DNA of 64,000 bases from the NCBI RefSeq assembly GCF_011682235.2, contig NZ_CP076718.1, forward strand, positions 617,758 to 681,757, in the 5' to 3' direction. The notes under the pieces were generated by a model. The model was not told where the DNA came from. It searched no databases and saw only the letters and a program-made list of their open reading frames with translations. The DNA is from Rhodocaloribacter litoris. Lineage in GTDB: Bacteria > Bacteroidota > Rhodothermia > Rhodothermales > ISCAR-4553. Both the position numbers and the translations under genes were made by a program. Within the stretch, counting starts at the first letter, position 1, and every line of letters begins with the position of its first letter. This document shows positions 1 through 64,000 of this stretch, piece after piece.

Positions 1-102
1 CTCCTCACGCTTCAGAAAGAGGTAGACCGGGACGAGCAGAACCGCTGCCAGCACCACAAACCCGACAAAGGTCAAGACGATAACGACGAGGTAGTCGCTC
101 AT
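1..102 (-). CDS. Small membrane protein, N-terminal fragment
   Basis: The reverse strand opens with ATG at 102-100 and reads through the left edge. The visible 34 residues begin MSDYLVVIVLTFVGFVVLAA and form one hydrophobic helix followed by a charged segment (FLKREE). This fits the N-terminus of a small single-helix inner-membrane protein. The rest lies outside the window, so no family can be named. It is divergent from the response regulator at 311; the roughly 200 bases between them probably hold both promoters, with a TATATTG at about 178-184 as a weak candidate for the rightward one. Confidence 0.45.
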   Translation of the reverse strand, partial: MSDYLVVIVLTFVGFVVLAAVLLVPVYLFLKREE

Positions 103-310
103 ACAGGCTCAGGGTCTTTAGTGAGGAGTGACGCGCCGGCACGGGTGCGGGTTCTTCCGGTTTACGATTTTAACAGTATATTGAGCCCCAGTCATGTCTC
201 ACGCACCCCAGGCATCACCGTCCCGTGTGGCGACCCGCTCCGGCGGTCACACGCCAAAGACCGACCTGCTGCGACAAGCCCGGCCGTACTTTGAACGAGA
301 CGTGAGGAAG

Positions 311-1003
311 ATGGAAGCTCCCGCGAAGCGGATGCTTATCGTAGAGAACGACCCGGAGGTGGGAACCGAACTGGAGGATTTTTTCCGCCTGCTCGGCTAT
401 ACCGTCACCCGCACCGGCGACGGCGATCAGGCCCTGCAACTGATCAAGGCACAGACGCCCTATGACATCGTGCTGATCAAGCGGGGATTGCCCGGGCATG
501 ACGGCCTCGACGTGCTGCGTGAGGCGCGCCGGAACGGCTTCGAGGCACCGGTCGTCATGCTCGCCGCCGAAGAGGCCCGCAACACGCAGGCGACCGACGT
601 CATGCCGGACGAGTACGTCACCGGTCCGTTCGACGCGGAGGAACTGGCGGCCCGCGTGCGCGCCCTCTTGCAGCGCTTCTCGTCCTCGGAGGCAGCACCG
701 CTGCACACCGTCCGCATTGGAAACGTCGAGATCGACTTCAAAAACCGAACGGCTCACCGGAACGGGGAGGTCCTGCATTTCACCGCCCTGGAACTCGACA
801 TCCTGCACTACCTCATCCGGCATCGCGGGCGCACCGTCAACCGGAAACAGCTCCTGCGCGACGTGTGGCGCATCAGCCCGGAAATCAACACGCGCACGAT
901 CGACCGGCACATCGCTTCGATCCGAAAGAAGATCGAGCTCCACCCGGGTGAACCGATCTACATCGAAACGGTTTACGGCGTCGGGTATCGCTTCAGCGGC
1001 TAG
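311..1003 (+). CDS. OmpR-type response regulator with degenerate receiver
   Basis: An N-terminal receiver (about residues 7-118) is followed by a C-terminal winged-helix DNA-binding domain (about 135-230) ending in the typical YGVGYRF motif. The effector half looks intact. The receiver lacks the usual phosphorylation residues: the acidic pair is N13-D14, the expected phospho-acceptor Asp is K57 (in LIKRGLPG), the conserved Thr/Ser position reads LAA, and the switch Lys before PFD is G105. It is therefore a pseudo-receiver protein that probably does not work by phosphorylation. No kinase gene is adjacent. I chose ATG 311 because the receiver begins there; an in-frame ATG at 194 would add 39 residues without recognisable features. 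It lies directly upstream of the RiPP-like locus, which it may or may not control. Confidence 0.85.
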   Translation: MEAPAKRMLIVENDPEVGTELEDFFRLLGYTVTRTGDGDQALQLIKAQTPYDIVLIKRGLPGHDGLDVLREARRNGFEAPVVMLAAEEARNTQATDVMPDEYVTGPFDAEELAARVRALLQRFSSSEAAPLHTVRIGNVEIDFKNRTAHRNGEVLHFTALELDILHYLIRHRGRTVNRKQLLRDVWRISPEINTRTIDRHIASIRKKIELHPGEPIYIETVYGVGYRFSG

Positions 1004-1322
1004 CGTCCCCGTCCTCATCGCCCGTTTCCGGGCTGGTCTGGGACGGGTTTGGTCGAATCCGAAACCCTTTCCCTTCCAGCAGCCGGCGTACCTGTGCGGA
1101 TCGCTGCGCCACAGGCGGCTTGCTCGGCCGTCCGCTTCCTCTGCGGGCGTCCTGCAGCAGCCACCAGCGCACGGCAATGGCATGGTCGCACAGCCTGTCC
1201 GCGGCGACGAGGGCGGCCTCATATCCGTCCCGGTCCCAGACCTCCGTCGCCCGCAGTTGTTCGGCCAGGGCAATGATCTTTTCCAGGCGCTCGTGCAGCG
1301 CCGGCTCGGTCGATTCCTGCAT
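993..1322 (-). CDS. Hypothetical protein, 109 residues
   Basis: I do not recognise this protein. It overlaps the 3' end of the response regulator by 11 bases in convergent orientation. From ATG 1322 it has a helical N-terminal half rich in Ala, Leu and Glu (ERLEKIIALAEQLRATEVWD), a middle WWLLQDARR segment and a basic, Pro/Thr/Asp-rich tail. No signal peptide or membrane helix is visible. The reading frame continues upstream to a possible start at 1517, but those 65 residues look non-coding. Reality as a gene rests only on an open frame with reasonable composition. Confidence 0.45.
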   Translation of the reverse strand: MQESTEPALHERLEKIIALAEQLRATEVWDRDGYEAALVAADRLCDHAIAVRWWLLQDARRGSGRPSKPPVAQRSAQVRRLLEGKGFRIRPNPSQTSPETGDEDGDASR

Positions 1323-1553
1323 GGGTCGTTCCGGCTGTGTTGTCTCGAACCGGTATCGTCCACGGGCACGACGGCATAAGACCCACCCTCCGGATTTTCC
1401 CGCCGGCGTAGCCGCACAGGGTGCGAATCTGAAACGCAGGCCCGCCGCCGTCCACAGGTCGGGCAACGTCTCACCGGCGCCGCACGCCATGACACCCTTG
1501 GTAGCGTCCCTGTGCACGAAAAATGTAACTTTCCCTCGCCAATCCGCATAGAC

Positions 1554-1865
1554 ATGAGCAGGTCAGAAACCCAGCCCGTGCATCCGGGTTCATTCGAGGG
1601 CGTTCGTGTGATGCCCTCACCGCAGGTCCTGGCGCAGGAGCTCAACGGCGAAACCGTGCTCCTGCACACCGGACGGGGGTGCTACTACGGGCTCGACGAC
1701 GTGGGCACACGTATGTGGCGCGCCCTGCTGGCGCACGGCACCGTACAGCGCGCCTGCGAAGCCTTGCTGCAGGAATACGACGTCTCTCCCGACGTACTTC
1801 GACATGACCTCGGCGAGCTGGTCGCCCGGTTGAAAGAACATGACTTGATTCAGCTCGTCGAATAA
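1554..1865 (+). CDS. PqqD-like RRE protein (RiPP leader binding)
   Basis: This 103-residue protein has the PqqD fold pattern: an N-terminal beta-hairpin (QELNGETVLLHTGRGCYYGL), then LDDVGTRMWRALL and a helical C-terminus (SPDVLRHDLGELVARLKEHDLI). In RiPP pathways such stand-alone proteins (RREs; B1 in lasso clusters) bind the leader peptide and deliver the precursor to modifying enzymes. It lies 82 bases upstream of a small ORF with a lasso-type leader motif and is followed by an HPr-kinase-like gene, a combination known from RiPP loci. ATG 1554 is preferred; an in-frame GTG at 1512 would add 14 residues. TAACTTTC at 1526-1533 resembles a Bacteroidota -7 box, without a clear -33 partner. Confidence 0.85.
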   Translation: MSRSETQPVHPGSFEGVRVMPSPQVLAQELNGETVLLHTGRGCYYGLDDVGTRMWRALLAHGTVQRACEALLQEYDVSPDVLRHDLGELVARLKEHDLIQLVE

Positions 1866-1947
1866 CGCCTTCCGAGGCAATTCCACTCAAAACTTATCAC
1901 CCTGCTTCCCCGGCGGTCGAATCCCCTTCACCCAACCGGAAACGACT

Positions 1948-2115
1948 ATGCATACCGAACAAGTCGCGGAGCGCAAGCAACCCTACCATCGTCCCCGGTT
2001 CACCGTCCACGGCGACATTGCTGCCCTGACCCGGGCCAGCCTGGATCTGCAAAACGCGGAAACCCTCTGGGGCTGGAAGTGGAAGCACGGCGGAGGCGGA
2101 CACGGTGTATCTTAA
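1948..2115 (+). CDS. Putative RiPP (lasso-type) precursor peptide
   Basis: A 55-residue ORF lies between the RRE gene and the kinase gene, ending 12 bases before the latter. Residues 13-28 (YHRPRFTVHGDIAALT) match the lasso leader pattern YxxPxLxxxGxxxxxT exactly in spacing, with Phe at the Leu position: Y13, P16, F18, G22, T28. If T28 is the penultimate leader residue, as in lasso peptides, the core starts at A30 and E38 is core position 9, a legal ring-closing acid. The remaining tail is Trp/Lys/Gly-rich (TLWGWKWKHGGGGHGVS). The leader match and context are strong. The lasso product itself is inference, because no cyclase or B2 protease gene is in the window. A GGAA about 6 bases upstream of ATG may serve as a weak ribosome site. 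Confidence 0.75.
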   Translation: MHTEQVAERKQPYHRPRFTVHGDIAALTRASLDLQNAETLWGWKWKHGGGGHGVS

Positions 2116-2127
2116 ACCGGGCCGCCC

Positions 2128-3126
2128 GTGTCTGACCGATGGCATTACGAGGTGTACGGTCTCCGGCTATGTGCGGATCAGCCAGTGCCCGGACTGACCC
2201 CGGCCAACACGGCTGCCGCGCCGGACTGTTTCCTCGAACTCACCGGGCCGTCCCTGCACCTCTCCGACACGGATGCAAGGGGTGAACTCACCGACGAGGT
2301 ACACAACCCGTTCGGACAAAGCTTCAAGCGCTGGATCACCCGGGACGCAGCCGGGGCACACGTCCATCTGCTCTACGCCCAGGGATCCGAGTTCGTCCGG
2401 TTCGACCTGGCCCCGCGTGGAGAGCGGATCCGCATGAGGCGGTCGGCGACCGTCACGCTGGAGGAGGCGACAACGCTGTTGCTGGGTCCCGTGCTGGGGC
2501 AGGTACTACGCCTGCGCAATGTCACGTGCCTGCATGCCAACGCCGTCGCGGTGAATGGCCGGGCGATCCTGCTCGCCGGGCATACGGGGGCGGGCAAGTC
2601 GTCCACGACCGTCATGCTGGCCCGGATGGGCTGTCCGGTCGTGACCGACGACATCGCGGCCCTGGTGGAAGAAACGGGCGGGCTCCACGTCTTGCCCGGC
2701 CTGCCGCGCCTGCGCCTCCGGGCCGACCTGGTCGCACGTTACTGGACACCGGCTGCGCTGGAACCGGTCTGGCCGGGACGGGAAACGCTGCCGGACAAGC
2801 GTTTCCTCTCGCTGGACCGGGCCGGGCTCGCAGCGGCGATGCATCCCCTCCCGATCGCGGCCGTGTACCTGCTCGGACCACGAGACCCCGGCCGCACCCT
2901 TCCCCGGGTCGTGCCGTTGCATGCGGCCACGGGCCTGCTGGCGCTGCTGCCACACACCTACGCCCGCTGGGCACTCGACCAGGCGGGCGAGGCCCGCGAG
3001 TTCGCCGTACTGGGCCGGCTGGCCGCAAGCGTCCCCGTACGCCAGCTCGAGCGTCCCGACGGGCTCGATACCCTGACGGCAACCTGTGAACTCCTCCTCC
3101 AGGACGCAGCCGGCCTTGTCTCCTGA
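2128..3126 (+). CDS. HPr kinase-like (HprK-related) protein of RiPP locus
   Basis: The protein (332 residues from GTG 2128) has an unrecognised N-terminal domain and a C-terminal HprK-like nucleotide-binding domain. The Walker A loop is GHTGAGKSST (151-160), preceded by LHANAVAVNGRAILLA, the layout seen in HPr kinase/phosphorylase relatives. VVTDDIAAL (171-179) supplies the acidic metal-binding residues. HprK-like proteins accompany PqqD-type RREs in several RiPP clusters, including lasso clusters where a homologue phosphorylates the peptide's C-terminal Ser. The precursor here also ends in Ser (S55), which suits that role, but this is inference. The gene begins 12 bases after the precursor stop and overlaps the next gene, so the set is probably one operon. 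Confidence 0.8.
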   Translation: MSDRWHYEVYGLRLCADQPVPGLTPANTAAAPDCFLELTGPSLHLSDTDARGELTDEVHNPFGQSFKRWITRDAAGAHVHLLYAQGSEFVRFDLAPRGERIRMRRSATVTLEEATTLLLGPVLGQVLRLRNVTCLHANAVAVNGRAILLAGHTGAGKSSTTVMLARMGCPVVTDDIAALVEETGGLHVLPGLPRLRLRADLVARYWTPAALEPVWPGRETLPDKRFLSLDRAGLAAAMHPLPIAAVYLLGPRDPGRTLPRVVPLHAATGLLALLPHTYARWALDQAGEAREFAVLGRLAASVPVRQLERPDGLDTLTATCELLLQDAAGLVS

Positions 3127-4222
3127 TCCCACCACCGTGCACTTCCCCTCACGGGAGGACGTGCTGGCCGCCGCGCTGGCCCTGGCACGCCCGGCCCTGC
3201 CCCCGGCCCTCTTCTCCCCACAGGCCGTGACCACCCTGCAGCGGCAGACCCGCCTGCTGGCCCCCCTCGTACGCCTGGGCTTCGAGTGCCGTCTGGGTTC
3301 CAACCCGCAGGTGGATCTCCAGCAATGCATCCGCACGGACGAAGCCCTCCTGCTGAGCCGCCACCTCTCCACCCTGCTCACCGGACTGCCGGAGCCGCCG
3401 GCCGCCTGGCAGGCACTCCACCGTTTCGGCCTCTCCTGGGCCGATCCCTCCTCCCGGCTCCGCCGCGAGGTCGCCGAAGTGTGGATGGAATTCGACCTCC
3501 CGGCCGCCACCACAAGCCGGCCGTCCCCGCCCTCAATCTTTGCAGGCTTCCGCGAGCCGGCCACGCTCGACGTGCTGGAACACGTTCTGACCTCGCTCCA
3601 GGATCGGCCGCTACATCCTGCCCTGCGGGCGACGCTGTCCCGGTGCCTGGCCGCCATGGACGAACCGGCCGGGGTGTCGCACCTCGGCCTCATGCTGGCC
3701 CGCCCGGTCGACGCCGTGCGACTCAACCTCAAGGGGCTCACTCCCCATACCCTCTTTCCCCTCCTCGATGCCCTCGGCTGGTCCGGCCCCCGGGCCGTGC
3801 TCAAGGCCCTGGCCGAGATGCTCTTTCCGCTCGTCGACGGGCTCATGATCGACCTCGACGCCGGCCACGACCTCTACCCGACCCTCGGGGTCGAGCTGTT
3901 CTTCGAGCGCCAGCCGGCGCAGGAACCCCGGTGGAGCCAGCTGCTCGACCGACTCGTCCACCACGGGCTCTGCACACCCGCCAAACGCGACGCGGTGCTG
4001 CAATGGCCCGGCATGCTGTTCCCCCCGGACACCTCATCCCCCTGGCCGGCTGCCCTGCTCACGGCCTCCCTCCTGGCACCCGCGAACCGGTTCGGCATCC
4101 TGGGACGTCTCGTGAACCATCTCAAGCTCAGCCTCTCCCCCCACCGGGACACCGAAGCCAAAGCCTACCTCGGCTATGGTCACACCTGGTTGACCCCGGA
4201 AACGCCCGGCGCTCCGGTTTAA
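3086..4222 (+). CDS. Unrecognised protein of RiPP-like operon
   Basis: I do not recognise the family. The product (378 residues from GTG 3086, or 361 from GTG 3137) is soluble-looking, without signal peptide or membrane helices. Segments that look conserved are EVWMEFDLP, GVSHLGLMLAR, VRLNLKGL, then DLDAGHDLYPTLGVELFFE and, near the end, NHLKLSLSP with AKAYLGYGHTWL. The repeated strand-like segments may indicate a beta-rich enzyme or binding protein. GTG 3086 overlaps the kinase gene by 41 bases; GTG 3137 starts 10 bases after its stop. Placement makes it the last gene of the operon and a candidate tailoring enzyme. No catalytic motif can be named. Confidence 0.75.
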   Translation: MNSSSRTQPALSPDPTTVHFPSREDVLAAALALARPALPPALFSPQAVTTLQRQTRLLAPLVRLGFECRLGSNPQVDLQQCIRTDEALLLSRHLSTLLTGLPEPPAAWQALHRFGLSWADPSSRLRREVAEVWMEFDLPAATTSRPSPPSIFAGFREPATLDVLEHVLTSLQDRPLHPALRATLSRCLAAMDEPAGVSHLGLMLARPVDAVRLNLKGLTPHTLFPLLDALGWSGPRAVLKALAEMLFPLVDGLMIDLDAGHDLYPTLGVELFFERQPAQEPRWSQLLDRLVHHGLCTPAKRDAVLQWPGMLFPPDTSSPWPAALLTASLLAPANRFGILGRLVNHLKLSLSPHRDTEAKAYLGYGHTWLTPETPGAPV

Positions 4223-4431
4223 GGCCGGCGGTTGACGTGCAGCCACCGCATGGCCCAGTCGTGACGAAATGCTTCCTGCAATTCTTCGACTGAAAAATCG
4301 TACCCGGCACCGGCGCCGATCCGAACGACCTGATCGAGATCCGAGGGGTCGTCCAGGGCACGCAGACTGGCCTGCAGGGCCCCTTCCCGGCGGACGGCCT
4401 GGATGAACCGCAGGGCTTCCTGTACCGGCAT
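4219..4431 (-). CDS. Nif11-like domain protein
   Basis: From ATG 4431 this 70-residue protein shows the Nif11 pattern: an N-terminal helix with EALRFIQAVRREGALQASL, then a variable segment and GYDFSVEELQEAF. Nif11 domains form leader peptides of many RiPP precursors and also occur alone. After the domain there are only 16 residues (ending MRWLHVNRRP), with no double-Gly cleavage site and no obvious core. It overlaps the stop of the upstream operon by 4 bases, in convergent orientation. Its position next to a PqqD/HprK locus suggests a RiPP-related role, but it could be a stand-alone Nif11 protein. The frame extends upstream to 4566 over sequence that does not look coding. Confidence 0.7.
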   Translation of the reverse strand: MPVQEALRFIQAVRREGALQASLRALDDPSDLDQVVRIGAGAGYDFSVEELQEAFRHDWAMRWLHVNRRP

Positions 4432-4505
4432 CGCAGAACGGGATTGTATTCGGACTGTTCTTCCCCTGAAAACGAGAGGCGGCCGGCCGGTTCCCTGCCC
4501 ACCCC

Positions 4506-4535
4506 TTGCCGGAAGCGCTTCGATCCTGTAGTTTA
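4506..4535 (+). promoter_or_regulatory. Candidate Bacteroidota-type promoter
   Basis: TTG at 4506-4508 is followed by exactly 20 bases and then TAGTTTA at 4529-4535. This resembles the Bacteroidota housekeeping promoter (TTG at -33, TAnnTTTG at -7). It lies about 50 bases before the ATG of the VPS10-like gene. The same arrangement occurs at 42061-42090. Confidence 0.5.
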
Positions 4536-4583
4536 TGCGCCGCATCGGACGCCCTCCCCCCACCAAAATCCGTCATTCCCACC

Positions 4584-7500
4584 ATGCACCTGCTCCGAGC
4601 GTTCCCGAACCGCCTCTGCCTCGGTCTCCTGCTGCTCTTCCTCTCCGCGACGCCCTCCCCGGCCCAGCAACTCGACACGACGAAACTGGCGGGCCTGAAA
4701 GCCCGCGCCATCGGGCCGGCCGGCATGAGCGGCCGCGTCACGGCCATCGACGCCGTCCACAGCGACCCGGACATCATCTACGTCGGCGGGGCCGCCAGCG
4801 GCCTGTGGCGCTCCACCAACGGCGGCATCGACTGGGAGCCCCTCTTCGACGACCAGCCCGTCACCTCCATCGGCGCCATCGCCGTCTACCAGAAAAACCC
4901 GTCCATCCTCTACGTGGGCACCGGGGAAGGCAACCCTCGCAACAGCCAGACCAGCGGCAACGGCGTCTACAAGTCCATCGACGGCGGCCGCACCTGGAGC
5001 CACCTGGGCCTCGACGAGACGCGCAACATCCACCGCATCCTCGTGCATCCGGACAACCCGGACGTCGTCATTGTCGGCGCGCAGGGGCCGGCCTGGGGCG
5101 AGACGGAGATGCGCGGCGTCTTCAAGTCCACCGACGGCGGCAAGACCTGGCGGAAGGTTCTCTACGTGAACGAGCGCACCGGCATCGCCGACCTGGTAAT
5201 GGACCCGGCGAACCCGGACAAGCTCATCGCCGCCATGTGGGAGTTCCGGCGCTGGCCGTGGTTCTTCACGTCCGGCGGCCCCGGCTCCGGCCTCTTCGTC
5301 TCCTTCGACGGCGGCGAGACGTGGACGCGGCGCACCCATGAGGACGGCCTGCCCGAGGGCGAGCTCGGCCGCATCGGCCTGGCCATCGCCCGCAGCAACC
5401 CGGACGTCGTCTATGCCCTGGTCGAGGCGAAGAAAAACGGCCTCTACCGCTCGGACGACGGCGGCTTCACCTTCCGGCTCGTCAACGACAAGGAGGAGAT
5501 CACCAACCGCCCGTTCTATTACAACGACCTCTTCGTGGACCCGGCCAACGAGAACCGGATCTACCACGTGGCCTCCCCCGTCAACCTGAGCGAGGACGGG
5601 GGCAAGAACTTCAAGACCTACCTGCCCTTCTCGCGGGTGCACGTCGACCACCACGCCTGGTGGATCCATCCGGAGGACCCCGACCTCATCTACGACGGCA
5701 ACGACGGCGGCATGTACATCTCGCGCGACCGGGGCAAGACCTGGCGCTTCGTCGAGAACCTGCCGTTCGCGCAGTTCTACCACATCAACGTGGACATGGA
5801 GCTGCCCTACAACGTCCTCGGCGGGTTGCAGGACAACGGCTCGTGGCGCGGGCCGGCGTACGTGTGGCGTCAGGGCGGCATCCGCAACGCCTACTGGGAG
5901 GAGGTCGCCTTCGGCGATGGCTTCGACGTCACCCCGGACCCCTCGAACCCGCGCTACGGCTACGCCATGAGCCAGGGCGGTAACCTGGTGCGGTACGACC
6001 TCGAGACGGGGCATCAGAAGTACATCAAGCCCGTCCACCCCGAGGGCCTCCCGCTGCGGTTCAACTGGAACGCCGGCTTCGCCGTGGACCCGTTCGATCC
6101 CGCGACGATCTACTACGGCAGCCAGTTCGTCCACAAGAGCACGGACCGGGGCGACACGTGGGAGATCATCTCGCCCGACCTGACGACGAACGACCCGGAG
6201 AAGCAGCGCCAGCTCGAGAGCGGCGGGCTGACGTACGACGTGACGCAGGCGGAAAACTTCACCACCATCCTGACGATCGCCCCGAGCCCCATCGAGCGCG
6301 GCGTCCTCTGGGTCGGTACCGACGACGGCAACGTGCAGCTCACGCGCGACGGCGGCCGGACGTGGACGAACGTCGTGACCAACATCCGGGGCGTGCCCGA
6401 GGGCACCTGGGTGCCCCACATCGAGGCCTCGAAGCACAACCCGGCCGAGGCGTTCGTCGTCTTCGACGACCACCGCCGCAACAACTGGACGCCCTACGTC
6501 TTCCGCACCCGCGACTACGGGCGCTCGTGGGAGCGCCTGGTGGATGAGAACGACGTCTGGGGCTATGCGCTCGTCGTCGAGCAGGACCCGGTGGCGCCCA
6601 ACCTGCTCTTCCTCGGCACCGAGTTCGGCCTGTACGTCTCCATCGACGGCGGAAGCACATGGACGAAGTGGACGCACGGCGTCCCGACCGCCTCGGTGAT
6701 GGACCTGGTCATCCACCCGCGCGAGCACGACCTGGTCATCGGCACCTTCGGCCGCTCGGTCTTCATCCTGGACGACATCCGCCCGCTGCGGGCGCTGGCG
6801 CGGGAAGGCGCGGCCCTCCTCGACGCGCCGCTCCACGTCTTCGACCCGCCCGAGGCCTACCTGGCCGAGTACAAGGAGGCCGCCGGCACCCGCTTCATCG
6901 CCGAGGGCATGTTCGCCGGGGAGAACCGGCCGTACGGCGCCATGATCACGTACGTCGTCAACCCGCCCGATGCGGCCGCCGGCGCCGACACCGCGAAGGC
7001 CGAAGGCCGCAAGAAGGAGGACCGGGTGACCGTCGAGATCCTCGATGCCGACGGCACGGTCATCCGCACGCTCCGGGGGCCGGCCGAGCCGGGGCTGAAC
7101 CGCATCCACTGGGAGCTCGACCGCCGGGGCGTCCGCTTCCCCGGCCAGCCGAAGCCGAAGCCGGACGCCGCCGAGCCGGGCGGGCCGCGTGTCCTGCCGG
7201 GCACCTACACCGTCCGCGTCCGCCACGGCGACCATCGCGACAGCACCACCGTCACGGTCCACCCCGACCCGCGGATCGACTACGACCCGGCGGCCCTTGC
7301 CGCCCGCGACGCCCTCATCCGGCGGTGGATGGACCGCGTCGCGCTGGCCACCGAGGCCGCCGACCGGCTGCGCGAGGCGAAAGAGGCGGTCGAGATGGTG
7401 AACAAGCAACTCGGCGACCGGGACGACGAGACGGCAAAGAGCCTGAAGGAACGGGGCAAGGCCGTGCTCGACTCGCTCAAGGCCATCGAAGAGCAGATCC

Positions 7501-7766
7501 GGGGCAAGGAGGTGCAGGGCATCCGCCGCGACCCCGAGGTGCTGACGGCGCGCCTGCAGACGGCCTCACGGTATCTGCAGAGCGCCTACGACGCGCCCGG
7601 CCAGGCCGACCGGATCGCCCTCGACGCGGCCGAGGCCAAACTCCGCGAGGTGCTCGACGCCACGAACGCCTTCTTCGCGGGACCGTGGGCCGCCTACCGG
7701 CAGGCCGTGGAGGCCGCGGGCGTCTCGCCGTTCAGGACCTACGAGCCGCTACGGCTGAACGACTGA
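4584..7766 (+). CDS. Exported VPS10/sortilin-type beta-propeller protein
   Basis: A signal peptide (MHLLRAFPNRLCLGLLLLFL, cleavage near SPAQQ) precedes about 700 residues with many BNR/sortilin-type blades. The repeated signature is S-x-DGG-x-TW, for example KSIDGGRTW, KSTDGGKTW, VSFDGGETW, LTRDGGRTW and VSIDGGSTW. Such proteins fold as large beta-propellers outside the cytoplasm and are often annotated as glycosyl hydrolases, but no catalytic residues can be assigned here. The last 250 residues hold a beta-sandwich-like part (VEILDADGTVIRTL) and a charged, coiled-coil-like tail. At 1060 residues it is a near size match to the paralogue at 17493. ATG 4584 was chosen because it directly precedes the signal peptide. 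Confidence 0.85.
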   Translation: MHLLRAFPNRLCLGLLLLFLSATPSPAQQLDTTKLAGLKARAIGPAGMSGRVTAIDAVHSDPDIIYVGGAASGLWRSTNGGIDWEPLFDDQPVTSIGAIAVYQKNPSILYVGTGEGNPRNSQTSGNGVYKSIDGGRTWSHLGLDETRNIHRILVHPDNPDVVIVGAQGPAWGETEMRGVFKSTDGGKTWRKVLYVNERTGIADLVMDPANPDKLIAAMWEFRRWPWFFTSGGPGSGLFVSFDGGETWTRRTHEDGLPEGELGRIGLAIARSNPDVVYALVEAKKNGLYRSDDGGFTFRLVNDKEEITNRPFYYNDLFVDPANENRIYHVASPVNLSEDGGKNFKTYLPFSRVHVDHHAWWIHPEDPDLIYDGNDGGMYISRDRGKTWRFVENLPFAQFYHINVDMELPYNVLGGLQDNGSWRGPAYVWRQGGIRNAYWEEVAFGDGFDVTPDPSNPRYGYAMSQGGNLVRYDLETGHQKYIKPVHPEGLPLRFNWNAGFAVDPFDPATIYYGSQFVHKSTDRGDTWEIISPDLTTNDPEKQRQLESGGLTYDVTQAENFTTILTIAPSPIERGVLWVGTDDGNVQLTRDGGRTWTNVVTNIRGVPEGTWVPHIEASKHNPAEAFVVFDDHRRNNWTPYVFRTRDYGRSWERLVDENDVWGYALVVEQDPVAPNLLFLGTEFGLYVSIDGGSTWTKWTHGVPTASVMDLVIHPREHDLVIGTFGRSVFILDDIRPLRALAREGAALLDAPLHVFDPPEAYLAEYKEAAGTRFIAEGMFAGENRPYGAMITYVVNPPDAAAGADTAKAEGRKKEDRVTVEILDADGTVIRTLRGPAEPGLNRIHWELDRRGVRFPGQPKPKPDAAEPGGPRVLPGTYTVRVRHGDHRDSTTVTVHPDPRIDYDPAALAARDALIRRWMDRVALATEAADRLREAKEAVEMVNKQLGDRDDETAKSLKERGKAVLDSLKAIEEQIRGKEVQGIRRDPEVLTARLQTASRYLQSAYDAPGQADRIALDAAEAKLREVLDATNAFFAGPWAAYRQAVEAAGVSPFRTYEPLRLND

Positions 7767-7774
7767 CGCCCCCT

Positions 7775-8722
7775 TCAATCCAGGTTGAGCTCGGCCCGGA
7801 GGGCCTCGTCGGCGCGGCGGTTGTGCTGCCAGTAGGCCAGCATCATCGACCGGTCGCGCGTGGCGCGGGTCGTCAGCCGCCGGGCCCGATCCCCGAAGCC
7901 GCTGCGGTAGGTCTCCTCCCAGCCGGTGATGGCGTACGGAAACGCCGGCTCGAACCGGATCGTCAGCGTCCGGTCGTCGTCGGGGTAGGTGAGCGTGTAG
8001 GCGCGCTCCCCGGTCTCGAGCGTCGTCAGCGTGGCCCGGGCCGTCGTCACGGCCAGGGGACGGTGGGCCAGGCGCTGGTACATCGTCCCGGGGATGATGC
8101 GCACGTCCCCCGTCGGCAGCGCGTCGGGGTTGAGGCGGATGCGCGTCCAGATCTCATCCTCCAGCCAGACCCGCTCCAGGGTCAGGTCCTGATCGCCCTC
8201 CGACTCGAAGTAGGAGCGCAACTCGACCCGGTAGGCCCCGTCCCGCAGGTTGAACTGGGTGAACGTGTGGCCGCACCACTCCTGCGAGGTCGTCGTCACC
8301 TTCAGCGTGTGCGGCGCCTCGCGCGCGTACACCGGCGTGAAGACGGAGGTCATCATCGAATACGGGTAGATGCCCGTATTGAACGTCTTCGTGAGGTTCA
8401 GCTTGAGCACCTTCACCCGGTCGTCGCCGGCCTGCTCCGGGCGGTCGAGCTTGACCTGCTTCGTGCGGGAGAAGTCTTCGGTGACGAAGATGAGGACGGC
8501 CTTGCCCGGATGGATCTCGCCATAGCGGGCCTGTTCGAGCGTGTAGCTGGTCAGTTCGGCCTCGCCGCGATACCAGTAGGCGGCGAACAGGGAGTCGTCG
8601 GGCGAGACGGCCGGCGAGGGACGTTCGAGCGACGCACGATGGACCGGCGCCTCGGGCGATGGGGGGGCCTCCGAGCAGGCCATCAGCAGGCAGATCGGAA
8701 GCAACACGAGCAGGGCTTTCAT
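7775..8722 (-). CDS. Putative lipoprotein, unknown function
   Basis: From ATG 8722 the product begins MKALLVLLPICLLMACSEAP, a lipoprotein signal with lipobox LMAC and Cys16. The mature 300 residues are beta-rich, with segments such as CGHTFTQFNLRDGAYRVEL and YFESEGDQDL. There are no membrane helices beyond the signal. I do not recognise the family. It is likely anchored in the outer or inner membrane facing the periplasm. It ends 8 bases from the convergent VPS10 gene stop. An upstream in-frame start at 8767 would hide the signal peptide and is less likely. Confidence 0.75.
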   Translation of the reverse strand: MKALLVLLPICLLMACSEAPPSPEAPVHRASLERPSPAVSPDDSLFAAYWYRGEAELTSYTLEQARYGEIHPGKAVLIFVTEDFSRTKQVKLDRPEQAGDDRVKVLKLNLTKTFNTGIYPYSMMTSVFTPVYAREAPHTLKVTTTSQEWCGHTFTQFNLRDGAYRVELRSYFESEGDQDLTLERVWLEDEIWTRIRLNPDALPTGDVRIIPGTMYQRLAHRPLAVTTARATLTTLETGERAYTLTYPDDDRTLTIRFEPAFPYAITGWEETYRSGFGDRARRLTTRATRDRSMMLAYWQHNRRADEALRAELNLD

Positions 8723-8819
8723 GGGAGTCTCCGGGATGGTGGCACCTGCTCCTGTGTATGCCGCCATCCTGCCCGCGTTTCATCCCCGACAGTACCCGGG
8801 CCGTTGTCGCCCGGCTGCA

Positions 8820-9305
8820 TCAGGGTTCGTCGTGCTCGTCGTAGGACGGTGGTCGGGCTCCGGCGGCCTGCTCGTCCCGGATCTCGGGGTGCCGGATCTG
8901 CCCGCCGAGGTTGTTGGCCCGGGCCATGAGCACGAAGACGCCGAGAGCCAGCACGGAAAGCACCCCGGCTGCCCAGCGCGGGAAGTCTTGCCGGAAGGCC
9001 AGCAGCGCACCCAGCGACAGCACCCCCAGCACGATGGCGCTGAGGAAGGCATAGTACGCCGCGTCCTCGTGGGCCTCGACGGCCTCGTGCGATACCCCGG
9101 CCAGGTGCTCGACGATCTCCTCGGCTTCTTCGCCTGAGAAGTAGGCGGCGGCGGCGCCGAGCCCGGCCACTACAAAAAAGATCAGCGCCAGGCGCACCAG
9201 GCCATCCCGGCCCCGCCACCAGCCGAAAGCCAGCAACGGCAGCCCGAAGAGAATCCCGAAGAGCGGCAGGTGGTTGACGAGCAGGTGGAGATGGGCGGCG
9301 TTCAT
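8820..9305 (-). CDS. Four-helix inner-membrane protein
   Basis: From ATG 9305 the protein (161 residues) begins MNAAHLHLLVNHLPLFGILF and contains four hydrophobic helices at roughly residues 8-28, 40-62, 85-107 and 113-133, with a hydrophilic acidic tail (GARPPSYDEHDEP). The His-rich start is typical of small membrane proteins that travel with metal-efflux genes, but I cannot name the family with confidence. It lies just downstream of the TolC-like gene on the same strand (48 bases), so it may be the distal gene of the efflux operon. Confidence 0.7.
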   Translation of the reverse strand: MNAAHLHLLVNHLPLFGILFGLPLLAFGWWRGRDGLVRLALIFFVVAGLGAAAAYFSGEEAEEIVEHLAGVSHEAVEAHEDAAYYAFLSAIVLGVLSLGALLAFRQDFPRWAAGVLSVLALGVFVLMARANNLGGQIRHPEIRDEQAAGARPPSYDEHDEP

Positions 9306-9353
9306 GTCGGGAATCCTCGTTGGTTCGTTGCGCGGTCGTACCTGCACCGGTGT

Positions 9354-10607
9354 TCATTGGCCGGTGAAGACCAGGTCCTGTTCAAGGTAACGCTCCAGTT
9401 CGATCACGTCCAGGTAGTAGTCTCGGAGGGCCTGGTAGAAGCGGAGCTGGCTGTCGAGGTAGGTGCGCTGCGTGTCGAGCAGGGTGAGCAGGTCGATCTC
9501 CCCGAGGCGGTAGCCTTCGCGGGTGAGGGCCAGCAGCGTGGCGGCGCGTTCCTGCACGGTCTGGTTGAAGCGTTCGATGATCTGCCGGCTGGCGTCGTAG
9601 CGGTGCCAGGCCTGCTCAATGGCCTGCTTGAGGTCGAGGCGGACGGCGTCCGTCTCCCACTGGCGCTGGCGGTGCTCGGCGCGGGCCTGCTGGATGCGCC
9701 CGCGGCCGTCGAGCCAGCCCCAGAGCGGCACGGAAATCCCCACCTCGAAAGCCTGGAAGTCGTATCCCGTGCCGAAGTCCTGCGGCCAGTAACTGAGGTG
9801 CACGCGAGGCAGCAGGCTGCTTCGCGCGGCGCGCACCCCGTAGCCGGCCGCCTGGACGCGGGTCAGGGCCTCCTGCACCTCGGGCTGCTCGTCCAGCCGC
9901 GCCAGCGCCGCCTCCTGATCGATCTCGACCGGCACGTAGGCCAGCGTGTCGGGGAAGGCGATCTCGTAGCGCTGCGCCTCCGGGTCGAGGCCGATGGCGC
10001 GGAACAGGTCGTAGCGGGCGTTGAGGAAGTCGCGATGAGCGGCGTCGAGGTTGTCCCGGGCCTGCGCGAGCTGCAGGTCGGCCTTCATGCGGTCGATGGG
10101 GCTGGCCTCGCCGACTTCGAGGCGCGTCGAGACGGCGTCGATGAGGGCACGGGCCAGCGCCAGCTCCTCCTGCCGCAGGTGCTCGATCTCGCGGGCGTAG
10201 AGCACCCGGGTGTAGGCCTGCTTGACGCGGGCTTTCGTCTGGCGGCGCAGCACGTCGAGCCGGCGTTCGAGGGCCTCGGCCTCACGGTCGGCCTGGCGGT
10301 AGCGGTAAAGCCCCGTCGTCGGGAAGTCGAACGCCTGCGAGACGACCACCCGCTGTTCGTTGAACCCACCGGCCCCGATCCCTTCGCGGGCATAGGCCAC
10401 CGTAGGGGCGTCGAGGCCGAAGGTCGTCAGCCGGGCGGCGCGGGCGGCCTCGACGGCGGCCCGCAGCCGGTTCAATTCGGGGCTGTTCGCCTCGGCCAGC
10501 CGGACGGCCTCGACCACACCCAGCCGTTCGGGAGCCGGCTGCGCCCGCAGCGGCCTCCCCAGCGCCAGCATCGTCAACAACAGAATCAGTCCCGTACGAG
10601 CGTGCAT
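9354..10607 (-). CDS. czcC: TolC-like outer-membrane efflux protein
   Basis: The 417-residue product has a signal peptide (MHARTGLILLLTMLALGRPL, then RAQPAP) and the two-repeat helical layout of outer-membrane efflux channels: LGVVEAVRLAEANSPELNRL opens the first repeat, and long alternating helices (RLEVGEASPIDRMKADLQLA) recur in the second (REGYRLGEIDLLTLLDTQRT). It would provide the outer-membrane exit duct for the RND pump encoded upstream in the same operon. ATG 10607 lies 32 bases after the stop of the RND gene. The symbol follows the czcCBA naming of the operon; the metal is not proven. Confidence 0.85.
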   Translation of the reverse strand: MHARTGLILLLTMLALGRPLRAQPAPERLGVVEAVRLAEANSPELNRLRAAVEAARAARLTTFGLDAPTVAYAREGIGAGGFNEQRVVVSQAFDFPTTGLYRYRQADREAEALERRLDVLRRQTKARVKQAYTRVLYAREIEHLRQEELALARALIDAVSTRLEVGEASPIDRMKADLQLAQARDNLDAAHRDFLNARYDLFRAIGLDPEAQRYEIAFPDTLAYVPVEIDQEAALARLDEQPEVQEALTRVQAAGYGVRAARSSLLPRVHLSYWPQDFGTGYDFQAFEVGISVPLWGWLDGRGRIQQARAEHRQRQWETDAVRLDLKQAIEQAWHRYDASRQIIERFNQTVQERAATLLALTREGYRLGEIDLLTLLDTQRTYLDSQLRFYQALRDYYLDVIELERYLEQDLVFTGQ

Positions 10608-10639
10608 CGTGCTTTTCCTGTTTACGAACGAACAGAACG

Positions 10640-13600
10640 TCAGGCCCCCGCCTCGGCCACGGCTTCGGCGGGTTCGAGGGCGGCGCCGTCGCCGGCGAGG
10701 GGGTCCGGGCCGCCGGGGATGCGGTCGTCGCGTTCGAGCCAGTTGTAGACGGTCGGCAGCACACGCAGCGTCAGCAGCGTGGCCGTGATGAGGCCGCCGA
10801 TGACGACGGTAGCCAGGGGCCGCTGCACCTCCGAGCCCGGCCCGGTGTTGAAGGCCATCGGGACGAAGCCCAGGCTGGCCACGAGCGCCGTCATCAGCAC
10901 CGGCCGCAGGCGGTCCGTGGCCCCCTGGATCGTCGCCTCGCGCACGCCGAGGCCGCGGCGGCGCAGGTTGTTCAGGTGCGCCACCATCACCACGCCGTTG
11001 AGCACCGCCACGCCGAAGAGCGCCACGAACCCGACGCTGGCCGAGACGGAGAGGTAGAGGCCGCGCAGCCACAGCAGGTAGATGCCGCCGGTGAGCGCAA
11101 AGGGCAGCGACAGGAAGATCATCCAGGCGTAGCGCATCTGCCCGAACATCAGGTAGAGCAACCCCAGGATGATGAACAGCGCCAGCGGGACGACCACGAG
11201 CAGGTGCCGCATGGCCCGCTGCTGGTCCTCGAACGCCCCGCCGTAGGTGATGAACGTGCCCGGCGGGATCGTCACCTGTTCCTCGATGGCTCGTTGCAGG
11301 TTGGCCACGTACGTGCCGATGTCGATGCCCGTCAGGTTGATGCCCACCACCGTGCGGCGCCAGCCGTTCTCGCGGGCGATCTCGCGCGGCCCCTCCTCGA
11401 CGGTGATGCGAGCCAGACGGGCCAGCGGCACCGTGCCCCCGCCGGGCAACTGCACCGGCACGTCCATCAGGTCGCGGAACGTGTCGCGGAGTTCCTCGGG
11501 GAAGCGGACCACGATGTCGAAGCGGCGCTGCCCCTCGAAGACCTGGCTGACGGGCACCCCGCCGATGCCGGCCTCGATGATCTGCTGCACGTCCGCCACG
11601 TTGAGACCGAAGGCGGCCACCGCCTCGCGGTCGATCTCGATGTTCAGATAGGGCTGGCCGGCGGTCTGCTCCACGTAGAAGTTGTCCGTGCCGGGCAGCG
11701 AAGGCAGCAGCCGGGCGATGTCCTCCGCCACGCGCTGCATCACAGCCAGGTCCTCGCCGAAGAGCTTGACGGCCACGTCGCTCTTGACGCCGCTCGTCAG
11801 TTCGTCCACGCGCATGGCGATGGGCTGCGTGAAGTTGTAGGCCAGCCCCGGCTCCGTCTCCAGGTAGGGCCGGATCTGCTCGATGATGCGCTCCTTCGTC
11901 ATGCCCGGCCGCCAGGCGTCGCGCGGCTTGAGGATGACCCACACGTCCGTCTGGTGCACGCCCATCCAGTCGTTGGCCAGGTCCGAGCGGCCCGTCTTGG
12001 GCACGACCGTCTCGATCTCGGGGATGTGCGCCTTGAGCTGCCCGGCCAGCCAGTTGGCGTTCTCGACGGACTCCTGCAGCGTCACGCTCGGCATGCGCAC
12101 CTGTTCGATCAGGATGGAGCCCTCGTCCAGCTCCGGCAGGAACTCGGTGCCGAGGAAGGGCAGCAGCGCCAGCGCCCCGGCCAGGAACACCCCGGCGATC
12201 AGGAACGTGCGGCCCTTCCGCTCCAGGTTCTTCTCCAGGAAGCGCCGGTAGCGCGGCTGCATCCATTCCATGATGTAGTTGCGGCGCACCTTCACGCCCC
12301 GCCGGAACGCCAGCGCCGCCACGGCGGGCACGTAGACGAGCGCCAGGATCAGCGACCCCAGCACGGCCGTGGCCACGGTGATCGCCATCGGGCGGAACAG
12401 GATGCCCTCCATTCCCCGGAACGTGGCAATCGGGACGTAGACCATCAGGATGATGAGCACGCCGAAGAAGATGGGGCGGGCCACCTCGTGCCCGGCCTGC
12501 CGGAGCACCTGCACCACCGGCCGCCGCCCGCGGTCCTCCTGCAGCCGGTGCACCATGTTCTCGATCATCACCACCGAGCCGTCCACCACCATGCCGAAGT
12601 CGATGGCACCCAGGCTCATCAGGTTGGCCGCCAGCCCGAACTCGCGCATGCCGATGAAGGCGAAAAGCATCGAGAGCGGGATGACCGAGGCCACGATGAG
12701 CGCCCCGGTGATCTCACCCAGCATCAGCAGCAGCACGGCAATGACCAGGAAGCCGCCCTCGATCAGGTTCGTCCGCAGCGTGTGCGTCGTCCGCTCGATC
12801 AGGTCGCTCTGGTCGTAGAACTTCTCGATGCGCACGCCCTCGGGCAGCCCGCGCTCGACCTCGGCGATCTTGTCCTCGATGGCGGCGATGACCTCGCGGC
12901 CGTTGCCGCCGCGGAGCATCATCACGATGCCGGTGACGACCTCGCCCTGCCCGTCCTGCGTGACGGCGCCCTGGCGGAGCTGCCGCCCGGGCCGCACCTC
13001 GGCCACGTCGCGCACGTAGAGGGGGCGGTTGCCGAGCTTCGTGACCACCACGTTCTCGATGTCGGACAGGTTGCGGATCAGCCCGAAGCCGCGGATGATG
13101 TACTGCTCGCGGTTGTGCTCCAGGTAGTTGCCGCCCGAGACGCTGTTGTTCTGCGCGATGGCGTCCATCACCTGCCCCAGGCTCAGCCCGTAGGCCCGCA
13201 GCCGCTCGGGCAGGACGACCACGTCGTACTGCTTGACGAAGCCGCCGAACGAGTTGATCTCGGTCACGCCCGGGACGGTCTTGAGCTGCGGGGCGATGAG
13301 CCAGTCCTGGATCTCGCGCAGTTGCGTCAGCGAGTAGCCCTCGCCGCGCACCACGTACTGGTAGATCTCGCCGAGGGCGGTGGAGATGGGCCCGAGTTGC
13401 GGCGGGTCGACGCCCCCGGGCAGGTCGCCCGCCACGCTCTGCAGGCGCTGGCTGACCATCTGCCGGGCAAAGTAGATGTCCGTCCCCTCCTCGAACTCGA
13501 CCGTCACGGCCGAGAGGCCGAACTGCGAGATCGAGCGCACCTCCTTCACATCCGGCAGGCCGTTCATGGCCGTCTCGATGGGAAAACTGACGAGGCGCTC

Positions 13601-13783
13601 GACGTCGTAGGGCGAGTAGCGCCCGGCCTTCGTGATGACGAGCACCTGCACCGGCGTCACGTCCGGCAGCGAGTTGATGGGCAGGCGCAGCAGGGCGAAC
13701 ACGCCGCCGACGGCCATGAGCAGCACCAGCGAGAGGGCGACGAACTTCTGGCGCAGGCTGAAGTCGATGAGGCGGTTGAGCAT
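10640..13783 (-). CDS. czcA: Heavy-metal RND efflux transporter (CzcA family)
   Basis: At 1047 residues it has RND length and layout: an N-terminal helix (LRQKFVALSLVLLMAVGGVF), a large periplasmic loop, a central helix bundle, a second loop and a final bundle. IDFGMVVDGSVVMIENMVH matches the DFGxxVDGxVVxxEN signature of the heavy-metal (HME) subfamily, holding the acidic residues of the proton relay. It pumps divalent metal ions (Zn/Co/Cd or Cu/Ag) from periplasm or cytoplasm through the TolC-like duct. The start MLNRLIDFSL is standard for the family. Operon order is membrane-fusion gene, pump, outer-membrane gene, all minus strand. Confidence 0.93.
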   Translation of the reverse strand: MLNRLIDFSLRQKFVALSLVLLMAVGGVFALLRLPINSLPDVTPVQVLVITKAGRYSPYDVERLVSFPIETAMNGLPDVKEVRSISQFGLSAVTVEFEEGTDIYFARQMVSQRLQSVAGDLPGGVDPPQLGPISTALGEIYQYVVRGEGYSLTQLREIQDWLIAPQLKTVPGVTEINSFGGFVKQYDVVVLPERLRAYGLSLGQVMDAIAQNNSVSGGNYLEHNREQYIIRGFGLIRNLSDIENVVVTKLGNRPLYVRDVAEVRPGRQLRQGAVTQDGQGEVVTGIVMMLRGGNGREVIAAIEDKIAEVERGLPEGVRIEKFYDQSDLIERTTHTLRTNLIEGGFLVIAVLLLMLGEITGALIVASVIPLSMLFAFIGMREFGLAANLMSLGAIDFGMVVDGSVVMIENMVHRLQEDRGRRPVVQVLRQAGHEVARPIFFGVLIILMVYVPIATFRGMEGILFRPMAITVATAVLGSLILALVYVPAVAALAFRRGVKVRRNYIMEWMQPRYRRFLEKNLERKGRTFLIAGVFLAGALALLPFLGTEFLPELDEGSILIEQVRMPSVTLQESVENANWLAGQLKAHIPEIETVVPKTGRSDLANDWMGVHQTDVWVILKPRDAWRPGMTKERIIEQIRPYLETEPGLAYNFTQPIAMRVDELTSGVKSDVAVKLFGEDLAVMQRVAEDIARLLPSLPGTDNFYVEQTAGQPYLNIEIDREAVAAFGLNVADVQQIIEAGIGGVPVSQVFEGQRRFDIVVRFPEELRDTFRDLMDVPVQLPGGGTVPLARLARITVEEGPREIARENGWRRTVVGINLTGIDIGTYVANLQRAIEEQVTIPPGTFITYGGAFEDQQRAMRHLLVVVPLALFIILGLLYLMFGQMRYAWMIFLSLPFALTGGIYLLWLRGLYLSVSASVGFVALFGVAVLNGVVMVAHLNNLRRRGLGVREATIQGATDRLRPVLMTALVASLGFVPMAFNTGPGSEVQRPLATVVIGGLITATLLTLRVLPTVYNWLERDDRIPGGPDPLAGDGAALEPAEAVAEAGA

Positions 13784-13801
13784 GGCGGTCGAGGGCCGGG
13801 G

Positions 13802-15019
13802 TTATTCTTCGGCGTACTGTTCGAAGCGGCTGAGGGCCTTGAGGCTGAAGACCTGCGAGACGGCCACCTCCTCGCCGTCGCGCAGGCCGGCGGTGACGAC
13901 GGCCTCCCCGGGGCCGACGCGCTCGATGCTGATGGGCCGCTTCTCGAAGGCGTCCGGCGCGGTGCGGACGAAGACGACGGGCTGCTCGCCGTCGTACGTG
14001 ACGGCCTCCAGCGGGACGGCGATGACCGGGCGCGGCGTGCCGGTGCGGATGCGCAGGCGGACGGTCTGCCCGGGCCGGGGCCAGCCGGCCTCCGTCGTCA
14101 GGAGGACGTTGACCACGACGGCGCGGTTGTCGGGGTCGAGCGCGGGGTTGATCGTGGCGATGCGGCCGGTGAGCGGATGCGGCGACGCCGCCTGCCGCCC
14201 GACCTCGACCGTGTCCCCCACCTGCACGAAGGCGGCCTCCTCGGGCGGCACGAAGCCGCGCACCAGCACGCGAGCGGGGTCGATGAGGGTGAGCATCTCG
14301 TCGTAGGCCGTGACGGAGCGCCCCAGGTCAACGAGGTGCCGGTCGATGACGCCGCCGATGGGCGCCGTGACGGGCAACAGCGGGCGCTCCCGGTCGGTGC
14401 TGCTCCAGCCCTCGATGGTGGCGTCGCTCAGGCCCAGCGCCTTCAGCCGGGCAAAGGCGGCGCCGACACCGGCCCGGGCGCGGACCAGGTCCGCCTCGGC
14501 CTTATCCAGCGTACTGCGCGGGCTGATCTGCTTCTCGACGAGGGTGCGCAGGCGGGTCACCCGCTCCTCCAGGTAGGCCGCATCGGCCCGCGCCTGCAGG
14601 TAGTCCGCCGCCAGGTTGGCAAATTCGAGGCTTTCGAGTTCGAGCAGCACCTGGCCCGGCCGGACGGCCTCGCCCTCGTGCGCGTAGATGCGGGCCACCC
14701 GGCCGCTGATGGGCGCGCTGACGACGGCGTAGTGGTCGGGCGCGGGCAGCACCTCGCCCGGCAGGCTCAGCGTGTAGGGCGCCAGCGCCGCCCGCACGCG
14801 GGTCGTCTGCACGGACAGCTCGGCCGCCTGCCGCTCGTCCAGGCGCACCACCTGCACCGGCGGCCCGGCGTCCTCACGCAGCGACGGCGGCACACCCACC
14901 TCGGGGGGCGGTGACTGCGCCGTCTTGCCCCCGCCACAGGCAGCGAGCAGCAGTACGAGCAGCAGGCCGATCCGGCTAACGTACCCGCGGATACGAAGGG
15001 GAAACACGGTCAATCGCAT
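13802..15019 (-). CDS. czcB: RND efflux membrane-fusion lipoprotein (CzcB-like)
   Basis: From ATG 15019 a lipoprotein signal is seen (IGLLLVLLLAACGGG, lipobox LAAC). The rest fits a periplasmic adaptor: a lipoyl-like half (LPGEVLPAPDHYAVVSAPIS, RVARIYAHEGEAVRPGQVLL), a helical hairpin (ADYLQARADAAYLEERVTRL), the returning lipoyl half (PLLPVTAPIGGVIDRHLVDL) and beta-barrel domains. It links the CzcA pump to the outer-membrane channel. No His-rich N-terminal metal-binding stretch is visible. It is the first gene of the operon, 18 bases upstream of the pump gene, and is divergent from the two-component genes. Confidence 0.88.
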   Translation of the reverse strand: MRLTVFPLRIRGYVSRIGLLLVLLLAACGGGKTAQSPPPEVGVPPSLREDAGPPVQVVRLDERQAAELSVQTTRVRAALAPYTLSLPGEVLPAPDHYAVVSAPISGRVARIYAHEGEAVRPGQVLLELESLEFANLAADYLQARADAAYLEERVTRLRTLVEKQISPRSTLDKAEADLVRARAGVGAAFARLKALGLSDATIEGWSSTDRERPLLPVTAPIGGVIDRHLVDLGRSVTAYDEMLTLIDPARVLVRGFVPPEEAAFVQVGDTVEVGRQAASPHPLTGRIATINPALDPDNRAVVVNVLLTTEAGWPRPGQTVRLRIRTGTPRPVIAVPLEAVTYDGEQPVVFVRTAPDAFEKRPISIERVGPGEAVVTAGLRDGEEVAVSQVFSLKALSRFEQYAEE

Positions 15020-15049
15020 GGAAGATGGTCGTTGTCCATGAAGGCAAAG

Positions 15050-15117
15050 CAAGCATACATCACCTTTCGGCCCCGTACATGAGACGATGATGAGAGGCCG
15101 ATGAGAAGACCATGAGA
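15050..15117 (-). promoter_or_regulatory. Four phased ATGAGA half-sites and -7 box upstream of efflux operon
   Basis: ATGAGA occurs at 15079, 15090, 15101 and 15112, a strict 11-bp period on the same face of the helix (TCTCAT on the transcribed strand). OmpR/PhoB-family regulators bind such tandem direct half-sites. On the minus strand TATGCTTG (15057-15050) is a candidate -7 box for the efflux operon, so the nearest half-site abuts the expected -33 position, a layout that suits activation. The regulator encoded at 15211 is the natural candidate for binding. Confidence 0.65.
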
Positions 15118-15210
15118 ACAGGGCCCTGGCCGGCGACCGCCCGGATCCCCGGCCTCACAGCCCTCGTTGAGGTAGCGTCCACGACGTGACGAAAGACGTC
15201 CGCTGCGCCC

Positions 15211-15921
15211 ATGCCTGCGCCCCACCTGCTTCTCGTAGAAGACGAGCCCCGCATGGCCGCTTTCCTGCTGGCCGGACTGGAGGAGGAAGGCTATCGCGTC
15301 CGCTGGGTGGACCGGGGCCTGCCGGCCCTGGAGGCCGTGGGCCGGGAACCCTTCGACGCCGTCCTGCTGGACGTCCGCCTGCCCGACCTGGACGGCGTCG
15401 AGGTATGCCGCCGCCTGCGCCTGCACCACCCGGCCCTCCCCATCCTGATGCTGACGGCCCTGGACGCCGTCGAAGACCGCGTGCGGGGCCTGCGCTCGGG
15501 CGCCGACGACTACCTGCCCAAGCCGTTCGCCTTCGAGGAACTGCTGGCGCGCGTGGAGGCGCTGCTCCGCCGCGCCCGCACGGCCCCGGCCCTCTCCGAA
15601 CTGACCGACGAGCCCCTCCGGCTCGACCTGACCGCACGCACCTGCACCGTCGGCGGCCGGCCGCTCGACCTGACCCCACGGGAATTCGATCTGCTGGCCT
15701 ATTTCCTGGCCCGTCCCGGACAGGTGCTCTCGCGCGATGAGATCCACCGGGACGTGTGGGGTCATGACTTCGACCGCGGCACCAACCTGATCGACGTCTA
15801 CGTCGGGTACGTGCGCCGCAAATTGCAGGAGGCCGGCTGCCCGGACCGCCTTCAGACGGTCCGCGGCCTCGGCTACCGGTACGTCCCCGTTTCTGCCTCC
15901 CTCCATGACGACACCGCCTGA
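15211..15921 (+). CDS. OmpR-family response regulator (metal-efflux linked)
   Basis: A canonical receiver: acidic pair E10-D11, phospho-acceptor D54 (VLLDVRLPD), T82 (LTA) and K104 (KPF). The C-terminal winged helix (about 135-225) ends in VRGLGYRYV. It pairs with the overlapping histidine kinase gene and is divergent from the czc-like operon, matching the CzcRS/CusRS arrangement in which the regulator activates the efflux genes on metal stress. Probable targets are the four 11-bp-spaced ATGAGA sites at 15079-15117. The start ATG 15211 gives MPAPHLLLVEDEP, a standard receiver N-terminus. Confidence 0.92.
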   Translation: MPAPHLLLVEDEPRMAAFLLAGLEEEGYRVRWVDRGLPALEAVGREPFDAVLLDVRLPDLDGVEVCRRLRLHHPALPILMLTALDAVEDRVRGLRSGADDYLPKPFAFEELLARVEALLRRARTAPALSELTDEPLRLDLTARTCTVGGRPLDLTPREFDLLAYFLARPGQVLSRDEIHRDVWGHDFDRGTNLIDVYVGYVRRKLQEAGCPDRLQTVRGLGYRYVPVSASLHDDTA

Positions 15922-17392
15922 CCCTGCGCTGCGCCGCTCGTTCCAGCAGCGGCTGCTCCTGACGGTCGGCTCGGTGCTGGCCGTCACCTTCGTCGTGCTC
16001 GGCGTACTCGCCTGGTTCGCCGCCTCGGCCTGGCTCAACCGCTATCACCGCGACCTCCTCCTGCGCGAGGCCCGCGAAATCGCCTCGCACATCCTCACGC
16101 CGGAGGACAGCCTGGACGTGAGCCGCTACGCCTGGTACGAGCCCCACCACCGCTTCGCCGACGCCCGCATCGACCCGTTCTTCGTCCAGATCTTTTCCCC
16201 GGACGGGACGCTGCGCTACGCCACCGCCAACCTGGACGACCTCAAGGAGGCCGCCTACCCGAACGACCTGCTCCCCCTCCCGCCCCGCGAGGCATCCTCG
16301 TTTGCCCCGCTCCACCGGCTCACCCTCGGCCCCCATCGCCTCTACTTCGAAGTCGTGCCCCTGCGCGACAGCCGGGGCCGCCTGCGGGCCTACCTGCAAC
16401 TGGGACGCTACGACCCGGGCCTCGACAGCCTGCTCCGCAATCTGGCGCTGGGGCTGACGCTGGGGCTGGGTGCGCTGTGGCTGGTGCTCGCCCTGCTCGT
16501 GCGGGCCTCTGCCCGACGGGTGCTGCGGCCGCTGGCCGCCATCACCGCCGCCACCGCCGACCTCACCGCCGCCGACCTGTCCCGGCGCATCCCGGTGCCG
16601 GAGGACGCCGACCGCGAGACGGCCCGGCTCGCCCTGACGTTGAACCACCTCCTCGACCGCCTCGAAGCGGCCTTCGCCGAGATGCGCCGCTTCACGGCCC
16701 ATGCCGCGCACGAGCTGCAAACCCCGCTGGCCATCCTCCAGGGCCACATCGACGTGGCCCTGCGCCGCGAACGCGCGCCCGACGCCTACCGGCAGACCCT
16801 GACCACCCTCCGCGACGAACTCACGCACCTGACGGTGCTGGTACGCAACCTCCTCACGATGGCCCGCCTCGACCGCGAACACCACGTCCTGCCCCGGCAA
16901 CCGGTGGACCTGTGTGCCCTGACGGCCCGGGTCGCGGCCGCGTTCGAACCGGCCCTCAATGCGAAGGGCATCGCGCTCGACCTCACCCTCGACGACGACG
17001 CCCTCACCGTCTACGGGCAGCCCGACCTGCTCGAACGGGTCGTGCACAACCTGATGGACAACGCCGCCAAGTACACCGAGGCCGGCCAGGTGAGCGTATC
17101 GGTGCGGCGGCAGGGGGACCGGGCCCTCCTGTGCGTCGAGGACACCGGCCCCGGCATCCCCGAGACGGCCCTGCCCGACGTGACGCGGCCGTTCTTCCGG
17201 GCCGCCTCGCCGGACGTGCCCGGCAGCGGCCTCGGCCTCACGCTGGCCGAACGGGTCGTCCGCCTCCACGGCGGAGGCCTCTCCCTGACCCACCGCCCCG
17301 GCGGAGGCACCCGCGCCTGCGTCACCTTCCCGCTCCACACCGCCCGGCCCACCCCGGCCGGCAACACCGGCGTGCCGTCCACACCGGCCTGA
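15905..17392 (+). CDS. Sensor histidine kinase (metal-efflux linked)
   Basis: 495 residues: TM1 at about 18-42, a periplasmic sensor loop (about 43-180), TM2 at about 181-200, a HAMP-like linker, the dimerisation domain with H269 in HAAHELQTPLAIL, and an ATPase domain with N box (NLMDNAAKYT), DTGPGIP and GSGLGLTLAE. The periplasmic loop contains clustered His/Tyr (YAWYEPHHRF), which could bind metal, though this is inference. The gene overlaps the response regulator by 17 bases, indicating translational coupling. The best-known counterparts are CusS/CzcS. Confidence 0.92.
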   Translation: MTTPPDPALRRSFQQRLLLTVGSVLAVTFVVLGVLAWFAASAWLNRYHRDLLLREAREIASHILTPEDSLDVSRYAWYEPHHRFADARIDPFFVQIFSPDGTLRYATANLDDLKEAAYPNDLLPLPPREASSFAPLHRLTLGPHRLYFEVVPLRDSRGRLRAYLQLGRYDPGLDSLLRNLALGLTLGLGALWLVLALLVRASARRVLRPLAAITAATADLTAADLSRRIPVPEDADRETARLALTLNHLLDRLEAAFAEMRRFTAHAAHELQTPLAILQGHIDVALRRERAPDAYRQTLTTLRDELTHLTVLVRNLLTMARLDREHHVLPRQPVDLCALTARVAAAFEPALNAKGIALDLTLDDDALTVYGQPDLLERVVHNLMDNAAKYTEAGQVSVSVRRQGDRALLCVEDTGPGIPETALPDVTRPFFRAASPDVPGSGLGLTLAERVVRLHGGGLSLTHRPGGGTRACVTFPLHTARPTPAGNTGVPSTPA

Positions 17393-17492
17393 CGACCGGC
17401 CGTGGCATCTCCGCCACACCGTTTTGCTTCTCTACCACCGGATGCCTAATATTTCCCGCCCGTTTATCCGGAATCCCTGGAGGTATCCCACC

Positions 17493-20400
17493 ATGCGTAA
17501 GACGCTACGCCTTCTTCCGGGTCTGCTCGGCACGACCCTGCTCTGCCTTTTCTTCCTGCCCGCCACGCAGGCGCAGGACTACGACGAAGCTCTCTACAAG
17601 TCGCTCGAATACCGGAGCGTCGGCCCCTACCGGGGCGGGCGCAGCGCGGCCGTGGCCGGCGTACCCGGCCAGCCCTTCACCTACTACTTCGGCGGCACCG
17701 GCGGCGGCGTCTGGAAGACGACCGACGGCGGCCAGTCCTGGGAAAACATCTCGGACGGCTTCTTCGGTGGCTCCATCGGGGCCGTGGCCGTGAGCGAGTG
17801 GGACCCGAACGTGATCTACGTCGGCGGCGGCGAGAAGACCGTGCGCGGCAACGTCTCGCACGGCTACGGCATGTGGAAGTCGGTCGATGCCGGCAAGACG
17901 TGGACGCCGATTGGGCTGGAGGATACGCGCCACATCCCGCGCATCCGCATCCACCCGCGCAACCCCGACCTGGTCTATGTGGCCGCACTCGGGCACCTCT
18001 TCGGCCCCAACGAGCAGCGCGGCGTCTTCCGCTCGAAGGACGGCGGCCGGACCTGGGAGAAGATCCTCTACGTGAACGAGCACGCCGGCGCGGTGGACCT
18101 CATCCTGGACCCCTCGAACCCGCGCATCCTCTACGCCACCACCTGGCGCGTCCGGCGCACACCCTACAGCCTGGAGAGCGGCGGCGAAGGCTCGGCCCTG
18201 TGGAAGTCCACCGACGGCGGCGACACGTGGACCGAACTGACGGGCAAGCAGAACGGCCTGCCCGAAGGCACGCTCGGCATCATCGGCGTGACCGTCTCAC
18301 CCGCCAACCCGAACCGCGTCTGGGCCATCGTCGAGGCCCAGGAGGGCGGCGTCTTCCGCTCCGACGACGGCGGCGAGACCTGGACCCGCATCAACGACGA
18401 CCGTAACCTGCGCCAGCGGGCCTGGTATTACACCCGCATCTACGCCGACCCGAAGAACGCCGACCAGGTCTACGTCCTCAACGTGCAGTTCTGGCGCTCG
18501 AAGGACGGCGGGCGCACCTACCAGAGCATCGACACCCCCCACGGCGACCACCACGACCTCTGGATCAACCCGGACCACCCGGACTACATGGTCATCGGCG
18601 ACGACGGCGGCGCCCAGGTCACCTTCGACGGCGGCCGCACGTGGTCCACCTACTACAACCAGCCCACCGCCCAGTTCTACCGCGTCACGACCGACAACCA
18701 CTTCCCCTACCGCATCTACGGGGCCCAGCAGGACAACTCCACCGTCCGCATCCTGCACACCTCCGACGGCCGCAACGAACGCGACTGGGAGCCCACCGCC
18801 GGCGGCGAGAGCGGCTGGCTCGCCCCCAACCCCGAGGACCCCGACATCGTCTTCGGCGGCTCCTACGGCGGCTTCCTCGAGCGCGTCAACCACCGCACCG
18901 GCGAGACGCGCCTCGTCAACGTGTGGCCCGATAACCCCATGGGTCATGGCGCCGAAGGCATGAGGTACCGCTTCCAGTGGAACTTCCCCATCCTCTACTC
19001 GAAGCACCACCCGAACACCGTCTTCGCCGCGGGCAACCACCTCTTCAAAACCACCAACGACGGGCAGTCCTGGGAGATGATCAGCCCCGACCTGACACGC
19101 GCCGACTCGACGAAGCTCGGCCCCTCGGGCGGCCCCATCACCAAGGACAACACCGGCGTCGAGTACTATGCCACCATCTTCACCGTGGCCGAGAGCAACT
19201 TCGACCCGAACGTCATCTGGACCGGCTCGGACGACGGGCTGATCCACATCACCCGCGACGGCGGCCGGACGTGGACGAACGTCACGCCGCCGGCCCGGAT
19301 CATGCCCGAGTGGATCCAGATCAACGACATCGTCGCCCACCCGTTCGAGCCCGGCGGCCTGTACGTGGCCGCCACCATGTACAAGTCGGACGACTTCCGC
19401 CCCTACCTCTACAAGACCACCGACTACGGCCGGACGTGGACGAAGATCGTCGACGGCATCGACCCGCAGCACTTCACCCGGGCCATCCAGCCCGACCCGA
19501 AGCGGCGCGGCCTCCTCTACGCCGGCACCGAGAGCGGCATGTACATCTCCTTCGACGACGGCGCCCACTGGAAACCGTTCCAGCTCAACCTGCCCGTCGT
19601 CCCGATCACGGATCTGGACTGGAAGGACGACGACCTGATCGTGGCCACGCAGGGTCGCTCCTTCTGGATCATCGACGACGTGACGCCGCTGCACCAGCTC
19701 AGCGATGAGGTGGCGGGCAGCGCCTTCTGGCTCTTCACACCCCGTCCCACCTACCGCCTCGGCGGTCGCAGTGCGGTCACCTTCCGCTACTACTTCAAAG
19801 ACGCGCCGGACAGCAACGCCGTCCGCCTGAAGATCCTGGAGGAAGACGGCGACCTGATCCGCACCTTCACGCCGAAGGCGAAGGAGCGCGGGGAGCGGCT
19901 CGCCATCGCCCGGGGGGCCAACGCCTTCTCGTGGGACATGCGGTATGAGGATGCCGAGTCGTTCCCCGGCCTGATCATGTGGGCGGCCAGCACCCGCGGC
20001 CCCCGCGCCGCCCCCGGCCGCTACCAGGCCCGCCTCATCGTCGGCAGCGACTCGATGACCGTGCCCTTCGAGATCAAGAAGGACCCCCGGTCGTCGTCCA
20101 CGCTGGAAGACCTGCAGGCCCAGTTCGCTTTCCTGATCGAGATCCGCGACAAGCTCAGCGAGACGCACCGCGCCATCAAACGCATCCGGGACGTGCGCGA
20201 GCAGACGCAGGCCATCACGCGCCGCCTGGGCGACGAGCACGCCGGCGCCGACGAAATCAAGCAGGCGGCCAGGGCCCTCAACGAAAAGCTCACCGCCATC
20301 GAAGAAGCCCTGTACCAGACGAAAAACCGCAGCCGGCAGGACCCGCTCAACTTCCCCATCCGGCTCAACAACAAGCTGGCCGCCCTGGGCTCGACGGTGG

Positions 20401-20600
20401 CCGCCGGCGACTACCGGCCCACCGACCAGGCCTACGCCGTCAAGGCCGAGCTGACGGCACAGATCGACGCCGAACTCGCCCGGCTGGACACGGTGCTGAC
20501 GACCGACCTGCCGGCCTTCAACGACCTGGTGCGTGAGAAGGCCGTCCCCGCGGTCATCGTCGAGACGGGCCGGCCGGCCTCCGCCACCGGCACCCGTTGA
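17493..20600 (+). CDS. Exported VPS10/sortilin-type beta-propeller protein
   Basis: A signal peptide (MRKTLRLLPGLLGTTLLCLF, cleavage near TQAQDY) is followed by the same multi-blade architecture as the gene at 4584: KTTDGGQSW, RSKDGGRTW, KSTDGGDTW, RSDDGGETW, VTFDGGRTW and ITRDGGRTW. The C-terminal third holds a beta-rich part (VRLKILEEDGDLIRTF) and a helical tail (TLEDLQAQFAFLIEIRDKLS). No catalytic site can be assigned. A strong GGAGG (17479-17483) lies 9 bases before ATG 17493, which fixes the start and is unusual in this window. It is 1035 residues long and probably secreted or surface-bound. Confidence 0.85.
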   Translation: MRKTLRLLPGLLGTTLLCLFFLPATQAQDYDEALYKSLEYRSVGPYRGGRSAAVAGVPGQPFTYYFGGTGGGVWKTTDGGQSWENISDGFFGGSIGAVAVSEWDPNVIYVGGGEKTVRGNVSHGYGMWKSVDAGKTWTPIGLEDTRHIPRIRIHPRNPDLVYVAALGHLFGPNEQRGVFRSKDGGRTWEKILYVNEHAGAVDLILDPSNPRILYATTWRVRRTPYSLESGGEGSALWKSTDGGDTWTELTGKQNGLPEGTLGIIGVTVSPANPNRVWAIVEAQEGGVFRSDDGGETWTRINDDRNLRQRAWYYTRIYADPKNADQVYVLNVQFWRSKDGGRTYQSIDTPHGDHHDLWINPDHPDYMVIGDDGGAQVTFDGGRTWSTYYNQPTAQFYRVTTDNHFPYRIYGAQQDNSTVRILHTSDGRNERDWEPTAGGESGWLAPNPEDPDIVFGGSYGGFLERVNHRTGETRLVNVWPDNPMGHGAEGMRYRFQWNFPILYSKHHPNTVFAAGNHLFKTTNDGQSWEMISPDLTRADSTKLGPSGGPITKDNTGVEYYATIFTVAESNFDPNVIWTGSDDGLIHITRDGGRTWTNVTPPARIMPEWIQINDIVAHPFEPGGLYVAATMYKSDDFRPYLYKTTDYGRTWTKIVDGIDPQHFTRAIQPDPKRRGLLYAGTESGMYISFDDGAHWKPFQLNLPVVPITDLDWKDDDLIVATQGRSFWIIDDVTPLHQLSDEVAGSAFWLFTPRPTYRLGGRSAVTFRYYFKDAPDSNAVRLKILEEDGDLIRTFTPKAKERGERLAIARGANAFSWDMRYEDAESFPGLIMWAASTRGPRAAPGRYQARLIVGSDSMTVPFEIKKDPRSSSTLEDLQAQFAFLIEIRDKLSETHRAIKRIRDVREQTQAITRRLGDEHAGADEIKQAARALNEKLTAIEEALYQTKNRSRQDPLNFPIRLNNKLAALGSTVAAGDYRPTDQAYAVKAELTAQIDAELARLDTVLTTDLPAFNDLVREKAVPAVIVETGRPASATGTR

Positions 20601-20643
20601 GCCTCCCGGTCGCGCGGATGGCGTGTGGCGTCGCAGGACCGCC

Positions 20644-21816
20644 CTACGCCATCCGTGCCCGGATCTCCTCCAGGCTGTCCCCGCCGTATTTCTCGAGCAC
20701 GGCGTTGGCGATGACGAGGGCCACGGTCGCCTCGGCGACGGTGGAAGCGGCGGGCACGCTGGTCACGTCGCTGCGCTCGTAGCGGGTCGGCTGTGCGGTG
20801 CCGGTGGCGATGTCCACCGTGTCGAGCGGTTTGATGAGGGTAGGGATCGGCTTCATGTAGCCCCGCACGATGACGGGCATCCCGTTCGAGACGCCCCCTT
20901 CGACCCCGCCGGCGTGGTTGCTCCGGCGGGTGAGGCGCCCGTTTTCCAGGACGATAGGGTCGTGCACCCGGGAGCCGGGCCGGTAGGCCGCCGCCACCCC
21001 GTCGCCCACCTCCACGGCTTTTTGCGCCTGGATCGAGAGGATGGCCTGGGCGAGTTGCCCGTCCAGGCGGCGGTCCCATTGCACGTAGGATCCCAGCCCC
21101 GGCGGCACCCCGGTGACGACCACTTCGTAGATCCCTCCCAGGGCATCCCCCGCCTTCTTCGTGGCCCGGATGTGCTCGATGCAGCGGGCCGAGAGGTCGG
21201 GGTCGAGCATGCGCACCTCGCTGGCGTCGGCGGCGCGGTAGAGGGCTTCGGCACCGCCGGCCAGCAGGGTTTCAACGCGCTCCCGCCAGTCCTCGGGTCG
21301 CTCATAGCCCACCTCACCGATACGCACGACGTGGCTGCCCACCTCGATGCCGAGGTGTTTGAGGAACTGCCGGGCCACCGAGCAACAGGCCACCCGCATG
21401 GCCGTCTCGCGGGCACTCGACCGCTCGATGACCGGGCGAATGTCCGTGAAGCCATACTTCTGCACACCCACGAGGTCCGCATGGCCCGGGCGGGGCAGCG
21501 TAACCGGCTCGACCCCCTCCCCCGTCCCCTCGACGGCCATCACCTCCGGCCAGCCGGAGCGGTCCCGGTGATATGCCGCATTGTCGATACGAAGGGCGAT
21601 GGGACTTCCCATCGTCTTCGAAAACCGGACGCCGGAGTAGATATGGACGTGGTCATGCTCGAACCGGGCCCGGCCCCCGCGGCCAAAGCCGAGCCAGCGC
21701 CGCGCCAGGTGTTCATCGATGTCGGCAGCGGTGAGCGGAACCCCCGCCGGCACCCCTTCAACGATGCCGATGAGGGCTTCTCCATGCGATTCGCCTGCGG
21801 TCAGATAACGGATCAA
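20644..21816 (-). CDS. aroC: Chorismate synthase
   Basis: Chorismate synthase converts 5-enolpyruvylshikimate-3-phosphate to chorismate using reduced FMN, the last step of the common aromatic pathway in the cytoplasm. Family signatures are all present: GESHGEALIGIVEGVPAG at the N-terminus, RPGHADLVGVQKYG, RSSARETAMRVA, and GGVEGGVSNGMPVIVR near the C-terminal third. The length of 390 residues is normal. The start MIRYLTAGESHG matches the family. It lies in a minus-strand run, but its neighbours are not aromatic-pathway genes. Confidence 0.97.
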   Translation of the reverse strand: MIRYLTAGESHGEALIGIVEGVPAGVPLTAADIDEHLARRWLGFGRGGRARFEHDHVHIYSGVRFSKTMGSPIALRIDNAAYHRDRSGWPEVMAVEGTGEGVEPVTLPRPGHADLVGVQKYGFTDIRPVIERSSARETAMRVACCSVARQFLKHLGIEVGSHVVRIGEVGYERPEDWRERVETLLAGGAEALYRAADASEVRMLDPDLSARCIEHIRATKKAGDALGGIYEVVVTGVPPGLGSYVQWDRRLDGQLAQAILSIQAQKAVEVGDGVAAAYRPGSRVHDPIVLENGRLTRRSNHAGGVEGGVSNGMPVIVRGYMKPIPTLIKPLDTVDIATGTAQPTRYERSDVTSVPAASTVAEATVALVIANAVLEKYGGDSLEEIRARMA

Positions 21817-21857
21817 GGTAAGGGATCGTTGTGGATGGGTTGGACCGGATTCTGGAG

Positions 21858-21886
21858 GCGTTAAACGTTCAGCGTTAAAACGTTCA
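21858..21886. repeat. Short tandem repeat upstream of aroC
   Basis: Two near-identical units, GCGTTAAACGTTCA (21858-21871) and GCGTTAAAACGTTCA (21872-21886), lie head to tail, followed by a partial third (ACGCTTCAACGCC). They sit between the htrA stop and the aroC start. The sequence is AT-richer than its surroundings. It could be an operator or a simple slippage product. Confidence 0.5.
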
Positions 21887-21910
21887 ACGCTTCAACGCCT
21901 GGCGGCGCCT

Positions 21911-23506
21911 TCAATGCCCCTCCGGCACGTCCAGCTCGAAGAAGGCCGTCACGCCGTCGCGCCGGAGGACGCGCAGGAGGACGGGCTCGCCGCGTTCGGC
22001 AGCCTGTGCAAACGCCTCGCGGGCCTCGGCGACGGACGCCACGGGCCGGTCGTCGACGTCGAGGAGGACCACGTCGCGGGGGAGGCCGGCGGCGGCGGCC
22101 ACGCTGCCGTGCGTCACGTAGGCCAGATAGAGGCCGTCCTCCACGTTGAAGACGTAGCGCTCGCGGGCACCGAGTTCCCGCACGCCCAGCCCCCAGGGAG
22201 CCAGTTCGGTCACCTCGTGCTGCGTCTCGCCGGGGGGCGGCGCCGGCGCGAGTTCCGGCGGCACGCTCTGGCGCTCGAGTTCGCTGACCCAGTTCTCGAA
22301 GACCGGGTCGTCGCGGCCGAGCAACTCGACGTTGAAGCGGGCGCGCGTGCCGTTACGCCATACGACGATGTCGAGCCGGTCGCCGGGGCGGCGGCGGGCC
22401 ACGGCGCTCTGCAACTCGTTCGGGGCATTGACCTCGTGGCCGTCGATGGAGAGCACGACGTCGCCGGTGCGCAGGCCGGCCCGATCGGCGGCCAGGCCGC
22501 GCCAGACCCGGCTCAGGAAAACCCCCTGGATGTGTTCCATACCCAGGGCCCGGGCCCGCCGGGCATCGACGGGACTGATCTCGACCCCCAGGTAGCCGCG
22601 CTGCACCTCCCCGAAGGCGATCAGGTCACTCACGACCCGCTCCACGAGGTTGACCGGCACGGCGAAACCGTAGCCTTCATAGGAGCCGCTCTCGGTGGCG
22701 ATGGCCGTGCTGATCCCGACCAGTTCCCCGGCCAGGTTGACGAGCGCGCCGCCGGAATTGCCCGGGTTGATCGCCGCGTCGGTCTGGATGAAGTCCTCGA
22801 TCCCGAAGCTGTCCTCGATGATGTTGACCTGCCGCCCGAGGGCGCTGATGATGCCGGCCGTGACAGTCGAGGTCAGGCGGAAGGGGTTACCGACGGCCAG
22901 CACCCATTCGCCCACCTCCACCTCGTCCGAGTTGCCCAGGGCGATCACGGGCAGCTCACTCGATCCCGGATCGATCTGCAGGACGGCCAGGTCCGTGTTC
23001 GGATCCGTCCCCACGATGGTGGCTTCGTACTGCCGCTTGTCCGACAGGGTCACCGTGATGCGGTCGGCCCCGCTGACGACATGGTTGTTCGTGACCACGT
23101 AGCCCTGCGGGCTGATGATGACCCCGCTGCCCACACTCTGGCGCGGGCTGCGCCGGCCGAAACGCTCGTCGAAGTTGTGGAACCAGCGCTCGCTACCGTC
23201 TTCGCGGGCCTCCACCTGAATGTAGACGACGGCAGGCGTGACCCGGCGTGCCACCTCCTTGAAGAGCCGGTTCAGCGTGCGGGCGTCCGCGGCGACCACC
23301 GGCGCGCTGGAGTCCGCCGGCAGGTAACGCGCCCCCGGCGACCGGCTCCCCAGCTCGACCCGCTCGACCACGGCCGGACGGGCCGGCTCCGGCAACCGGT
23401 CGTTCATCACGACGAGCATCACCAGGATGCCTGCCAGCAACCCGATCAGCACCAGACCGATCCCGGCCAGCAACAGGGGTAGACGAACGCGACGCGATCC
23501 TTCCAT
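21911..23506 (-). CDS. HtrA/DegP-type serine protease with two PDZ domains
   Basis: From ATG 23506 the protein (531 residues) has a short cytoplasmic head, a membrane anchor (about 9-34), a trypsin-like domain with triad H142 (TNNHVV), D172 (NTDLAVL) and S251 (GNSGGAL), then PDZ1 ([20 protein letters not shown]) and a divergent second PDZ-like domain at the C-terminus. It would degrade or refold damaged envelope proteins in the periplasm. The anchor instead of a cleaved signal is common in HtrA relatives. An upstream in-frame start at 23590 would put a Cys-rich stretch before the anchor and is less likely. Confidence 0.92.
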
Positions 23507-23638
23507 ATCTCGATCCTTGCAATGCGAGCGGCAGCAGGGTACATCCACCCTGCACGGGACGGATTGTTTCACCGGTGCCGTCTCGGTCAAAGAAAGCCGG
23601 CGCGGACGAAGGCCCGGCCTCCCGTCCCGTACGGCTGC

Positions 23639-24472
23639 TCACGCCGGCCGGCGAACCCCCGCCCGCGAACCGGCGCCCTCGGATGGGGAAGCCACCGGCG
23701 GGGCCGGGTGGGCGTCTCCGGCCAGGGCCCGCACCGCCGCATAGGCCTGCCGGGCGAGCGCCTTGCGATCCTGCCCGGCCGTCGGGATCGGCACACCCAC
23801 GCGCAGCTCCACGTGCACCTCCCGCACACCGAGCAGCGACCAGGCATGCCTCAACATCGGTTCCGCGGGATCGGACCAGGCGACGCGCCGCCGCAACGCC
23901 CCCGCGGCGGGGCGGCCGTCCACCGCGTCCACATGCAGGTAAAGCGGCAGCACGACGGCCTCCTCCATACCGGCTACGGCCTCGAACCCCCCCGTCTTGA
24001 AGGGCAGGAGAACGGCATCGCCCCGCGTCGTGGTCCCCTCGGGAAAAACGAGCACCCGCACCCCCTCGCGCAACCGGCTCTGTACCTGTTCGACGAACGC
24101 CTTCGTCGCCATGCGCCGCTCCCGTTCGACGAAGATAATGCCCACGGTCCGGCAGATCCACCCGACCACGGGCCAGCGCGCCATTTCGGCCTTGGCCACA
24201 AAGGCAAGGGGCATCTGCGAGGCCAGGATCCAGGGATCCAGCAGGCCGAGGTGGTTGCTGACGGCCAGCACGGCGTGGTGCCGGGGCAGGGTGCCCCGCA
24301 CCGTCACACGCACGCCGAGGATACAGCAGAAGACCCGGCAGGCACGCTGTTGCACCCGGGCCCGGTAGAGCGGGCGCCGGGCCTCGGGCACGAAGCGCAC
24401 CGACAGCCAGAGCCATCCCGTCCGGCTCAGGATGGACACGGTAAACCGTAGGAGCCGCCAGAGACGTCGCAT
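23639..24472 (-). CDS. 1-acyl-glycerol-3-phosphate acyltransferase (PlsC-like)
   Basis: From ATG 24472, 277 residues: an N-terminal hydrophobic segment (FTVSILSRTGWLWLSVRF), the acyltransferase HX4D motif NHLGLLD, the Arg-containing segment IIFVERERRMA, and FPEGTTTRGDAVLLPFKTGG, the glycerol-phosphate-binding motif. It transfers an acyl chain to lysophosphatidic acid, or to another polar-lipid acceptor, at the inner membrane. The C-terminus is a low-complexity Pro/Ala/Gly tail. The reading frame extends 107 codons upstream over the amidohydrolase gene, which is clearly not coding in this frame. Confidence 0.88.
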   Translation of the reverse strand: MRRLWRLLRFTVSILSRTGWLWLSVRFVPEARRPLYRARVQQRACRVFCCILGVRVTVRGTLPRHHAVLAVSNHLGLLDPWILASQMPLAFVAKAEMARWPVVGWICRTVGIIFVERERRMATKAFVEQVQSRLREGVRVLVFPEGTTTRGDAVLLPFKTGGFEAVAGMEEAVVLPLYLHVDAVDGRPAAGALRRRVAWSDPAEPMLRHAWSLLGVREVHVELRVGVPIPTAGQDRKALARQAYAAVRALAGDAHPAPPVASPSEGAGSRAGVRRPA

Positions 24473-24518
24473 GGGCAGGTCGTCGTTCGGAAAAGCAGGG
24501 TCCGGAACGGAGAAACGA

Positions 24519-26198
24519 TCACTCGGCGACGAATTGTTCCTCCCCGCCGACGACCGTGCGGAGGACACGCACCGCCCGGATCGCCTCCGGCTCGAGGGTG
24601 AACAGGTTCTCGGAAAGCACGATGAAATCGGCCAGGTAGCCGGGCGCCAGCCGGCCGAGACGGTCTTCCTGGAAGCCGGCGTAGGCGTTGGCAGCCGTAT
24701 ACGCCTGCAGCGCCTCCTCGACGGTGACCTTTTCCTCCGGCACCCAGCCCTCCGGGTGGGCCCCGTCGAGCGTGCGCCGGGTGACGGCCGCATAGACGCC
24801 TTCGAGCGGGTTCAGCGGCGCGACGGTCCAGTCGGAGCCGAAGGTCAGCGGGGCGCCGGCGTCGAGCAGGCTGCGGAAGGCGTACGTCGTCCGGATCCGT
24901 TCGGGGCCGATGCGCTTCTCGGCCCAGCGCCCGTCGTCGATGGCGTGGTAGGGCTGCATGGACGGGATGACGCCCTGCCGGGCGAAGCGAGGGAGGGCGT
25001 CGCGGGTGAGGTGCTGCGCATGTTCGATGCGGAAGCGCCGGTCACGGGGGCCGTTGGTGCGCGCCGCCCCGGCGTAGACGTCCAGCAGCCAGTCGTTGGC
25101 GCGGTCGCCGATGGCGTGGACGGCCACGTGCAGGCCGGCGGCGTCGGCCTGGAGGATGCGCGCGCGCAGGGCGGTGCTGTCCGTGACGAGCAGGCCGGTC
25201 GTCTCCGGGGCGTCGTCATAGGGCGCATAGAACCAGGCGGTCGTCGAGCCGAGGGAGCCGTCGACGAACCCCTTGAGGCCGCCCCAGCGGAGCCAGTCGT
25301 CGCCCCGCCCGTGCGCGTCGACGTAGGCGGCCAGGCGGGCCGCGTCGGCCAGCGGCACGAAGGCGTAGAGACGCAGCTTCAGCGCGCCGCGGGCGTGCGC
25401 CCGGCGGTAGGTCGCCAGGTCGGTCCACCCGCCGTAGGTCCCCATGTCGTGCACCTGCGTCACACCGAGGGCGACGGCGTGCGCCATGGCCCGTTCGAGC
25501 GCTTCGTCCAGCTCCTCCTCCGAAGGGGGCGGGATGACGGCGAAGACGAGGTCCATGGCGGCATCCTTCAGGATGCCGGTCGGCTCGCCCGTGGCCGGGT
25601 CGCGCACGATGGTGCCGCCGGCGGGGTCGGGCGTGTCGCGGGTGATGCCGGCCCGCTCGAGCGCCGGCGTGTTGGCCAGGGCCATGTGGCCGTCGAGGCG
25701 GCTGACGAAGACCGGGTTGTCGGGGGTGACCGCGTCGATCCATTCGCGGCGGGGCAGCTCGCCGCCCCAGGCCTCGTGGTCCCAGTCGCCCCCGGTGATC
25801 CACCGGCCGGGCGGCACCGTGCGGGCAAAGTCGGCCAGACGGCGGCGGAACGCCTCGGGCGAGGCGGCCGTGCGCAGGTCCACGCCCGCCAGCTGGAAGC
25901 CGCCGCCGAGGAAGTGCACGTGGTTGTCGATGAAGCCCGGCATGACGAAGCGCCCGCCGAGGTCGACCACGCGCGTCCGTGGCCCCCGAAAGGCCTCGAC
26001 CTCGGCCGCCGTCCCGACGGCCAGCAGCCGGTCCCCTTTCACCGCCAGCGCCTCGGCCGGCGGCGCACCGGGCACACCCGTCCAGACCTGCGCACGCGTG
26101 TAGATGGTGTCGGCCACCTCGGGCACGACCGGATCACAGGCTCCCATAGCTACCAACAGCATCAACGCCGGAAGCGACAGGCAGGCACGTGGCATCAT
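24519..26198 (-). CDS. Exported amidohydrolase (YtcJ/Amidohydro_3 type)
   Basis: A lipoprotein-type signal (MLLVAMGAC, Cys21) precedes a full metallo-dependent hydrolase of the YtcJ group. Visible metal-site motifs are GFIDNHVHF, HAIGDRAND, IEHAQHL and FGSDWTVAPLNPLEGVYAA. The C-terminal region with RLGRLAPGYLADFIVLSENL is typical of the family's beta-sandwich. Members hydrolyse amide or related bonds of largely unknown substrates. A lipoprotein form implies a periplasmic or surface location, common in Bacteroidota. It lies 46 bases downstream-strand from the acyltransferase and 21 from the sensor kinase, so co-transcription is possible. Confidence 0.9.
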   Translation of the reverse strand: MMPRACLSLPALMLLVAMGACDPVVPEVADTIYTRAQVWTGVPGAPPAEALAVKGDRLLAVGTAAEVEAFRGPRTRVVDLGGRFVMPGFIDNHVHFLGGGFQLAGVDLRTAASPEAFRRRLADFARTVPPGRWITGGDWDHEAWGGELPRREWIDAVTPDNPVFVSRLDGHMALANTPALERAGITRDTPDPAGGTIVRDPATGEPTGILKDAAMDLVFAVIPPPSEEELDEALERAMAHAVALGVTQVHDMGTYGGWTDLATYRRAHARGALKLRLYAFVPLADAARLAAYVDAHGRGDDWLRWGGLKGFVDGSLGSTTAWFYAPYDDAPETTGLLVTDSTALRARILQADAAGLHVAVHAIGDRANDWLLDVYAGAARTNGPRDRRFRIEHAQHLTRDALPRFARQGVIPSMQPYHAIDDGRWAEKRIGPERIRTTYAFRSLLDAGAPLTFGSDWTVAPLNPLEGVYAAVTRRTLDGAHPEGWVPEEKVTVEEALQAYTAANAYAGFQEDRLGRLAPGYLADFIVLSENLFTLEPEAIRAVRVLRTVVGGEEQFVAE

Positions 26199-26219
26199 AT
26201 CCCTCCTTGCCGGCAGGTC

Positions 26220-29200
26220 TCACACCGGGGTCGAGCCCACCGACCGCCCCCCGGCCACGGCCCCCCGGGCGGGCACCCGCTCCGGCGTGAGAGAAGCACA
26301 GGCCCGAAACGAAACGGTGAAACAGCTCCCCTCCCCCTTCTTGCTCTGCACCGAGATCTTGCCGTCCATCAACTCGACGAGCTTCGCCGTGATGGCCAGG
26401 CCGAGACCGGTGCCCTCGTGCGAGCGCGAGAGCCCGTCCGACTCCTGCCGGAACTCCTCGAAAAGATGGGGCAGGAAAGCCTCCGAGATGCCGATGCCGG
26501 TATCCTGCACGTGCACGTGCACCCATTCGGCATCGCGTGAGAAGGCCACCGTCACGCTCCCTTTTTCGGTGAACTTGACGGCGTTGGAAACCAGGTTGCT
26601 CAGCACCCGCTCGAAGGCCGCCTCGTCGAGCAGGGCATAGACCGGCTCCGGCGGCGGAACCAGGGCCAGCTCCAGCCCCTTCTTGCGGGCCGCCTCCGAG
26701 AACATGCGCACCACTTCGGCGGCATGCCGCGCCAGGTCGACGGGATGGCGCTGCACCTCCATCACCCCGGCCCTGAGCTTGGCGATCTCGAGCAGCGACG
26801 TGAGCGTCTGCATCAGCCGGTTGCCGCTCTCCTCGATGATCCCCAGAAACTCCCGGTACGGCGCGTCTTCGGGCAGTTCGTACTTGAGCACTTCCGTAAA
26901 GCCCAGGATGGCCGTCAGCGGCGTGCGCAGCTCGTGCGAGGTCGTGGCCAGAAACTCGTCCTTCAGCTTGTTGGCCTGCCGGAGACGTTCGTTGGCGACC
27001 TGGAGTTGCGCATTGGCCTCCTCCAGCTTTCTGCGCACCTCGGCTTCCTGGGCCAGTTGCTTCGCCTGCTCCTCGGCCAGCCGCTTGATCTTCACCATCT
27101 GCACGTATTTCCAGGCGAAGAAGAGCAGGCTGAAGACCGCCAGGGCATAGAGCGAGTAGGCCCACCAGGTCCGGAACCAGGGCGGGCGGACGACGAACGG
27201 ATAGACGGTCTCCGCGCTGAGCCGCCCCAGCGCGTCCCGGGCCTGCACGTGCAGGCGATAGCCGCCCTCCTCGAGGTTCCTGTACGTGCGCCGGGCCTCC
27301 GGCGTCCAGGCCGACCACCCGGTATCGTACCCCTCCAGCCGGTAGCGGTAGACGATCTCCTCCGACCGGGTGAAGACCGGAGCCGCCACTTCGAAGGCCA
27401 GGTCGTTGTCTTCGAAGGCGAGGTGCAGGGCGGACGACGTGGCGGCATCGCCGGGCCCCCAGGCACCGGCATAGAGCAGCTCCTCCGTGTCGGAGACGCT
27501 GACCCGGCGCACCAGCACCTTGAACGGCTCGGAGCCGGCGTCTTCGGGAAGAAGCAGGTACCGGTAGAGGATCTCGCCGCTGCCCAGCCAGAGCACCCCC
27601 GGCTCCGTATAGATCACCTCCACGTCCCCCTTGGGGAAATGCAGGGCCGGAATCGACTCCACCCGGTATTGTCCCCCTTCGGCGGGACGTGCCACGTCCA
27701 TCCGGCTGGTGTAGGCCAGCCACACGTTGCCGTCCGCATCCTCCGCCACGGCCTTCAGCGTGTCACCGGCCGCCTCCACCAGCGGCGAGAGGATCGGGTC
27801 AGGATAGAACCCCCGGTGCGGCGTCGCCCCCGCCGTGGCCGGCGACGTGGTACCGAAACGATACACCCCCCGGCTCTTGTCCGAGAAGAAGAGGGCGCGC
27901 CCGCCCACCTCGGCCACCCGCAGGTTCTGCTCGACGAGCCCCCCTTCCACCCCGAACTTTTCCTGCACCGGCGGCGCGCCGAGTCCCTGCGTGAAACGCA
28001 GCCGCAGCACCCCCCGGGAACGCGTACCGATCCACAGCGTCCCGTCCGCTTCCTCCACGATCTGCCGCACCTCGTCCGTCACCCCCGGCACCGGGGTCAG
28101 TACCCAGCCGGCATCCGTATGGCGCAACAGGTCGAGCCTATCCCGCCGACCAACGTAAATGACCCCGTCATGGAGACGGGATGTGACGATTACATTCGCA
28201 GGAGACCTATCCGAAAAGAGAACCCCTTCCCCATTCCGCAACTGGTATATACCTTCTCCGCTACCAACAAACAAGGTGCTATCCAGCGAGAGCAGGCTCC
28301 ACGCGCGCGGCACGTTTTCCACCGGCACGAAGGCGGACCGTTCCCCTTCGAGTCGCCGGCCGAGCGGCCTGCTCTCGAGCGCATAGACTCCGGGCATTCC
28401 GCCCGTGGCCACGTAGAGCCGGCCCTGATGGCGCCGCACGTCGTAGACGGCCCCGGCCAGCCCCAGGCGTCGGTCGTACTGCGTCACGATGCCGGCGTAG
28501 GCCACACGCGCGATGCCGCTGTTATTCAGCGCCGCCCAGAGCCCGCCCTCGGCGTCGGCATAGACGAAGTTGACCACGTTGTCGGGCAGTTCGTGGGGCG
28601 GCGCCAGCACGCTCACCAGGCGCCCCCCCCGGTCGATGACGAGCACCCCGCCCCCCAGGGTGGCCAGCGCGAACCGGCCGCCGGGCAGGGCCGCCCCGTG
28701 ATAAACCGAATACTTCTCCAAAAACGGATCGGCCTCGGTCGCAAAAGGCCGGAAGGCCTGCCCGTCGTACAGAAAAAGCCCCGCCTCCCGTGTGGCGACG
28801 AGGATGCGGTCCGCCTCGTAGGGCAGCATCGCATAGACCCGGACCTCCTTGAAGCGCTCCCCGTCCGGAACCGGCCGCAGGGCATCGCCGGCCACCTCTT
28901 CGAGGCCGACGCCCGCCTCCCGCACGAAGAGCCGGCCCCGCACCGAGAAGGAGGTATGAAAAGACGTGCTGGTGGACCAGCGCCGCAGCTGCACGCCGTC
29001 CCAGCGGAAGAGATAAGCGTTCGTCTGGAAATAAATGCCGTCGGGCGTGGCGTGCGTGCCCCAGACGTCCTTGAAGTCCCGGGCGGCCGGATCCACCTCG
29101 GGCAACAGCGAGACGAACCCGGGCACCCCCAGCGAATCCGGCGCGAGGTAGCCGAAGTCGCCCTTCAAGCCCGCGTAAATCCTTCCGTCGACACCGACAG

Positions 29201-29492
29201 CCAGCGAGCGAACGACGGAGCCCGTCCGGATGAGTCTCCACCGCACCCCGTCGTATTCCAGCACACCGTCGTTGTTTCCCACGTAGACGATTCCCCGCCC
29301 GTCCTGCACTACGGCCCAGTTTTGATGATAGGCGCCGTACTCGTCCGGGGAGAAGTGGACGGTGTAATGCGGCAGCGGCAGGCCGCCCTCATGAAAGGCC
29401 GCCGGGTGCTGGGCCCTGCCGGGGAAGGGCAGGCACAGCACGAAGAGTAGCCATCCCAGATGTGAGCGATGAATCCGCATACGGTGGTGCAT
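26220..29492 (-). CDS. Large exported-domain sensor histidine kinase (Reg_prop/Y_Y_Y type)
   Basis: About 1090 residues: a signal peptide (HLGWLLFVLCLPFPGRAQ), a periplasmic double-propeller of Reg_prop-like repeats (IVYVGNNDGVLEYDG, LWIGTRSRGVLRL), a Y_Y_Y-type domain (YRYRLEGYDTGWSAWTPEAR), one membrane helix (TWWAYSLYALAVFSLLFFAW), a coiled coil, a HisKA domain (SHELRTPLTAIL) and an ATPase domain (DTGIGIS, GTGLGLAIT). Unlike the hybrid two-component systems common in Bacteroidota, it ends after the ATPase domain with no receiver or AraC domain, so a separate regulator is needed and none is adjacent. ATG 29492 or 29480 are both possible starts. The ligand is unknown. Confidence 0.88.
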   Translation of the reverse strand: MHHRMRIHRSHLGWLLFVLCLPFPGRAQHPAAFHEGGLPLPHYTVHFSPDEYGAYHQNWAVVQDGRGIVYVGNNDGVLEYDGVRWRLIRTGSVVRSLAVGVDGRIYAGLKGDFGYLAPDSLGVPGFVSLLPEVDPAARDFKDVWGTHATPDGIYFQTNAYLFRWDGVQLRRWSTSTSFHTSFSVRGRLFVREAGVGLEEVAGDALRPVPDGERFKEVRVYAMLPYEADRILVATREAGLFLYDGQAFRPFATEADPFLEKYSVYHGAALPGGRFALATLGGGVLVIDRGGRLVSVLAPPHELPDNVVNFVYADAEGGLWAALNNSGIARVAYAGIVTQYDRRLGLAGAVYDVRRHQGRLYVATGGMPGVYALESRPLGRRLEGERSAFVPVENVPRAWSLLSLDSTLFVGSGEGIYQLRNGEGVLFSDRSPANVIVTSRLHDGVIYVGRRDRLDLLRHTDAGWVLTPVPGVTDEVRQIVEEADGTLWIGTRSRGVLRLRFTQGLGAPPVQEKFGVEGGLVEQNLRVAEVGGRALFFSDKSRGVYRFGTTSPATAGATPHRGFYPDPILSPLVEAAGDTLKAVAEDADGNVWLAYTSRMDVARPAEGGQYRVESIPALHFPKGDVEVIYTEPGVLWLGSGEILYRYLLLPEDAGSEPFKVLVRRVSVSDTEELLYAGAWGPGDAATSSALHLAFEDNDLAFEVAAPVFTRSEEIVYRYRLEGYDTGWSAWTPEARRTYRNLEEGGYRLHVQARDALGRLSAETVYPFVVRPPWFRTWWAYSLYALAVFSLLFFAWKYVQMVKIKRLAEEQAKQLAQEAEVRRKLEEANAQLQVANERLRQANKLKDEFLATTSHELRTPLTAILGFTEVLKYELPEDAPYREFLGIIEESGNRLMQTLTSLLEIAKLRAGVMEVQRHPVDLARHAAEVVRMFSEAARKKGLELALVPPPEPVYALLDEAAFERVLSNLVSNAVKFTEKGSVTVAFSRDAEWVHVHVQDTGIGISEAFLPHLFEEFRQESDGLSRSHEGTGLGLAITAKLVELMDGKISVQSKKGEGSCFTVSFRACASLTPERVPARGAVAGGRSVGSTPV

Positions 29493-29951
29493 GCTCCGCA
29501 CAGACGGTTGGTCCCCCGGGGGCGATGAGCACCGCGGGCATACGAACACTTATCAACTACCATACCCGACGGTAAATCTTACCGTCCTGCGGGGAGTCAC
29601 CGGTAGGGTATCCTATCGGCTCTTACGGCCCACAGTTAAACGCGCGGCGGCGGCGCCGTGCCCCGGTCCGTTGCCCCGGAGCGGGAGGATACATTTTTTT
29701 CTAACTCAAAAACGCGAAAAACGCAAATTCTCTCGTACCCATTATAGTGGAGGCCGCAGGCAGCGCGGCGTGCCGCCGGACCCCACCGTGCGATGCAGCG
29801 CGGCACCCGCCGCCCCGGCCCCGGGACTGGGCCATGTTGTCCCCTGCGATGCGTCGCAGCCCCCTGTTCGATACCGGCTGCACCGCCAGGGACGTCACCG
29901 GCAAACTTTGCCGGAACTGCTAGCAGTTTACGACAAACCGGAGGAGTTACC
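29493..29951 (+). promoter_or_regulatory. Structured intergenic leader before repeat lipoprotein gene
   Basis: No gene is visible in these 459 bases. The left part holds an inverted repeat GACGGTAA-ATC-TTACCGTC (29568-29586) between the divergent genes. An AT-rich block (29694-29750) with CATTATAGT could be promoter DNA. The right 200 bases are GC-rich and foldable: CTGCGA-TGCG-TCGCAG, then two perfect palindromes side by side, CCGGCAAACTTTGCCGG (29898-29914) and AACTGCTAGCAGTT (29915-29928). A GGAGG sits about 8 bases before the lipoprotein ATG. This suggests a regulated, probably abundant small transcript. Confidence 0.55.
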
Positions 29952-30170
29952 ATGAAGAAGTTCCTTTCACTCTTGAGCGCCCTGTTGCTGGTGGTGGCCA
30001 TGACGGGCTGCACCGACAGCCTGACGGGCGTCACCGGCGGCGGTGAAAACCACAACACGAGCGTTGTCACCGGTGGTGGTGAAAACCACAACACTGGCGT
30101 CACAGGCGGTGGTGAAAACCACAACACTGGCGTCACCGGTGGCGGTGAAAACCACAACACCGGTGACTGA
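29952..30170 (+). CDS. Small lipoprotein made of four 11-residue repeats
   Basis: 72 residues. The lipoprotein signal is MKKFLSLLSALLLVVAMTGC with Cys20 as the lipidated residue. The mature 53 residues are CTDSLT followed by four copies of an 11-residue unit (G/V)VTGGGENHNT, ending TGD. Each repeat contains Glu, Asn, His, Asn in the order ENHN, so the surface would present four identical clusters that might bind metal or another ligand; that is speculation. I recognise no family. A GGAGG just before ATG 29952, a structured leader and a strong terminator (30260-30291) argue for a genuine, well expressed monocistronic gene. Confidence 0.8.
   Translation: MKKFLSLLSALLLVVAMTGCTDSLTGVTGGGENHNTSVVTGGGENHNTGVTGGGENHNTGVTGGGENHNTGD
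30027..30161 (+). repeat. Four tandem 33-bp coding repeats
   Basis: Units lie at 30027-30059, 30063-30095, 30096-30128 and 30129-30161, with one Ser codon inserted after the first. They share GGTGAAAACCACAACAC in every copy and differ mostly at third positions, so the peptide repeat is conserved while the DNA has drifted slightly. Copy-number change by slippage is possible. Confidence 0.9.
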
Positions 30171-30259
30171 GCCTCCGCCTGCTTCCCGGTGCGGCGGCCG
30201 GTCCGGTCGCCCACCGTGCGATACGCCCCCCTGACACCCGTCTTGGATGCATCGCACAC

Positions 30260-30291
30260 CCCGGTGGGCCTGCGGGTCCACCGGGTTTTTT
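30260..30291 (+). terminator. Rho-independent terminator of lipoprotein gene
   Basis: CCCGGTGGGCC (30260-30270), loop TGCG, and GGTCCACCGGG (30275-30285) form an 11-bp stem with one G-U pair, followed by six T (30286-30291). It ends about 120 bases after the lipoprotein stop. On the other strand no T-run follows, so it is directional. Confidence 0.85.
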
Positions 30292-30319
30292 GTTTCGGGT
30301 CACCGGTCCCGTGCCCGTT

Positions 30320-30524
30320 TCACGCAGGGGTTTCGGGAGCCGGTTCTTCCTCCTCCCACGTCTCGATGGCCTCCAGCACCGCCTCGACGATCTGGTCCTC
30401 CGGCACGGTGCGGACGATCTTGCCGCGCTTGAACAGGTGGGCCCGCCCGCGCCCGAGCGAGACGCCCAGGTCCGCGCCGGCGGCCTCGCCCGGCCCGTTG
30501 ACCGCACACCCCATCAGCGCCACG
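30320..30524 (-). pseudogene. ispG 3'-end fragment, copy A (ancestral tail)
   Basis: These 205 bases appear identical by eye to the last 205 bases of intact ispG (32346-32550), from CGTGGCGCTG to the TGA stop. They encode the last 67 residues, including the cluster-ligand motif [11 protein letters not shown], but have no start and no upstream ispG sequence. Sequence beyond the stop differs from that after copies B and C and leads into the lipoprotein terminator, so this is probably the original 3' end of the gene, cut off by the inserted units. Confidence 0.85.
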
Positions 30525-30592
30525 GCACCCCCGGCGCCATAGTGCGTAGAACCTGGTATATCATCCGCCCCAACCATGGCAAGGAACACACC

Positions 30593-30850
30593 ATGAATCC
30601 GGTCATGCAGCAGTTCATCAGGCGCCTGGAACGGCTCCCGGCAGCCGTGCAGGAGCGCTTCGTTCGACGGTTCCTGCGGGAGCTGGAGGAAGATCTACCT
30701 GCTGCGTACCAGGATACGGCCCAGATGCATGACGCCGAACGCGTACCCTTTGACCGTATCAAGCACCTCGCCGGCATCATCAAAGGCGGCCCCTCTGATG
30801 CTTCGTCCAATAAGAAGTACCTCGAAGGGTTTGGCGAACGTTCACTATAG
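30593..30850 (+). CDS. VapB-like antitoxin, copy 1
   Basis: 85 residues from ATG 30593, preceded by AAGGA at a good distance (30581-30585). The N-terminal half is helical and basic/acidic ([20 protein letters not shown]); the C-terminal half ends in [20 protein letters not shown], like the toxin-binding tails of antitoxins paired with PIN toxins. The stop TAG ends two bases before the toxin ATG, indicating coupled translation. A longer in-frame reading from 30290 runs through the ispG tail on the opposite strand and is not coding. The DNA-binding class is unclear. Confidence 0.75.
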
Positions 30851-30852
30851 CG

Positions 30853-31266
30853 ATGCCGGTAATTCTTGCAGATACGGGGCCGATTGTCGCGTATCTTCGT
30901 GAGAAGGACGCGTTTTTCGGGTGGGCCTATGAGCAGTTCAGTACCCTTCCCCTCCCCTTTTTGACGTGCGAAGCCGTTTTGACGGAAGCCGCGTATGTCC
31001 TGTATCGTAGCGGCGGCTATCCGGAGGCTGTGATGGAACTGGTGTCGGCAGGCGCACTGCGCGTCGGATTCCACATGGAAAAGGAAGCCGATGCGCTCAA
31101 GAACCTCTTGCAGCGTTACCGGGACATACCGATGGACCTGGCCGATGCATGCATGGTACGGATGAGCGAGTTGTACCCGGACAGCGCACTGCTGACCGTG
31201 GATTCCGATTTTCTCATTTACCGCAAGCATGAACGGGACGTGATTCCCCTGATCACGCCGAGATAG
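30853..31266 (+). CDS. PIN-domain toxin (VapC-like), copy 1
   Basis: 137 residues with the PIN ribonuclease pattern: D7 in ILADTGP, E40/E45 in CEAVLTEAA, D95/D98 in MDLADACMV and D117/D119 in LLTVDSDF. These acidic residues bind the metal ions that cleave RNA, often tRNA or rRNA in VapC toxins. Length and order after the antitoxin match type II systems. The gene is AT-richer than its neighbours, which hints at acquisition. The copy is intact, unlike the second one at 31851. Confidence 0.88.
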   Translation: MPVILADTGPIVAYLREKDAFFGWAYEQFSTLPLPFLTCEAVLTEAAYVLYRSGGYPEAVMELVSAGALRVGFHMEKEADALKNLLQRYRDIPMDLADACMVRMSELYPDSALLTVDSDFLIYRKHERDVIPLITPR

Positions 31267-31317
31267 CCGATGGCTCCGTGACCTGCTTTCTTGATGGAGG
31301 GAATGCCGCTGTCCCAC

Positions 31318-31522
31318 TCACGCAGGGGTTTCGGGAGCCGGTTCTTCCTCCTCCCACGTCTCGATGGCCTCCAGCACCGCCTCGACGATCTGGTCCTCCG
31401 GCACGGTGCGGACGATCTTGCCGCGCTTGAACAGGTGGGCCCGCCCGCGCCCGAGCGAGACGCCCAGGTCCGCGCCGGCGGCCTCGCCCGGCCCGTTGAC
31501 CGCACACCCCATCAGCGCCACG
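31318..31522 (-). pseudogene. ispG 3'-end fragment, copy B
   Basis: A second 205-bp copy of the ispG tail, apparently identical to copies A and C, from CGTGGCGCTG to TGA. Beyond the stop it shares the roughly 50-bp linker with the intact gene (GTGGGACAGCGGCATTCC on the minus strand), unlike copy A. It has no start codon and is a remnant. By position it was the regenerated gene end after the first insertion, before the next unit separated it from the rest of ispG, or it arose by later unit duplication. Confidence 0.85.
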
Positions 31523-31590
31523 GCACCCCCGGCGCCATGGTGCGTAGAACCTGGTGTATCATCCGCCCCAACCATGGCAAGGAATACACC

Positions 31591-31848
31591 ATGAATCCGG
31601 TCATGCAGCAGTTCATCAGGCGCCTGGAACGGCTCCCGGCAGCCGTGCAGGAGCACTTCGTTCGACGGTTCCTGCGGGAGCTGGAGGAAGATCTACCTGC
31701 TGCGTACCAGGATACGGCCCAGATGCATGACGCCGAACGCGTACCCTTTGACCGTATCAAGCACCTCGCCGGCATCATCAAAGGCGGCCCCTCTGATGCT
31801 TCGTCCAATAAGAAGTACCTCGAAGGGTTTGGCGAACGTTCACTATAG
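31591..31848 (+). CDS. VapB-like antitoxin, copy 2
   Basis: 85 residues, the same as copy 1 except Arg to His in AVQEHFVRR. The ribosome-site region (AAGGA at 31579-31583) and the stop two bases before the toxin ATG are conserved. It remains intact although its adjacent toxin is frameshifted, so it could still neutralise the toxin of copy 1. Selection to keep a free antitoxin is possible, but so is very recent duplication. Confidence 0.75.
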
Positions 31849-31850
31849 CG

Positions 31851-32293
31851 ATGCCGGTAATTCTTGCAGATACGGGGCCGATTGTCGCGTATCTTCGTGA
31901 GAAGGACGCATTTTTCGGGTGGGCCTATGAGCAGTTCAGTACCCTTCCCCTCCCCTTTTTGACGTGCGAAGCCGTTTTGACGGATTTTTGACGTGCGAAG
32001 CCGTTTTGACGGAAGCCGCGTATGTCCTGTATCGTAGCGGCGGCTATCCGGAGGCTGTGATGGAACTGGTGTCGGCAGGCGCACTGCGCGTCGGATTCCA
32101 CATGGAAAAGGAAGCCGACGCGCTCAAGAACCTCTTGCAGCGTTACCGGGACATACCGATGGACCTGGCCGATGCATGCATGGTACGGATGAGCGAGTTG
32201 TACCCGGACAGCGCACTGCTGACCGTGGATTCCGATTTTCTCATTTACCGCAAGCATGAACGGGACGTGATTCCCCTGATCACGCCGAGATAA
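31851..32293 (+). pseudogene. PIN-domain toxin, copy 2, frameshifted
   Basis: The start (MPVILADTGPIVAYL) and end (DSDFLIYRKHERDVIPLIT) match copy 1, but a 29-bp tandem duplication (31956-31984 and 31985-32013) shifts the frame after CEAVLT and brings an immediate stop (reads DF then TGA). The product would be about 46 residues with only the first catalytic Asp. A restart within the duplicated segment (GTG 31964) would give a 109-residue protein lacking D7. The toxin is probably inactive. Confidence 0.85.
31956..32013 (+). repeat. 29-bp tandem duplication in toxin copy 2
   Basis: Two perfect copies of a 29-bp unit starting TTTTTGACGTGCGAAG and ending TTTTGACGGA, at 31956-31984 and 31985-32013. 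The single copy is present in toxin 1. Because 29 is not a multiple of three it inactivates the gene. Each unit starts and ends near the shared string TTTTGACG, which may have favoured slippage. Confidence 0.9.
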
Positions 32294-32345
32294 ATCGATG
32301 GCTCCGTGACCTGCTTTCTTGATGGAGGGAATGCCGCTGTCCCAC

Positions 32346-33440
32346 TCACGCAGGGGTTTCGGGAGCCGGTTCTTCCTCCTCCCACGTCTCGATGGCCTCC
32401 AGCACCGCCTCGACGATCTGGTCCTCCGGCACGGTGCGGACGATCTTGCCGCGCTTGAACAGGTGGGCCCGCCCGCGCCCGAGCGAGACGCCCAGGTCCG
32501 CGCCGGCGGCCTCGCCCGGCCCGTTGACCGCACACCCCATCAGCGCCACGTTCAGGTCCTTCGTGAACCGCCGCTTCTTGACGGCCTCCTCCACCTCATT
32601 GACGATGGAGAACAGGTCGCCCGTGAGGCGGCCGCACGTGGGGCAGGCGATGATGTTCACGCCGGGCCGCCCCAGGCGCAGCGCCTTCAGGATCTGGTGC
32701 CCCACCTCCACCTCCTTGACCGAGTCCGTCGCCAGCGAGACCCGGATCGTATCGCCGATGCCGTCGGCCAGCAGGGCGCCGATGCCGATGGCGCTCTTGA
32801 TCGAGCCCGTGCTGAAGGAGCCGGACTCCGTCACGCCCAGGTGCAGCGGGTAGTCGGTGCGCTCGGCCAGCAGCCGGTAGGCCTGGATCATGAAGAACAC
32901 GTCCGAGTGCTTGACCGAGATGACGAGGTCCTCGAAGCCGTGCTTCCGGCAGATCTCGACGTGCCGCATGGCGCTCTCGAAGAGGGCCTCGGGCTGCGGG
33001 TAGCCGTACTTGTCGAGGAGGTCGCGCTCGAGCGAGCCGGAGTTGACGCCGATGCGGATGGGGATGCCGGCCTCTTTGGCCGCCAGCAGCACCTCGCGCT
33101 CCCATTCCTCCTTGCCGATGTTGCCCGGGTTGATGCGCACCTTGGCCACCCCCGCCTCGATGGCCTTGAGGGCGTACTGGTAGTTGAAATGGATGTCCGC
33201 CACGATGGGCACGGGGCTGCCCTGCACGATGTCCCGCAGGGCGTCGGCATCCTCGGGGCGCGGCACGGCCACGCGCACGATGTCGGCGCCGGCCTCGGCC
33301 AGGCGTCGGATCTCGGCCAGGCTGGCCTCCACGTCGTGCGTCTTCGACGTGGTCATCGACTGCACCGAGATCGGCGCACCGCCGCCGATCTGCACGTTCC
33401 CCACCTGCACGGGACGGGATTTCCGGCGAGGTCGTTCCAT
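32346..33440 (-). CDS. ispG: 4-hydroxy-3-methylbut-2-enyl diphosphate synthase (flavodoxin)
   Basis: IspG (GcpE) is the penultimate enzyme of the MEP isoprenoid pathway: it reduces MEcPP to HMBPP with a [4Fe-4S] cluster. The 364-residue product has the TIM barrel (VQSMTTSKTHDVEASLAEIR, VRINPGNIG, HLGVTESGSFSTGSIKSAIG) and the cluster-binding part with CPTCGR and [11 protein letters not shown]. Length is normal for the single-domain bacterial form. Its last 205 bp are also present twice downstream (30320, 31318). The intact tail seems to be one brought in with an inserted toxin-antitoxin unit. ispE of the same pathway is in the window at 41175. Confidence 0.96.
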   Translation of the reverse strand: MERPRRKSRPVQVGNVQIGGGAPISVQSMTTSKTHDVEASLAEIRRLAEAGADIVRVAVPRPEDADALRDIVQGSPVPIVADIHFNYQYALKAIEAGVAKVRINPGNIGKEEWEREVLLAAKEAGIPIRIGVNSGSLERDLLDKYGYPQPEALFESAMRHVEICRKHGFEDLVISVKHSDVFFMIQAYRLLAERTDYPLHLGVTESGSFSTGSIKSAIGIGALLADGIGDTIRVSLATDSVKEVEVGHQILKALRLGRPGVNIIACPTCGRLTGDLFSIVNEVEEAVKKRRFTKDLNVALMGCAVNGPGEAAGADLGVSLGRGRAHLFKRGKIVRTVPEDQIVEAVLEAIETWEEEEPAPETPA

Positions 33441-33551
33441 AACGCGCTCTTCGTCAAAGGATTGGTTTTCCGGTGGAATGTGCCCTCTATACCCGCGCGG
33501 TTCGCCGGGGTTCGGCCTCGCGGCCCGCCCCGGTCTGCCCGGGTGCGGTCT

Positions 33552-34685
33552 TCAACGAGAATTGCCCGGGTCCCGCCACCGCAGCCGCACCACGAGCGGG
33601 CGGTGGTCGGAGAGCCGCACCGGTGGCACGTGCGCCGTCTCCACCACCCATTCCGGTCCGGCCAGCACGTAGTCGATGCGGAACAGGGGCAGCCCGGCGT
33701 GGAAGGTCGCGCCCCAGCCGCGGCCCGCCCGGGCAAACGCGTCTGTCAGGCCGCGCGTCAGCTCGCGGTAGCCCCAGTTGTCCGGGGTGTTGTTGAAGTC
33801 GCCACAGACGAGCACCGGCAGCGTCTCGGTGTCGATCAGGCGGCGGACCTGCTCGATCTGCCAGGCCCGGGCGAGGATGGCCGCCCGGTATTGCCGGGCG
33901 AAGCTGAGCCAGGAGGCCGGGTTCAGCACCTGAAAGGCACCGTCGTGCCAGGGCTTGCGGGCCCCGTAGCTTTGCAGGTGGAGGTTGTAGAGGACGGCCT
34001 GCCGTCCCTGCCAGCTGAATACCACGCGCACCAGTTCCGAGACCTCGCCGCCGTTCATCCGCAAGGCACGCTCGTTCAGGCGATCCAGGGGCCATCGGGC
34101 CAGGACCGGCTTGGAGACGTGGCGGGTCGACCCATCCGGCACCCGGGTTCGATAGCCCAGCGAATCGATCAGCGGGGCGTAGTAGGCGGCCGGGCGCACC
34201 CCGGCGGGCCGGCGGCTGAAGGTCATCTCCGCCTCCTGGAACGCGACCACGTCCGGCCCGGCGGCCCGGACGAGCGCGGCCAGCGCCGCCGGGCGTGCGG
34301 GGTCGCCGCGCAGGTGCCCGCCCCATCCCAGGTTGAACGTCATCACGGTGAGGGCCGGGGAGGCGGCCTCCGCCGGCGAGGCGGGCATCCGACCGGCGAC
34401 GGCCCCGAACCCTGCGCGGGGCGCGAACCGCACGGCCGCGAGCACGAGAAGCACCAGGTGAACGGCCAGCAGCCCCCGCCGCCGGCGCAGGGCCGTGACC
34501 AGCGTCGCGGCAACGATCAGGACCGCCAGGTAGGGCAGGCCCACGGCGACGAGCTGGAGCCACCACAGCTGCCGCGGATGCACGTACCGCGCCGCGTAGC
34601 CCGCCGCAAAGAGCAGCACGAGAAGGCCGTCGAACACCAGAAAACCCCGCCAGAGCAGGCGTCGTGCAGCCGCGCTTCGACTCAT
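33552..34685 (-). CDS. Membrane-anchored endonuclease/exonuclease/phosphatase-family protein
   Basis: 377 residues. Three N-terminal membrane helices (about 12-30, 40-62, 68-86) precede an EEP domain with its active-site motifs: MTFNLGWGG, FQEAEM, NLHLQSYG, GDFNNTP and LSDHRPLV. Such proteins hydrolyse phosphodiester bonds, but substrates range from DNA to lipids and the membrane anchor gives no firm clue. It starts close to the rhomboid gene upstream (6 bases apart), suggesting one operon. Confidence 0.88.
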   Translation of the reverse strand: MSRSAAARRLLWRGFLVFDGLLVLLFAAGYAARYVHPRQLWWLQLVAVGLPYLAVLIVAATLVTALRRRRGLLAVHLVLLVLAAVRFAPRAGFGAVAGRMPASPAEAASPALTVMTFNLGWGGHLRGDPARPAALAALVRAAGPDVVAFQEAEMTFSRRPAGVRPAAYYAPLIDSLGYRTRVPDGSTRHVSKPVLARWPLDRLNERALRMNGGEVSELVRVVFSWQGRQAVLYNLHLQSYGARKPWHDGAFQVLNPASWLSFARQYRAAILARAWQIEQVRRLIDTETLPVLVCGDFNNTPDNWGYRELTRGLTDAFARAGRGWGATFHAGLPLFRIDYVLAGPEWVVETAHVPPVRLSDHRPLVVRLRWRDPGNSR

Positions 34686-34691
34686 TGCTCG

Positions 34692-35645
34692 TTACCGGCG
34701 GCTGGCTTCGTAGAGGATACGTTTCTCCTCGTCGGTGAGCGCGTCGTAGCCCTGCTCGCTGATCTTGTCGAGGATGCGGTCCACCTCGCCTTCGAGCGAG
34801 TTGCCGTCGGCGTCCGTGAGGGGTTCACGCACGCCGGGGGACGCGGGCCGGGCCGGACCGTCCGGCTGCCCGGCTCTCTCGGCCCGGCGCGAGGCCAGCC
34901 AGGCTTCCACCTGCCCCAGCAGCCCCTCACCCTCCCGCATATCGCGTCGTGTGGACGCCCGCCGCGGGCGGCGGCTCCGGAAAAAGAGCCGCGCCCAGGA
35001 GGACAGGTCGATCCCCCCGGCCTCGGCGCGGGCAAAGAGGAAGCCGAAGAGCGCGCCCCCCAGGTGAGCCGAAACCGACGTGCCGCCCCCGGCCAGGAAC
35101 AGGATGTCGAGGGCCAGAAAACCGATAACCACATAGATGAGCCGCACCGTGCCGATGAACAGCAGCGCGATGCTCTTGTACGGATAGGTCACGGCCACCA
35201 CCGTCAGCACCGCCAGTACCGAGGCCGAGGCCCCGTGCACGATACCGCCGAAGGCGCCCACCGAGGGAAAAAGGGCGTGAAGGAACACCGTCAGCAGCCC
35301 CCCGCCCAGGCTGCCGAGCAGGTACACCGCCAGCAGCCGGTGCGCCCCGTGCAGCTCCTCATACTCCCGCCCGATCCACACCAGCCAGAGCATGTTGAAC
35401 AGGATGTGGATCAGCCCCCAGAACCCCGGCTCCAGGTGCAAGAAACCATACGTGACGAGCTGCCACGGCTCGAGCAGGATGCCCGGAAACGCCGGGTTGA
35501 GCGCCACGTGTTCCACCACGAAGCGCCGCGTCACATCGAAATGAATCAGCAGGACCTGCCACAGCACGTAGGCGACGACATTGATCGTCAGCAGCGCCCG
35601 CAGCGCCCGTGGCTGTACGCGATACCAGGCCTGAAATCGGTTCAC
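34692..35645 (-). CDS. Rhomboid-family intramembrane protein with C-terminal extension
   Basis: 317 residues with six membrane helices. Rhomboid landmarks are LIHILFNMLWLVWIG, the Ser region VHGASASVLAV (GAS-A where active rhomboids have GASG/GxSG) and SAHLGGALFGFLFA with the catalytic-type His. Ser and His are both present, so activity is plausible despite the Gly to Ala change. After the last helix comes a roughly 100-residue soluble tail ending in ISEQGYDALTDEEKRILYEA, a helix often seen at the end of Bacteroidota rhomboids. It cleaves membrane-spanning substrates if active. A second rhomboid gene lies immediately upstream. Confidence 0.9.
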   Translation of the reverse strand: MNRFQAWYRVQPRALRALLTINVVAYVLWQVLLIHFDVTRRFVVEHVALNPAFPGILLEPWQLVTYGFLHLEPGFWGLIHILFNMLWLVWIGREYEELHGAHRLLAVYLLGSLGGGLLTVFLHALFPSVGAFGGIVHGASASVLAVLTVVAVTYPYKSIALLFIGTVRLIYVVIGFLALDILFLAGGGTSVSAHLGGALFGFLFARAEAGGIDLSSWARLFFRSRRPRRASTRRDMREGEGLLGQVEAWLASRRAERAGQPDGPARPASPGVREPLTDADGNSLEGEVDRILDKISEQGYDALTDEEKRILYEASRR

Positions 35646-35833
35646 GTCACTTTCGGAAAGTCAGGGGTTGCGCGGCTCGTACGGCCCGGGGGCGGGAAAA
35701 ACACGCCCCGCCTCCTGTACGACGGGCAACACGGCTCGATCCAACACGGTCATAGCGAATCATTCCCTGCCTATTACCCGAGAGGCAAAGGAAGGTTTTG
35801 GTATTCCGGCGGCCGGAGCCGGGCAGACCGACC

Positions 35834-36508
35834 TCACCAGTACATCCGCCGGGCGGGTCGAACCGGCAGCTTGCCGCGCCAGTACTGGATCAGCACAAAG
35901 CCAAAAAGCATGCCGCCCAGGTGAGCGAAGTGGGCCACCCCCGTCTGCGTGCCGGCGATCCCGGCCCAGAGCTCGATCAGGCCGTACCCGATGACGAACC
36001 ACTTGGCCTTGATCGGGAAAAGAAAGTACAGATAGATCGGCTGGTTGGGAAACATCATCCCGAAGGCCAGCAGAATACCGAAGACGCCGCCCGAGGCGCC
36101 CACGATGGGCACCGGATCGCCCCACGAAACCACCAGCTGGCACAGCGCCGCACCGATCACGCAGACGAAGTAAAAAATGGCGAAACGCCGGGACCCCCAC
36201 GTGTTCTCGATCTGCACGCCGAACATCCACAGCGCGAACATATTGAAGAACAGATGCCCGAAGCCGCCGTGCAGAAAGCTGTACGTGACGAGCTGCCAGG
36301 GCCAGAAGCCGGGAACGACTTCGAGCCCGAGGGAGGTACGCACGACGTCCGGGGTCCCGAGCGGCCAGAGGGCCAGCCAGCGAAGCAGGAGATCCTGCGT
36401 CGTCGGCACGAGGCCGGCCATGAAGAAGAGCCCGTTCAGAATCAGCAGATTCTTGATGATCGGCGGAAAGACGGAAAACCGGGTCGGCGGCTGATACGTA
36501 TCGTACAT
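35834..36508 (-). CDS. Rhomboid-family intramembrane serine protease
   Basis: From ATG 36508, 224 residues in six helices: FGHLFFNMFALWMFG (oxyanion-hole region), the catalytic motif VGASGGVFGILLAFG and FAHLGGMLFGFVL with the His. All the residues of the Ser-His dyad are present. It is only distantly similar to the neighbour at 34692, so the pair is probably old or independently gathered. It is divergent from the phosphoesterase gene at 36666. Longer in-frame starts (36715) would add a non-conserved head overlapping that gene. Confidence 0.93.
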   Translation of the reverse strand: MYDTYQPPTRFSVFPPIIKNLLILNGLFFMAGLVPTTQDLLLRWLALWPLGTPDVVRTSLGLEVVPGFWPWQLVTYSFLHGGFGHLFFNMFALWMFGVQIENTWGSRRFAIFYFVCVIGAALCQLVVSWGDPVPIVGASGGVFGILLAFGMMFPNQPIYLYFLFPIKAKWFVIGYGLIELWAGIAGTQTGVAHFAHLGGMLFGFVLIQYWRGKLPVRPARRMYW

Positions 36509-36665
36509 GCACTCGCGTTGAAGCTGAAGAGGGAGGGCGCCGGGCGGAACGGCACCCCGGCCAGACCTTATAGTGCCCGCCCCCCCTTCGGGTTGCAGGC
36601 GCGGGCTCCACACGCCCCGACCCGGCATCCGGTTTCCACGATCGTTCACCCCCCCACGGTTTCCT

Positions 36666-37421
36666 TTGATCCTTTTCATCTCCGACATACACTTCGGCCG
36701 GGCCGGCGCGGCCACCGAACGGCTTCACGAGCAGGAGCTCGTAGCCTGCCTGCGGGCCTGTGAAACGGCGGTCGAAGGGCTCTACCTCGTCGGCGACGTG
36801 TTCGATGCCTACATCGAATACCGCCACCTCGTCCCGAAGGGCTTCGTGCGGTTTCAGGCGCTCCTGGCCGAATGGACCGGACGGGGCGTACCCGTGACCT
36901 ACCTGGTGGGCAACCATGACCCCTGGCACCGCGACTACTTCGCCTCGGAACTGGGCGTCCGCGTCGTTTTCGACGCCCTGCACGAACCGCTCTTCGGCCG
37001 CAACGTTTACATGGCCCATGGCGACGGGCTGGCCCCGGCGGACCGCCTCCAGCGGCGGCTCCGCCCGATCCTGCGCCATCCCGTACCCGTACGGCTGTAC
37101 CGGACCCTGCTCCCCGGGGACCTGGGGCTGGGACTGGCCCGGTGGGTGAAGAACCGCTTCGGGCACCAGCAGGTCAGCGAGGAAACCATCACCGGCCTGC
37201 GCGAACACGCCCGCCGTATCCTTGCCACCACCCCTGCCGAGCTGGTCATCCTCGGCCACAGCCACCACCCCGAACAGGTCCGCTGGCCCGAGGGGGATTA
37301 CCTGAACCTGGGCAGCTGGCGGGACGAACGCACCTTCGGCCTCCTCGACGAACGCGGCCCCCGGCTCATGCGTTGGAACGGTACTTGCCCTGTAGCATTC
37401 AACCCCCGACCCTCCCGGTGA
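36666..37421 (+). CDS. Calcineurin-like phosphoesterase, LpxH-like
   Basis: 251 residues from TTG 36666, the point where the family normally starts (LILFISDIHFG). Metal-binding motifs are DIHFG, GDVFDAY, GNHDPWH, HGD and GHSHHPE. This is the UDP-2,3-diacylglucosamine hydrolase (LpxH) pattern, which cuts UDP-diacyl-GlcN in lipid A synthesis at the inner membrane. A broader phosphoesterase role cannot be excluded. A GTG at 36573 in frame would add 31 residues rich in Pro and Arg and looks non-coding. The next gene, a penicillin-binding protein, starts 45 bases on. Confidence 0.85.
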   Translation: MILFISDIHFGRAGAATERLHEQELVACLRACETAVEGLYLVGDVFDAYIEYRHLVPKGFVRFQALLAEWTGRGVPVTYLVGNHDPWHRDYFASELGVRVVFDALHEPLFGRNVYMAHGDGLAPADRLQRRLRPILRHPVPVRLYRTLLPGDLGLGLARWVKNRFGHQQVSEETITGLREHARRILATTPAELVILGHSHHPEQVRWPEGDYLNLGSWRDERTFGLLDERGPRLMRWNGTCPVAFNPRPSR

Positions 37422-37466
37422 GCCGCTGTGTCCCTTCGGCCACCGAGCCCCTATCCCTTCACCACC

Positions 37467-39785
37467 ATGTCCAACTGGCCCTACACGGAAGAAGAGCTGG
37501 ACCGGTACTTCAAGAGCCCGGAAGCCCGTCACGGCCTCCGGTCGAACGGCAACGGCCGTACCGGCCCGCCCCGGCGCGGCATCGCCGGCTATTTCCACCG
37601 GCGTTTCCGGGATACCCGCAAGGCCCAGGCCGCGATGGCCCTCTCCGCGATCGCCGGCCTGCTGCTCGCCGTCACGCTTTTCCTGAGCTTCTACACGGTG
37701 CTGATCTGGGACGAGCTCCCCTCGCTCCAGCAGCTCGAAAACCCGCACTTTCAACTGGCCTCCGTGGCCTATACCGCCGACGGACGTGAGCTGGCCCGTT
37801 ACGCCCGGCAGAACCGCACCTGGGTGGCGTTCGAAGACATCTCACCCCACGTCATCAACGCCCTGATCGCCACCGAAGACCATCGCTTCTACGAAAACTG
37901 GGGCATCGACCTGTTCCGTACCGTCGTCTCCGTCGCCAAAACCCTGCTGGGCGACCGGCAGGGCGGCTCGACGATCTCGCAGCAGCTGGCCCGCAACCTC
38001 TACAACGAGCAGATCGGCCGCCGCGTGACCATCGAACGCAAGCTCAAGGAGATGATCACCGCCATCGAGCTGGAGCGCCGCTACACCAAACGCGAGATCC
38101 TCGAGATGTACCTGAACACGGTCGAGTTCGGGTACAACGCCTATGGCATCGAAGCCGCCGCCCGCACGTTCTACGGCACGAGCCCGATGGAACTCGACCC
38201 GCTCCAGAGTGCCACCCTCATCGGCATGCTCAAGGGGACGACGATCTACAACCCGGTCACCCGTCCCGAGAATGCCCGGCAGCGCCGGAACGTCGTGCTG
38301 CGGCTGATGGTCGAACACGGCCATTTGAGTGAAGACTACTACCTGGCCCATCGGGACGAGCCCGTCGGGGCCAGATACCACTCGGCCGCCATCACCAACA
38401 GCCTGGCCCCCCACTTCGCCCGCTACGTCGGCGAACGGGTGGAGGCCTGGGCCCGGCAACACGGCCACGACCTGTACACGGACGGGCTCGTCATCTACAC
38501 GACGCTCGACGCCCGCCTGCAGGAACTGGCCACCCAGGCCGTCCTCACCCAGATGGAAGGCCTGCAGGCCGTCGTCGACTACGAGTGGAGCCGTCCTTCC
38601 GGCTACAGCCTCGGCCTCGACGTCGAACCCTACCTGGCCAAGAAGGGCACCTTCGAGCCGTTCGCCCACTTCTGGTCCTCCCAGAAAGAGCTCGTCGACC
38701 AGTTCATCCGCGAAACCCCCCGCTTTGCGGCCCTGCGCCGCAGCGGCCTCGGCCCGGCAGCCGCCCTGGACTCGCTCCGCCGCAACCGGGCTTTCATGGA
38801 TTCGCTCAAGACGAACAAGACGCGCCTGGAGGCGGGCCTGGTGGCGCTCGACCCGCGCACCGGGCACGTGAAAGCCTGGGTCGGCGGGCGTAAGATGGAG
38901 GAAGACTGGAACGACCACGTCGCCCAGACGCGCCGGCAGCCCGGCTCCACCTTCAAGCCGTTCGTCTACACGGCTGCCATCCACAACGGCTGGTCGCCCT
39001 ACTACACCCTGCCGGACTCGACCTTCGAATACGTGGACGCAGCCGGCAACGTGTGGAGCCCGAAAAACACCGGCGGCTCCACCGGCGAGATGATGACGCT
39101 CCGGCAGGGCCTGGCCCGCTCGCTCAACACCATCACGGCCCGGCTGATGCTCGAGATCGGCCCTCCGGAAGTCGCTTTCTTCGCCCGGCGCATGGGCATC
39201 AAGAGCCCGCTCGACGAGGTGCCGGCCCTGGCCCTGGGCACCAGCGACGTGACGCTGCTCGAGCTCACCGCCGCCTACGGCACCCTCGCCAACGGCGGCC
39301 TCTACCATGAGCCGGTGGTCATCACCCGCATCGAGGACCGGAACGGCAACGTGCTCTTCGAGGCCGAGCCGGCCCCGCAGGAAGCCCTCTCCGAGGCCAC
39401 CGCCTACACCATGGTCGACATGCTGCGGGCCGTCATCCAGGAAGGCACCGGCATCCGCATCCGCACCCAGTTCGGGCTCGGCGAATACGACCTGGCCGGC
39501 AAGACGGGCACCACCCAGAACAGCGCCGACGGCTGGTTCGTCCTGATGCATCCCGAACTCGTCACCGGGGCCTGGGTCGGCTTCAACGACCGCCGCATCG
39601 CCTTCCGCAGCAACTACTGGGGACAGGGCGCCCACAATGCCCTCTTCCTCGTGGGCGACTTCTTCCGGCGGGCCACCCGGGCGGGCGACCTCGTCAGCAA
39701 AACCCGCTTCCCCGCACCCGAAGAGTTCGGCCTGCCCGTACCGCAGCCCGAGCGGCACCGCGACCGGGACCGCATCAGCTGGTAA
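37467..39785 (+). CDS. Bifunctional class A penicillin-binding protein (PBP1A-like)
   Basis: 772 residues: a cytoplasmic head, one membrane helix (LLAVTLFLSFYTVLIW), a GT51 glycosyltransferase domain with EDHRFYENWGID, GGSTISQQLARNLY and KLKEMITAIELERRYTKREI, then a transpeptidase domain with SxxK (QPGSTFKPFVY), SxN (ARSLNTITA) and KTGT (AGKTGTTQNSADGWF). It polymerises lipid II and cross-links peptidoglycan in the periplasm. All the catalytic motifs are intact. ATG 37467 starts MSNWPYTEEEL, a common N-terminus; an in-frame start at 37428 adds 13 residues. Confidence 0.95.
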   Translation: MSNWPYTEEELDRYFKSPEARHGLRSNGNGRTGPPRRGIAGYFHRRFRDTRKAQAAMALSAIAGLLLAVTLFLSFYTVLIWDELPSLQQLENPHFQLASVAYTADGRELARYARQNRTWVAFEDISPHVINALIATEDHRFYENWGIDLFRTVVSVAKTLLGDRQGGSTISQQLARNLYNEQIGRRVTIERKLKEMITAIELERRYTKREILEMYLNTVEFGYNAYGIEAAARTFYGTSPMELDPLQSATLIGMLKGTTIYNPVTRPENARQRRNVVLRLMVEHGHLSEDYYLAHRDEPVGARYHSAAITNSLAPHFARYVGERVEAWARQHGHDLYTDGLVIYTTLDARLQELATQAVLTQMEGLQAVVDYEWSRPSGYSLGLDVEPYLAKKGTFEPFAHFWSSQKELVDQFIRETPRFAALRRSGLGPAAALDSLRRNRAFMDSLKTNKTRLEAGLVALDPRTGHVKAWVGGRKMEEDWNDHVAQTRRQPGSTFKPFVYTAAIHNGWSPYYTLPDSTFEYVDAAGNVWSPKNTGGSTGEMMTLRQGLARSLNTITARLMLEIGPPEVAFFARRMGIKSPLDEVPALALGTSDVTLLELTAAYGTLANGGLYHEPVVITRIEDRNGNVLFEAEPAPQEALSEATAYTMVDMLRAVIQEGTGIRIRTQFGLGEYDLAGKTGTTQNSADGWFVLMHPELVTGAWVGFNDRRIAFRSNYWGQGAHNALFLVGDFFRRATRAGDLVSKTRFPAPEEFGLPVPQPERHRDRDRISW

Positions 39786-39837
39786 CCCCCCGAAACGCGA
39801 AATCCCAACCGTCAACCTGCCGTCCGAACGCCGAACC

Positions 39838-41082
39838 TTGAAGCTCCTCCACACGGCCGACATCCACCTCGGCAGTAACACCTACGGCCGCATCGACCCG
39901 GAAACGGGGCTGAACACCCGCCTGCTGGACTTCAAGCGTGCCTTCGATTTTATGGTCGAGCGGGCCCTCGAAGAGGACATCGACCTGTTCCTCTTCTGCG
40001 GCGATGCCTATCGAACGGCCGACCCGACCCCCACGCAGCAGCGCACCTTCGCCGAATGCCTCCAGCCGATCGCCGAGCGGGGCATCCCCATCGCCATGAT
40101 CGTGGGCAACCACGACCATCCCGTCTCCTTCGGCAAGGCCTCCGCGCTCGACATCTTCAGCTTCATCCAGGGCGAGGTCCACGTCTTCCGCAAGCCGGAC
40201 ATGCAAACGATCCGGACAAAGCGCGGCCCGGTGCAACTGCTGGCGCTCCCCTGGCCCATCCGCAGCATGCTCCTCTCGCGCGAGGAGCACCGCAAGAAGT
40301 CGCCCGCCGAGATCCGCGCCTTCATCGAGGCGAAGTACCTCGAATACCTGGACCTGATGATGCAGGACCTCGACCCGGCCGTCCCGGCGGTGCTGGCGGC
40401 CCACCTGACGGTACAGGGGGCCGAACTGGCCGGCTCGGAACGCACCAGCCTCATCGAACACGAGCCCAAGTTCACCGCCGCCCAGCTGGCCCGGCCCGGC
40501 CTCGACTACGTGGCCCTCGGCCACATCCACCGGCCGCAGGACCGCAACGAGGGCAACACACCCCCCGTGGTCTACTGCGGCAGCATCGAACGCATCTCGT
40601 TCAAGGAGTGGGAGGACCGCAAGGGCTTCTTCCTCGTCGACATCGAGACGACGCCCGAAGGCAAGCGCACCACCTACCGGTTCGTCGAGACGCCCGCCCG
40701 CCCCTTCGTGCACGTGCAGGTGGACGCCCGCGGGGCCGCCGACCCGACGGAGGTCATCCTGACGGCCCTCGCCCGGCATGAGGTCGCCGACGCCATCGTG
40801 CGCGTGCGCTACCACATCGAGGAAGACCAGGCGGCACTCGTGGACGTGCCCCGCATCCGCGAAGCCCTCAAAACGGCCCACGTCATCGCCTCCATCGAGC
40901 GCACCGTGGACCCTGCCGAGCGGCAGCGCCGCACCGTCGTCACCCGCGAGTCCTCGCTCGAAGAGGCCATGACCCGCTACATCGCCCAGCACGACGAACT
41001 CGCCCCGCTCAAGGACCGGCTGCTACAGGCCGCCCTCGAGCTCGAAGCCGAATACGAGGCCCGCCGGCGCGCCGAAACCTGA
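39838..41082 (+). CDS. DNA repair exonuclease, SbcD/Mre11-like
   Basis: 414 residues from TTG 39838 (LKLLHTADIHLGS, the family's normal start). Phosphoesterase motifs are DIHLG, CGDAYRT, GNHDHP, HLTVQG and GHIHRPQ, the nuclease core of the SbcD/Mre11 group, followed by a capping domain (FVHVQVDARGAADPTEVILT) and a helical C-terminus. SbcD normally works with the ATPase SbcC on DNA ends and hairpins. No sbcC gene is adjacent: the next gene is convergent ispE. The partner would have to be elsewhere. The start codon is inferred from the family, since no ATG or GTG lies near the right place. Confidence 0.88.
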   Translation: MKLLHTADIHLGSNTYGRIDPETGLNTRLLDFKRAFDFMVERALEEDIDLFLFCGDAYRTADPTPTQQRTFAECLQPIAERGIPIAMIVGNHDHPVSFGKASALDIFSFIQGEVHVFRKPDMQTIRTKRGPVQLLALPWPIRSMLLSREEHRKKSPAEIRAFIEAKYLEYLDLMMQDLDPAVPAVLAAHLTVQGAELAGSERTSLIEHEPKFTAAQLARPGLDYVALGHIHRPQDRNEGNTPPVVYCGSIERISFKEWEDRKGFFLVDIETTPEGKRTTYRFVETPARPFVHVQVDARGAADPTEVILTALARHEVADAIVRVRYHIEEDQAALVDVPRIREALKTAHVIASIERTVDPAERQRRTVVTRESSLEEAMTRYIAQHDELAPLKDRLLQAALELEAEYEARRRAET

Positions 41083-41114
41083 AACAGGTCTCCACAACTC
41101 CCCTCATGCCTCTT

Positions 41115-41154
41115 CGGGGCCGGCTCCGTTCGCGGAGCCGGCCCCGTTCTTTTT
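41115..41154 (+). terminator. Strong hairpin terminator between sbcD-like gene and ispE
   Basis: CGGGGCCGGCTCCG (41115-41128), loop TTCG, and CGGAGCCGGCCCCG (41133-41146) form a perfect 14-bp stem, then TTCTTTTT (41147-41154). It ends transcription of the rightward gene about 30 bases after its stop and may also shield ispE, which arrives from the other side. Confidence 0.9.
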
Positions 41155-41174
41155 CGGCGAACGCGCGCCCAGTG

Positions 41175-42029
41175 TTACGGCGCTACGTTGGTCCAGACCC
41201 GGCAGCCGGCTTGCCGGGCGGCTTCGGCGGCGGCACGGGCGGCAGCCTCCGCCTCGAAGACCCCGAAGACCGCCGCGCCCGACCCCGAGAGGGCCGCATA
41301 GCCCGCCCCTGCCTTCAGCAGCACCTCGCGGGCGGCGCGGATGCCGGGAAAGGCCGCCATCACGGGCGCCTCGAAGTCGTTGACGAGTTCGGCCCGCCAG
41401 CGCGCCAGGTCGTTCGACGTGACGACGGCGCGCAGGTCGGGGCGGCCCGTGGCGCGGGGGCGGACGAGCCGGTAGGCCTCTACCGTGGCCACATGCACGG
41501 GCGGCACGGCCACCACCAGGGCGAACGGAAAGCGGTACGGGGTGCCGGTGGCCGGATCCATGAGGGGGGTCAGGTGTTCGCCGCGCCCGGTGGCGAAGGC
41601 GGCCTCCGGGCCGAGGAAAAAGGGCACGTCGGAACCCAGCCCGGCGGCGAGGGCATGGAGCCGGTCCGGCGGCGCGTCGAGGTCCCACAGGTCGGACAGG
41701 AGGAGCAGGGTGGCGGCCGCATCGCTCGACCCGCCACCGAGGCCCGCGCCGTAGGGCACGTGCTTCTCCAGATGCAGCGCCGCGCCGTGCGTGACGCCGA
41801 AGGCCCGTTGCAGCGCCCGCGCCGCCTTCACGCACAGGTTGCGCTCGTCGGTGGGCAGGGCCGGGTCCGAACACGTCATGCGCAGGTCCGCGCCGGGCCG
41901 GGCCGCCAGCCGGTCCGCCCAGCCAATACGGAGAAAAACGGTTTCGAGGTCGTGGTAGCCGTCCGGCCGGCGGCACAGCACGTGCAGGCCCAGGTTGATC
42001 TTGGCGGGTGCGAGGCGTTCGAGCAGCAC
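41175..42029 (-). CDS. ispE: 4-diphosphocytidyl-2-C-methyl-D-erythritol kinase
   Basis: IspE phosphorylates CDP-methylerythritol in the MEP isoprenoid pathway. The 284-residue protein shows the GHMP-kinase layout: APAKINLGLHVLCRRPDGYH at the N-terminus, the ATP-binding loop PYGAGLGGGSSDAAA, LGSDVPFFL, and SGSGAAVFGVF near the C-terminus. Length and motifs are standard. It is alone on its strand, divergent from the polysaccharide operon, with ispG about 8 kb away on the same strand. Confidence 0.96.
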   Translation of the reverse strand: MLLERLAPAKINLGLHVLCRRPDGYHDLETVFLRIGWADRLAARPGADLRMTCSDPALPTDERNLCVKAARALQRAFGVTHGAALHLEKHVPYGAGLGGGSSDAAATLLLLSDLWDLDAPPDRLHALAAGLGSDVPFFLGPEAAFATGRGEHLTPLMDPATGTPYRFPFALVVAVPPVHVATVEAYRLVRPRATGRPDLRAVVTSNDLARWRAELVNDFEAPVMAAFPGIRAAREVLLKAGAGYAALSGSGAAVFGVFEAEAAARAAAEAARQAGCRVWTNVAP

Positions 42030-42060
42030 TTGAAGAGCGTATGTGTTTTCCGGCGGTTCA

Positions 42061-42090
42061 TTGCACCGGCAGGTGCGATGCCGTAGTTTA
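42061..42090 (+). promoter_or_regulatory. Candidate promoter of polysaccharide operon
   Basis: TTG (42061-42063), exactly 20 bases, then TAGTTTA (42084-42090): the same arrangement as before the VPS10 gene at 4584. A perfect 10-bp palindrome CTTGCGCAAG (42098-42107) lies just downstream, near the expected transcript start, and may be an operator. The exporter gene begins about 155 bases later. Confidence 0.55.
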
Positions 42091-42245
42091 AAAAACGCTT
42101 GCGCAAGTCTGAAGCCCCATCTCCAGCGACCGGCGCCTATACGCGACTGTTACGAATCGCTCCCGTTTGCGTCCCTGACAGACCGCCGCGTTTTTTTGCG
42201 GACATGTACCCGTCCGGTTGTTTCCATTCCCCTGACCCCGTATCC

Positions 42246-44024
42246 ATGAAGCATCCTGTATCGCCGCGCGTACCGGTTCCGTGCACGGCCGGCGCGGTCC
42301 GGAAGCTGGCTGTCTGCCTGCTGGTGCTGTGGTATGCCTTCCTGCCGGATCCCGGGCAGGCCCAGCAGCGCACCGGCACCACCGGCCTGTTCGACTTCGG
42401 CACGGGCAATCCCGTCGAGTTGCTGCGTCGCCGTCTCACCGAGTCCGTCTTTTCGAGCGCGCTCCTGCCGATGGAAGGGGCCGTCGACTCGTCGGCGTAC
42501 GTCGTGGGGCCGGGAGACTATTTCAGCGTCGTCATCGAGGGGCTGGAGGCCGAGATCCCACCGATCCCGGTGACGGCGGACGGCCAGCTCATCCTGCCCG
42601 ACGTGGGGGGGGTTCCGGTGGCCGGCCTGACGCTGGCCGAGGCCCGGAGCCGGGCCCGCCGGGCGCTGAAGGCCCGTTTCCGGAACGTGGCGGTGAACGT
42701 GTCGCTGGCCCAGCCGCGCCAGTTCTACGTCCACGTCACCGGGGCCGTGCCCGTGCCGGGGCGCTACCTGGCCATGCCGGTGGCCCGTGTCGCCACGGTG
42801 CTCGAGATGGCCTTTGCGGACACCACCCGCACCCCCGTTGGCAACTTCAACTACCGCCCCTCGCTGCGCAACATCACCCTGGTACGCCGGGACGGCACCG
42901 AGCGGCACATCGACCTCTTGCGCTACTTCGTCACCGGCGAGACGGCCCACAACCCGTACCTGAGCGACGGGGACGTCATCTACGTGCCGGCCTACGACCC
43001 GCGCTTCGCCAGCGTCTACGTGGACGGCGAGGTGCCCTTCCCCGGCGCCTACGACCATCACCCGGGGGAGACGGCCGGCGACCTGCTGGCCCTGGCCGCC
43101 GGCAAGGCCGACCCGGCATCGCTCGGCCCGGTACGCCTGACCCGCCGCCACGCCGACGGCACCGTCGAGACCCGCCTGCTGGCGCCGGAAGACCTGTCGA
43201 TCGTCCTCCAGCCGCGGGACCACCTCTCCATCGGCACGGCCCGCCTCCCGGGCGGCACGGCCACCATCGAGGGCTTCGTCCATCACCCCGGCACCTATCC
43301 CATCGAGCAGGGACGCACCACCGTGCAGGACCTCATCGCGCTCGCCGGCGGGCTGCGCCCGGAGGCCTCCGTCCGCATGGCCTACCTCGAACGCATCGTC
43401 CTGCCCGAGCCCACCCCGAAACGCTTCACCCAGAACCGCTTCGAGCTGCGCCCCCCGCCCCCGGTCGTCGTTCCCCGGGATTCGGTGGAGATCCTGCAGC
43501 GCCTCCGCATGGCCGACCTCGACTTTCTCAGCCGGGCCTATTTCGCCCGGGAGCTTCGCCTGCAGAACCGGGTCTCCGTCAGCCTGGTGGACCTGCTCGA
43601 GGAGCGAACCGACCCGGTCTACCTGCGCGACGGGGACCGCCTGGTGGTACCGCGCGACGAGCAGACGGTGTACGTCTTCGGGCAGGTGGTGCGCCCCGGC
43701 TTCGTGGCCTACGTGCCCGGCAAGGACGCCCGCTATTACATCGAAGCCGCCGGGGGGGCCGGCCCGCTGGCCGCCAGGGCCTACGTGGTCGACGGCGCCA
43801 CCGGAGCCTACGTCCCGGCCGACCAGGCCAGGATCGAGTCCGGCGACCTGATCTTCCTCGACCGCAAGCAGGACATCGCCGACTCGCCCGAGATGCAGCG
43901 GCTGGTTCTGGAAGAGGGGCGCTTCCGTGCCGACGCCCGCATCCGCACCGTCCAGACGATCCTCCAGACCGCGGGCACCATCGCCTCGCTCGTGGCGTTG
44001 ATCGTCACGATCAGCCGAAATTAG
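42246..44024 (+). CDS. Polysaccharide export protein (Wza-like, SLBB domains)
   Basis: From ATG 42246 (592 residues): a signal peptide (KLAVCLLVLWYAFLPDPGQA), a Poly_export domain (YVVGPGDYFSVVIEGLEAEI, PVTADGQLILPDVGGVPVAG) and several SLBB domains (VHVTGAVPVPGRYL, VYVDGEVPFPGAYD, IEGFVHHPGTYPI, VYVFGQVVRPGFVAYV). A C-terminal hydrophobic helix (TAGTIASLVALIVTI) suggests an outer-membrane insertion or anchor segment. It probably forms the outer-membrane and periplasmic export channel for capsule or exopolysaccharide. No lipobox Cys is obvious. It is the first gene of the operon. Confidence 0.9.
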   Translation: MKHPVSPRVPVPCTAGAVRKLAVCLLVLWYAFLPDPGQAQQRTGTTGLFDFGTGNPVELLRRRLTESVFSSALLPMEGAVDSSAYVVGPGDYFSVVIEGLEAEIPPIPVTADGQLILPDVGGVPVAGLTLAEARSRARRALKARFRNVAVNVSLAQPRQFYVHVTGAVPVPGRYLAMPVARVATVLEMAFADTTRTPVGNFNYRPSLRNITLVRRDGTERHIDLLRYFVTGETAHNPYLSDGDVIYVPAYDPRFASVYVDGEVPFPGAYDHHPGETAGDLLALAAGKADPASLGPVRLTRRHADGTVETRLLAPEDLSIVLQPRDHLSIGTARLPGGTATIEGFVHHPGTYPIEQGRTTVQDLIALAGGLRPEASVRMAYLERIVLPEPTPKRFTQNRFELRPPPPVVVPRDSVEILQRLRMADLDFLSRAYFARELRLQNRVSVSLVDLLEERTDPVYLRDGDRLVVPRDEQTVYVFGQVVRPGFVAYVPGKDARYYIEAAGGAGPLAARAYVVDGATGAYVPADQARIESGDLIFLDRKQDIADSPEMQRLVLEEGRFRADARIRTVQTILQTAGTIASLVALIVTISRN

Positions 44025-44035
44025 AACCGCACGCG

Positions 44036-45268
44036 ATGGAGACGCACACGGCACAACGCATCGAAGGCGACACGCTCCCTGCCGGCAGGCACGAACAGGC
44101 ACGGCGTGAGCGGGCCGAGAACAACCTCTGGGACACGCTGGGGACGCTCTACCGCTGGCGCCGCTTCATCGCCGGCGTTACCGGCACCGTGGCCGTCCTC
44201 TCGGTCGTCATCAGCCTGCTCCTGCCCAACTGGTACCGGGCCGAAGCCCGGCTGCTCCTGCCCGAAAGCGGCGGCGCCAGCGGGCTGGCCTCCGCCATCC
44301 TGGGGAACCTCTCCTCGGCCGCCCGCTCCCTCATCGGCGGTGCCGGCGGGGACTATACCCGCTACCTCGCCATCCTCAGCAGCCGCACCACGTTCGAAAA
44401 CGTCATCGACCGCTTCGATCTGATCCGGGTCTACGAACTCGAAGGCAAGCAGACCCCCCGCGAGGATGCCATCAAGACCCTTGGGCAAAACGTCGAGTTC
44501 GTCATCGACAACGAATACGAGTTCCTCTCGATCGAAGTGCTCGACAAGGACCCGGAGCGGGCGGCGGCCATGGCCAACTTCTTCGTCGAGGAGCTGAACC
44601 GGCGCAACGCCGAGCTCTCGTCGCAGACGGCGGGCAGCTTCCGGCGGTATGTGGAGCTGCGCTACGACGAGTCCCGGCGGATGCGGGACGCCCTCCTCGA
44701 CTCGCTCGCGGCGTTCCAGCGACGCTACGGGGTCTATGACCTGCAGGCCCAGACGGAGGCTTTCTTCGACCAGCTGGCCCAGCTTCGCGCCAGCGCGCTG
44801 CAACTGGAGATCCAGTATGAAGCCTTCCGCGAACAACTGGGACCGGAGAACCCGCAGGTGCAACGCCTGGGCGAGCTGGTCCAGGCGGCCCAGCGCAAGT
44901 ACCGCGAGGCGCTGGCCGGCCGCGAGCAGGTGCTGCCCGTCTCGCAGGAAGAGGCCCCGCAGATGATCCGGCAGTACGCCAACCTGGAGATGGAGCGTAT
45001 CATCCAGGAGCGGATCCTGGAGCTGGTGGCCCCCCTGCTGGAGCAGGCCCGGTTCGAGGAGCAGCAACGGGTCGAGGCCGTGCAGGTGGTGGATCCGGCC
45101 GTGCCGCCCGAGCGCAAGGCCAAGCCGAAACGCTCGATCATCTGCATCGCGGCCACGCTGTCGGCCTTCATCCTGGCCGTCGTGTTCGTGCTCGTCTACA
45201 CCTGGTGGCAGCGCAACCACGCGTATTTCGCCCGCCGCCTGCGCGACGCCGCCGCCCCGTCCTCATGA
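44036..45268 (+). CDS. Wzz-type chain-length determinant protein
   Basis: 410 residues with the Wzz layout: TM1 (RFIAGVTGTVAVLSVVISLL) near residue 50, a large periplasmic region with long coiled coils (QLRASALQLEIQYEAFREQL), and TM2 (SIICIAATLSAFILAVVFVL) near residue 375. The segment VVDPAVPPERKAKPKR before TM2 is the typical Pro-rich motif. It controls polymer length with the export channel. There is no C-terminal tyrosine kinase domain. The ATG 44036 start lies 11 bases after the exporter stop. Its stop overlaps the next start (ATGA at 45265). Confidence 0.9.
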   Translation: METHTAQRIEGDTLPAGRHEQARRERAENNLWDTLGTLYRWRRFIAGVTGTVAVLSVVISLLLPNWYRAEARLLLPESGGASGLASAILGNLSSAARSLIGGAGGDYTRYLAILSSRTTFENVIDRFDLIRVYELEGKQTPREDAIKTLGQNVEFVIDNEYEFLSIEVLDKDPERAAAMANFFVEELNRRNAELSSQTAGSFRRYVELRYDESRRMRDALLDSLAAFQRRYGVYDLQAQTEAFFDQLAQLRASALQLEIQYEAFREQLGPENPQVQRLGELVQAAQRKYREALAGREQVLPVSQEEAPQMIRQYANLEMERIIQERILELVAPLLEQARFEEQQRVEAVQVVDPAVPPERKAKPKRSIICIAATLSAFILAVVFVLVYTWWQRNHAYFARRLRDAAAPSS

Positions 45269-46689
45269 ATGCTTCCGCGCTCACCCCCGAGACGCTCGGC
45301 GCCCGGGGCCGCTTTGCGCTGTGGAGCGGCCTGGCGTTCGGGCTGCTGCTCGTGCTCTACCTGACCTGGAGCGCCCCGGACCTGGTCGCTTTCCTGCCGG
45401 TCGTGCTGCTGGGGCTGCTCTGGTTATGGTGGCTGGGAAAAAACACGACACGTTTCCTGTACTTCACCCTGGCCGCGTTCGTCCTGGTGGCCCGGTACAA
45501 GGAAGGGTTTCAGGTTGAGGAAATATTCTACGGTCTACTGTATCTCGGTTTTCTGGGCTACTGGTTCACAAGTCGCTTCTTCTTCTACCGCGATCCAGTC
45601 CTCCAGACCACGACCGACTGGTCGCTCTGGCTCTTTTTGATCTACGTAACCCTCTCCTTTCCTTTCACCTTTTTACATGGCGGCGATGGTACCGTGATGC
45701 TCAGCGAGTGGCTGTCGCTCAGCATGCTGGCCTTCTATTTTCCCGTCAAAGAGGCCTGCTCACGCCGTGCGTCGTCTCTACGCCACTTCTTCATCATCCT
45801 TGCATGGATCGGCTTTTTCATCGCACTGCGCAACCTGTATGAATACTGGCTCGGCTTCCGGAGTGCAACGGCCCTGTGGCAAATTGCAGGCGGCAGGGTC
45901 ACAGAAAACGAACATGTACTCATGATGATGAGCCTGGCGTGCCTGGCACTTTTCCTGGGTGTGCAGCATTACCGGAGAAAAATACCTCTACTGCTTGTAT
46001 TCATTTTTTTATTCACCGGCGTAGTCATCGGCCAGAGCCGGGCGCTCTGGATCTCGTTTGCCCTGGGAACCTTTGTCATCTTTATCCTGATAGATCGCAA
46101 ACGAAAAGCTCAGCTTTTTCTTATCATCCTATCAGGCATAACCGTATTCGTTCTACTGGGTATTCTTTTGTTTGACGACTTCTTTTCCCTGGTCGTACTG
46201 GGATTGATCAACCGCCTCGGTTCACTCGAAACGGCAACTACGGCAGACATTTCTCTCGTAAACAGGTTCATAGAAATGAAAGCCGTCTGGGATTATATCC
46301 TGCACAATCCGATTCTCGGATATGGGCTCGGAGTACCCTATCACTACTACAGCATCGTATATGAATTCACCCACGAAACCTCTTTCATACATAACGGCTA
46401 TCTGGGGGCTCTGTACCGGCATGGACTCACCGGTGCTTCGCTGCTTTTCTTTTTCTATTTCAGTACCATATGGCAAGCCCTTCGCCTCTGGCGCCAAGCC
46501 AACCTGCCGTTCCTGCCACGAATCACGGGCCTGATCGTCGTTGCCGCTTTCACCGCAGAGGCCCTGGTGGCCAACACCGAGAACCCGTTCACCAACTCGG
46601 ATCGCACGCTTATGATCGGTATACTCGGCGGGTTGGTCGCCGGAATAAGGGAACGGGCATCCAAAGCGGCTGACCCGATCGAGTCTTGA
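45265..46689 (+). CDS. O-antigen ligase/polymerase-like membrane protein
   Basis: 474 residues with about twelve membrane helices and a larger periplasmic loop in the second half containing MKAVWDYILHNPILGYGLGV and SFIHNGYLGALYRHGL, the WaaL/Wzy_C hallmark region. It would join or polymerise O-antigen or exopolysaccharide units at the periplasmic face of the inner membrane. The ATG overlaps the Wzz stop (ATGA), so translation is coupled. From about 45430 the DNA is clearly AT-richer than the window average, suggesting acquisition or weaker codon adaptation of the core genes. Confidence 0.88.
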   Translation: MNASALTPETLGARGRFALWSGLAFGLLLVLYLTWSAPDLVAFLPVVLLGLLWLWWLGKNTTRFLYFTLAAFVLVARYKEGFQVEEIFYGLLYLGFLGYWFTSRFFFYRDPVLQTTTDWSLWLFLIYVTLSFPFTFLHGGDGTVMLSEWLSLSMLAFYFPVKEACSRRASSLRHFFIILAWIGFFIALRNLYEYWLGFRSATALWQIAGGRVTENEHVLMMMSLACLALFLGVQHYRRKIPLLLVFIFLFTGVVIGQSRALWISFALGTFVIFILIDRKRKAQLFLIILSGITVFVLLGILLFDDFFSLVVLGLINRLGSLETATTADISLVNRFIEMKAVWDYILHNPILGYGLGVPYHYYSIVYEFTHETSFIHNGYLGALYRHGLTGASLLFFFYFSTIWQALRLWRQANLPFLPRITGLIVVAAFTAEALVANTENPFTNSDRTLMIGILGGLVAGIRERASKAADPIES

Positions 46690-46700
46690 CGCCCGGCCTT

Positions 46701-47978
46701 ATGCGTTCTCACATTTTAAAGAACATAACGTGGCTGGGGGCTGCAAGCCTGGCGGTAAAGCCTTTCTGGATCTTCTTTCTTGTCTCACTCAGCCCGCGCC
46801 TGCTGGGCACCTACGAATACGGCGTCCTGTCGGCGGCCCTGGCCCTGGCTACGATGGCCGGCTCGTTCTCTGACCTCGGCATGTCCCAGTACACGCTTCG
46901 GGAAGTAGCCCGGCATCCCGAGCACGCCGGCACTTTTTTCTCCAACTTTATCCCGCTCCGAAGCACGCTTCTCTTTGCCGGCATCCTGGTCGCCGTGATC
47001 GCGGCCTATCTGATGCATTACACCCCCGACGGACTGCTTGCGGTCGTCTTCGCCGGTTTTTACTGGTCGATGGAAAACCTGCTCTATTACGTACGGGTCT
47101 ACTTTCGTGCCTTCGAAATCCTGCGCGTCGAGGCCATTTCGACGGTACTGGAAAAGGCCATCGTCATTGCGTGCGGCACCCTTATGCTCTGGCAAACCCG
47201 GCAGGCTACCTGGACCCTGGCCGGCATGGCCACCGGGATGGCCTTCGTCACCACGGTCAACCTCGTCTGGGTGGCCCGCCACCTTGCCCCTTTCCGTCTT
47301 CGAGCTTTTACCTTTTCCTTTCTGCGACCGACGCTCCCGGCCATGATTCCGCTCGGGATCGCGGGCTTTCTGACCGTTTTCTATACCCGCACCGACCTCG
47401 TCATGATCGAGGTCATGCTGGGGGAGGTCCCGACCGGCCAGTACGCCCAGGCCTACCGCATCCTGCAAGCCCTGGGCCTCATCCCCTTTGTGGTGGCCTA
47501 CAGCGCCCTTTTCCCGCGCCTGTCGGCCACCTACCAGGAAACCAACCCGTCCGCTTTTCGGCGGCTGTTATACCAGGGCCTGGCAGGCCTGGGCGGAACC
47601 GGGATGCTCACAGCCCTGGCGCTGACGTGGCTGGCCCCGTTCATCATCCACCTGCTGGTGCCCGATCCCGGCTTCGCGCCCGCCATCCAGACGCTCCGCA
47701 TCCTGGCATGGACCTTTCCGTTCACCTGCCTGAGTAGCCTGTTCTACGTGGCCTTCATCTCGATGAATCGTCATCGTCTCCCCATTCTGACCCTGGCCTT
47801 GGCCACCCTGTTGAACATAGGGGCCAACGTTCTGGTAATTCCACGTTACGGCATCGACGGCGCGGCGCTGGTAACGGTCCTGTCGGAAGTGTTCATAACG
47901 GCGGTATACGCCACCTACTACGCCTTTTTCATGCCCTGGCCGGCATACTCCCCCAGACCCTTCGACACGCATCTTTGA
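46701..47978 (+). CDS. Wzx-like flippase (polysaccharide biosynthesis protein)
   Basis: 425 residues with about twelve to fourteen helices in the MATE-like/Wzx pattern: N-terminus ILKNITWLGAASLAVKPFWI, LLGTYEYGVLSAALALATMA, and FYTRTDLVMIEVMLGEVPTG, a conserved mid-protein motif of the family. It moves undecaprenyl-linked sugar units across the inner membrane. ATG 46701 is preferred; a non-ATG start at 46686 would overlap the ligase stop. Moderately low GC, like the previous gene. Confidence 0.9.
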   Translation: MRSHILKNITWLGAASLAVKPFWIFFLVSLSPRLLGTYEYGVLSAALALATMAGSFSDLGMSQYTLREVARHPEHAGTFFSNFIPLRSTLLFAGILVAVIAAYLMHYTPDGLLAVVFAGFYWSMENLLYYVRVYFRAFEILRVEAISTVLEKAIVIACGTLMLWQTRQATWTLAGMATGMAFVTTVNLVWVARHLAPFRLRAFTFSFLRPTLPAMIPLGIAGFLTVFYTRTDLVMIEVMLGEVPTGQYAQAYRILQALGLIPFVVAYSALFPRLSATYQETNPSAFRRLLYQGLAGLGGTGMLTALALTWLAPFIIHLLVPDPGFAPAIQTLRILAWTFPFTCLSSLFYVAFISMNRHRLPILTLALATLLNIGANVLVIPRYGIDGAALVTVLSEVFITAVYATYYAFFMPWPAYSPRPFDTHL

Positions 47979-48005
47979 CCCTTGTTGTCTGCCTCCTTTC
48001 GACAT

Positions 48006-49190
48006 ATGCCCGGCATGGAATCGCCCATATTCTATTTCCCCCGCATGCTCCCCTTCAATTACCGCGTAGCGGTGCTGGAGCGGTTGAACGAACGTCTCGG
48101 GGGGCGCCTGATCGTGTGCTCCGGGCAGGCCCCGGAGGCAACCGCCCTGCAATCGATCACCGACGAGGAGCAGCGGGGCTACCGGGTTATTCACCTGCGG
48201 AACCTGTGGTGGCGCGGGGAGAAGGTACACGCCCAATGCTTTGGACGGGCCTTTCGGGAAGGCGGCAGGCCGTCCGTGATCATGGCCGAGGAATCCCCCC
48301 GTACCTTAACCCAGCCCTGGTTGCTGCGCTACGCAAGGCGCCATGGAATCGGGCGCGTGCTCTGGGGACACTTTTCGTCGAACAACCGCCCCTTTTCGCC
48401 GGAGAACCGGGCGGATCGCTACCGCATCTGGCTGGCCCGCCAGGCCGAGGCCGTGGTATGCTACACCGAAGAGATCGCGGATCTCCTGCGCCCGTTCATA
48501 CCGGCAGAACGCCTTTTCGTGGCCCGCAACACCCTGGACACGGACACGCTCTTCGCGCTTTACGACCACCTGGCCGCCGAAGGGAAAGCCCGCGTACGTC
48601 GCCGCCTGAACCTCCCCGAGGATCACCCGGTGCTCGTTTTCATTGGCCGGCTGATCCCGGAAAAGGGCACCGGCCTGCTGCTCGACGTCTTCTCGGCCCT
48701 GCAGGCCCGGAGACCGGCCCACTTGCTCATCATCGGCGACGGGCCGGACCGCACGGCCATGGAAGAACGCGTGCGGAAGGACCACATTGAAAACGTCCGC
48801 TTCCTCGGTGCCATGAAGACATGGGAAGCGTCCGCCCCCTACCTTTTCGCCGCAGACGTGATGTTTCAGCCGGGCTATCTGGGCCTTTCGGTCAACCACG
48901 CCTTCGCCTTTGGCGTACCCGTGGTGTCGCAGGCCGCACCGCCCGACGGCCGCCGCTTCCACAGCCCGGAGATCGCTTTCGTGAAGCCGGGCCGCAATGG
49001 CATGCTCGCGGAACACGGCAATCCGGCGGCGCTGCTGGCCGCGCTCGAGACGGTGCTCGACCAGCAGGCGCGCTTTTCACACGAGGCGCTCGCGTATGCC
49101 CGCTCCCATCTGACCCTCACCCAGATGGTCGACGGCCTCGAAGCCGCCATCCGCTACGCCGAAGACCCCGCCCATCATCTTTCCGCCTGA
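48006..49190 (+). CDS. Glycosyltransferase family 4-type protein
   Basis: About 394 residues with a GT-B fold. The C-terminal half carries the GT4 signature: VLVFIGRLIPEKGTGLLLDV, HLLIIGDGPDRTAMEERV, NVRFLGAM, and QPGYLGLSVNHAFAFGVPVV with the nucleotide-sugar-binding acidic region shifted (SPEIAFVKPGRNGML). It transfers a sugar from a nucleotide donor to a lipid-linked acceptor in the polysaccharide pathway; donor and linkage are unknown. The start is ATG 48006 (MPGMESPIF), with a second ATG four codons on. Confidence 0.88.
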   Translation: MPGMESPIFYFPRMLPFNYRVAVLERLNERLGGRLIVCSGQAPEATALQSITDEEQRGYRVIHLRNLWWRGEKVHAQCFGRAFREGGRPSVIMAEESPRTLTQPWLLRYARRHGIGRVLWGHFSSNNRPFSPENRADRYRIWLARQAEAVVCYTEEIADLLRPFIPAERLFVARNTLDTDTLFALYDHLAAEGKARVRRRLNLPEDHPVLVFIGRLIPEKGTGLLLDVFSALQARRPAHLLIIGDGPDRTAMEERVRKDHIENVRFLGAMKTWEASAPYLFAADVMFQPGYLGLSVNHAFAFGVPVVSQAAPPDGRRFHSPEIAFVKPGRNGMLAEHGNPAALLAALETVLDQQARFSHEALAYARSHLTLTQMVDGLEAAIRYAEDPAHHLSA

Positions 49191-49201
49191 GACGCCGCCC
49201 T

Positions 49202-50167
49202 ATGCCCTCCCCCCTCGTTTTCATTCATCAAGGATTCAGCGACTATCTGCCCTTCACGCTCCGGCAAGCCCGCGCCGCCGACCCGGAAAACGACATATAC
49301 CTTCTGGGCAATGCGGCCAATGCACGATTTCCCTTCCTTCACCACGTCGACGCCGCACAGTTCGCCGGTGCCACCCGGGCTTTTGCCCAAGTCTACCGGC
49401 ATCACTCGACCAACCGATACGACTTCGAACTGGTCTGCTTTCAGCGCTGGTTTCTGCTGCGCGCCTTCATGCGGTCGGCTGGCCTGGAGACGGCCTTCGT
49501 TCTGGATTCAGACGTCATGCTCTATGCAAGCGCCCGTGTTCTTGACGCCCGGCATATCGACGGGCAATCCCTGGGCCTGTGCCTCCCCGAGATGCAGACC
49601 GCGTATCGCTGGGCGGCCTTCCCCCATGTCTCCTACTGGACGCAAGCCACAATTGACCGTTTCTGCGACTTCCTGATGGACGTGTATACCCGGCCCGAAG
49701 CCTTCGCCCCCTTTCAGGAAAAATGGCAGTACCATCTTCGAAACGGCCTTCCCGGTGGACTCTGCGACATGACGGCCCTCTACCGCTTCGCGCTCGAACA
49801 TGGCCTGGACCGAACCGCCAACTTTCTGAAGGTCTCCAACGACACGACGGTCGATCTCAACCTCAACACGCCTGAAAACGAAATCCCCGACGCTTACGAG
49901 ATGGCCGGTTCCATCAAACGCCTCGACTGGTCCGCCTCCCCCTATCCCCGGGGCCATCATCGCCGGCTCGGCCGTCCCGTCGATTTTCTGGCCCTGCACT
50001 GCCAGGGAAGCGCCAAGCTCCACATACCGGTCTTTTATCGCGGCCCCCGCTTTCGCGGGCAAAGCCGCCGGCACTTCATGGTCACGGTCCACTACCGGTT
50101 GCGCCCGCTGGCTACGCGCCTCGCCCATCCCCTACGACGCCGGCAAGCCTACCGGCGTGGCACGTGA
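49202..50167 (+). CDS. GT-A-like glycosyltransferase of polysaccharide locus
   Basis: 321 residues starting MPSPLVFIHQGFSDYLPFTL. The motif ETAFVLDSDVMLYASAR contains a DSD triplet, as in the DxD of GT-A enzymes, and LVCFQRWFLLRAFMRSAG precedes it. The fold and context point to a nucleotide-sugar transferase, but I do not recognise a named family. It follows the GT4 gene by 11 bases and overlaps the end of the convergent methyltransferase gene by 19 bases. No signal or helix is visible, so it is cytoplasmic. Confidence 0.75.
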   Translation: MPSPLVFIHQGFSDYLPFTLRQARAADPENDIYLLGNAANARFPFLHHVDAAQFAGATRAFAQVYRHHSTNRYDFELVCFQRWFLLRAFMRSAGLETAFVLDSDVMLYASARVLDARHIDGQSLGLCLPEMQTAYRWAAFPHVSYWTQATIDRFCDFLMDVYTRPEAFAPFQEKWQYHLRNGLPGGLCDMTALYRFALEHGLDRTANFLKVSNDTTVDLNLNTPENEIPDAYEMAGSIKRLDWSASPYPRGHHRRLGRPVDFLALHCQGSAKLHIPVFYRGPRFRGQSRRHFMVTVHYRLRPLATRLAHPLRRRQAYRRGT

Positions 50168-51015
50168 GCCTTCCTCCGGGCACGCACGAAAAGGGACCGA
50201 AACGGTCCGGTGTTGGGACGCGTCACAGGCCGTCCCAGCACCCGCTTGACGACGTTCTTGACGACACGCAGGGGCAAGGGGTCCAGGAGAAAGTACCGGT
50301 ATCGATGCACCTGCACCATTTCGAATCCCAGGCGATCAAACAGGCCGCGGACGTGCCGCTCTCCGGCAAAGACGAGATGGTCCGGCAGGCACAGTGCATC
50401 CGGATATTCCTCCCTGCGCACATCCGCCCCGTTCCCGGTCACAAGGACGATCTCCCCATCGGGTTCGAGACGCCGGGTGAGCTCTCCGAGAAAAGCGGCC
50501 GGGTCGGGCAGATGCGAGAAGACATTGATGAGCGAGATGACGTCATACGTTTCGTGCACTTCGCTGAGCGTTCGGGCCGACACGTACAATCCGTGCCGCC
50601 GGGCCACCTCCACCTTGGGCAAACAGGGTTCGATCCCTTCAAGGCGGGAAGCAGGGTGCACGAGATTCTCCAGTGCGGCCAGCAACTCTCCAAACCCGGC
50701 CCCCACATCCAGCCAGCGTACCGGGCGAGCACGCAGTTCATGCTCGGGATACAGCGCGGCCATCCGCTTCCTGAACATGCGCACCTTGTCACGGCGAAAA
50801 CCTATCCTGCTCACCACGTTGACCGTCCCGCGCTCCGTGGTGTGAATACCCGTCTGCGCCGCCTCATCGATGGCGTCGAGCGGGGGGCGCGGGTTGACGT
50901 AAACGAAGCCGCACGGCCGACATTGCACGGCCGTGTAGCCGGCTTCCTCGCCCCAGGGGGCCGCGTCATCCGCCCCGCAGTATGGACAAGCGATCCACTC
51001 CAGTGTAGCAATCAT
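50149..51015 (-). CDS. SAM-dependent methyltransferase with zinc-ribbon N-terminus
   Basis: 288 residues. The N-terminus (CPYCGADDAAPW, then CRPCGFVYVNPRP) is a zinc-finger-like segment common in sugar C- or N-methyltransferases. The class I SAM domain follows with WLDVGAGFGELLAALE as motif I, YDVISLINVFSHLPDPAAFL and LEPDGEIVLVTGNG. It probably modifies a sugar residue of the polysaccharide, though the substrate is unknown. It is the only minus-strand gene in the locus and overlaps the 3' end of its neighbour. Confidence 0.88.
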   Translation of the reverse strand: MIATLEWIACPYCGADDAAPWGEEAGYTAVQCRPCGFVYVNPRPPLDAIDEAAQTGIHTTERGTVNVVSRIGFRRDKVRMFRKRMAALYPEHELRARPVRWLDVGAGFGELLAALENLVHPASRLEGIEPCLPKVEVARRHGLYVSARTLSEVHETYDVISLINVFSHLPDPAAFLGELTRRLEPDGEIVLVTGNGADVRREEYPDALCLPDHLVFAGERHVRGLFDRLGFEMVQVHRYRYFLLDPLPLRVVKNVVKRVLGRPVTRPNTGPFRSLFVRARRKAHVPRR

Positions 51016-51198
51016 GAACCTGTGCTGGATCCTTTCAGAAAAACGGCCCGGGGCCTGAACCTGACCGGCATCGACCGGTTCATGCAGCGACGCTGAAACC
51101 TCCTGCGGCTCACCGTGCCCGCTATCAATCTAACGCACCCTGCCTGCAATATCATCCGGTCCGACCGTTAAACGCATCGACTTCAAGCGACCCCGCCC

Positions 51199-52389
51199 AT
51201 GCGCATCCTCGTCCACGACTATGCCGGCCACCCGTTTCAGGTGCAGCTCAGCCGGGCGCTGGCGCGGCGCGGGCACGACGTGCTGCACACCTACTGCGGC
51301 TCGCTGCCCAACACGGCCCACGGCATCATGCACCGCCTCGCCGAGGACCCGCCGGCGTTCGACGTGGAGGCCGTCCGCCTGCCCGAGACGCTGGACAAGT
51401 ACCGCTACGTCCGGCGGTGGCGGCAGGAGGTGGACTACGGCCGCCGCCTCACCGGTGTGGTGGTACGCTTCCGGCCGGACGTCGTCCTCTCGGGCAACAC
51501 CCCGCTCGACGCCCAGGCCCGGCTCCTGGCCGCCTGCCGTCGCCGGGGCACGCGGTTCGTGTTCTGGGTGCAGGACCTGCTCGGGGAGGCCGCCCACCGG
51601 GTCCTCCGGCGCAAGCTCCCCCTCGCCGGCGACCTCGTCGGGCGCTACTATGTGCGCCTCGAAGGCCGCCTGCTCCGCCGGAGCGACGCCGCCGTGGTCA
51701 TCACGGACGACTTCGTTCCCCTGCTCACCCGGCGCGGCGTGCCGGCGGACCGGCTGCACGTGATCGAGAACTGGGCCCCGCTGGAAAAGACGCCCGTGCG
51801 CCCGAAGGACAACGCCTGGAGCCGGGCCCACGGGCTGGCCGGCCGGCGCGTGCTCCTCTATTCGGGCAACCTGGGCATGAAGCACGACCCCGCCCTGCTC
51901 GTGCGCCTGGCCCGGCACTTCCGCGACACGCCGGACGTGCGGGTGGTTGTCGTCTCCGAAGGCCTGGGGGCGGACTGGCTGCGGGAACAGCAGGCGGCCC
52001 ACGGCCTGGACAACCTGCTCCTCTTCGGCTTCCAGCCCTTCGAACGGCTCCCCGACGTCCTCGGCGCGGCCGACGTGCTCCTGGCCCTCCTCGAACCCGA
52101 CGCCGGCGTCTTCTCCGTGCCGTCGAAAGTGCTCACGTACCTGTGTGCCGCGCGGCCGGTGCTGCTGGCCGTGCCGCCGGAAAACCTGGCCGCCCGCATC
52201 GTCGCGCGGGAGGAGGCCGGCCGCGTGGTCGCCCCCGGCGATGCCGGCGCCTTCGTGGCAGCCGCCGAAACCCTGCTGGCCGACGGCGACCTGCGCGCCC
52301 GGCTCGGCCGCAACGCCCGCGCCTACGCCGAACGCACCTTCGACCTCGAGCGCATCACCGACGCCTTCGAACGCGTCCTTTCCACATAG
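51199..52389 (+). CDS. Glycosyltransferase family 4 (WcaI-like)
   Basis: 396 residues. The N-terminal half reads MRILVHDYAGHPFQVQLSRA, with RRWRQEVDYGRRLTGVVVRF resembling WcaI-type fucosyltransferases. The GT4 half has VLLYSGNLGMKHDPALLVRL, LFGFQPFERLPDVLGAADVL and SVPSKVLTYLCAARPVLLAV. The product acts in the cytoplasm on a lipid-linked precursor. It has a 183-base upstream region shared with the divergent methyltransferase gene, so it may have its own promoter. GC is back to the window average. Confidence 0.9.
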   Translation: MRILVHDYAGHPFQVQLSRALARRGHDVLHTYCGSLPNTAHGIMHRLAEDPPAFDVEAVRLPETLDKYRYVRRWRQEVDYGRRLTGVVVRFRPDVVLSGNTPLDAQARLLAACRRRGTRFVFWVQDLLGEAAHRVLRRKLPLAGDLVGRYYVRLEGRLLRRSDAAVVITDDFVPLLTRRGVPADRLHVIENWAPLEKTPVRPKDNAWSRAHGLAGRRVLLYSGNLGMKHDPALLVRLARHFRDTPDVRVVVVSEGLGADWLREQQAAHGLDNLLLFGFQPFERLPDVLGAADVLLALLEPDAGVFSVPSKVLTYLCAARPVLLAVPPENLAARIVAREEAGRVVAPGDAGAFVAAAETLLADGDLRARLGRNARAYAERTFDLERITDAFERVLST

Positions 52390-52828
52390 GCATTTTTCCC
52401 AAAACGGCGCACGTCACGTCTCACCACCCGAAACGCGATCCGGCCAGGCGTCCCTCTAGTCAGAGGAGGCCGGGGCTTTTGCCTCACCGGCACATCGCCC
52501 ATCTCCCTTTTCTACATGACCATGCCCGTCTGGAAGCCCGTTGACCGCCTGCTCGCACCGGAGCGGGCCGGTTCCTCCGTTGCGTCTCCGGAGGATGCCG
52601 CCCGCCGGCGTACCGCAGCCTCCCCCGGCTTCCCGGCCGGACGACGACCCGGGCGTCCCTCCCATAAACACCTCGACTGGGTTGCCCTGGCACACATACC
52701 GGCTCCGGCGTGGCACCCGCTCAGCGTGCTCTGACCCGCCTGTAACCATCCGGGGGCGTGGTGCGTACTTCCGTGGCGGCCCTGCCCGCTCGTCACCTCC
52801 ACCCGCTCACGCACCGGTCCCTGATGCC
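52390..52828. other. Intergenic stretch without recognised gene
   Basis: These 439 bases between a glycosyltransferase gene and an outer-membrane protein gene are open in several frames, but the translations are Arg/Pro/Ser-rich and lack features. No terminator with a T-run, tRNA or repeat was seen. A promoter for the barrel gene should lie here but I cannot place it. Confidence 0.5.
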
Positions 52829-54538
52829 ATGCTGGTTACCCCGGCCTGCCGCACGCTCCTGCTCATGGTGATGATCCTGGGGCTGGCCCTTCCGGCCCTC
52901 GCCCAGGAAGCCCCTGCTCCGACGGCGCGTTACACCGCCGAGCGTAACCTTGTCGTCTCGGCGTTGCAAACGGTCCTCGGTGTCATCCGGGAGGTGCTGG
53001 CCGAGCACGACAGTGGAGAACTGGGAGAGCGTCTCCGGGCCATGCGCCGTCACCTCACCGACGCCACCGTGCCACTCGGCCTCGCGCCGGGTCCCGTCTC
53101 CACCGCCCGCGAGGACGACCTCCGGCAGCTCGAACGGCTCCTGCTCGACCTCTACGACCAGCTCCGCGACCTGCGGCACGAGCTCGAAGACAGCGAGCGG
53201 TTTGCCCTGGCCAACCGCCTCTACCCGATCGAACGCAGCCTCCGCGACGCCCTCGTGACCGTGCGCCGCCTCACCGCCCCCGATGACGCCTCCTATGCCG
53301 CGGCCGTCGACGCCGGAACCCTGCGGTCCCCCCGCCACGAACCCGCAGGCCGGACGACGGGCCGGCACCGCCCACCCGACCGCCGGCCCCCCTTCGCACA
53401 CCCTGCCCGGTGGCGACCGGACTGGGATACCCCCTACGCCATGGTCGGGGAGGTCTGGAACCGCTGGCCGTATCCCGCCACCGCCCTCTACCGTCCCATC
53501 CCGGCGATCCGGTACAACCGCGTCGAAGGGCTCGTCCTGGGCATCGGACGGGGACCGCTCGACTGGGACAGCTACGAACGGTCCCGCCTCTACGGACAGG
53601 TCGCCTATGCCTTCGGCCTCGAACGCTTCCGCTACGAAGCCGGCCTCGAGGTACGCCTGGGCCCCCGCTACGGCAACGACGGGTTCGACGTCAAGCTCGG
53701 CGGGGCCTACCGGAAACAGACCACCACCGACGACCTCTGGAAGTCGAGCTGGCTCGAGAACACGGCCGCCGCCCTGCTTTTCCGAAACGACTTTTTCGAC
53801 TATTTCGAGACCGAGGGCTGGACGATCTACGCCGTCACCCACCTGACCCCGTACCTGCAGGCCGGCGCGGGCTTCCGGCAAGAGTCCCATACGCAACTGA
53901 ACCGCACCACCTCGTGGTCCCTCTTCGGCGGTCCGGGCTTCCGGGACAACCCGGACATCCGGGTCGGAGAGATGAACACGCTCGCCCTCACGCTGGAAGG
54001 CGGCCGCGTCGAGGACTTCGACGACCGCCCGCGCGGGGCCGGCTTCCGGCTCGAAGCCGAGTTCGGCGACGGTCTCGGCGGCGACTTCGCCTTCAACCGC
54101 TACACGGGCGACCTCCGCCTCTACCTCCTGCCGGCCGGGCACACCGGCCTGAACCTGCGGCTGCGCGGCGGCCTGGCCACGGGCGAGGTCCCCCCCCAGA
54201 AGTGGTTCACCCTCGGCGGCATCGGCTCCATGCGGGCCTACCCCCAGAACGCCTTCACCGGTACACGCGCCCTGCTCGCCAACGCCGAACTGGCCTTCTA
54301 TGAGGACTCCCCCCTCGACGACCTGCTGTGGGATGGCCTCTACGTCTTCGGCCTCTTCGATGCCGGCTGGACCGGCGCTCCCGGCCAGGCGTTCGCTCTC
54401 GACGACGTCCTCCCGGCCGCCGGCTTCGGCATCGGCCTGGACGACCGCCGCCTGCGCCTCGAACTCGTCTGGCCCCTGCGCGACCCCGGCACCGGCACCG
54501 ACCCGACGCTCTGGCTCCGCATCACCCCGGCGTTCTGA
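52829..54538 (+). CDS. Omp85/BamA-like outer-membrane beta-barrel protein
   Basis: 569 residues from ATG 52829: a signal peptide (LLLMVMILGLALPALAQEAP), a helical periplasmic region (AERNLVVSALQTVLGVIREV, then coiled segments), a low-complexity Pro/Arg linker and a C-terminal beta-barrel of about 340 residues. FTLGGIGSMRAYPQNAFTGT followed by ANAELAFYED resembles the conserved loop-6 and next strand of Omp85-family surface antigens. The final residue is Phe (RITPAF), as in many outer-membrane proteins. No POTRA domains are obvious, so a transport role is uncertain. Confidence 0.8.
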   Translation: MLVTPACRTLLLMVMILGLALPALAQEAPAPTARYTAERNLVVSALQTVLGVIREVLAEHDSGELGERLRAMRRHLTDATVPLGLAPGPVSTAREDDLRQLERLLLDLYDQLRDLRHELEDSERFALANRLYPIERSLRDALVTVRRLTAPDDASYAAAVDAGTLRSPRHEPAGRTTGRHRPPDRRPPFAHPARWRPDWDTPYAMVGEVWNRWPYPATALYRPIPAIRYNRVEGLVLGIGRGPLDWDSYERSRLYGQVAYAFGLERFRYEAGLEVRLGPRYGNDGFDVKLGGAYRKQTTTDDLWKSSWLENTAAALLFRNDFFDYFETEGWTIYAVTHLTPYLQAGAGFRQESHTQLNRTTSWSLFGGPGFRDNPDIRVGEMNTLALTLEGGRVEDFDDRPRGAGFRLEAEFGDGLGGDFAFNRYTGDLRLYLLPAGHTGLNLRLRGGLATGEVPPQKWFTLGGIGSMRAYPQNAFTGTRALLANAELAFYEDSPLDDLLWDGLYVFGLFDAGWTGAPGQAFALDDVLPAAGFGIGLDDRRLRLELVWPLRDPGTGTDPTLWLRITPAF

Positions 54539-54555
54539 CCCCCTATCATCCTACA

Positions 54556-54600
54556 GTTCGAGTGATACTTGAACGAGAGGGGTCCGCTTGCCTATCTTTC
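54556..54600 (+). promoter_or_regulatory. Promoter with overlapping palindromic operator
   Basis: TTG (54569-54571), 21 bases, then TATCTTTC (54593-54600) resembles a Bacteroidota promoter for the SpoIID-like gene starting at 54698. The inverted repeat GTTCGAGT-GAT-ACTTGAAC (54556-54574, one mismatch) covers the -33 element and could be a repressor or activator site. Confidence 0.4.
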
Positions 54601-54697
54601 CGGCGACTCGAGCGTGGCCGGCCTCCATCTCCGCCTGCCGTGCCGCCGTCGAAGACGCCCGCTTGCCCCGACCGCCCCGTCAACCGGACGAGACGCC

Positions 54698-56146
54698 ATG
54701 TCCGCGCTTTCCCTCCGACGCTCCCCCGCCCTCCTGGTGGTGGCCTGTGTGCTGGTCTGTTCCCGGGCTGCCGCCCTGCCGGCCGACGAGCTGCTGCGCA
54801 TCCGCATCCTCACCCGCCACCAGCCCGAGACCGTCGAACTCTCCGGCGAAGAGGGGCTGCTGCTCTTTGCCGGTGCCAATGTGGAACCCCTGCATCGCCT
54901 TGCACCCGGTGAGATCGCCGCGCTATCCGTGCGCGGAAGCGAGGTGTTCGTGGAGATGGGTGATCTCCGGCTGAACGCGCTCTCGCTCCGGGCCGTCCCC
55001 ACGGCCGGAGGCGCCCTCACCGTCCGGGTGGCCCGGGGTGCCTCCCCCGGCCTCAGCCGCCGGTACGGAGGCAGCCTGTCCGTCTCGGCCGAAGGCGGGC
55101 AACTGCAACTGGTCAACCACATCGACGTCGAGACCTACGTGGCCAGCGTCGTCGGCAGCGAGTACGGCTTCGATGACCTCGAAGGAGCCAAGGCCATGGC
55201 CGTCATCATCCGCACGTATGCCCTGCGCGCCCTCGGCAAGTTTGGCGAGGCCTACGACCACGTCGACCACACCCTCTCCCAGGTCTACACCGGCCTCGAC
55301 GCCATCACGCCGACGGCCCGCGAAGCCGCCCGCCTGACGGCCGGCGAGATTCTCACCTACGACGGCCACCCCGTCGAAGCCGTCTACTTTGCGGCCAGTG
55401 GCGGGCACACGGCCGACAACGACGCCGTCTGGAACACGCCTCCCCGCCCGTACCTCCGGGGACGGCCCGACCCCTATGACCGCTCCCCCCACGCGACCTG
55501 GCAGTTCGTCGCGCCCCGGAAAGCGCTCCTCGACGCCCTGTCGGAGGCCTTCGGCTTCCGTGTCGAGGGCTTCCTCATCGAAGCGCGGAGCCGGGATGGG
55601 CGTGTGCAAACCATCACCCTGCTCGGTAACCCCGAGCGGAGCGTCTCGGGCAACGACTTCCGCCTGGCCGTCCTCCGTCGTTTCGGCACGACGAGTCTCA
55701 AGAGCACCCTGTTCGATGCCCGCGTCCGGGGCAACGAATACGTGTTCGACGGGCGCGGCTTCGGGCACGGCGTGGGGTTGAGCCAGTGGGGCGCCCACGA
55801 GATGGCCCGGCAGGGACACACCTACCGCGACATCCTCGCCTTCTACTACACGAACGTGACCCTCCAGAAGGGAGCGGATTATGCCGCCCTGCTCAAACGC
55901 GAGGTGACGCCGGCGGTGACCGGGCGAACGACGACCGCCCCCATCGAGCCGCCCCCGGTGCGTTCGGGCGCAGGGCCCGCCGAAGCCCGCAACGCCCGGC
56001 GGGCCGCCGCCGAAGCCGCCCCGCCGCCCCCCACCGTGACACCGGGGGCCGGCGTGCCCTCGTGGACCGGTGTGTTCCGCCCGGCGACCTCGGCCTCCCC
56101 GGCCCGCGATGACGCCCGGCGGCCCGGGCGGCGTATCGGCTGGTAA
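54698..56146 (+). CDS. SpoIID/LytB-domain protein
   Basis: 482 residues from ATG 54698: a signal peptide (SPALLVVACVLVCSRAAALP), then an SpoIID domain with HIDVETYVASVVGSEYGFDD, EGAKAMAVIIRTYAL, SQVYTGLDAITPTAREAARL, YFAASGGHTAD and the C-terminal signature GRGFGHGVGLSQWGAHEMAR. In Bacillus SpoIID is a lytic transglycosylase that acts on denuded peptidoglycan; exported homologues in Bacteroidota are less studied. The last 90 residues are a Pro/Ala/Arg-rich disordered tail. An in-frame start at 54569 would mask the signal peptide. Confidence 0.88.
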   Translation: MSALSLRRSPALLVVACVLVCSRAAALPADELLRIRILTRHQPETVELSGEEGLLLFAGANVEPLHRLAPGEIAALSVRGSEVFVEMGDLRLNALSLRAVPTAGGALTVRVARGASPGLSRRYGGSLSVSAEGGQLQLVNHIDVETYVASVVGSEYGFDDLEGAKAMAVIIRTYALRALGKFGEAYDHVDHTLSQVYTGLDAITPTAREAARLTAGEILTYDGHPVEAVYFAASGGHTADNDAVWNTPPRPYLRGRPDPYDRSPHATWQFVAPRKALLDALSEAFGFRVEGFLIEARSRDGRVQTITLLGNPERSVSGNDFRLAVLRRFGTTSLKSTLFDARVRGNEYVFDGRGFGHGVGLSQWGAHEMARQGHTYRDILAFYYTNVTLQKGADYAALLKREVTPAVTGRTTTAPIEPPPVRSGAGPAEARNARRAAAEAAPPPPTVTPGAGVPSWTGVFRPATSASPARDDARRPGRRIGW

Positions 56147-56230
56147 CCCGGCCGGAACGCCGGGGAACGGCGCGGCGTTCCGGCGTGTACGCACCGCCTG
56201 CCCGGCACCACCCTCCACCCCGCCGCCGAG

Positions 56231-58267
56231 ATGAACGGACCCGTCTTCCGCCTCACCGCAGCGTGCGCCCTGTTCCCGGGCCTGCTGGTTGTATGCCTGG
56301 CCGCCCGTGCGCAACAACCCGACACGCTGGCGGGCACGTTGCCCGAGATCGAGGTCGCGGCGGCCCGGGGGACCGAGACCGTACACGAAGCCCCGCTGGC
56401 CGTGACGGTGCTGGCGCGCCCGCCGGCGCTCGTACGGTGGACCCCCGGCCTTTCCCTGGACGACGTGCTCGCTTCCCTGCCCGGCCTCTGGGTGAACGAC
56501 CGGGGCCACTTCGCCCTCGGCGAGCGCCTGGCCGTGCGGGGCATGGGCAGCCGGGCCCCCTTCGGCGTGCGGGGCGTGCAGGTCCTGCTCGACGGCGTCC
56601 CCCTCACCATGCCCGACGGCCAGGCCGTGCTCGACATCGTGGACCCCGCCTTCGTCCGGCGCGCCGAGTTGATCCGGGGACCGGCCTCCCACTTCTGGGG
56701 CAACGGCGGCGGCGGTGCACTCTTCCTCACGACCGCCGCCTTCACCGACCACCCCACGGGCCGCGTGCGGGCCCTGGCCGGCTCCTACGGCACCCGCCAC
56801 CTGGCTGCCGAGGCCGCCCTGCCCGCCGGACGCCATCGCCTGCACGGCTTCGCCTCCGACTTCCGCCGCGACGGCTACCGCGCCCACAGCGCCGGCCGCT
56901 TCACCCGGGCCGGCCTCCACGGCGACTTCGACCTCGGCCCCCGCACCCGGCTCCGCCTCACCACCGCCCTGGCCGACCAGGACGCCGAGCACCCCGGCTC
57001 CCTCACCCGGGCCGAGATGAACGCCAACCCGCGCGCCGCCAACCCCGGCTTCGCTGGCACCGGCGCGGGCAAGACCAGCTTCCAGGCCCAGTCCGCCGTC
57101 ACCCTCCTGCACGAGACCCCGAACGGCCTCCTTGCCACCACCGCCTTCGGCCTCGTACGCGACCTCGACAACCCCCTCCCCTTCGCCTACATCGCCCTGG
57201 ACCGGCGTGCCGGGGGCCTTCGCCTCACCTGGCGCAACGAGGGTGCCCGCATCCCCTATGGCCTCGCCCTCGACGCCGCCATCCAGCATGACGACCGGCG
57301 CAACTTCGACAACGACGGCGGGCGGCCCGGCCCCGGCCCCCTCCTCGACCAGATCGAGACCGTGCGCAACCTGGCGGCCGCCGGCTATGCCCGCCTGCCG
57401 CTCTCGGCCCGCCTGCACCTCACACTCGGCCTCCGGGCCGACCACCTCCGCTTCGCCATGACGGACCGGCTCCTCTCGAACGGCGACCAGTCGGGCAACC
57501 GTACCTTCTTCGCCCTGAGTCCCTCCGCCGGGCTGGCCTACACCCTGAACCCGATCCAGCTCTTCGTCAACGCACGCACCGCCTTCGAAACCCCCACGAC
57601 GACCGAACTCGTCAACCGGCCCGACCTCACCGGTGGCTTCAACCCCGACCTCGAACCGGAACGAACCCGCGGCCTCGAAGCCGGCTTGCGCGGTACCCTC
57701 CCCCGCCTGCGGCTCGACGTCGACCTGGCCGTCTTCCACCTGGACGTCATGAACCGGCTGGTGCCCTTCCAGACGGCCGAGGGCGGGGACCGCACGTTCT
57801 TCCGCAACAGCGGTGGGCTCACCCACACCGGGGTCGAGGTGGCCCTCTCCTGGGCCCTCCACCCGTCCATCACGCTGGCGACGACCTACACCGCCGGGCG
57901 ATTCGTCTTCTCCGAAGGCGAGCACGACGGCAACCGGCTTCCGGGCGTCCCGGACCACCGGCTCTTCGCCGGCCTCCAGACGACGCACCACGGCCTCTGG
58001 GGGCGCCTCACACTCGAAGCCGTGAGCGCCCACTACACCGACGACGCCAACACCACCCGAAACGCGGGCTATACCCTCCTCGACGTATATGCCGGGCATA
58101 CCGGCCTCGACCTCGGCACGGCCCGGCTCGAACCCTTCCTCAAGGCGGGCAACGTACTCGACGTGCAGTACAGCGGCTCGGTGAGTATCAACGCCTTCGG
58201 CGGGCGCTACTTCGAGCCCGCCCCGGGCCGCACGCTGGAGGCAGGCCTCAACCTGGTGTTCGACTGA
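56231..58267 (+). CDS. TonB-dependent outer-membrane receptor
   Basis: 678 residues: a signal peptide (FPGLLVVCLAARAQQPDTLA), a plug domain (LSLDDVLASLPGLWVNDRGH, LAVRGMGSRAPFGVRGVQVL, DGVPLTMPDGQAVLDIVDPA, FVRRAELIRGPASHFWGNGG) and a 22-strand-type barrel ending in LEAGLNLVFD. It imports siderophores, cobalamin or other large solutes using TonB energy. Plug wording is closest to siderophore/cobalamin-type receptors. There is no SusD partner next to it, so this is not a SusCD glycan pair. No riboswitch was seen in the short upstream gap. Confidence 0.92.
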   Translation: MNGPVFRLTAACALFPGLLVVCLAARAQQPDTLAGTLPEIEVAAARGTETVHEAPLAVTVLARPPALVRWTPGLSLDDVLASLPGLWVNDRGHFALGERLAVRGMGSRAPFGVRGVQVLLDGVPLTMPDGQAVLDIVDPAFVRRAELIRGPASHFWGNGGGGALFLTTAAFTDHPTGRVRALAGSYGTRHLAAEAALPAGRHRLHGFASDFRRDGYRAHSAGRFTRAGLHGDFDLGPRTRLRLTTALADQDAEHPGSLTRAEMNANPRAANPGFAGTGAGKTSFQAQSAVTLLHETPNGLLATTAFGLVRDLDNPLPFAYIALDRRAGGLRLTWRNEGARIPYGLALDAAIQHDDRRNFDNDGGRPGPGPLLDQIETVRNLAAAGYARLPLSARLHLTLGLRADHLRFAMTDRLLSNGDQSGNRTFFALSPSAGLAYTLNPIQLFVNARTAFETPTTTELVNRPDLTGGFNPDLEPERTRGLEAGLRGTLPRLRLDVDLAVFHLDVMNRLVPFQTAEGGDRTFFRNSGGLTHTGVEVALSWALHPSITLATTYTAGRFVFSEGEHDGNRLPGVPDHRLFAGLQTTHHGLWGRLTLEAVSAHYTDDANTTRNAGYTLLDVYAGHTGLDLGTARLEPFLKAGNVLDVQYSGSVSINAFGGRYFEPAPGRTLEAGLNLVFD

Positions 58268-58291
58268 GCGCACCGCCGGTTGCAACCGGAC

Positions 58292-59266
58292 TCAGACCTC
58301 CACCCAGATCTCGCCGCCTTCGTACCAGCCCCCGCGGGCCATGCGGGGCGTGGTGAAGGCCCAGGCACCCCGGCCGTGTGCATCGAGCAGGAGGAGGCCA
58401 CCGGTGGCCCCCCGCCCCTCAGGATTGCGAATGCGCGTGTGCATGTGCCGGAGCCGGTCGCTGACCACCGCCTCGAGACCGAGTCCTTCGGCCACCCGGT
58501 CGACGGCGCGCGCGCAGAGAAGCACCGCCGCAATGGCCTCCCCCCAGCCGGTGGCGCTGGCGGCCGCCTGCGCGGTGGCATAGTAGCCGGCCCCCGGCAG
58601 CGGCGTGTCGCCGACGCGCCCGGACGGCCGGAACGGCGTGCCGCCGGTCGAGGTGGCCGCGGCCAGCCGCCCCTGCCGGTCCCGGGCCACACACCCGACG
58701 GTCCCCTGCGGGGCGCGGTCCTGCGGCGGAAGAAAGGGATGGCTGGTATGATAGCGCACGGCCTCCCGCCGGAGCTGCTCGTAACGTGCCCGCTCGCGCG
58801 CGCAGATCAGCGCCTCGTTCTCCACGAGGGGGAACCCCTGGGCGGCGGCGAAACGCTCGGCGCCCTCGCATGCCAGGAGCCGCATCCGCCCGTCGGAGGC
58901 TTCGAGCAGCCGGTGCGCGACGCGGACCGGGTTCTCGATCCGGCGAACGCCCAGCACCCCGCCGTAGTCGAGCGTGGCGCCGTCCATCAGGCCGGCATCC
59001 AGCTCGACGGTCCCCTCCAGCGTGAGCACCGCCCCCCGCCCGGCGTCGAAAGCACCGTGCGACTCCATGACCGCGACGACCTCCGCGACGACACGCCGGG
59101 CCGGTGCCCCCTCGCGCAACAGCCGGCGCCCGAGGCGCAGCGCCTGCCGCATCCCGTCGAGATGGTCGGCGTGCACGTCGCCGGGAATGTCCCAGGCCCC
59201 GCCGTGCACCATCAGGCAGGCCCCCGCGCCCCCCGGTACCGGCTGAATGCCGCTCTTTAACGTCAT
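58292..59266 (-). CDS. Isoaspartyl peptidase/L-asparaginase (Ntn hydrolase)
   Basis: 324 residues. MVHGGAWDIPGDVHADHLDG is the family N-terminus; GAGRGAVLT-like sequence reads FDAGRGAVLTLEGTVELDAG; and GTVGCVARDRQGRLAAATST contains the nucleophile Thr that is freed by autocleavage. GRVGDTPLPGAGYYA is the conserved substrate-binding segment. It removes isoaspartyl residues from peptides and hydrolyses asparagine. No signal peptide is clear, so it is taken as cytoplasmic. It is convergent with the TonB receptor gene. Confidence 0.93.
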   Translation of the reverse strand: MTLKSGIQPVPGGAGACLMVHGGAWDIPGDVHADHLDGMRQALRLGRRLLREGAPARRVVAEVVAVMESHGAFDAGRGAVLTLEGTVELDAGLMDGATLDYGGVLGVRRIENPVRVAHRLLEASDGRMRLLACEGAERFAAAQGFPLVENEALICARERARYEQLRREAVRYHTSHPFLPPQDRAPQGTVGCVARDRQGRLAAATSTGGTPFRPSGRVGDTPLPGAGYYATAQAAASATGWGEAIAAVLLCARAVDRVAEGLGLEAVVSDRLRHMHTRIRNPEGRGATGGLLLLDAHGRGAWAFTTPRMARGGWYEGGEIWVEV

Positions 59267-59529
59267 GCCTCGACGCCTCCTCGCCCGTGTTCTGACGAAA
59301 AAACCTTTCGAGTCTACCGCAATTCCTGCTCTTGCGCAATCCGGCCCGGCGTTGCCCTCGAATGTTCACGCCCGGAACCTGAAACCCTGCGCGGCTTGCC
59401 GCTTGAAAGATCGAAGATTCAGCGCCAGCTACCTGTCACTTTTAAATGAAACGTACACGCCCTGCTCGTCGGACTATAGCGGAGGTCATGGTTATTGAGG
59501 GCATGGCTGCCCTGAGCGAACGGCCCACG

Positions 59530-59637
59530 TGTAGCCGCGGAGCTGGACGCGTTGCGCGTCCCGGGACGTGTTGCGCGTCCCGTCGGTCCGGGCTCCCCTG
59601 TGGGCCATGGGGCGCACCCATAAAGGGTGCGGCTACA
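59530..59637. mobile_element. MITE/REP-like element with 9-bp terminal inverted repeats
   Basis: TGTAGCCGC (59530-59538) and GCGGCTACA (59629-59637) are perfect inverted repeats bounding 108 bases. Inside are two direct copies of GTTGCGCGTCCCG (59551 and 59570, 19-bp period) and a hairpin GCACCC-ATAAA-GGGTGC (59614-59630). There is no coding capacity. The layout suits a small non-autonomous element or REP-type repeat. Only this copy was noticed in the window, so mobility is inferred from structure alone. Confidence 0.5.
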
Positions 59638-59659
59638 TCGCGCTGCACAACGACGCCTT

Positions 59660-59683
59660 CAATAGCATGGACAATAGCATGGA
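59660..59683. repeat. 12-bp tandem duplication
   Basis: CAATAGCATGGA occurs twice in tandem (59660-59671 and 59672-59683), about 20 bases from the MITE-like element. It may mark replication slippage. Confidence 0.75.
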
Positions 59684-59781
59684 CCAACGCTATACCCCTG
59701 CGTCCGTGAATCCAGTACACGGGCAATGTGCAGCGTTGCTATAGGTCCTACCCTTTCCAACCTTTCAACCGGCAAGCCGAA

Positions 59782-60555
59782 ATGTCCTGCGCCACCTTCC
59801 GCTTTTATGCCGGGTTGAACGACTTCCTCCCCGTGGAAGCGCGGCACGCCGAGGTGTGGTATACCTTCACGGGCCGTCCCGCCGTCAAGGATGCCATCGA
59901 AGCGCTCGGGGTGCCCCATCCGGAGGTGGCCCTGTTGCTGGCCAACGGCACGCCGGTCGACTTCGGCCACCCGCTCTGCGACGGGGATCGGATTGCCGTC
60001 TTCCCCCACTTCTTCCTGCTTTCGGCTGCGAACACGTTGCAGCCCGCCCTGCCGGTCCCGCCCGCCTTCCTGCTCGACGTGCACCTCCGGCGACTGGCCC
60101 GGTACCTGCGCATGCTGGGCTTCGACGCCGCGTACAACCCTTTCGCCGGCGACGACGCCCTCGCCCGGCAGGCGCACGCGGAGGGGCGCGTTCTGCTCAC
60201 GCGCGATCGCGGCCTGCTCAAGCGCAGCCTGGTCGTCCACGGCTACTTCGTCCGCGCACGCCACCCCGGAGGGCAGCTCCGTGAGGTGGTCGACCGCTTT
60301 GCCCTGCGCGACTGGATGGCGCCCTTCACGCGCTGCCTCGACTGCAACACGCGGCTGCGGCCGGTCGAGAAAGACGCGGTGTCCGGGCGGCTGCCGGAAC
60401 GGGTGCGGGACGTCTTCGACGCCTTCATGCGCTGTCCTTCGTGCGACCGGGTCTACTGGAAAGGCTCGCACTACGAGCGCATGCAGCACCTCGTGGCCGC
60501 CTGCCGCCGCGGTGAAGCGATGCGCCGCCGCGACGATGGGGGAACCCCGGCCTGA
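59782..60555 (+). CDS. Mut7-C RNase-domain protein with ubiquitin-like N-terminus
   Basis: From ATG 59782, 257 residues. The first 85 form a ubiquitin/MoaD-like fold (TFRFYAGLNDFLPVEARHAE, DGDRIAVFPHF), followed by a Mut7-C domain with LLDVHLRRLARYLRMLGFDA, LLTRDRGLLKR and two zinc-binding pairs (CLDCNTRL, CPSCDRVYWKGSHYERM). The Mut7-C part is a PIN-like putative RNase named after C. elegans MUT-7. The biological role in bacteria is unknown. An in-frame start at 59728 would add 18 residues before the ubiquitin-like domain. Confidence 0.9.
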   Translation: MSCATFRFYAGLNDFLPVEARHAEVWYTFTGRPAVKDAIEALGVPHPEVALLLANGTPVDFGHPLCDGDRIAVFPHFFLLSAANTLQPALPVPPAFLLDVHLRRLARYLRMLGFDAAYNPFAGDDALARQAHAEGRVLLTRDRGLLKRSLVVHGYFVRARHPGGQLREVVDRFALRDWMAPFTRCLDCNTRLRPVEKDAVSGRLPERVRDVFDAFMRCPSCDRVYWKGSHYERMQHLVAACRRGEAMRRRDDGGTPA

Positions 60556-60647
60556 TACCGGCTTTGACCTGCCGTGTACGGGTCGGTCCTTCATCCGTGG
60601 CGCTCCGCCCGGTCCCACGCGCAACGTTCAATGCCATAGCCCATCCT

Positions 60648-61595
60648 GTGGAAACGCTGCTCACCACCGAGCCCGAAGAGGCCGCCGCGTTCATCCGGCG
60701 CGGGGAGGTCGTCGCCTTCCCCACCGAGACGGTCTATGGCCTGGGCGCCGACGCCCTCCGGGAGGACGCCGTCCGCCGCATCTTCGAAGCCAAGGAGCGC
60801 CCCGCCGACAACCCGCTCATCGTGCACGTGGCGGACCGGGCCATGCTCCGGCAGGTGGCGGCCTCGGTGCCGCCGATGGCCGAAACGCTCATCGCGCATT
60901 TCTTCCCCGGTCCCCTCACCCTGATCCTGCCCCGGGCGCCCGCGGTGCCCGCCGTGGTCTCGGGCGGGTTGCCGACGGTGGGCGTCCGCATGCCCCGGCA
61001 CCCGGTGGCGCAGGCGTTCCTGGCGGCCTGCGGGGTGCCCGTCGCCGCGCCGTCGGCGAACCGCTCCGGCCGCCCCAGCCCCACGACCTGGGAAGCCGTC
61101 TACGCCGACCTGGCCGGGCGCATCCCGTGCATCCTCCGGGGGGACCGCACCGAGGTGGGCCTCGAGTCGACGGTGGTGGACTGCACGGGGCCGGTGCCGG
61201 TGGTGCTGCGCGCCGGGGCGGTCTCGCTCGAACGGCTCCGCGCCGTGCTCCCGCAGACCCGCCTGGCCGGGGACACCGCCGAGGTGCTGGCCCGCAGCCC
61301 CGGCACCCGCTACCGCCACTACGCGCCCCGCGCCCGCGTCCGCCTCATCGACGCGCCGGAAGAAGCCATGCCCGCCGAAGACGCCGCCTACATCGGCCTC
61401 GTCCCGCCCCCCGAACCCCGCGCCTTCGGCCTGGTGCGCGTCTGTGCCGACGCGGACGCCTACGCCCATGCCCTCTTCGACTTCTTCCGGCGATGCGAGG
61501 CCGCCGGCCTCGGCACCATCTACTGCCAGCGCGTCGCCCCCGAAGGCATCGGCCTGGCCCTCATGGACCGGCTGCACCGCGCCAGCCGGGCGTGA
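60648..61595 (+). CDS. L-threonylcarbamoyladenylate synthase (Sua5 type)
   Basis: From GTG 60648, 315 residues: an N-terminal YrdC/TsaC domain (FPTETVYGLGADALREDAVR, IFEAKERPADNPLIVHV, PGPLTLILPR, VGVRMPRHPVAQAFL, APSANRSGRPSPTT) and a C-terminal Sua5 domain after SPGTRYRHYAPRARV. It makes threonylcarbamoyl-AMP from Thr, bicarbonate and ATP for the t6A37 modification of tRNA. The length of about 315 fits the two-domain form. Earlier in-frame starts (60564) give a Pro/Arg-rich head not seen in the family. Its end overlaps the convergent flavoprotein gene by 35 bases. Confidence 0.93.
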   Translation: METLLTTEPEEAAAFIRRGEVVAFPTETVYGLGADALREDAVRRIFEAKERPADNPLIVHVADRAMLRQVAASVPPMAETLIAHFFPGPLTLILPRAPAVPAVVSGGLPTVGVRMPRHPVAQAFLAACGVPVAAPSANRSGRPSPTTWEAVYADLAGRIPCILRGDRTEVGLESTVVDCTGPVPVVLRAGAVSLERLRAVLPQTRLAGDTAEVLARSPGTRYRHYAPRARVRLIDAPEEAMPAEDAAYIGLVPPPEPRAFGLVRVCADADAYAHALFDFFRRCEAAGLGTIYCQRVAPEGIGLALMDRLHRASRA

Positions 61596-62736
61596 CCGGC
61601 CCTGCCGAAGGGGCTCCCCGGGTCTTGCGCACCAGCCAGTCGCCGAGGCCGGGAAGCCGGCGGAGGACGTACAGCCCGGCCGAGACCGGGGCGAAAGGGC
61701 TCGTCAGACCGTGGTGCAGCAACCGGCCGAGCCGCATGCGGGCCCCGAAGGTCCTGCGCCAGGCCGCGGCATAGGCCTGCCGGAAAGCCTCTGCCGTGAC
61801 CGATCCGTCGAGGAAAGCCGGGAGGAGATCTGCCGCCATGAGCCCGCTCTGGAGCGCCATGGCCATGCCGTCGCCGCAGAGGGGGGCGATCATACCCGCC
61901 GCATCCCCGAGCAGGCACACGTCCCCGGCGAATGGTTCCCGGGGTGCCACCGACACCTGGGCCACGGCTTCGTAGGGGGTGATCCGCCGCAGGGCGGCAA
62001 AGCGGGCGGCCAGCATAGCCTGCGGGCCGAAGGTGTGGCGGATCATGTCGTCCGGCCGTCCTCCGGCGGCACGGAGCACCGTGTCACGGGCGATCCAGCA
62101 GGCGTTCACCCGCCCCCCCTCGACCCGTGAAAGCCCGCAGTAGCCGCCGGGAAACGCGTGCAGCTCCACGATCCCCCCGGGCATGACGCCTTCGAAATGG
62201 GCCTTGAAGGCGACGTACGGATGGTTTGCCCGCAGGAAGGCACGACCGAGGCGGGCATCGAGCCGGCTGCGGCGTCCCCAGGCACCGAGCACGACCCGTG
62301 CCCTCACCGGCCCGGCCGTCGTCATCACCCGGAACCCCCCGTCCAGCCCCCCGGTGATGCCCGTCGCAGCGACCCCGTCGCGCACGGCGGCACCAGCCGC
62401 GCGGGCACGGTCGAGGAGCAGCGCGTCGAGAGCATACCGGCTCAGCCCGAGCGCCGTCCCGGGCAGGGCGAGCCGGACCGACGCCCCATCCGCCGCGACG
62501 AGGCGTGCTGCATGGATCGGATGCGGCCGGCAGCGCTGCACGGCTTCTCCCACCCCCAGCCGTTCGAACAGGCCCGCCGCCTCCACGGAAAGGAACTCGC
62601 CGCAGAGCCGGTGCGCCGGATAGCGGCGTTTCTCCAGGAGAAGAACGCACCGGCCCGCCCGGGCCAGCGCAATGGCGGCGGCACACCCCGCCGGCCCCCC
62701 GCCGGCGATGACGACTTCGTAGACGCCCGGCGTCAT
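61561..62736 (-). CDS. FAD-dependent oxidoreductase, geranylgeranyl-reductase type
   Basis: 391 residues. The N-terminal dinucleotide fold is VVIAGGGPAGCAAAIALARA, followed by LLLEKRRYPAHRLCGEFLSV, and the second FAD motif is GDVCLLGDAAGMIAPLCGDG. This is the GGR/PHBH-like group, acting on isoprenoid chains or on polyketide/aromatic products. In many bacteria this gene type neighbours a methyltransferase and a type III polyketide synthase. The methyltransferase is present here upstream (63013), but no synthase is in the window. The exact substrate is open. Confidence 0.88.
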   Translation of the reverse strand: MTPGVYEVVIAGGGPAGCAAAIALARAGRCVLLLEKRRYPAHRLCGEFLSVEAAGLFERLGVGEAVQRCRPHPIHAARLVAADGASVRLALPGTALGLSRYALDALLLDRARAAGAAVRDGVAATGITGGLDGGFRVMTTAGPVRARVVLGAWGRRSRLDARLGRAFLRANHPYVAFKAHFEGVMPGGIVELHAFPGGYCGLSRVEGGRVNACWIARDTVLRAAGGRPDDMIRHTFGPQAMLAARFAALRRITPYEAVAQVSVAPREPFAGDVCLLGDAAGMIAPLCGDGMAMALQSGLMAADLLPAFLDGSVTAEAFRQAYAAAWRRTFGARMRLGRLLHHGLTSPFAPVSAGLYVLRRLPGLGDWLVRKTRGAPSAGPVTPGWRGAAGP

Positions 62737-63012
62737 GGTCGGGAGGGTTGAAGACTGGAAAATCGGGTACGCGCCCTGCTTCTCTCCTTCGCAAGGGGAA
62801 GGGAAGGCGCCACAGCGTCGCCCGGCCGGTCGGGGCTACGCTTCCCCCGACCGATGGACCGACAGGCCGCATCACACGGACACACGCGGGCCCGGAGATA
62901 GGAGTACTTTTGACCCATGCATCATACCGCTGTCAAAGTGAGAGATAGCCGGGAGAGATGGAATCTTCAATTTGCGATGCGCAACCGCCCCCTGCCATCC
63001 TGCCGGGGGCAT

Positions 63013-63756
63013 TCATCCCCCGATCCGCCGTTTCTCCCCGAGCGTCGTCATCACCCAGCGGAAGACGCGGTGGCGTCGCAGGCGGAAGGCGGGCAGCCCG
63101 GCGTCCCGGGCGATGGCTTCCAGTTCGTTGCGCCGGAAGCCGCGCCGCACGGAGATCGGTCCGTCGTGCCGGAACATGGGGGAGACGGGCAACAGGCGGG
63201 CCAGACTCAGGACGCCGTAGTAGGCGAGCGGGTGCCGGTGCAGGTCGTTGACGACGAGGCCGTCGCGGGCGAGCCGCCGCATCTCGCGAACGAGCCGCAC
63301 CGCGTCGCCGTGCGCCAGGTGGTGCATGAACATGGCTGCCATGGTCACGTCGAAGGTGCCGTCGTCGAAGGGGGGCGTCAACGCATCGGCCGTCACCAGG
63401 CGGATACGGGCCCGGAGCGCCGGCGGCAGGCGACGGTCCAGGGTACGGGCGGCGTGCGCGACCGTGGCCGGGTTGGCGTCGAGGGCGGTCACCTGCACGT
63501 CGAGGCCCTGCCGGGCGGCCCACCGGACGATGTGCTCGGGGTAGTCTGCCAGCCCGGTGCCCAGGTCCAGCAGGTGGACGACCTGCCCGCGCCGGGTGCG
63601 GAGGTAGGGTGCCAGCACGGCCATCGTCGCGGCGTAGCCGCCGAGCAGCCGGTTCACCCAGCGCAGCTCGTCGAGGGCCCGCACGAGCCGGTCGTCGGCG
63701 ATGGAGAAGTCGTCCATCATCTCCCTGACGTGCAGGCGGCGGACAAAAGAAGGCAT
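63013..63756 (-). CDS. Class I SAM-dependent methyltransferase
   Basis: 247 residues. Motif I is HLLDLGTGLADYPEHIVRWA; LDVQVTALDANPATV, TADALTPPFDDGTFDVTMAA and FMHHLAHGDAVRLVREMRRL follow in the usual order. The N-terminal segment (MMDDFSIADDRLVRALDELR) is typical of methyltransferases found with type III polyketide synthases. It lies 276 bases upstream of the flavoprotein gene on the same strand. The gap holds no recognised gene. Function as a partner of the flavoprotein is inferred only from this pairing. Confidence 0.88.
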   Translation of the reverse strand: MPSFVRRLHVREMMDDFSIADDRLVRALDELRWVNRLLGGYAATMAVLAPYLRTRRGQVVHLLDLGTGLADYPEHIVRWAARQGLDVQVTALDANPATVAHAARTLDRRLPPALRARIRLVTADALTPPFDDGTFDVTMAAMFMHHLAHGDAVRLVREMRRLARDGLVVNDLHRHPLAYYGVLSLARLLPVSPMFRHDGPISVRRGFRRNELEAIARDAGLPAFRLRRHRVFRWVMTTLGEKRRIGG

Positions 63757-63938
63757 GGGCAGAGCAGGCAGGTCCGGTGGAAGGACAGCCGCAGCGGTTG
63801 CGAAAGGCCCCGCATCCCCGCGGACGCTCCTTTCGACGCCGGGCTCCCCACGGCGTTTCCGGGCGCGGGCAACTCCAGCCGCCCCCCGGTGTCTTTCCGG
63901 GGTATAACGCCCGCCCTCAACATCCGGCGTGCCACGTT

Positions 63939-64000
63939 ATGAAGCGTCTGCTCCTGGCCTTCCTCTTGCTGATGCCGGCCCTCGACGCGGCGGCCCCGCC
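63939..64000 (+). CDS. Exported protein, N-terminal fragment
   Basis: ATG 63939 opens a frame reading MKRLLLAFLLLMPALDAAAP before the right edge of the window. This is a typical signal peptide with a cleavage site near ALDAAA. The remainder is outside the window, so no function can be given. It is divergent from the methyltransferase gene. Confidence 0.55.
   Translation, partial: MKRLLLAFLLLMPALDAAAP

Follow-up and report, generated by a model that had tools for sequence, protein, structure and literature searches.

In the Cpx envelope-stress system of Escherichia coli, cpxP is divergent from cpxRA and its product is an inhibitor of CpxA that DegP degrades, while a lipoprotein, NlpE, reports defects in lipoprotein trafficking and sorting to CpxA (PMC6737893). 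Another close known system is the Reg_prop/Y_Y_Y hybrid two-component sensors of Bacteroides (BT4663 class), and solved propeller/Y_Y_Y sensors from this group bind sugars (PMC5121618). We analyzed a 64,000-nucleotide stretch of the Rhodocaloribacter litoris genome (hereafter the window; contig NZ_CP076718.1), in which the following features combine elements of both arrangements.

21911 to 23590, minus strand: membrane-anchored HtrA/DegP-like trypsin-PDZ protease with a GNSGG active site; its place downstream of the kinase is conserved
23639 to 24472, minus strand: PlsC-type acyltransferase (PF01553), likewise in a conserved place after the kinase (Pfam and neighborhoods)
24519 to 26198, minus strand: Amidohydro_3 protein with a lipoprotein signal, an optional member of the locus (Pfam and neighborhoods)
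26220 to 29549, minus strand: histidine kinase with the order Reg_prop, Y_Y_Y, HisKA, HATPase_c (Pfam and tree); its start probably lies near 29480
29898 to 29928, no strand: perfect palindromes CCGGCAAACTTTGCCGG and AACTGCTAGCAGTT, adjoining each other just ahead of the lipoprotein gene (sequence)
29933 to 29940, plus strand: upstream element ACAAACCG, present at a similar place in family f5 orthologs
29940 to 29946, plus strand: ribosome binding site GGAGGAG, before the ATG (sequence)
29952 to 30170, plus strand: small lipoprotein gene, 72 amino acids with four VTGGGENHNT repeats (open reading frame call, TRF, profile match)
30260 to 30292, plus strand: intrinsic terminator of the lipoprotein gene, strong (30260-30285) and followed by TTTTTT

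The locus resembles the E. coli CpxP/NlpE-CpxA-CpxR-DegP system in having a small envelope protein, a gene for it that is divergent from the kinase gene, as is cpxP, and an HtrA. The parts themselves are different. The lipoprotein has no sequence likeness to CpxP or NlpE, and whereas CpxP is a soluble protein with a Spy-like fold and NlpE contains two beta-barrel domains, the protein here looks unfolded and repetitive and the sensor of the kinase is a double propeller. Searches of Pfam and NCBIfam return no CpxP or NlpE match for the lipoprotein family, so it is not a homologous member, and the resemblance appears to be one of arrangement only. The partner kinase shares its periplasmic domain order with the BT4663 class but, unlike those sensors, is not a hybrid and adjoins HtrA, PlsC, and a tiny lipoprotein. 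Pfam finds neither a receiver domain nor a DNA-binding (HTH) domain in its open reading frame, so strictly speaking the kinase does not qualify as an HTCS. The lipoprotein is like the small YgdI/YgdR, LPAM_1, and LptM families in its signal peptide and lipobox only; it falls below their curated cut-offs (12.6 bits against LPAM_1, where the cut-off is 20 bits) and differs in repeats and locus.

The open reading frame, ribosome binding site, and terminator agree on a gene at 29952-30170 for a tiny predicted lipoprotein, as a sequence-only reading of the window had proposed. Its N-terminus (MKKF...VVAMTGC) follows the lipobox class rule of a basic start, a hydrophobic stretch, and [LVI][ASTVI][GAS]C, except for M at -3, and the putative lipobox (MTG before C20) leaves 53 mature residues. 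The protein reads MKKFLSLLSALLLVVAMTGC, then TDSLTG, VTGGGENHNT, SV, VTGGGENHNT, G, VTGGGENHNT, G, VTGGGENHNT, and GD. The same reading described four identical 11-residue repeats; the VTGGGENHNT core does occur as four identical peptide copies, but a period of 11 holds only for the last three, as S-V-V after the first copy makes its period 12 and the fourth copy closes with TGD. TRF reports a 33-nt unit in 4.0 copies with a score of 192, the top-scoring array of the window, and the motif has no second occurrence in the 4.5-Mb genome. Elsewhere in that genome, a noncoding tandem array of the 21-nt unit GAAACGCACAACGTGTAACCC (L101, G000:C1:960656-960772) was considered as a family member and rejected, its 21-nt repeat having an in-frame stop.

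Codon differences among the four core copies fall in third positions only and are all synonymous. Across the full-length arrays of seven family members, chosen for their regular arrays and analyzed over whole arrays rather than the core alone, variation is synonymous in 20 codon columns and nonsynonymous in four, against an expectation of six synonymous (p = 3e-9). Because variable codons are overwhelmingly synonymous, the array is selected as protein and is not a fresh DNA duplication, which bears out the earlier proposal of selection on the amino acid sequence.

Neither Pfam nor NCBIfam gives the window lipoprotein a family match at cut-off, in agreement with the view that it fits no known family. 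An exact DNA pattern of the motif had zero matches in 98 related genomes and a protein search with one sequence was of little use, because the repeats are too divergent between members; degenerate tandem patterns and later a profile recovered the family. Upstream of kinase homologs lie other tiny lipoproteins, with NEAHN six times in G002 and GGDGHNV five times in G005, for example, and the tandem pattern [DE]-x-H-N added G026, G038, G106, G108, and others. Neighborhoods of ispG and the kinase supplied 19 members for alignment A1, in which the lipobox Cys is invariant. The A1 profile matches the window protein (E = 7e-12; the window sequence is itself among the 19 rows) and, together with inspection of matches, identified orthologs in 47 genomes, all of the window's order. 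Beyond the order, the profile gave matches with E of about 1e-6 to 1e-4; these fall mostly within longer open frames, align mainly at the signal-peptide end, and were not counted. Matches in a scan of genome contigs were to Clostridia and likewise involved the signal peptide only. A search of the PDB with the profile returned no sequence match to a solved structure.

Members share an architecture more than a sequence. The mature protein starts with a C-x-x-D-S-L-V-G-P type of sequence; the general pattern is a lipobox, then C-x(1,2)-[DNST]-[SAT]-[LIV]-x-G, and CTDSLTG of the window protein conforms. An acidic or Gly-rich linker or tail is shared as well, net charge is negative in 47 of 47, and all mature proteins are acidic with few aromatic residues. 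The C-terminal motif [GD]-x-[HTGR]-N occurs in 1 to 14 copies with unrelated periods of 7, 8, 11, and 17 residues, and its Asn is the most constant residue across the family. Thr or Gly takes the place of His in every copy in G066 (SDGGNE six times), G029 (DGTNQ 14 times), G091, G100, and G016, and no HN pair occurs in G009 or G103; Asn is retained in all of these. In families f7 and f9, there are single-motif members with about 30-45 mature residues. The repeat sequence varies between genera while the architecture is constant, and close species have the same motif. Some individual members match Gp5_trimer_C, Phage_fiber, or an ice-binding beta roll in Pfam; these matches were discounted as low-complexity likeness because periods differ among orthologs and some have one copy. 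From these shared features, the lipoprotein belongs to an uncatalogued family that is spread across one bacterial order. In three genomes of family f9 (G009, G030, and G021; loci L212, L226, and L177), the lipoprotein gene is tandemly duplicated, and the copies in G009 and G030 have a Cys pair near the C-terminus.

The main fact, absent from the sequence-only reading, is that the lipoprotein and kinase genes form a conserved pair, with HtrA in the locus. In 39 of the 47 genomes, G068 and that of the window among them, the lipoprotein gene is divergent from a kinase of a single double-propeller (Reg_prop/Y_Y_Y) clade, with gaps of about 45-1500 bp. The remaining eight comprise contig ends (G057, G096), a kinase remnant (G089), and relocated genes (G029, G091, G100, G060, G099). 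The lipoprotein gene is away from the kinase in G029, G091, and G100, with genus g23 (G029, G100) keeping both genes at different places, and is directly divergent from HtrA in G060 and G099. On the kinase tree, carriage of the lipoprotein needs 3 changes, whereas shuffled labels need 11.6 and none of 500 shuffles went as low, a result that predates the addition of G009, G013, and G023 as carriers. These three were found by a location-blind profile search, which placed the gene divergent beside three of the five kinases of the clade that had initially been scored as having no lipoprotein. Propeller kinases outside the clade in the tree have the lipoprotein in 0 of 13 cases. Among genomes G000-G029, it is present in 15 of 15 with a clade kinase and 0 of 15 without, counts that represent related genomes rather than 30 independent events and include three kinase placements resting on fragments.

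Losses follow a similar pattern. The kinase is deleted in G062 and G098, where ispG abuts plsC, and is a remnant in G080 and G086; no lipoprotein was found in any of these draft genomes, in which the relevant stretches are inside contigs. Genome G089 is a counterexample, retaining the lipoprotein next to a kinase remnant. Together, neighborhoods and tree show the lipoprotein to be co-inherited, as the divergent partner of one clade, with a kinase predicted to sense the periplasm.

The PlsC-type acyltransferase and HtrA come after the clade kinase, HtrA in 26 genomes, window included; none of eight propeller kinases checked outside the clade has HtrA downstream. In G038 and G029, there is no HtrA within 7-10 kb of the kinase. 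The amidohydrolase was rejected as a core partner, being missing from most loci. In G029 and G091, a TPR-CHAT protein adjoins the relocated lipoprotein gene. At two loci of genus g23 (L213:1013-3970 and L229:860-3871), the lipoprotein gene (12-14 DGTNQ repeats) is just upstream of, and on the same strand as, the gene for this protein, which has a lipoprotein-like start and is a possible protease partner.

Elements flanking the lipoprotein gene are of uneven conservation. The element ACAAACCG, a single copy within the window, would fit regulation by a response regulator that partners the kinase. The palindromes are possible operators and are not conserved in lipoprotein orthologs. An Rfam scan of 29300-33500 found no RNA family, and folding of the leader RNA is no better than that of shuffles (z -0.6). 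Beyond the terminator, 30320-32645 holds a pair of units, roughly 1 kb long and arranged head to tail; both contain 300 nt copied from the 3' end of ispG, a small open reading frame, and a PIN-domain gene. The ispG copies are 99% identical to each other and 77% to true ispG over that stretch, and the region resembles a toxin-antitoxin element inserted at the 3' end of ispG, with duplication afterwards. An exact 29-bp tandem duplication (31956-32013) disrupts the second PIN-domain gene copy.

Neighborhoods demonstrate the genetic linkage of lipoprotein, kinase, and HtrA; the biochemical mechanism we infer by analogy. Our favored reading, held at slightly short of even confidence, is that the lipoprotein would be a small accessory part of a two-component system for envelope quality control in this Rhodothermales-like order, similar in role to CpxP or NlpE with CpxA and DegP. 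The mature protein may form an unfolded Gly/Asn/acidic tether in the periplasm, with the [GD]x[HTG]N motif, in one copy or several, docking on the propeller sensor and holding or switching kinase activity. Envelope trouble, such as mislocalized lipoproteins or misfolded proteins, would alter the amount of lipoprotein reaching the kinase, whether through mis-sorting, titration, or cutting by HtrA. The kinase would then shift expression of the locus, lipoprotein included, and repeat number could set avidity or dose. A more specific proposal, which we consider possible though on balance unlikely, is that a class of propeller histidine kinases, so far known as sugar sensors, would read a self-made, lipid-tethered peptide, with [GD]x[HTG]N, in a copy number that expands and contracts, serving as ligand and HtrA governing how much of it is available. 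The TolB propeller recognizes a disordered Gly/Asp/Asn-rich colicin epitope and also the lipoprotein Pal. Recognition of an unfolded Gly-rich peptide and a lipoprotein by a periplasmic propeller would have a counterpart there, as a structural analogy only.

The chief alternative is that the lipoprotein is the main target gene of the kinase, which senses some other cue such as a glycan or an ion, and that an abundant lipid-anchored polypeptide modifies the envelope as a spacer, hydration, or charge layer. Divergent placement is also typical of a regulator and its target, and the gene neighborhood fits a ligand and a target gene alike and cannot decide between them. Sugar binding by the cited Reg_prop/Y_Y_Y sensors (PMC5121618), the uniformly acidic and aromatic-poor composition, and conservation of ACAAACCG between the window and family f5 are each consistent with a target gene. 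However, the short single-motif members of f7 and f9 are awkward for a bulk structural role, the core motif survives every change in period, and lipoprotein and kinase are lost together. We therefore regard this alternative as possible without expecting it to be correct.

Two other explanations are less probable. Repeats that are genus-specific within a constant architecture, as in signal-receptor pairs, a protease encoded in the locus, and the CHAT-TPR neighbor in g23 would suit a secreted or surface peptide signal, in which HtrA or another protease frees motif fragments that neighboring cells sense through the propeller kinase. Yet there is no known release step, close species carry the same motif, and the lipoprotein is without a surface export signal, making such signaling improbable. 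The last point also applies to the surface display suggested by the sequence-only reading. In Bacteroidota, the lipoprotein export signal lies immediately downstream of the Cys, at +2 to +6, and requires two or more acidic residues behind a polar or basic one (PMC5080379); C-T-D-S-L-T has one acidic residue, and surface display is unsupported because this signature is lacking. A metal- or ligand-binding surface lipoprotein, for which the same reading suggested metal-binding assays, is the least probable of all and we consider it very unlikely. Many members do repeat His along with acidic and Asn residues, but His is replaced in every copy in five orthologs (G066, G029, G091, G100, and G016), G009 and G103 lack the HN pair, and the conserved neighbors include no metal genes. 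Metal binding is thus disfavored as the function of the family.

A lipoprotein family too small and repetitive for ordinary annotation is now linked with a quality-control protease and a sensor kinase. If the favored reading is true, this order related to Bacteroidota would have an envelope-stress circuit comparable to Cpx and built from different parts, and propeller histidine kinases would gain a candidate polypeptide ligand. Because repeat length and sequence vary freely and the core stays the same, the family offers a natural series for testing recognition.
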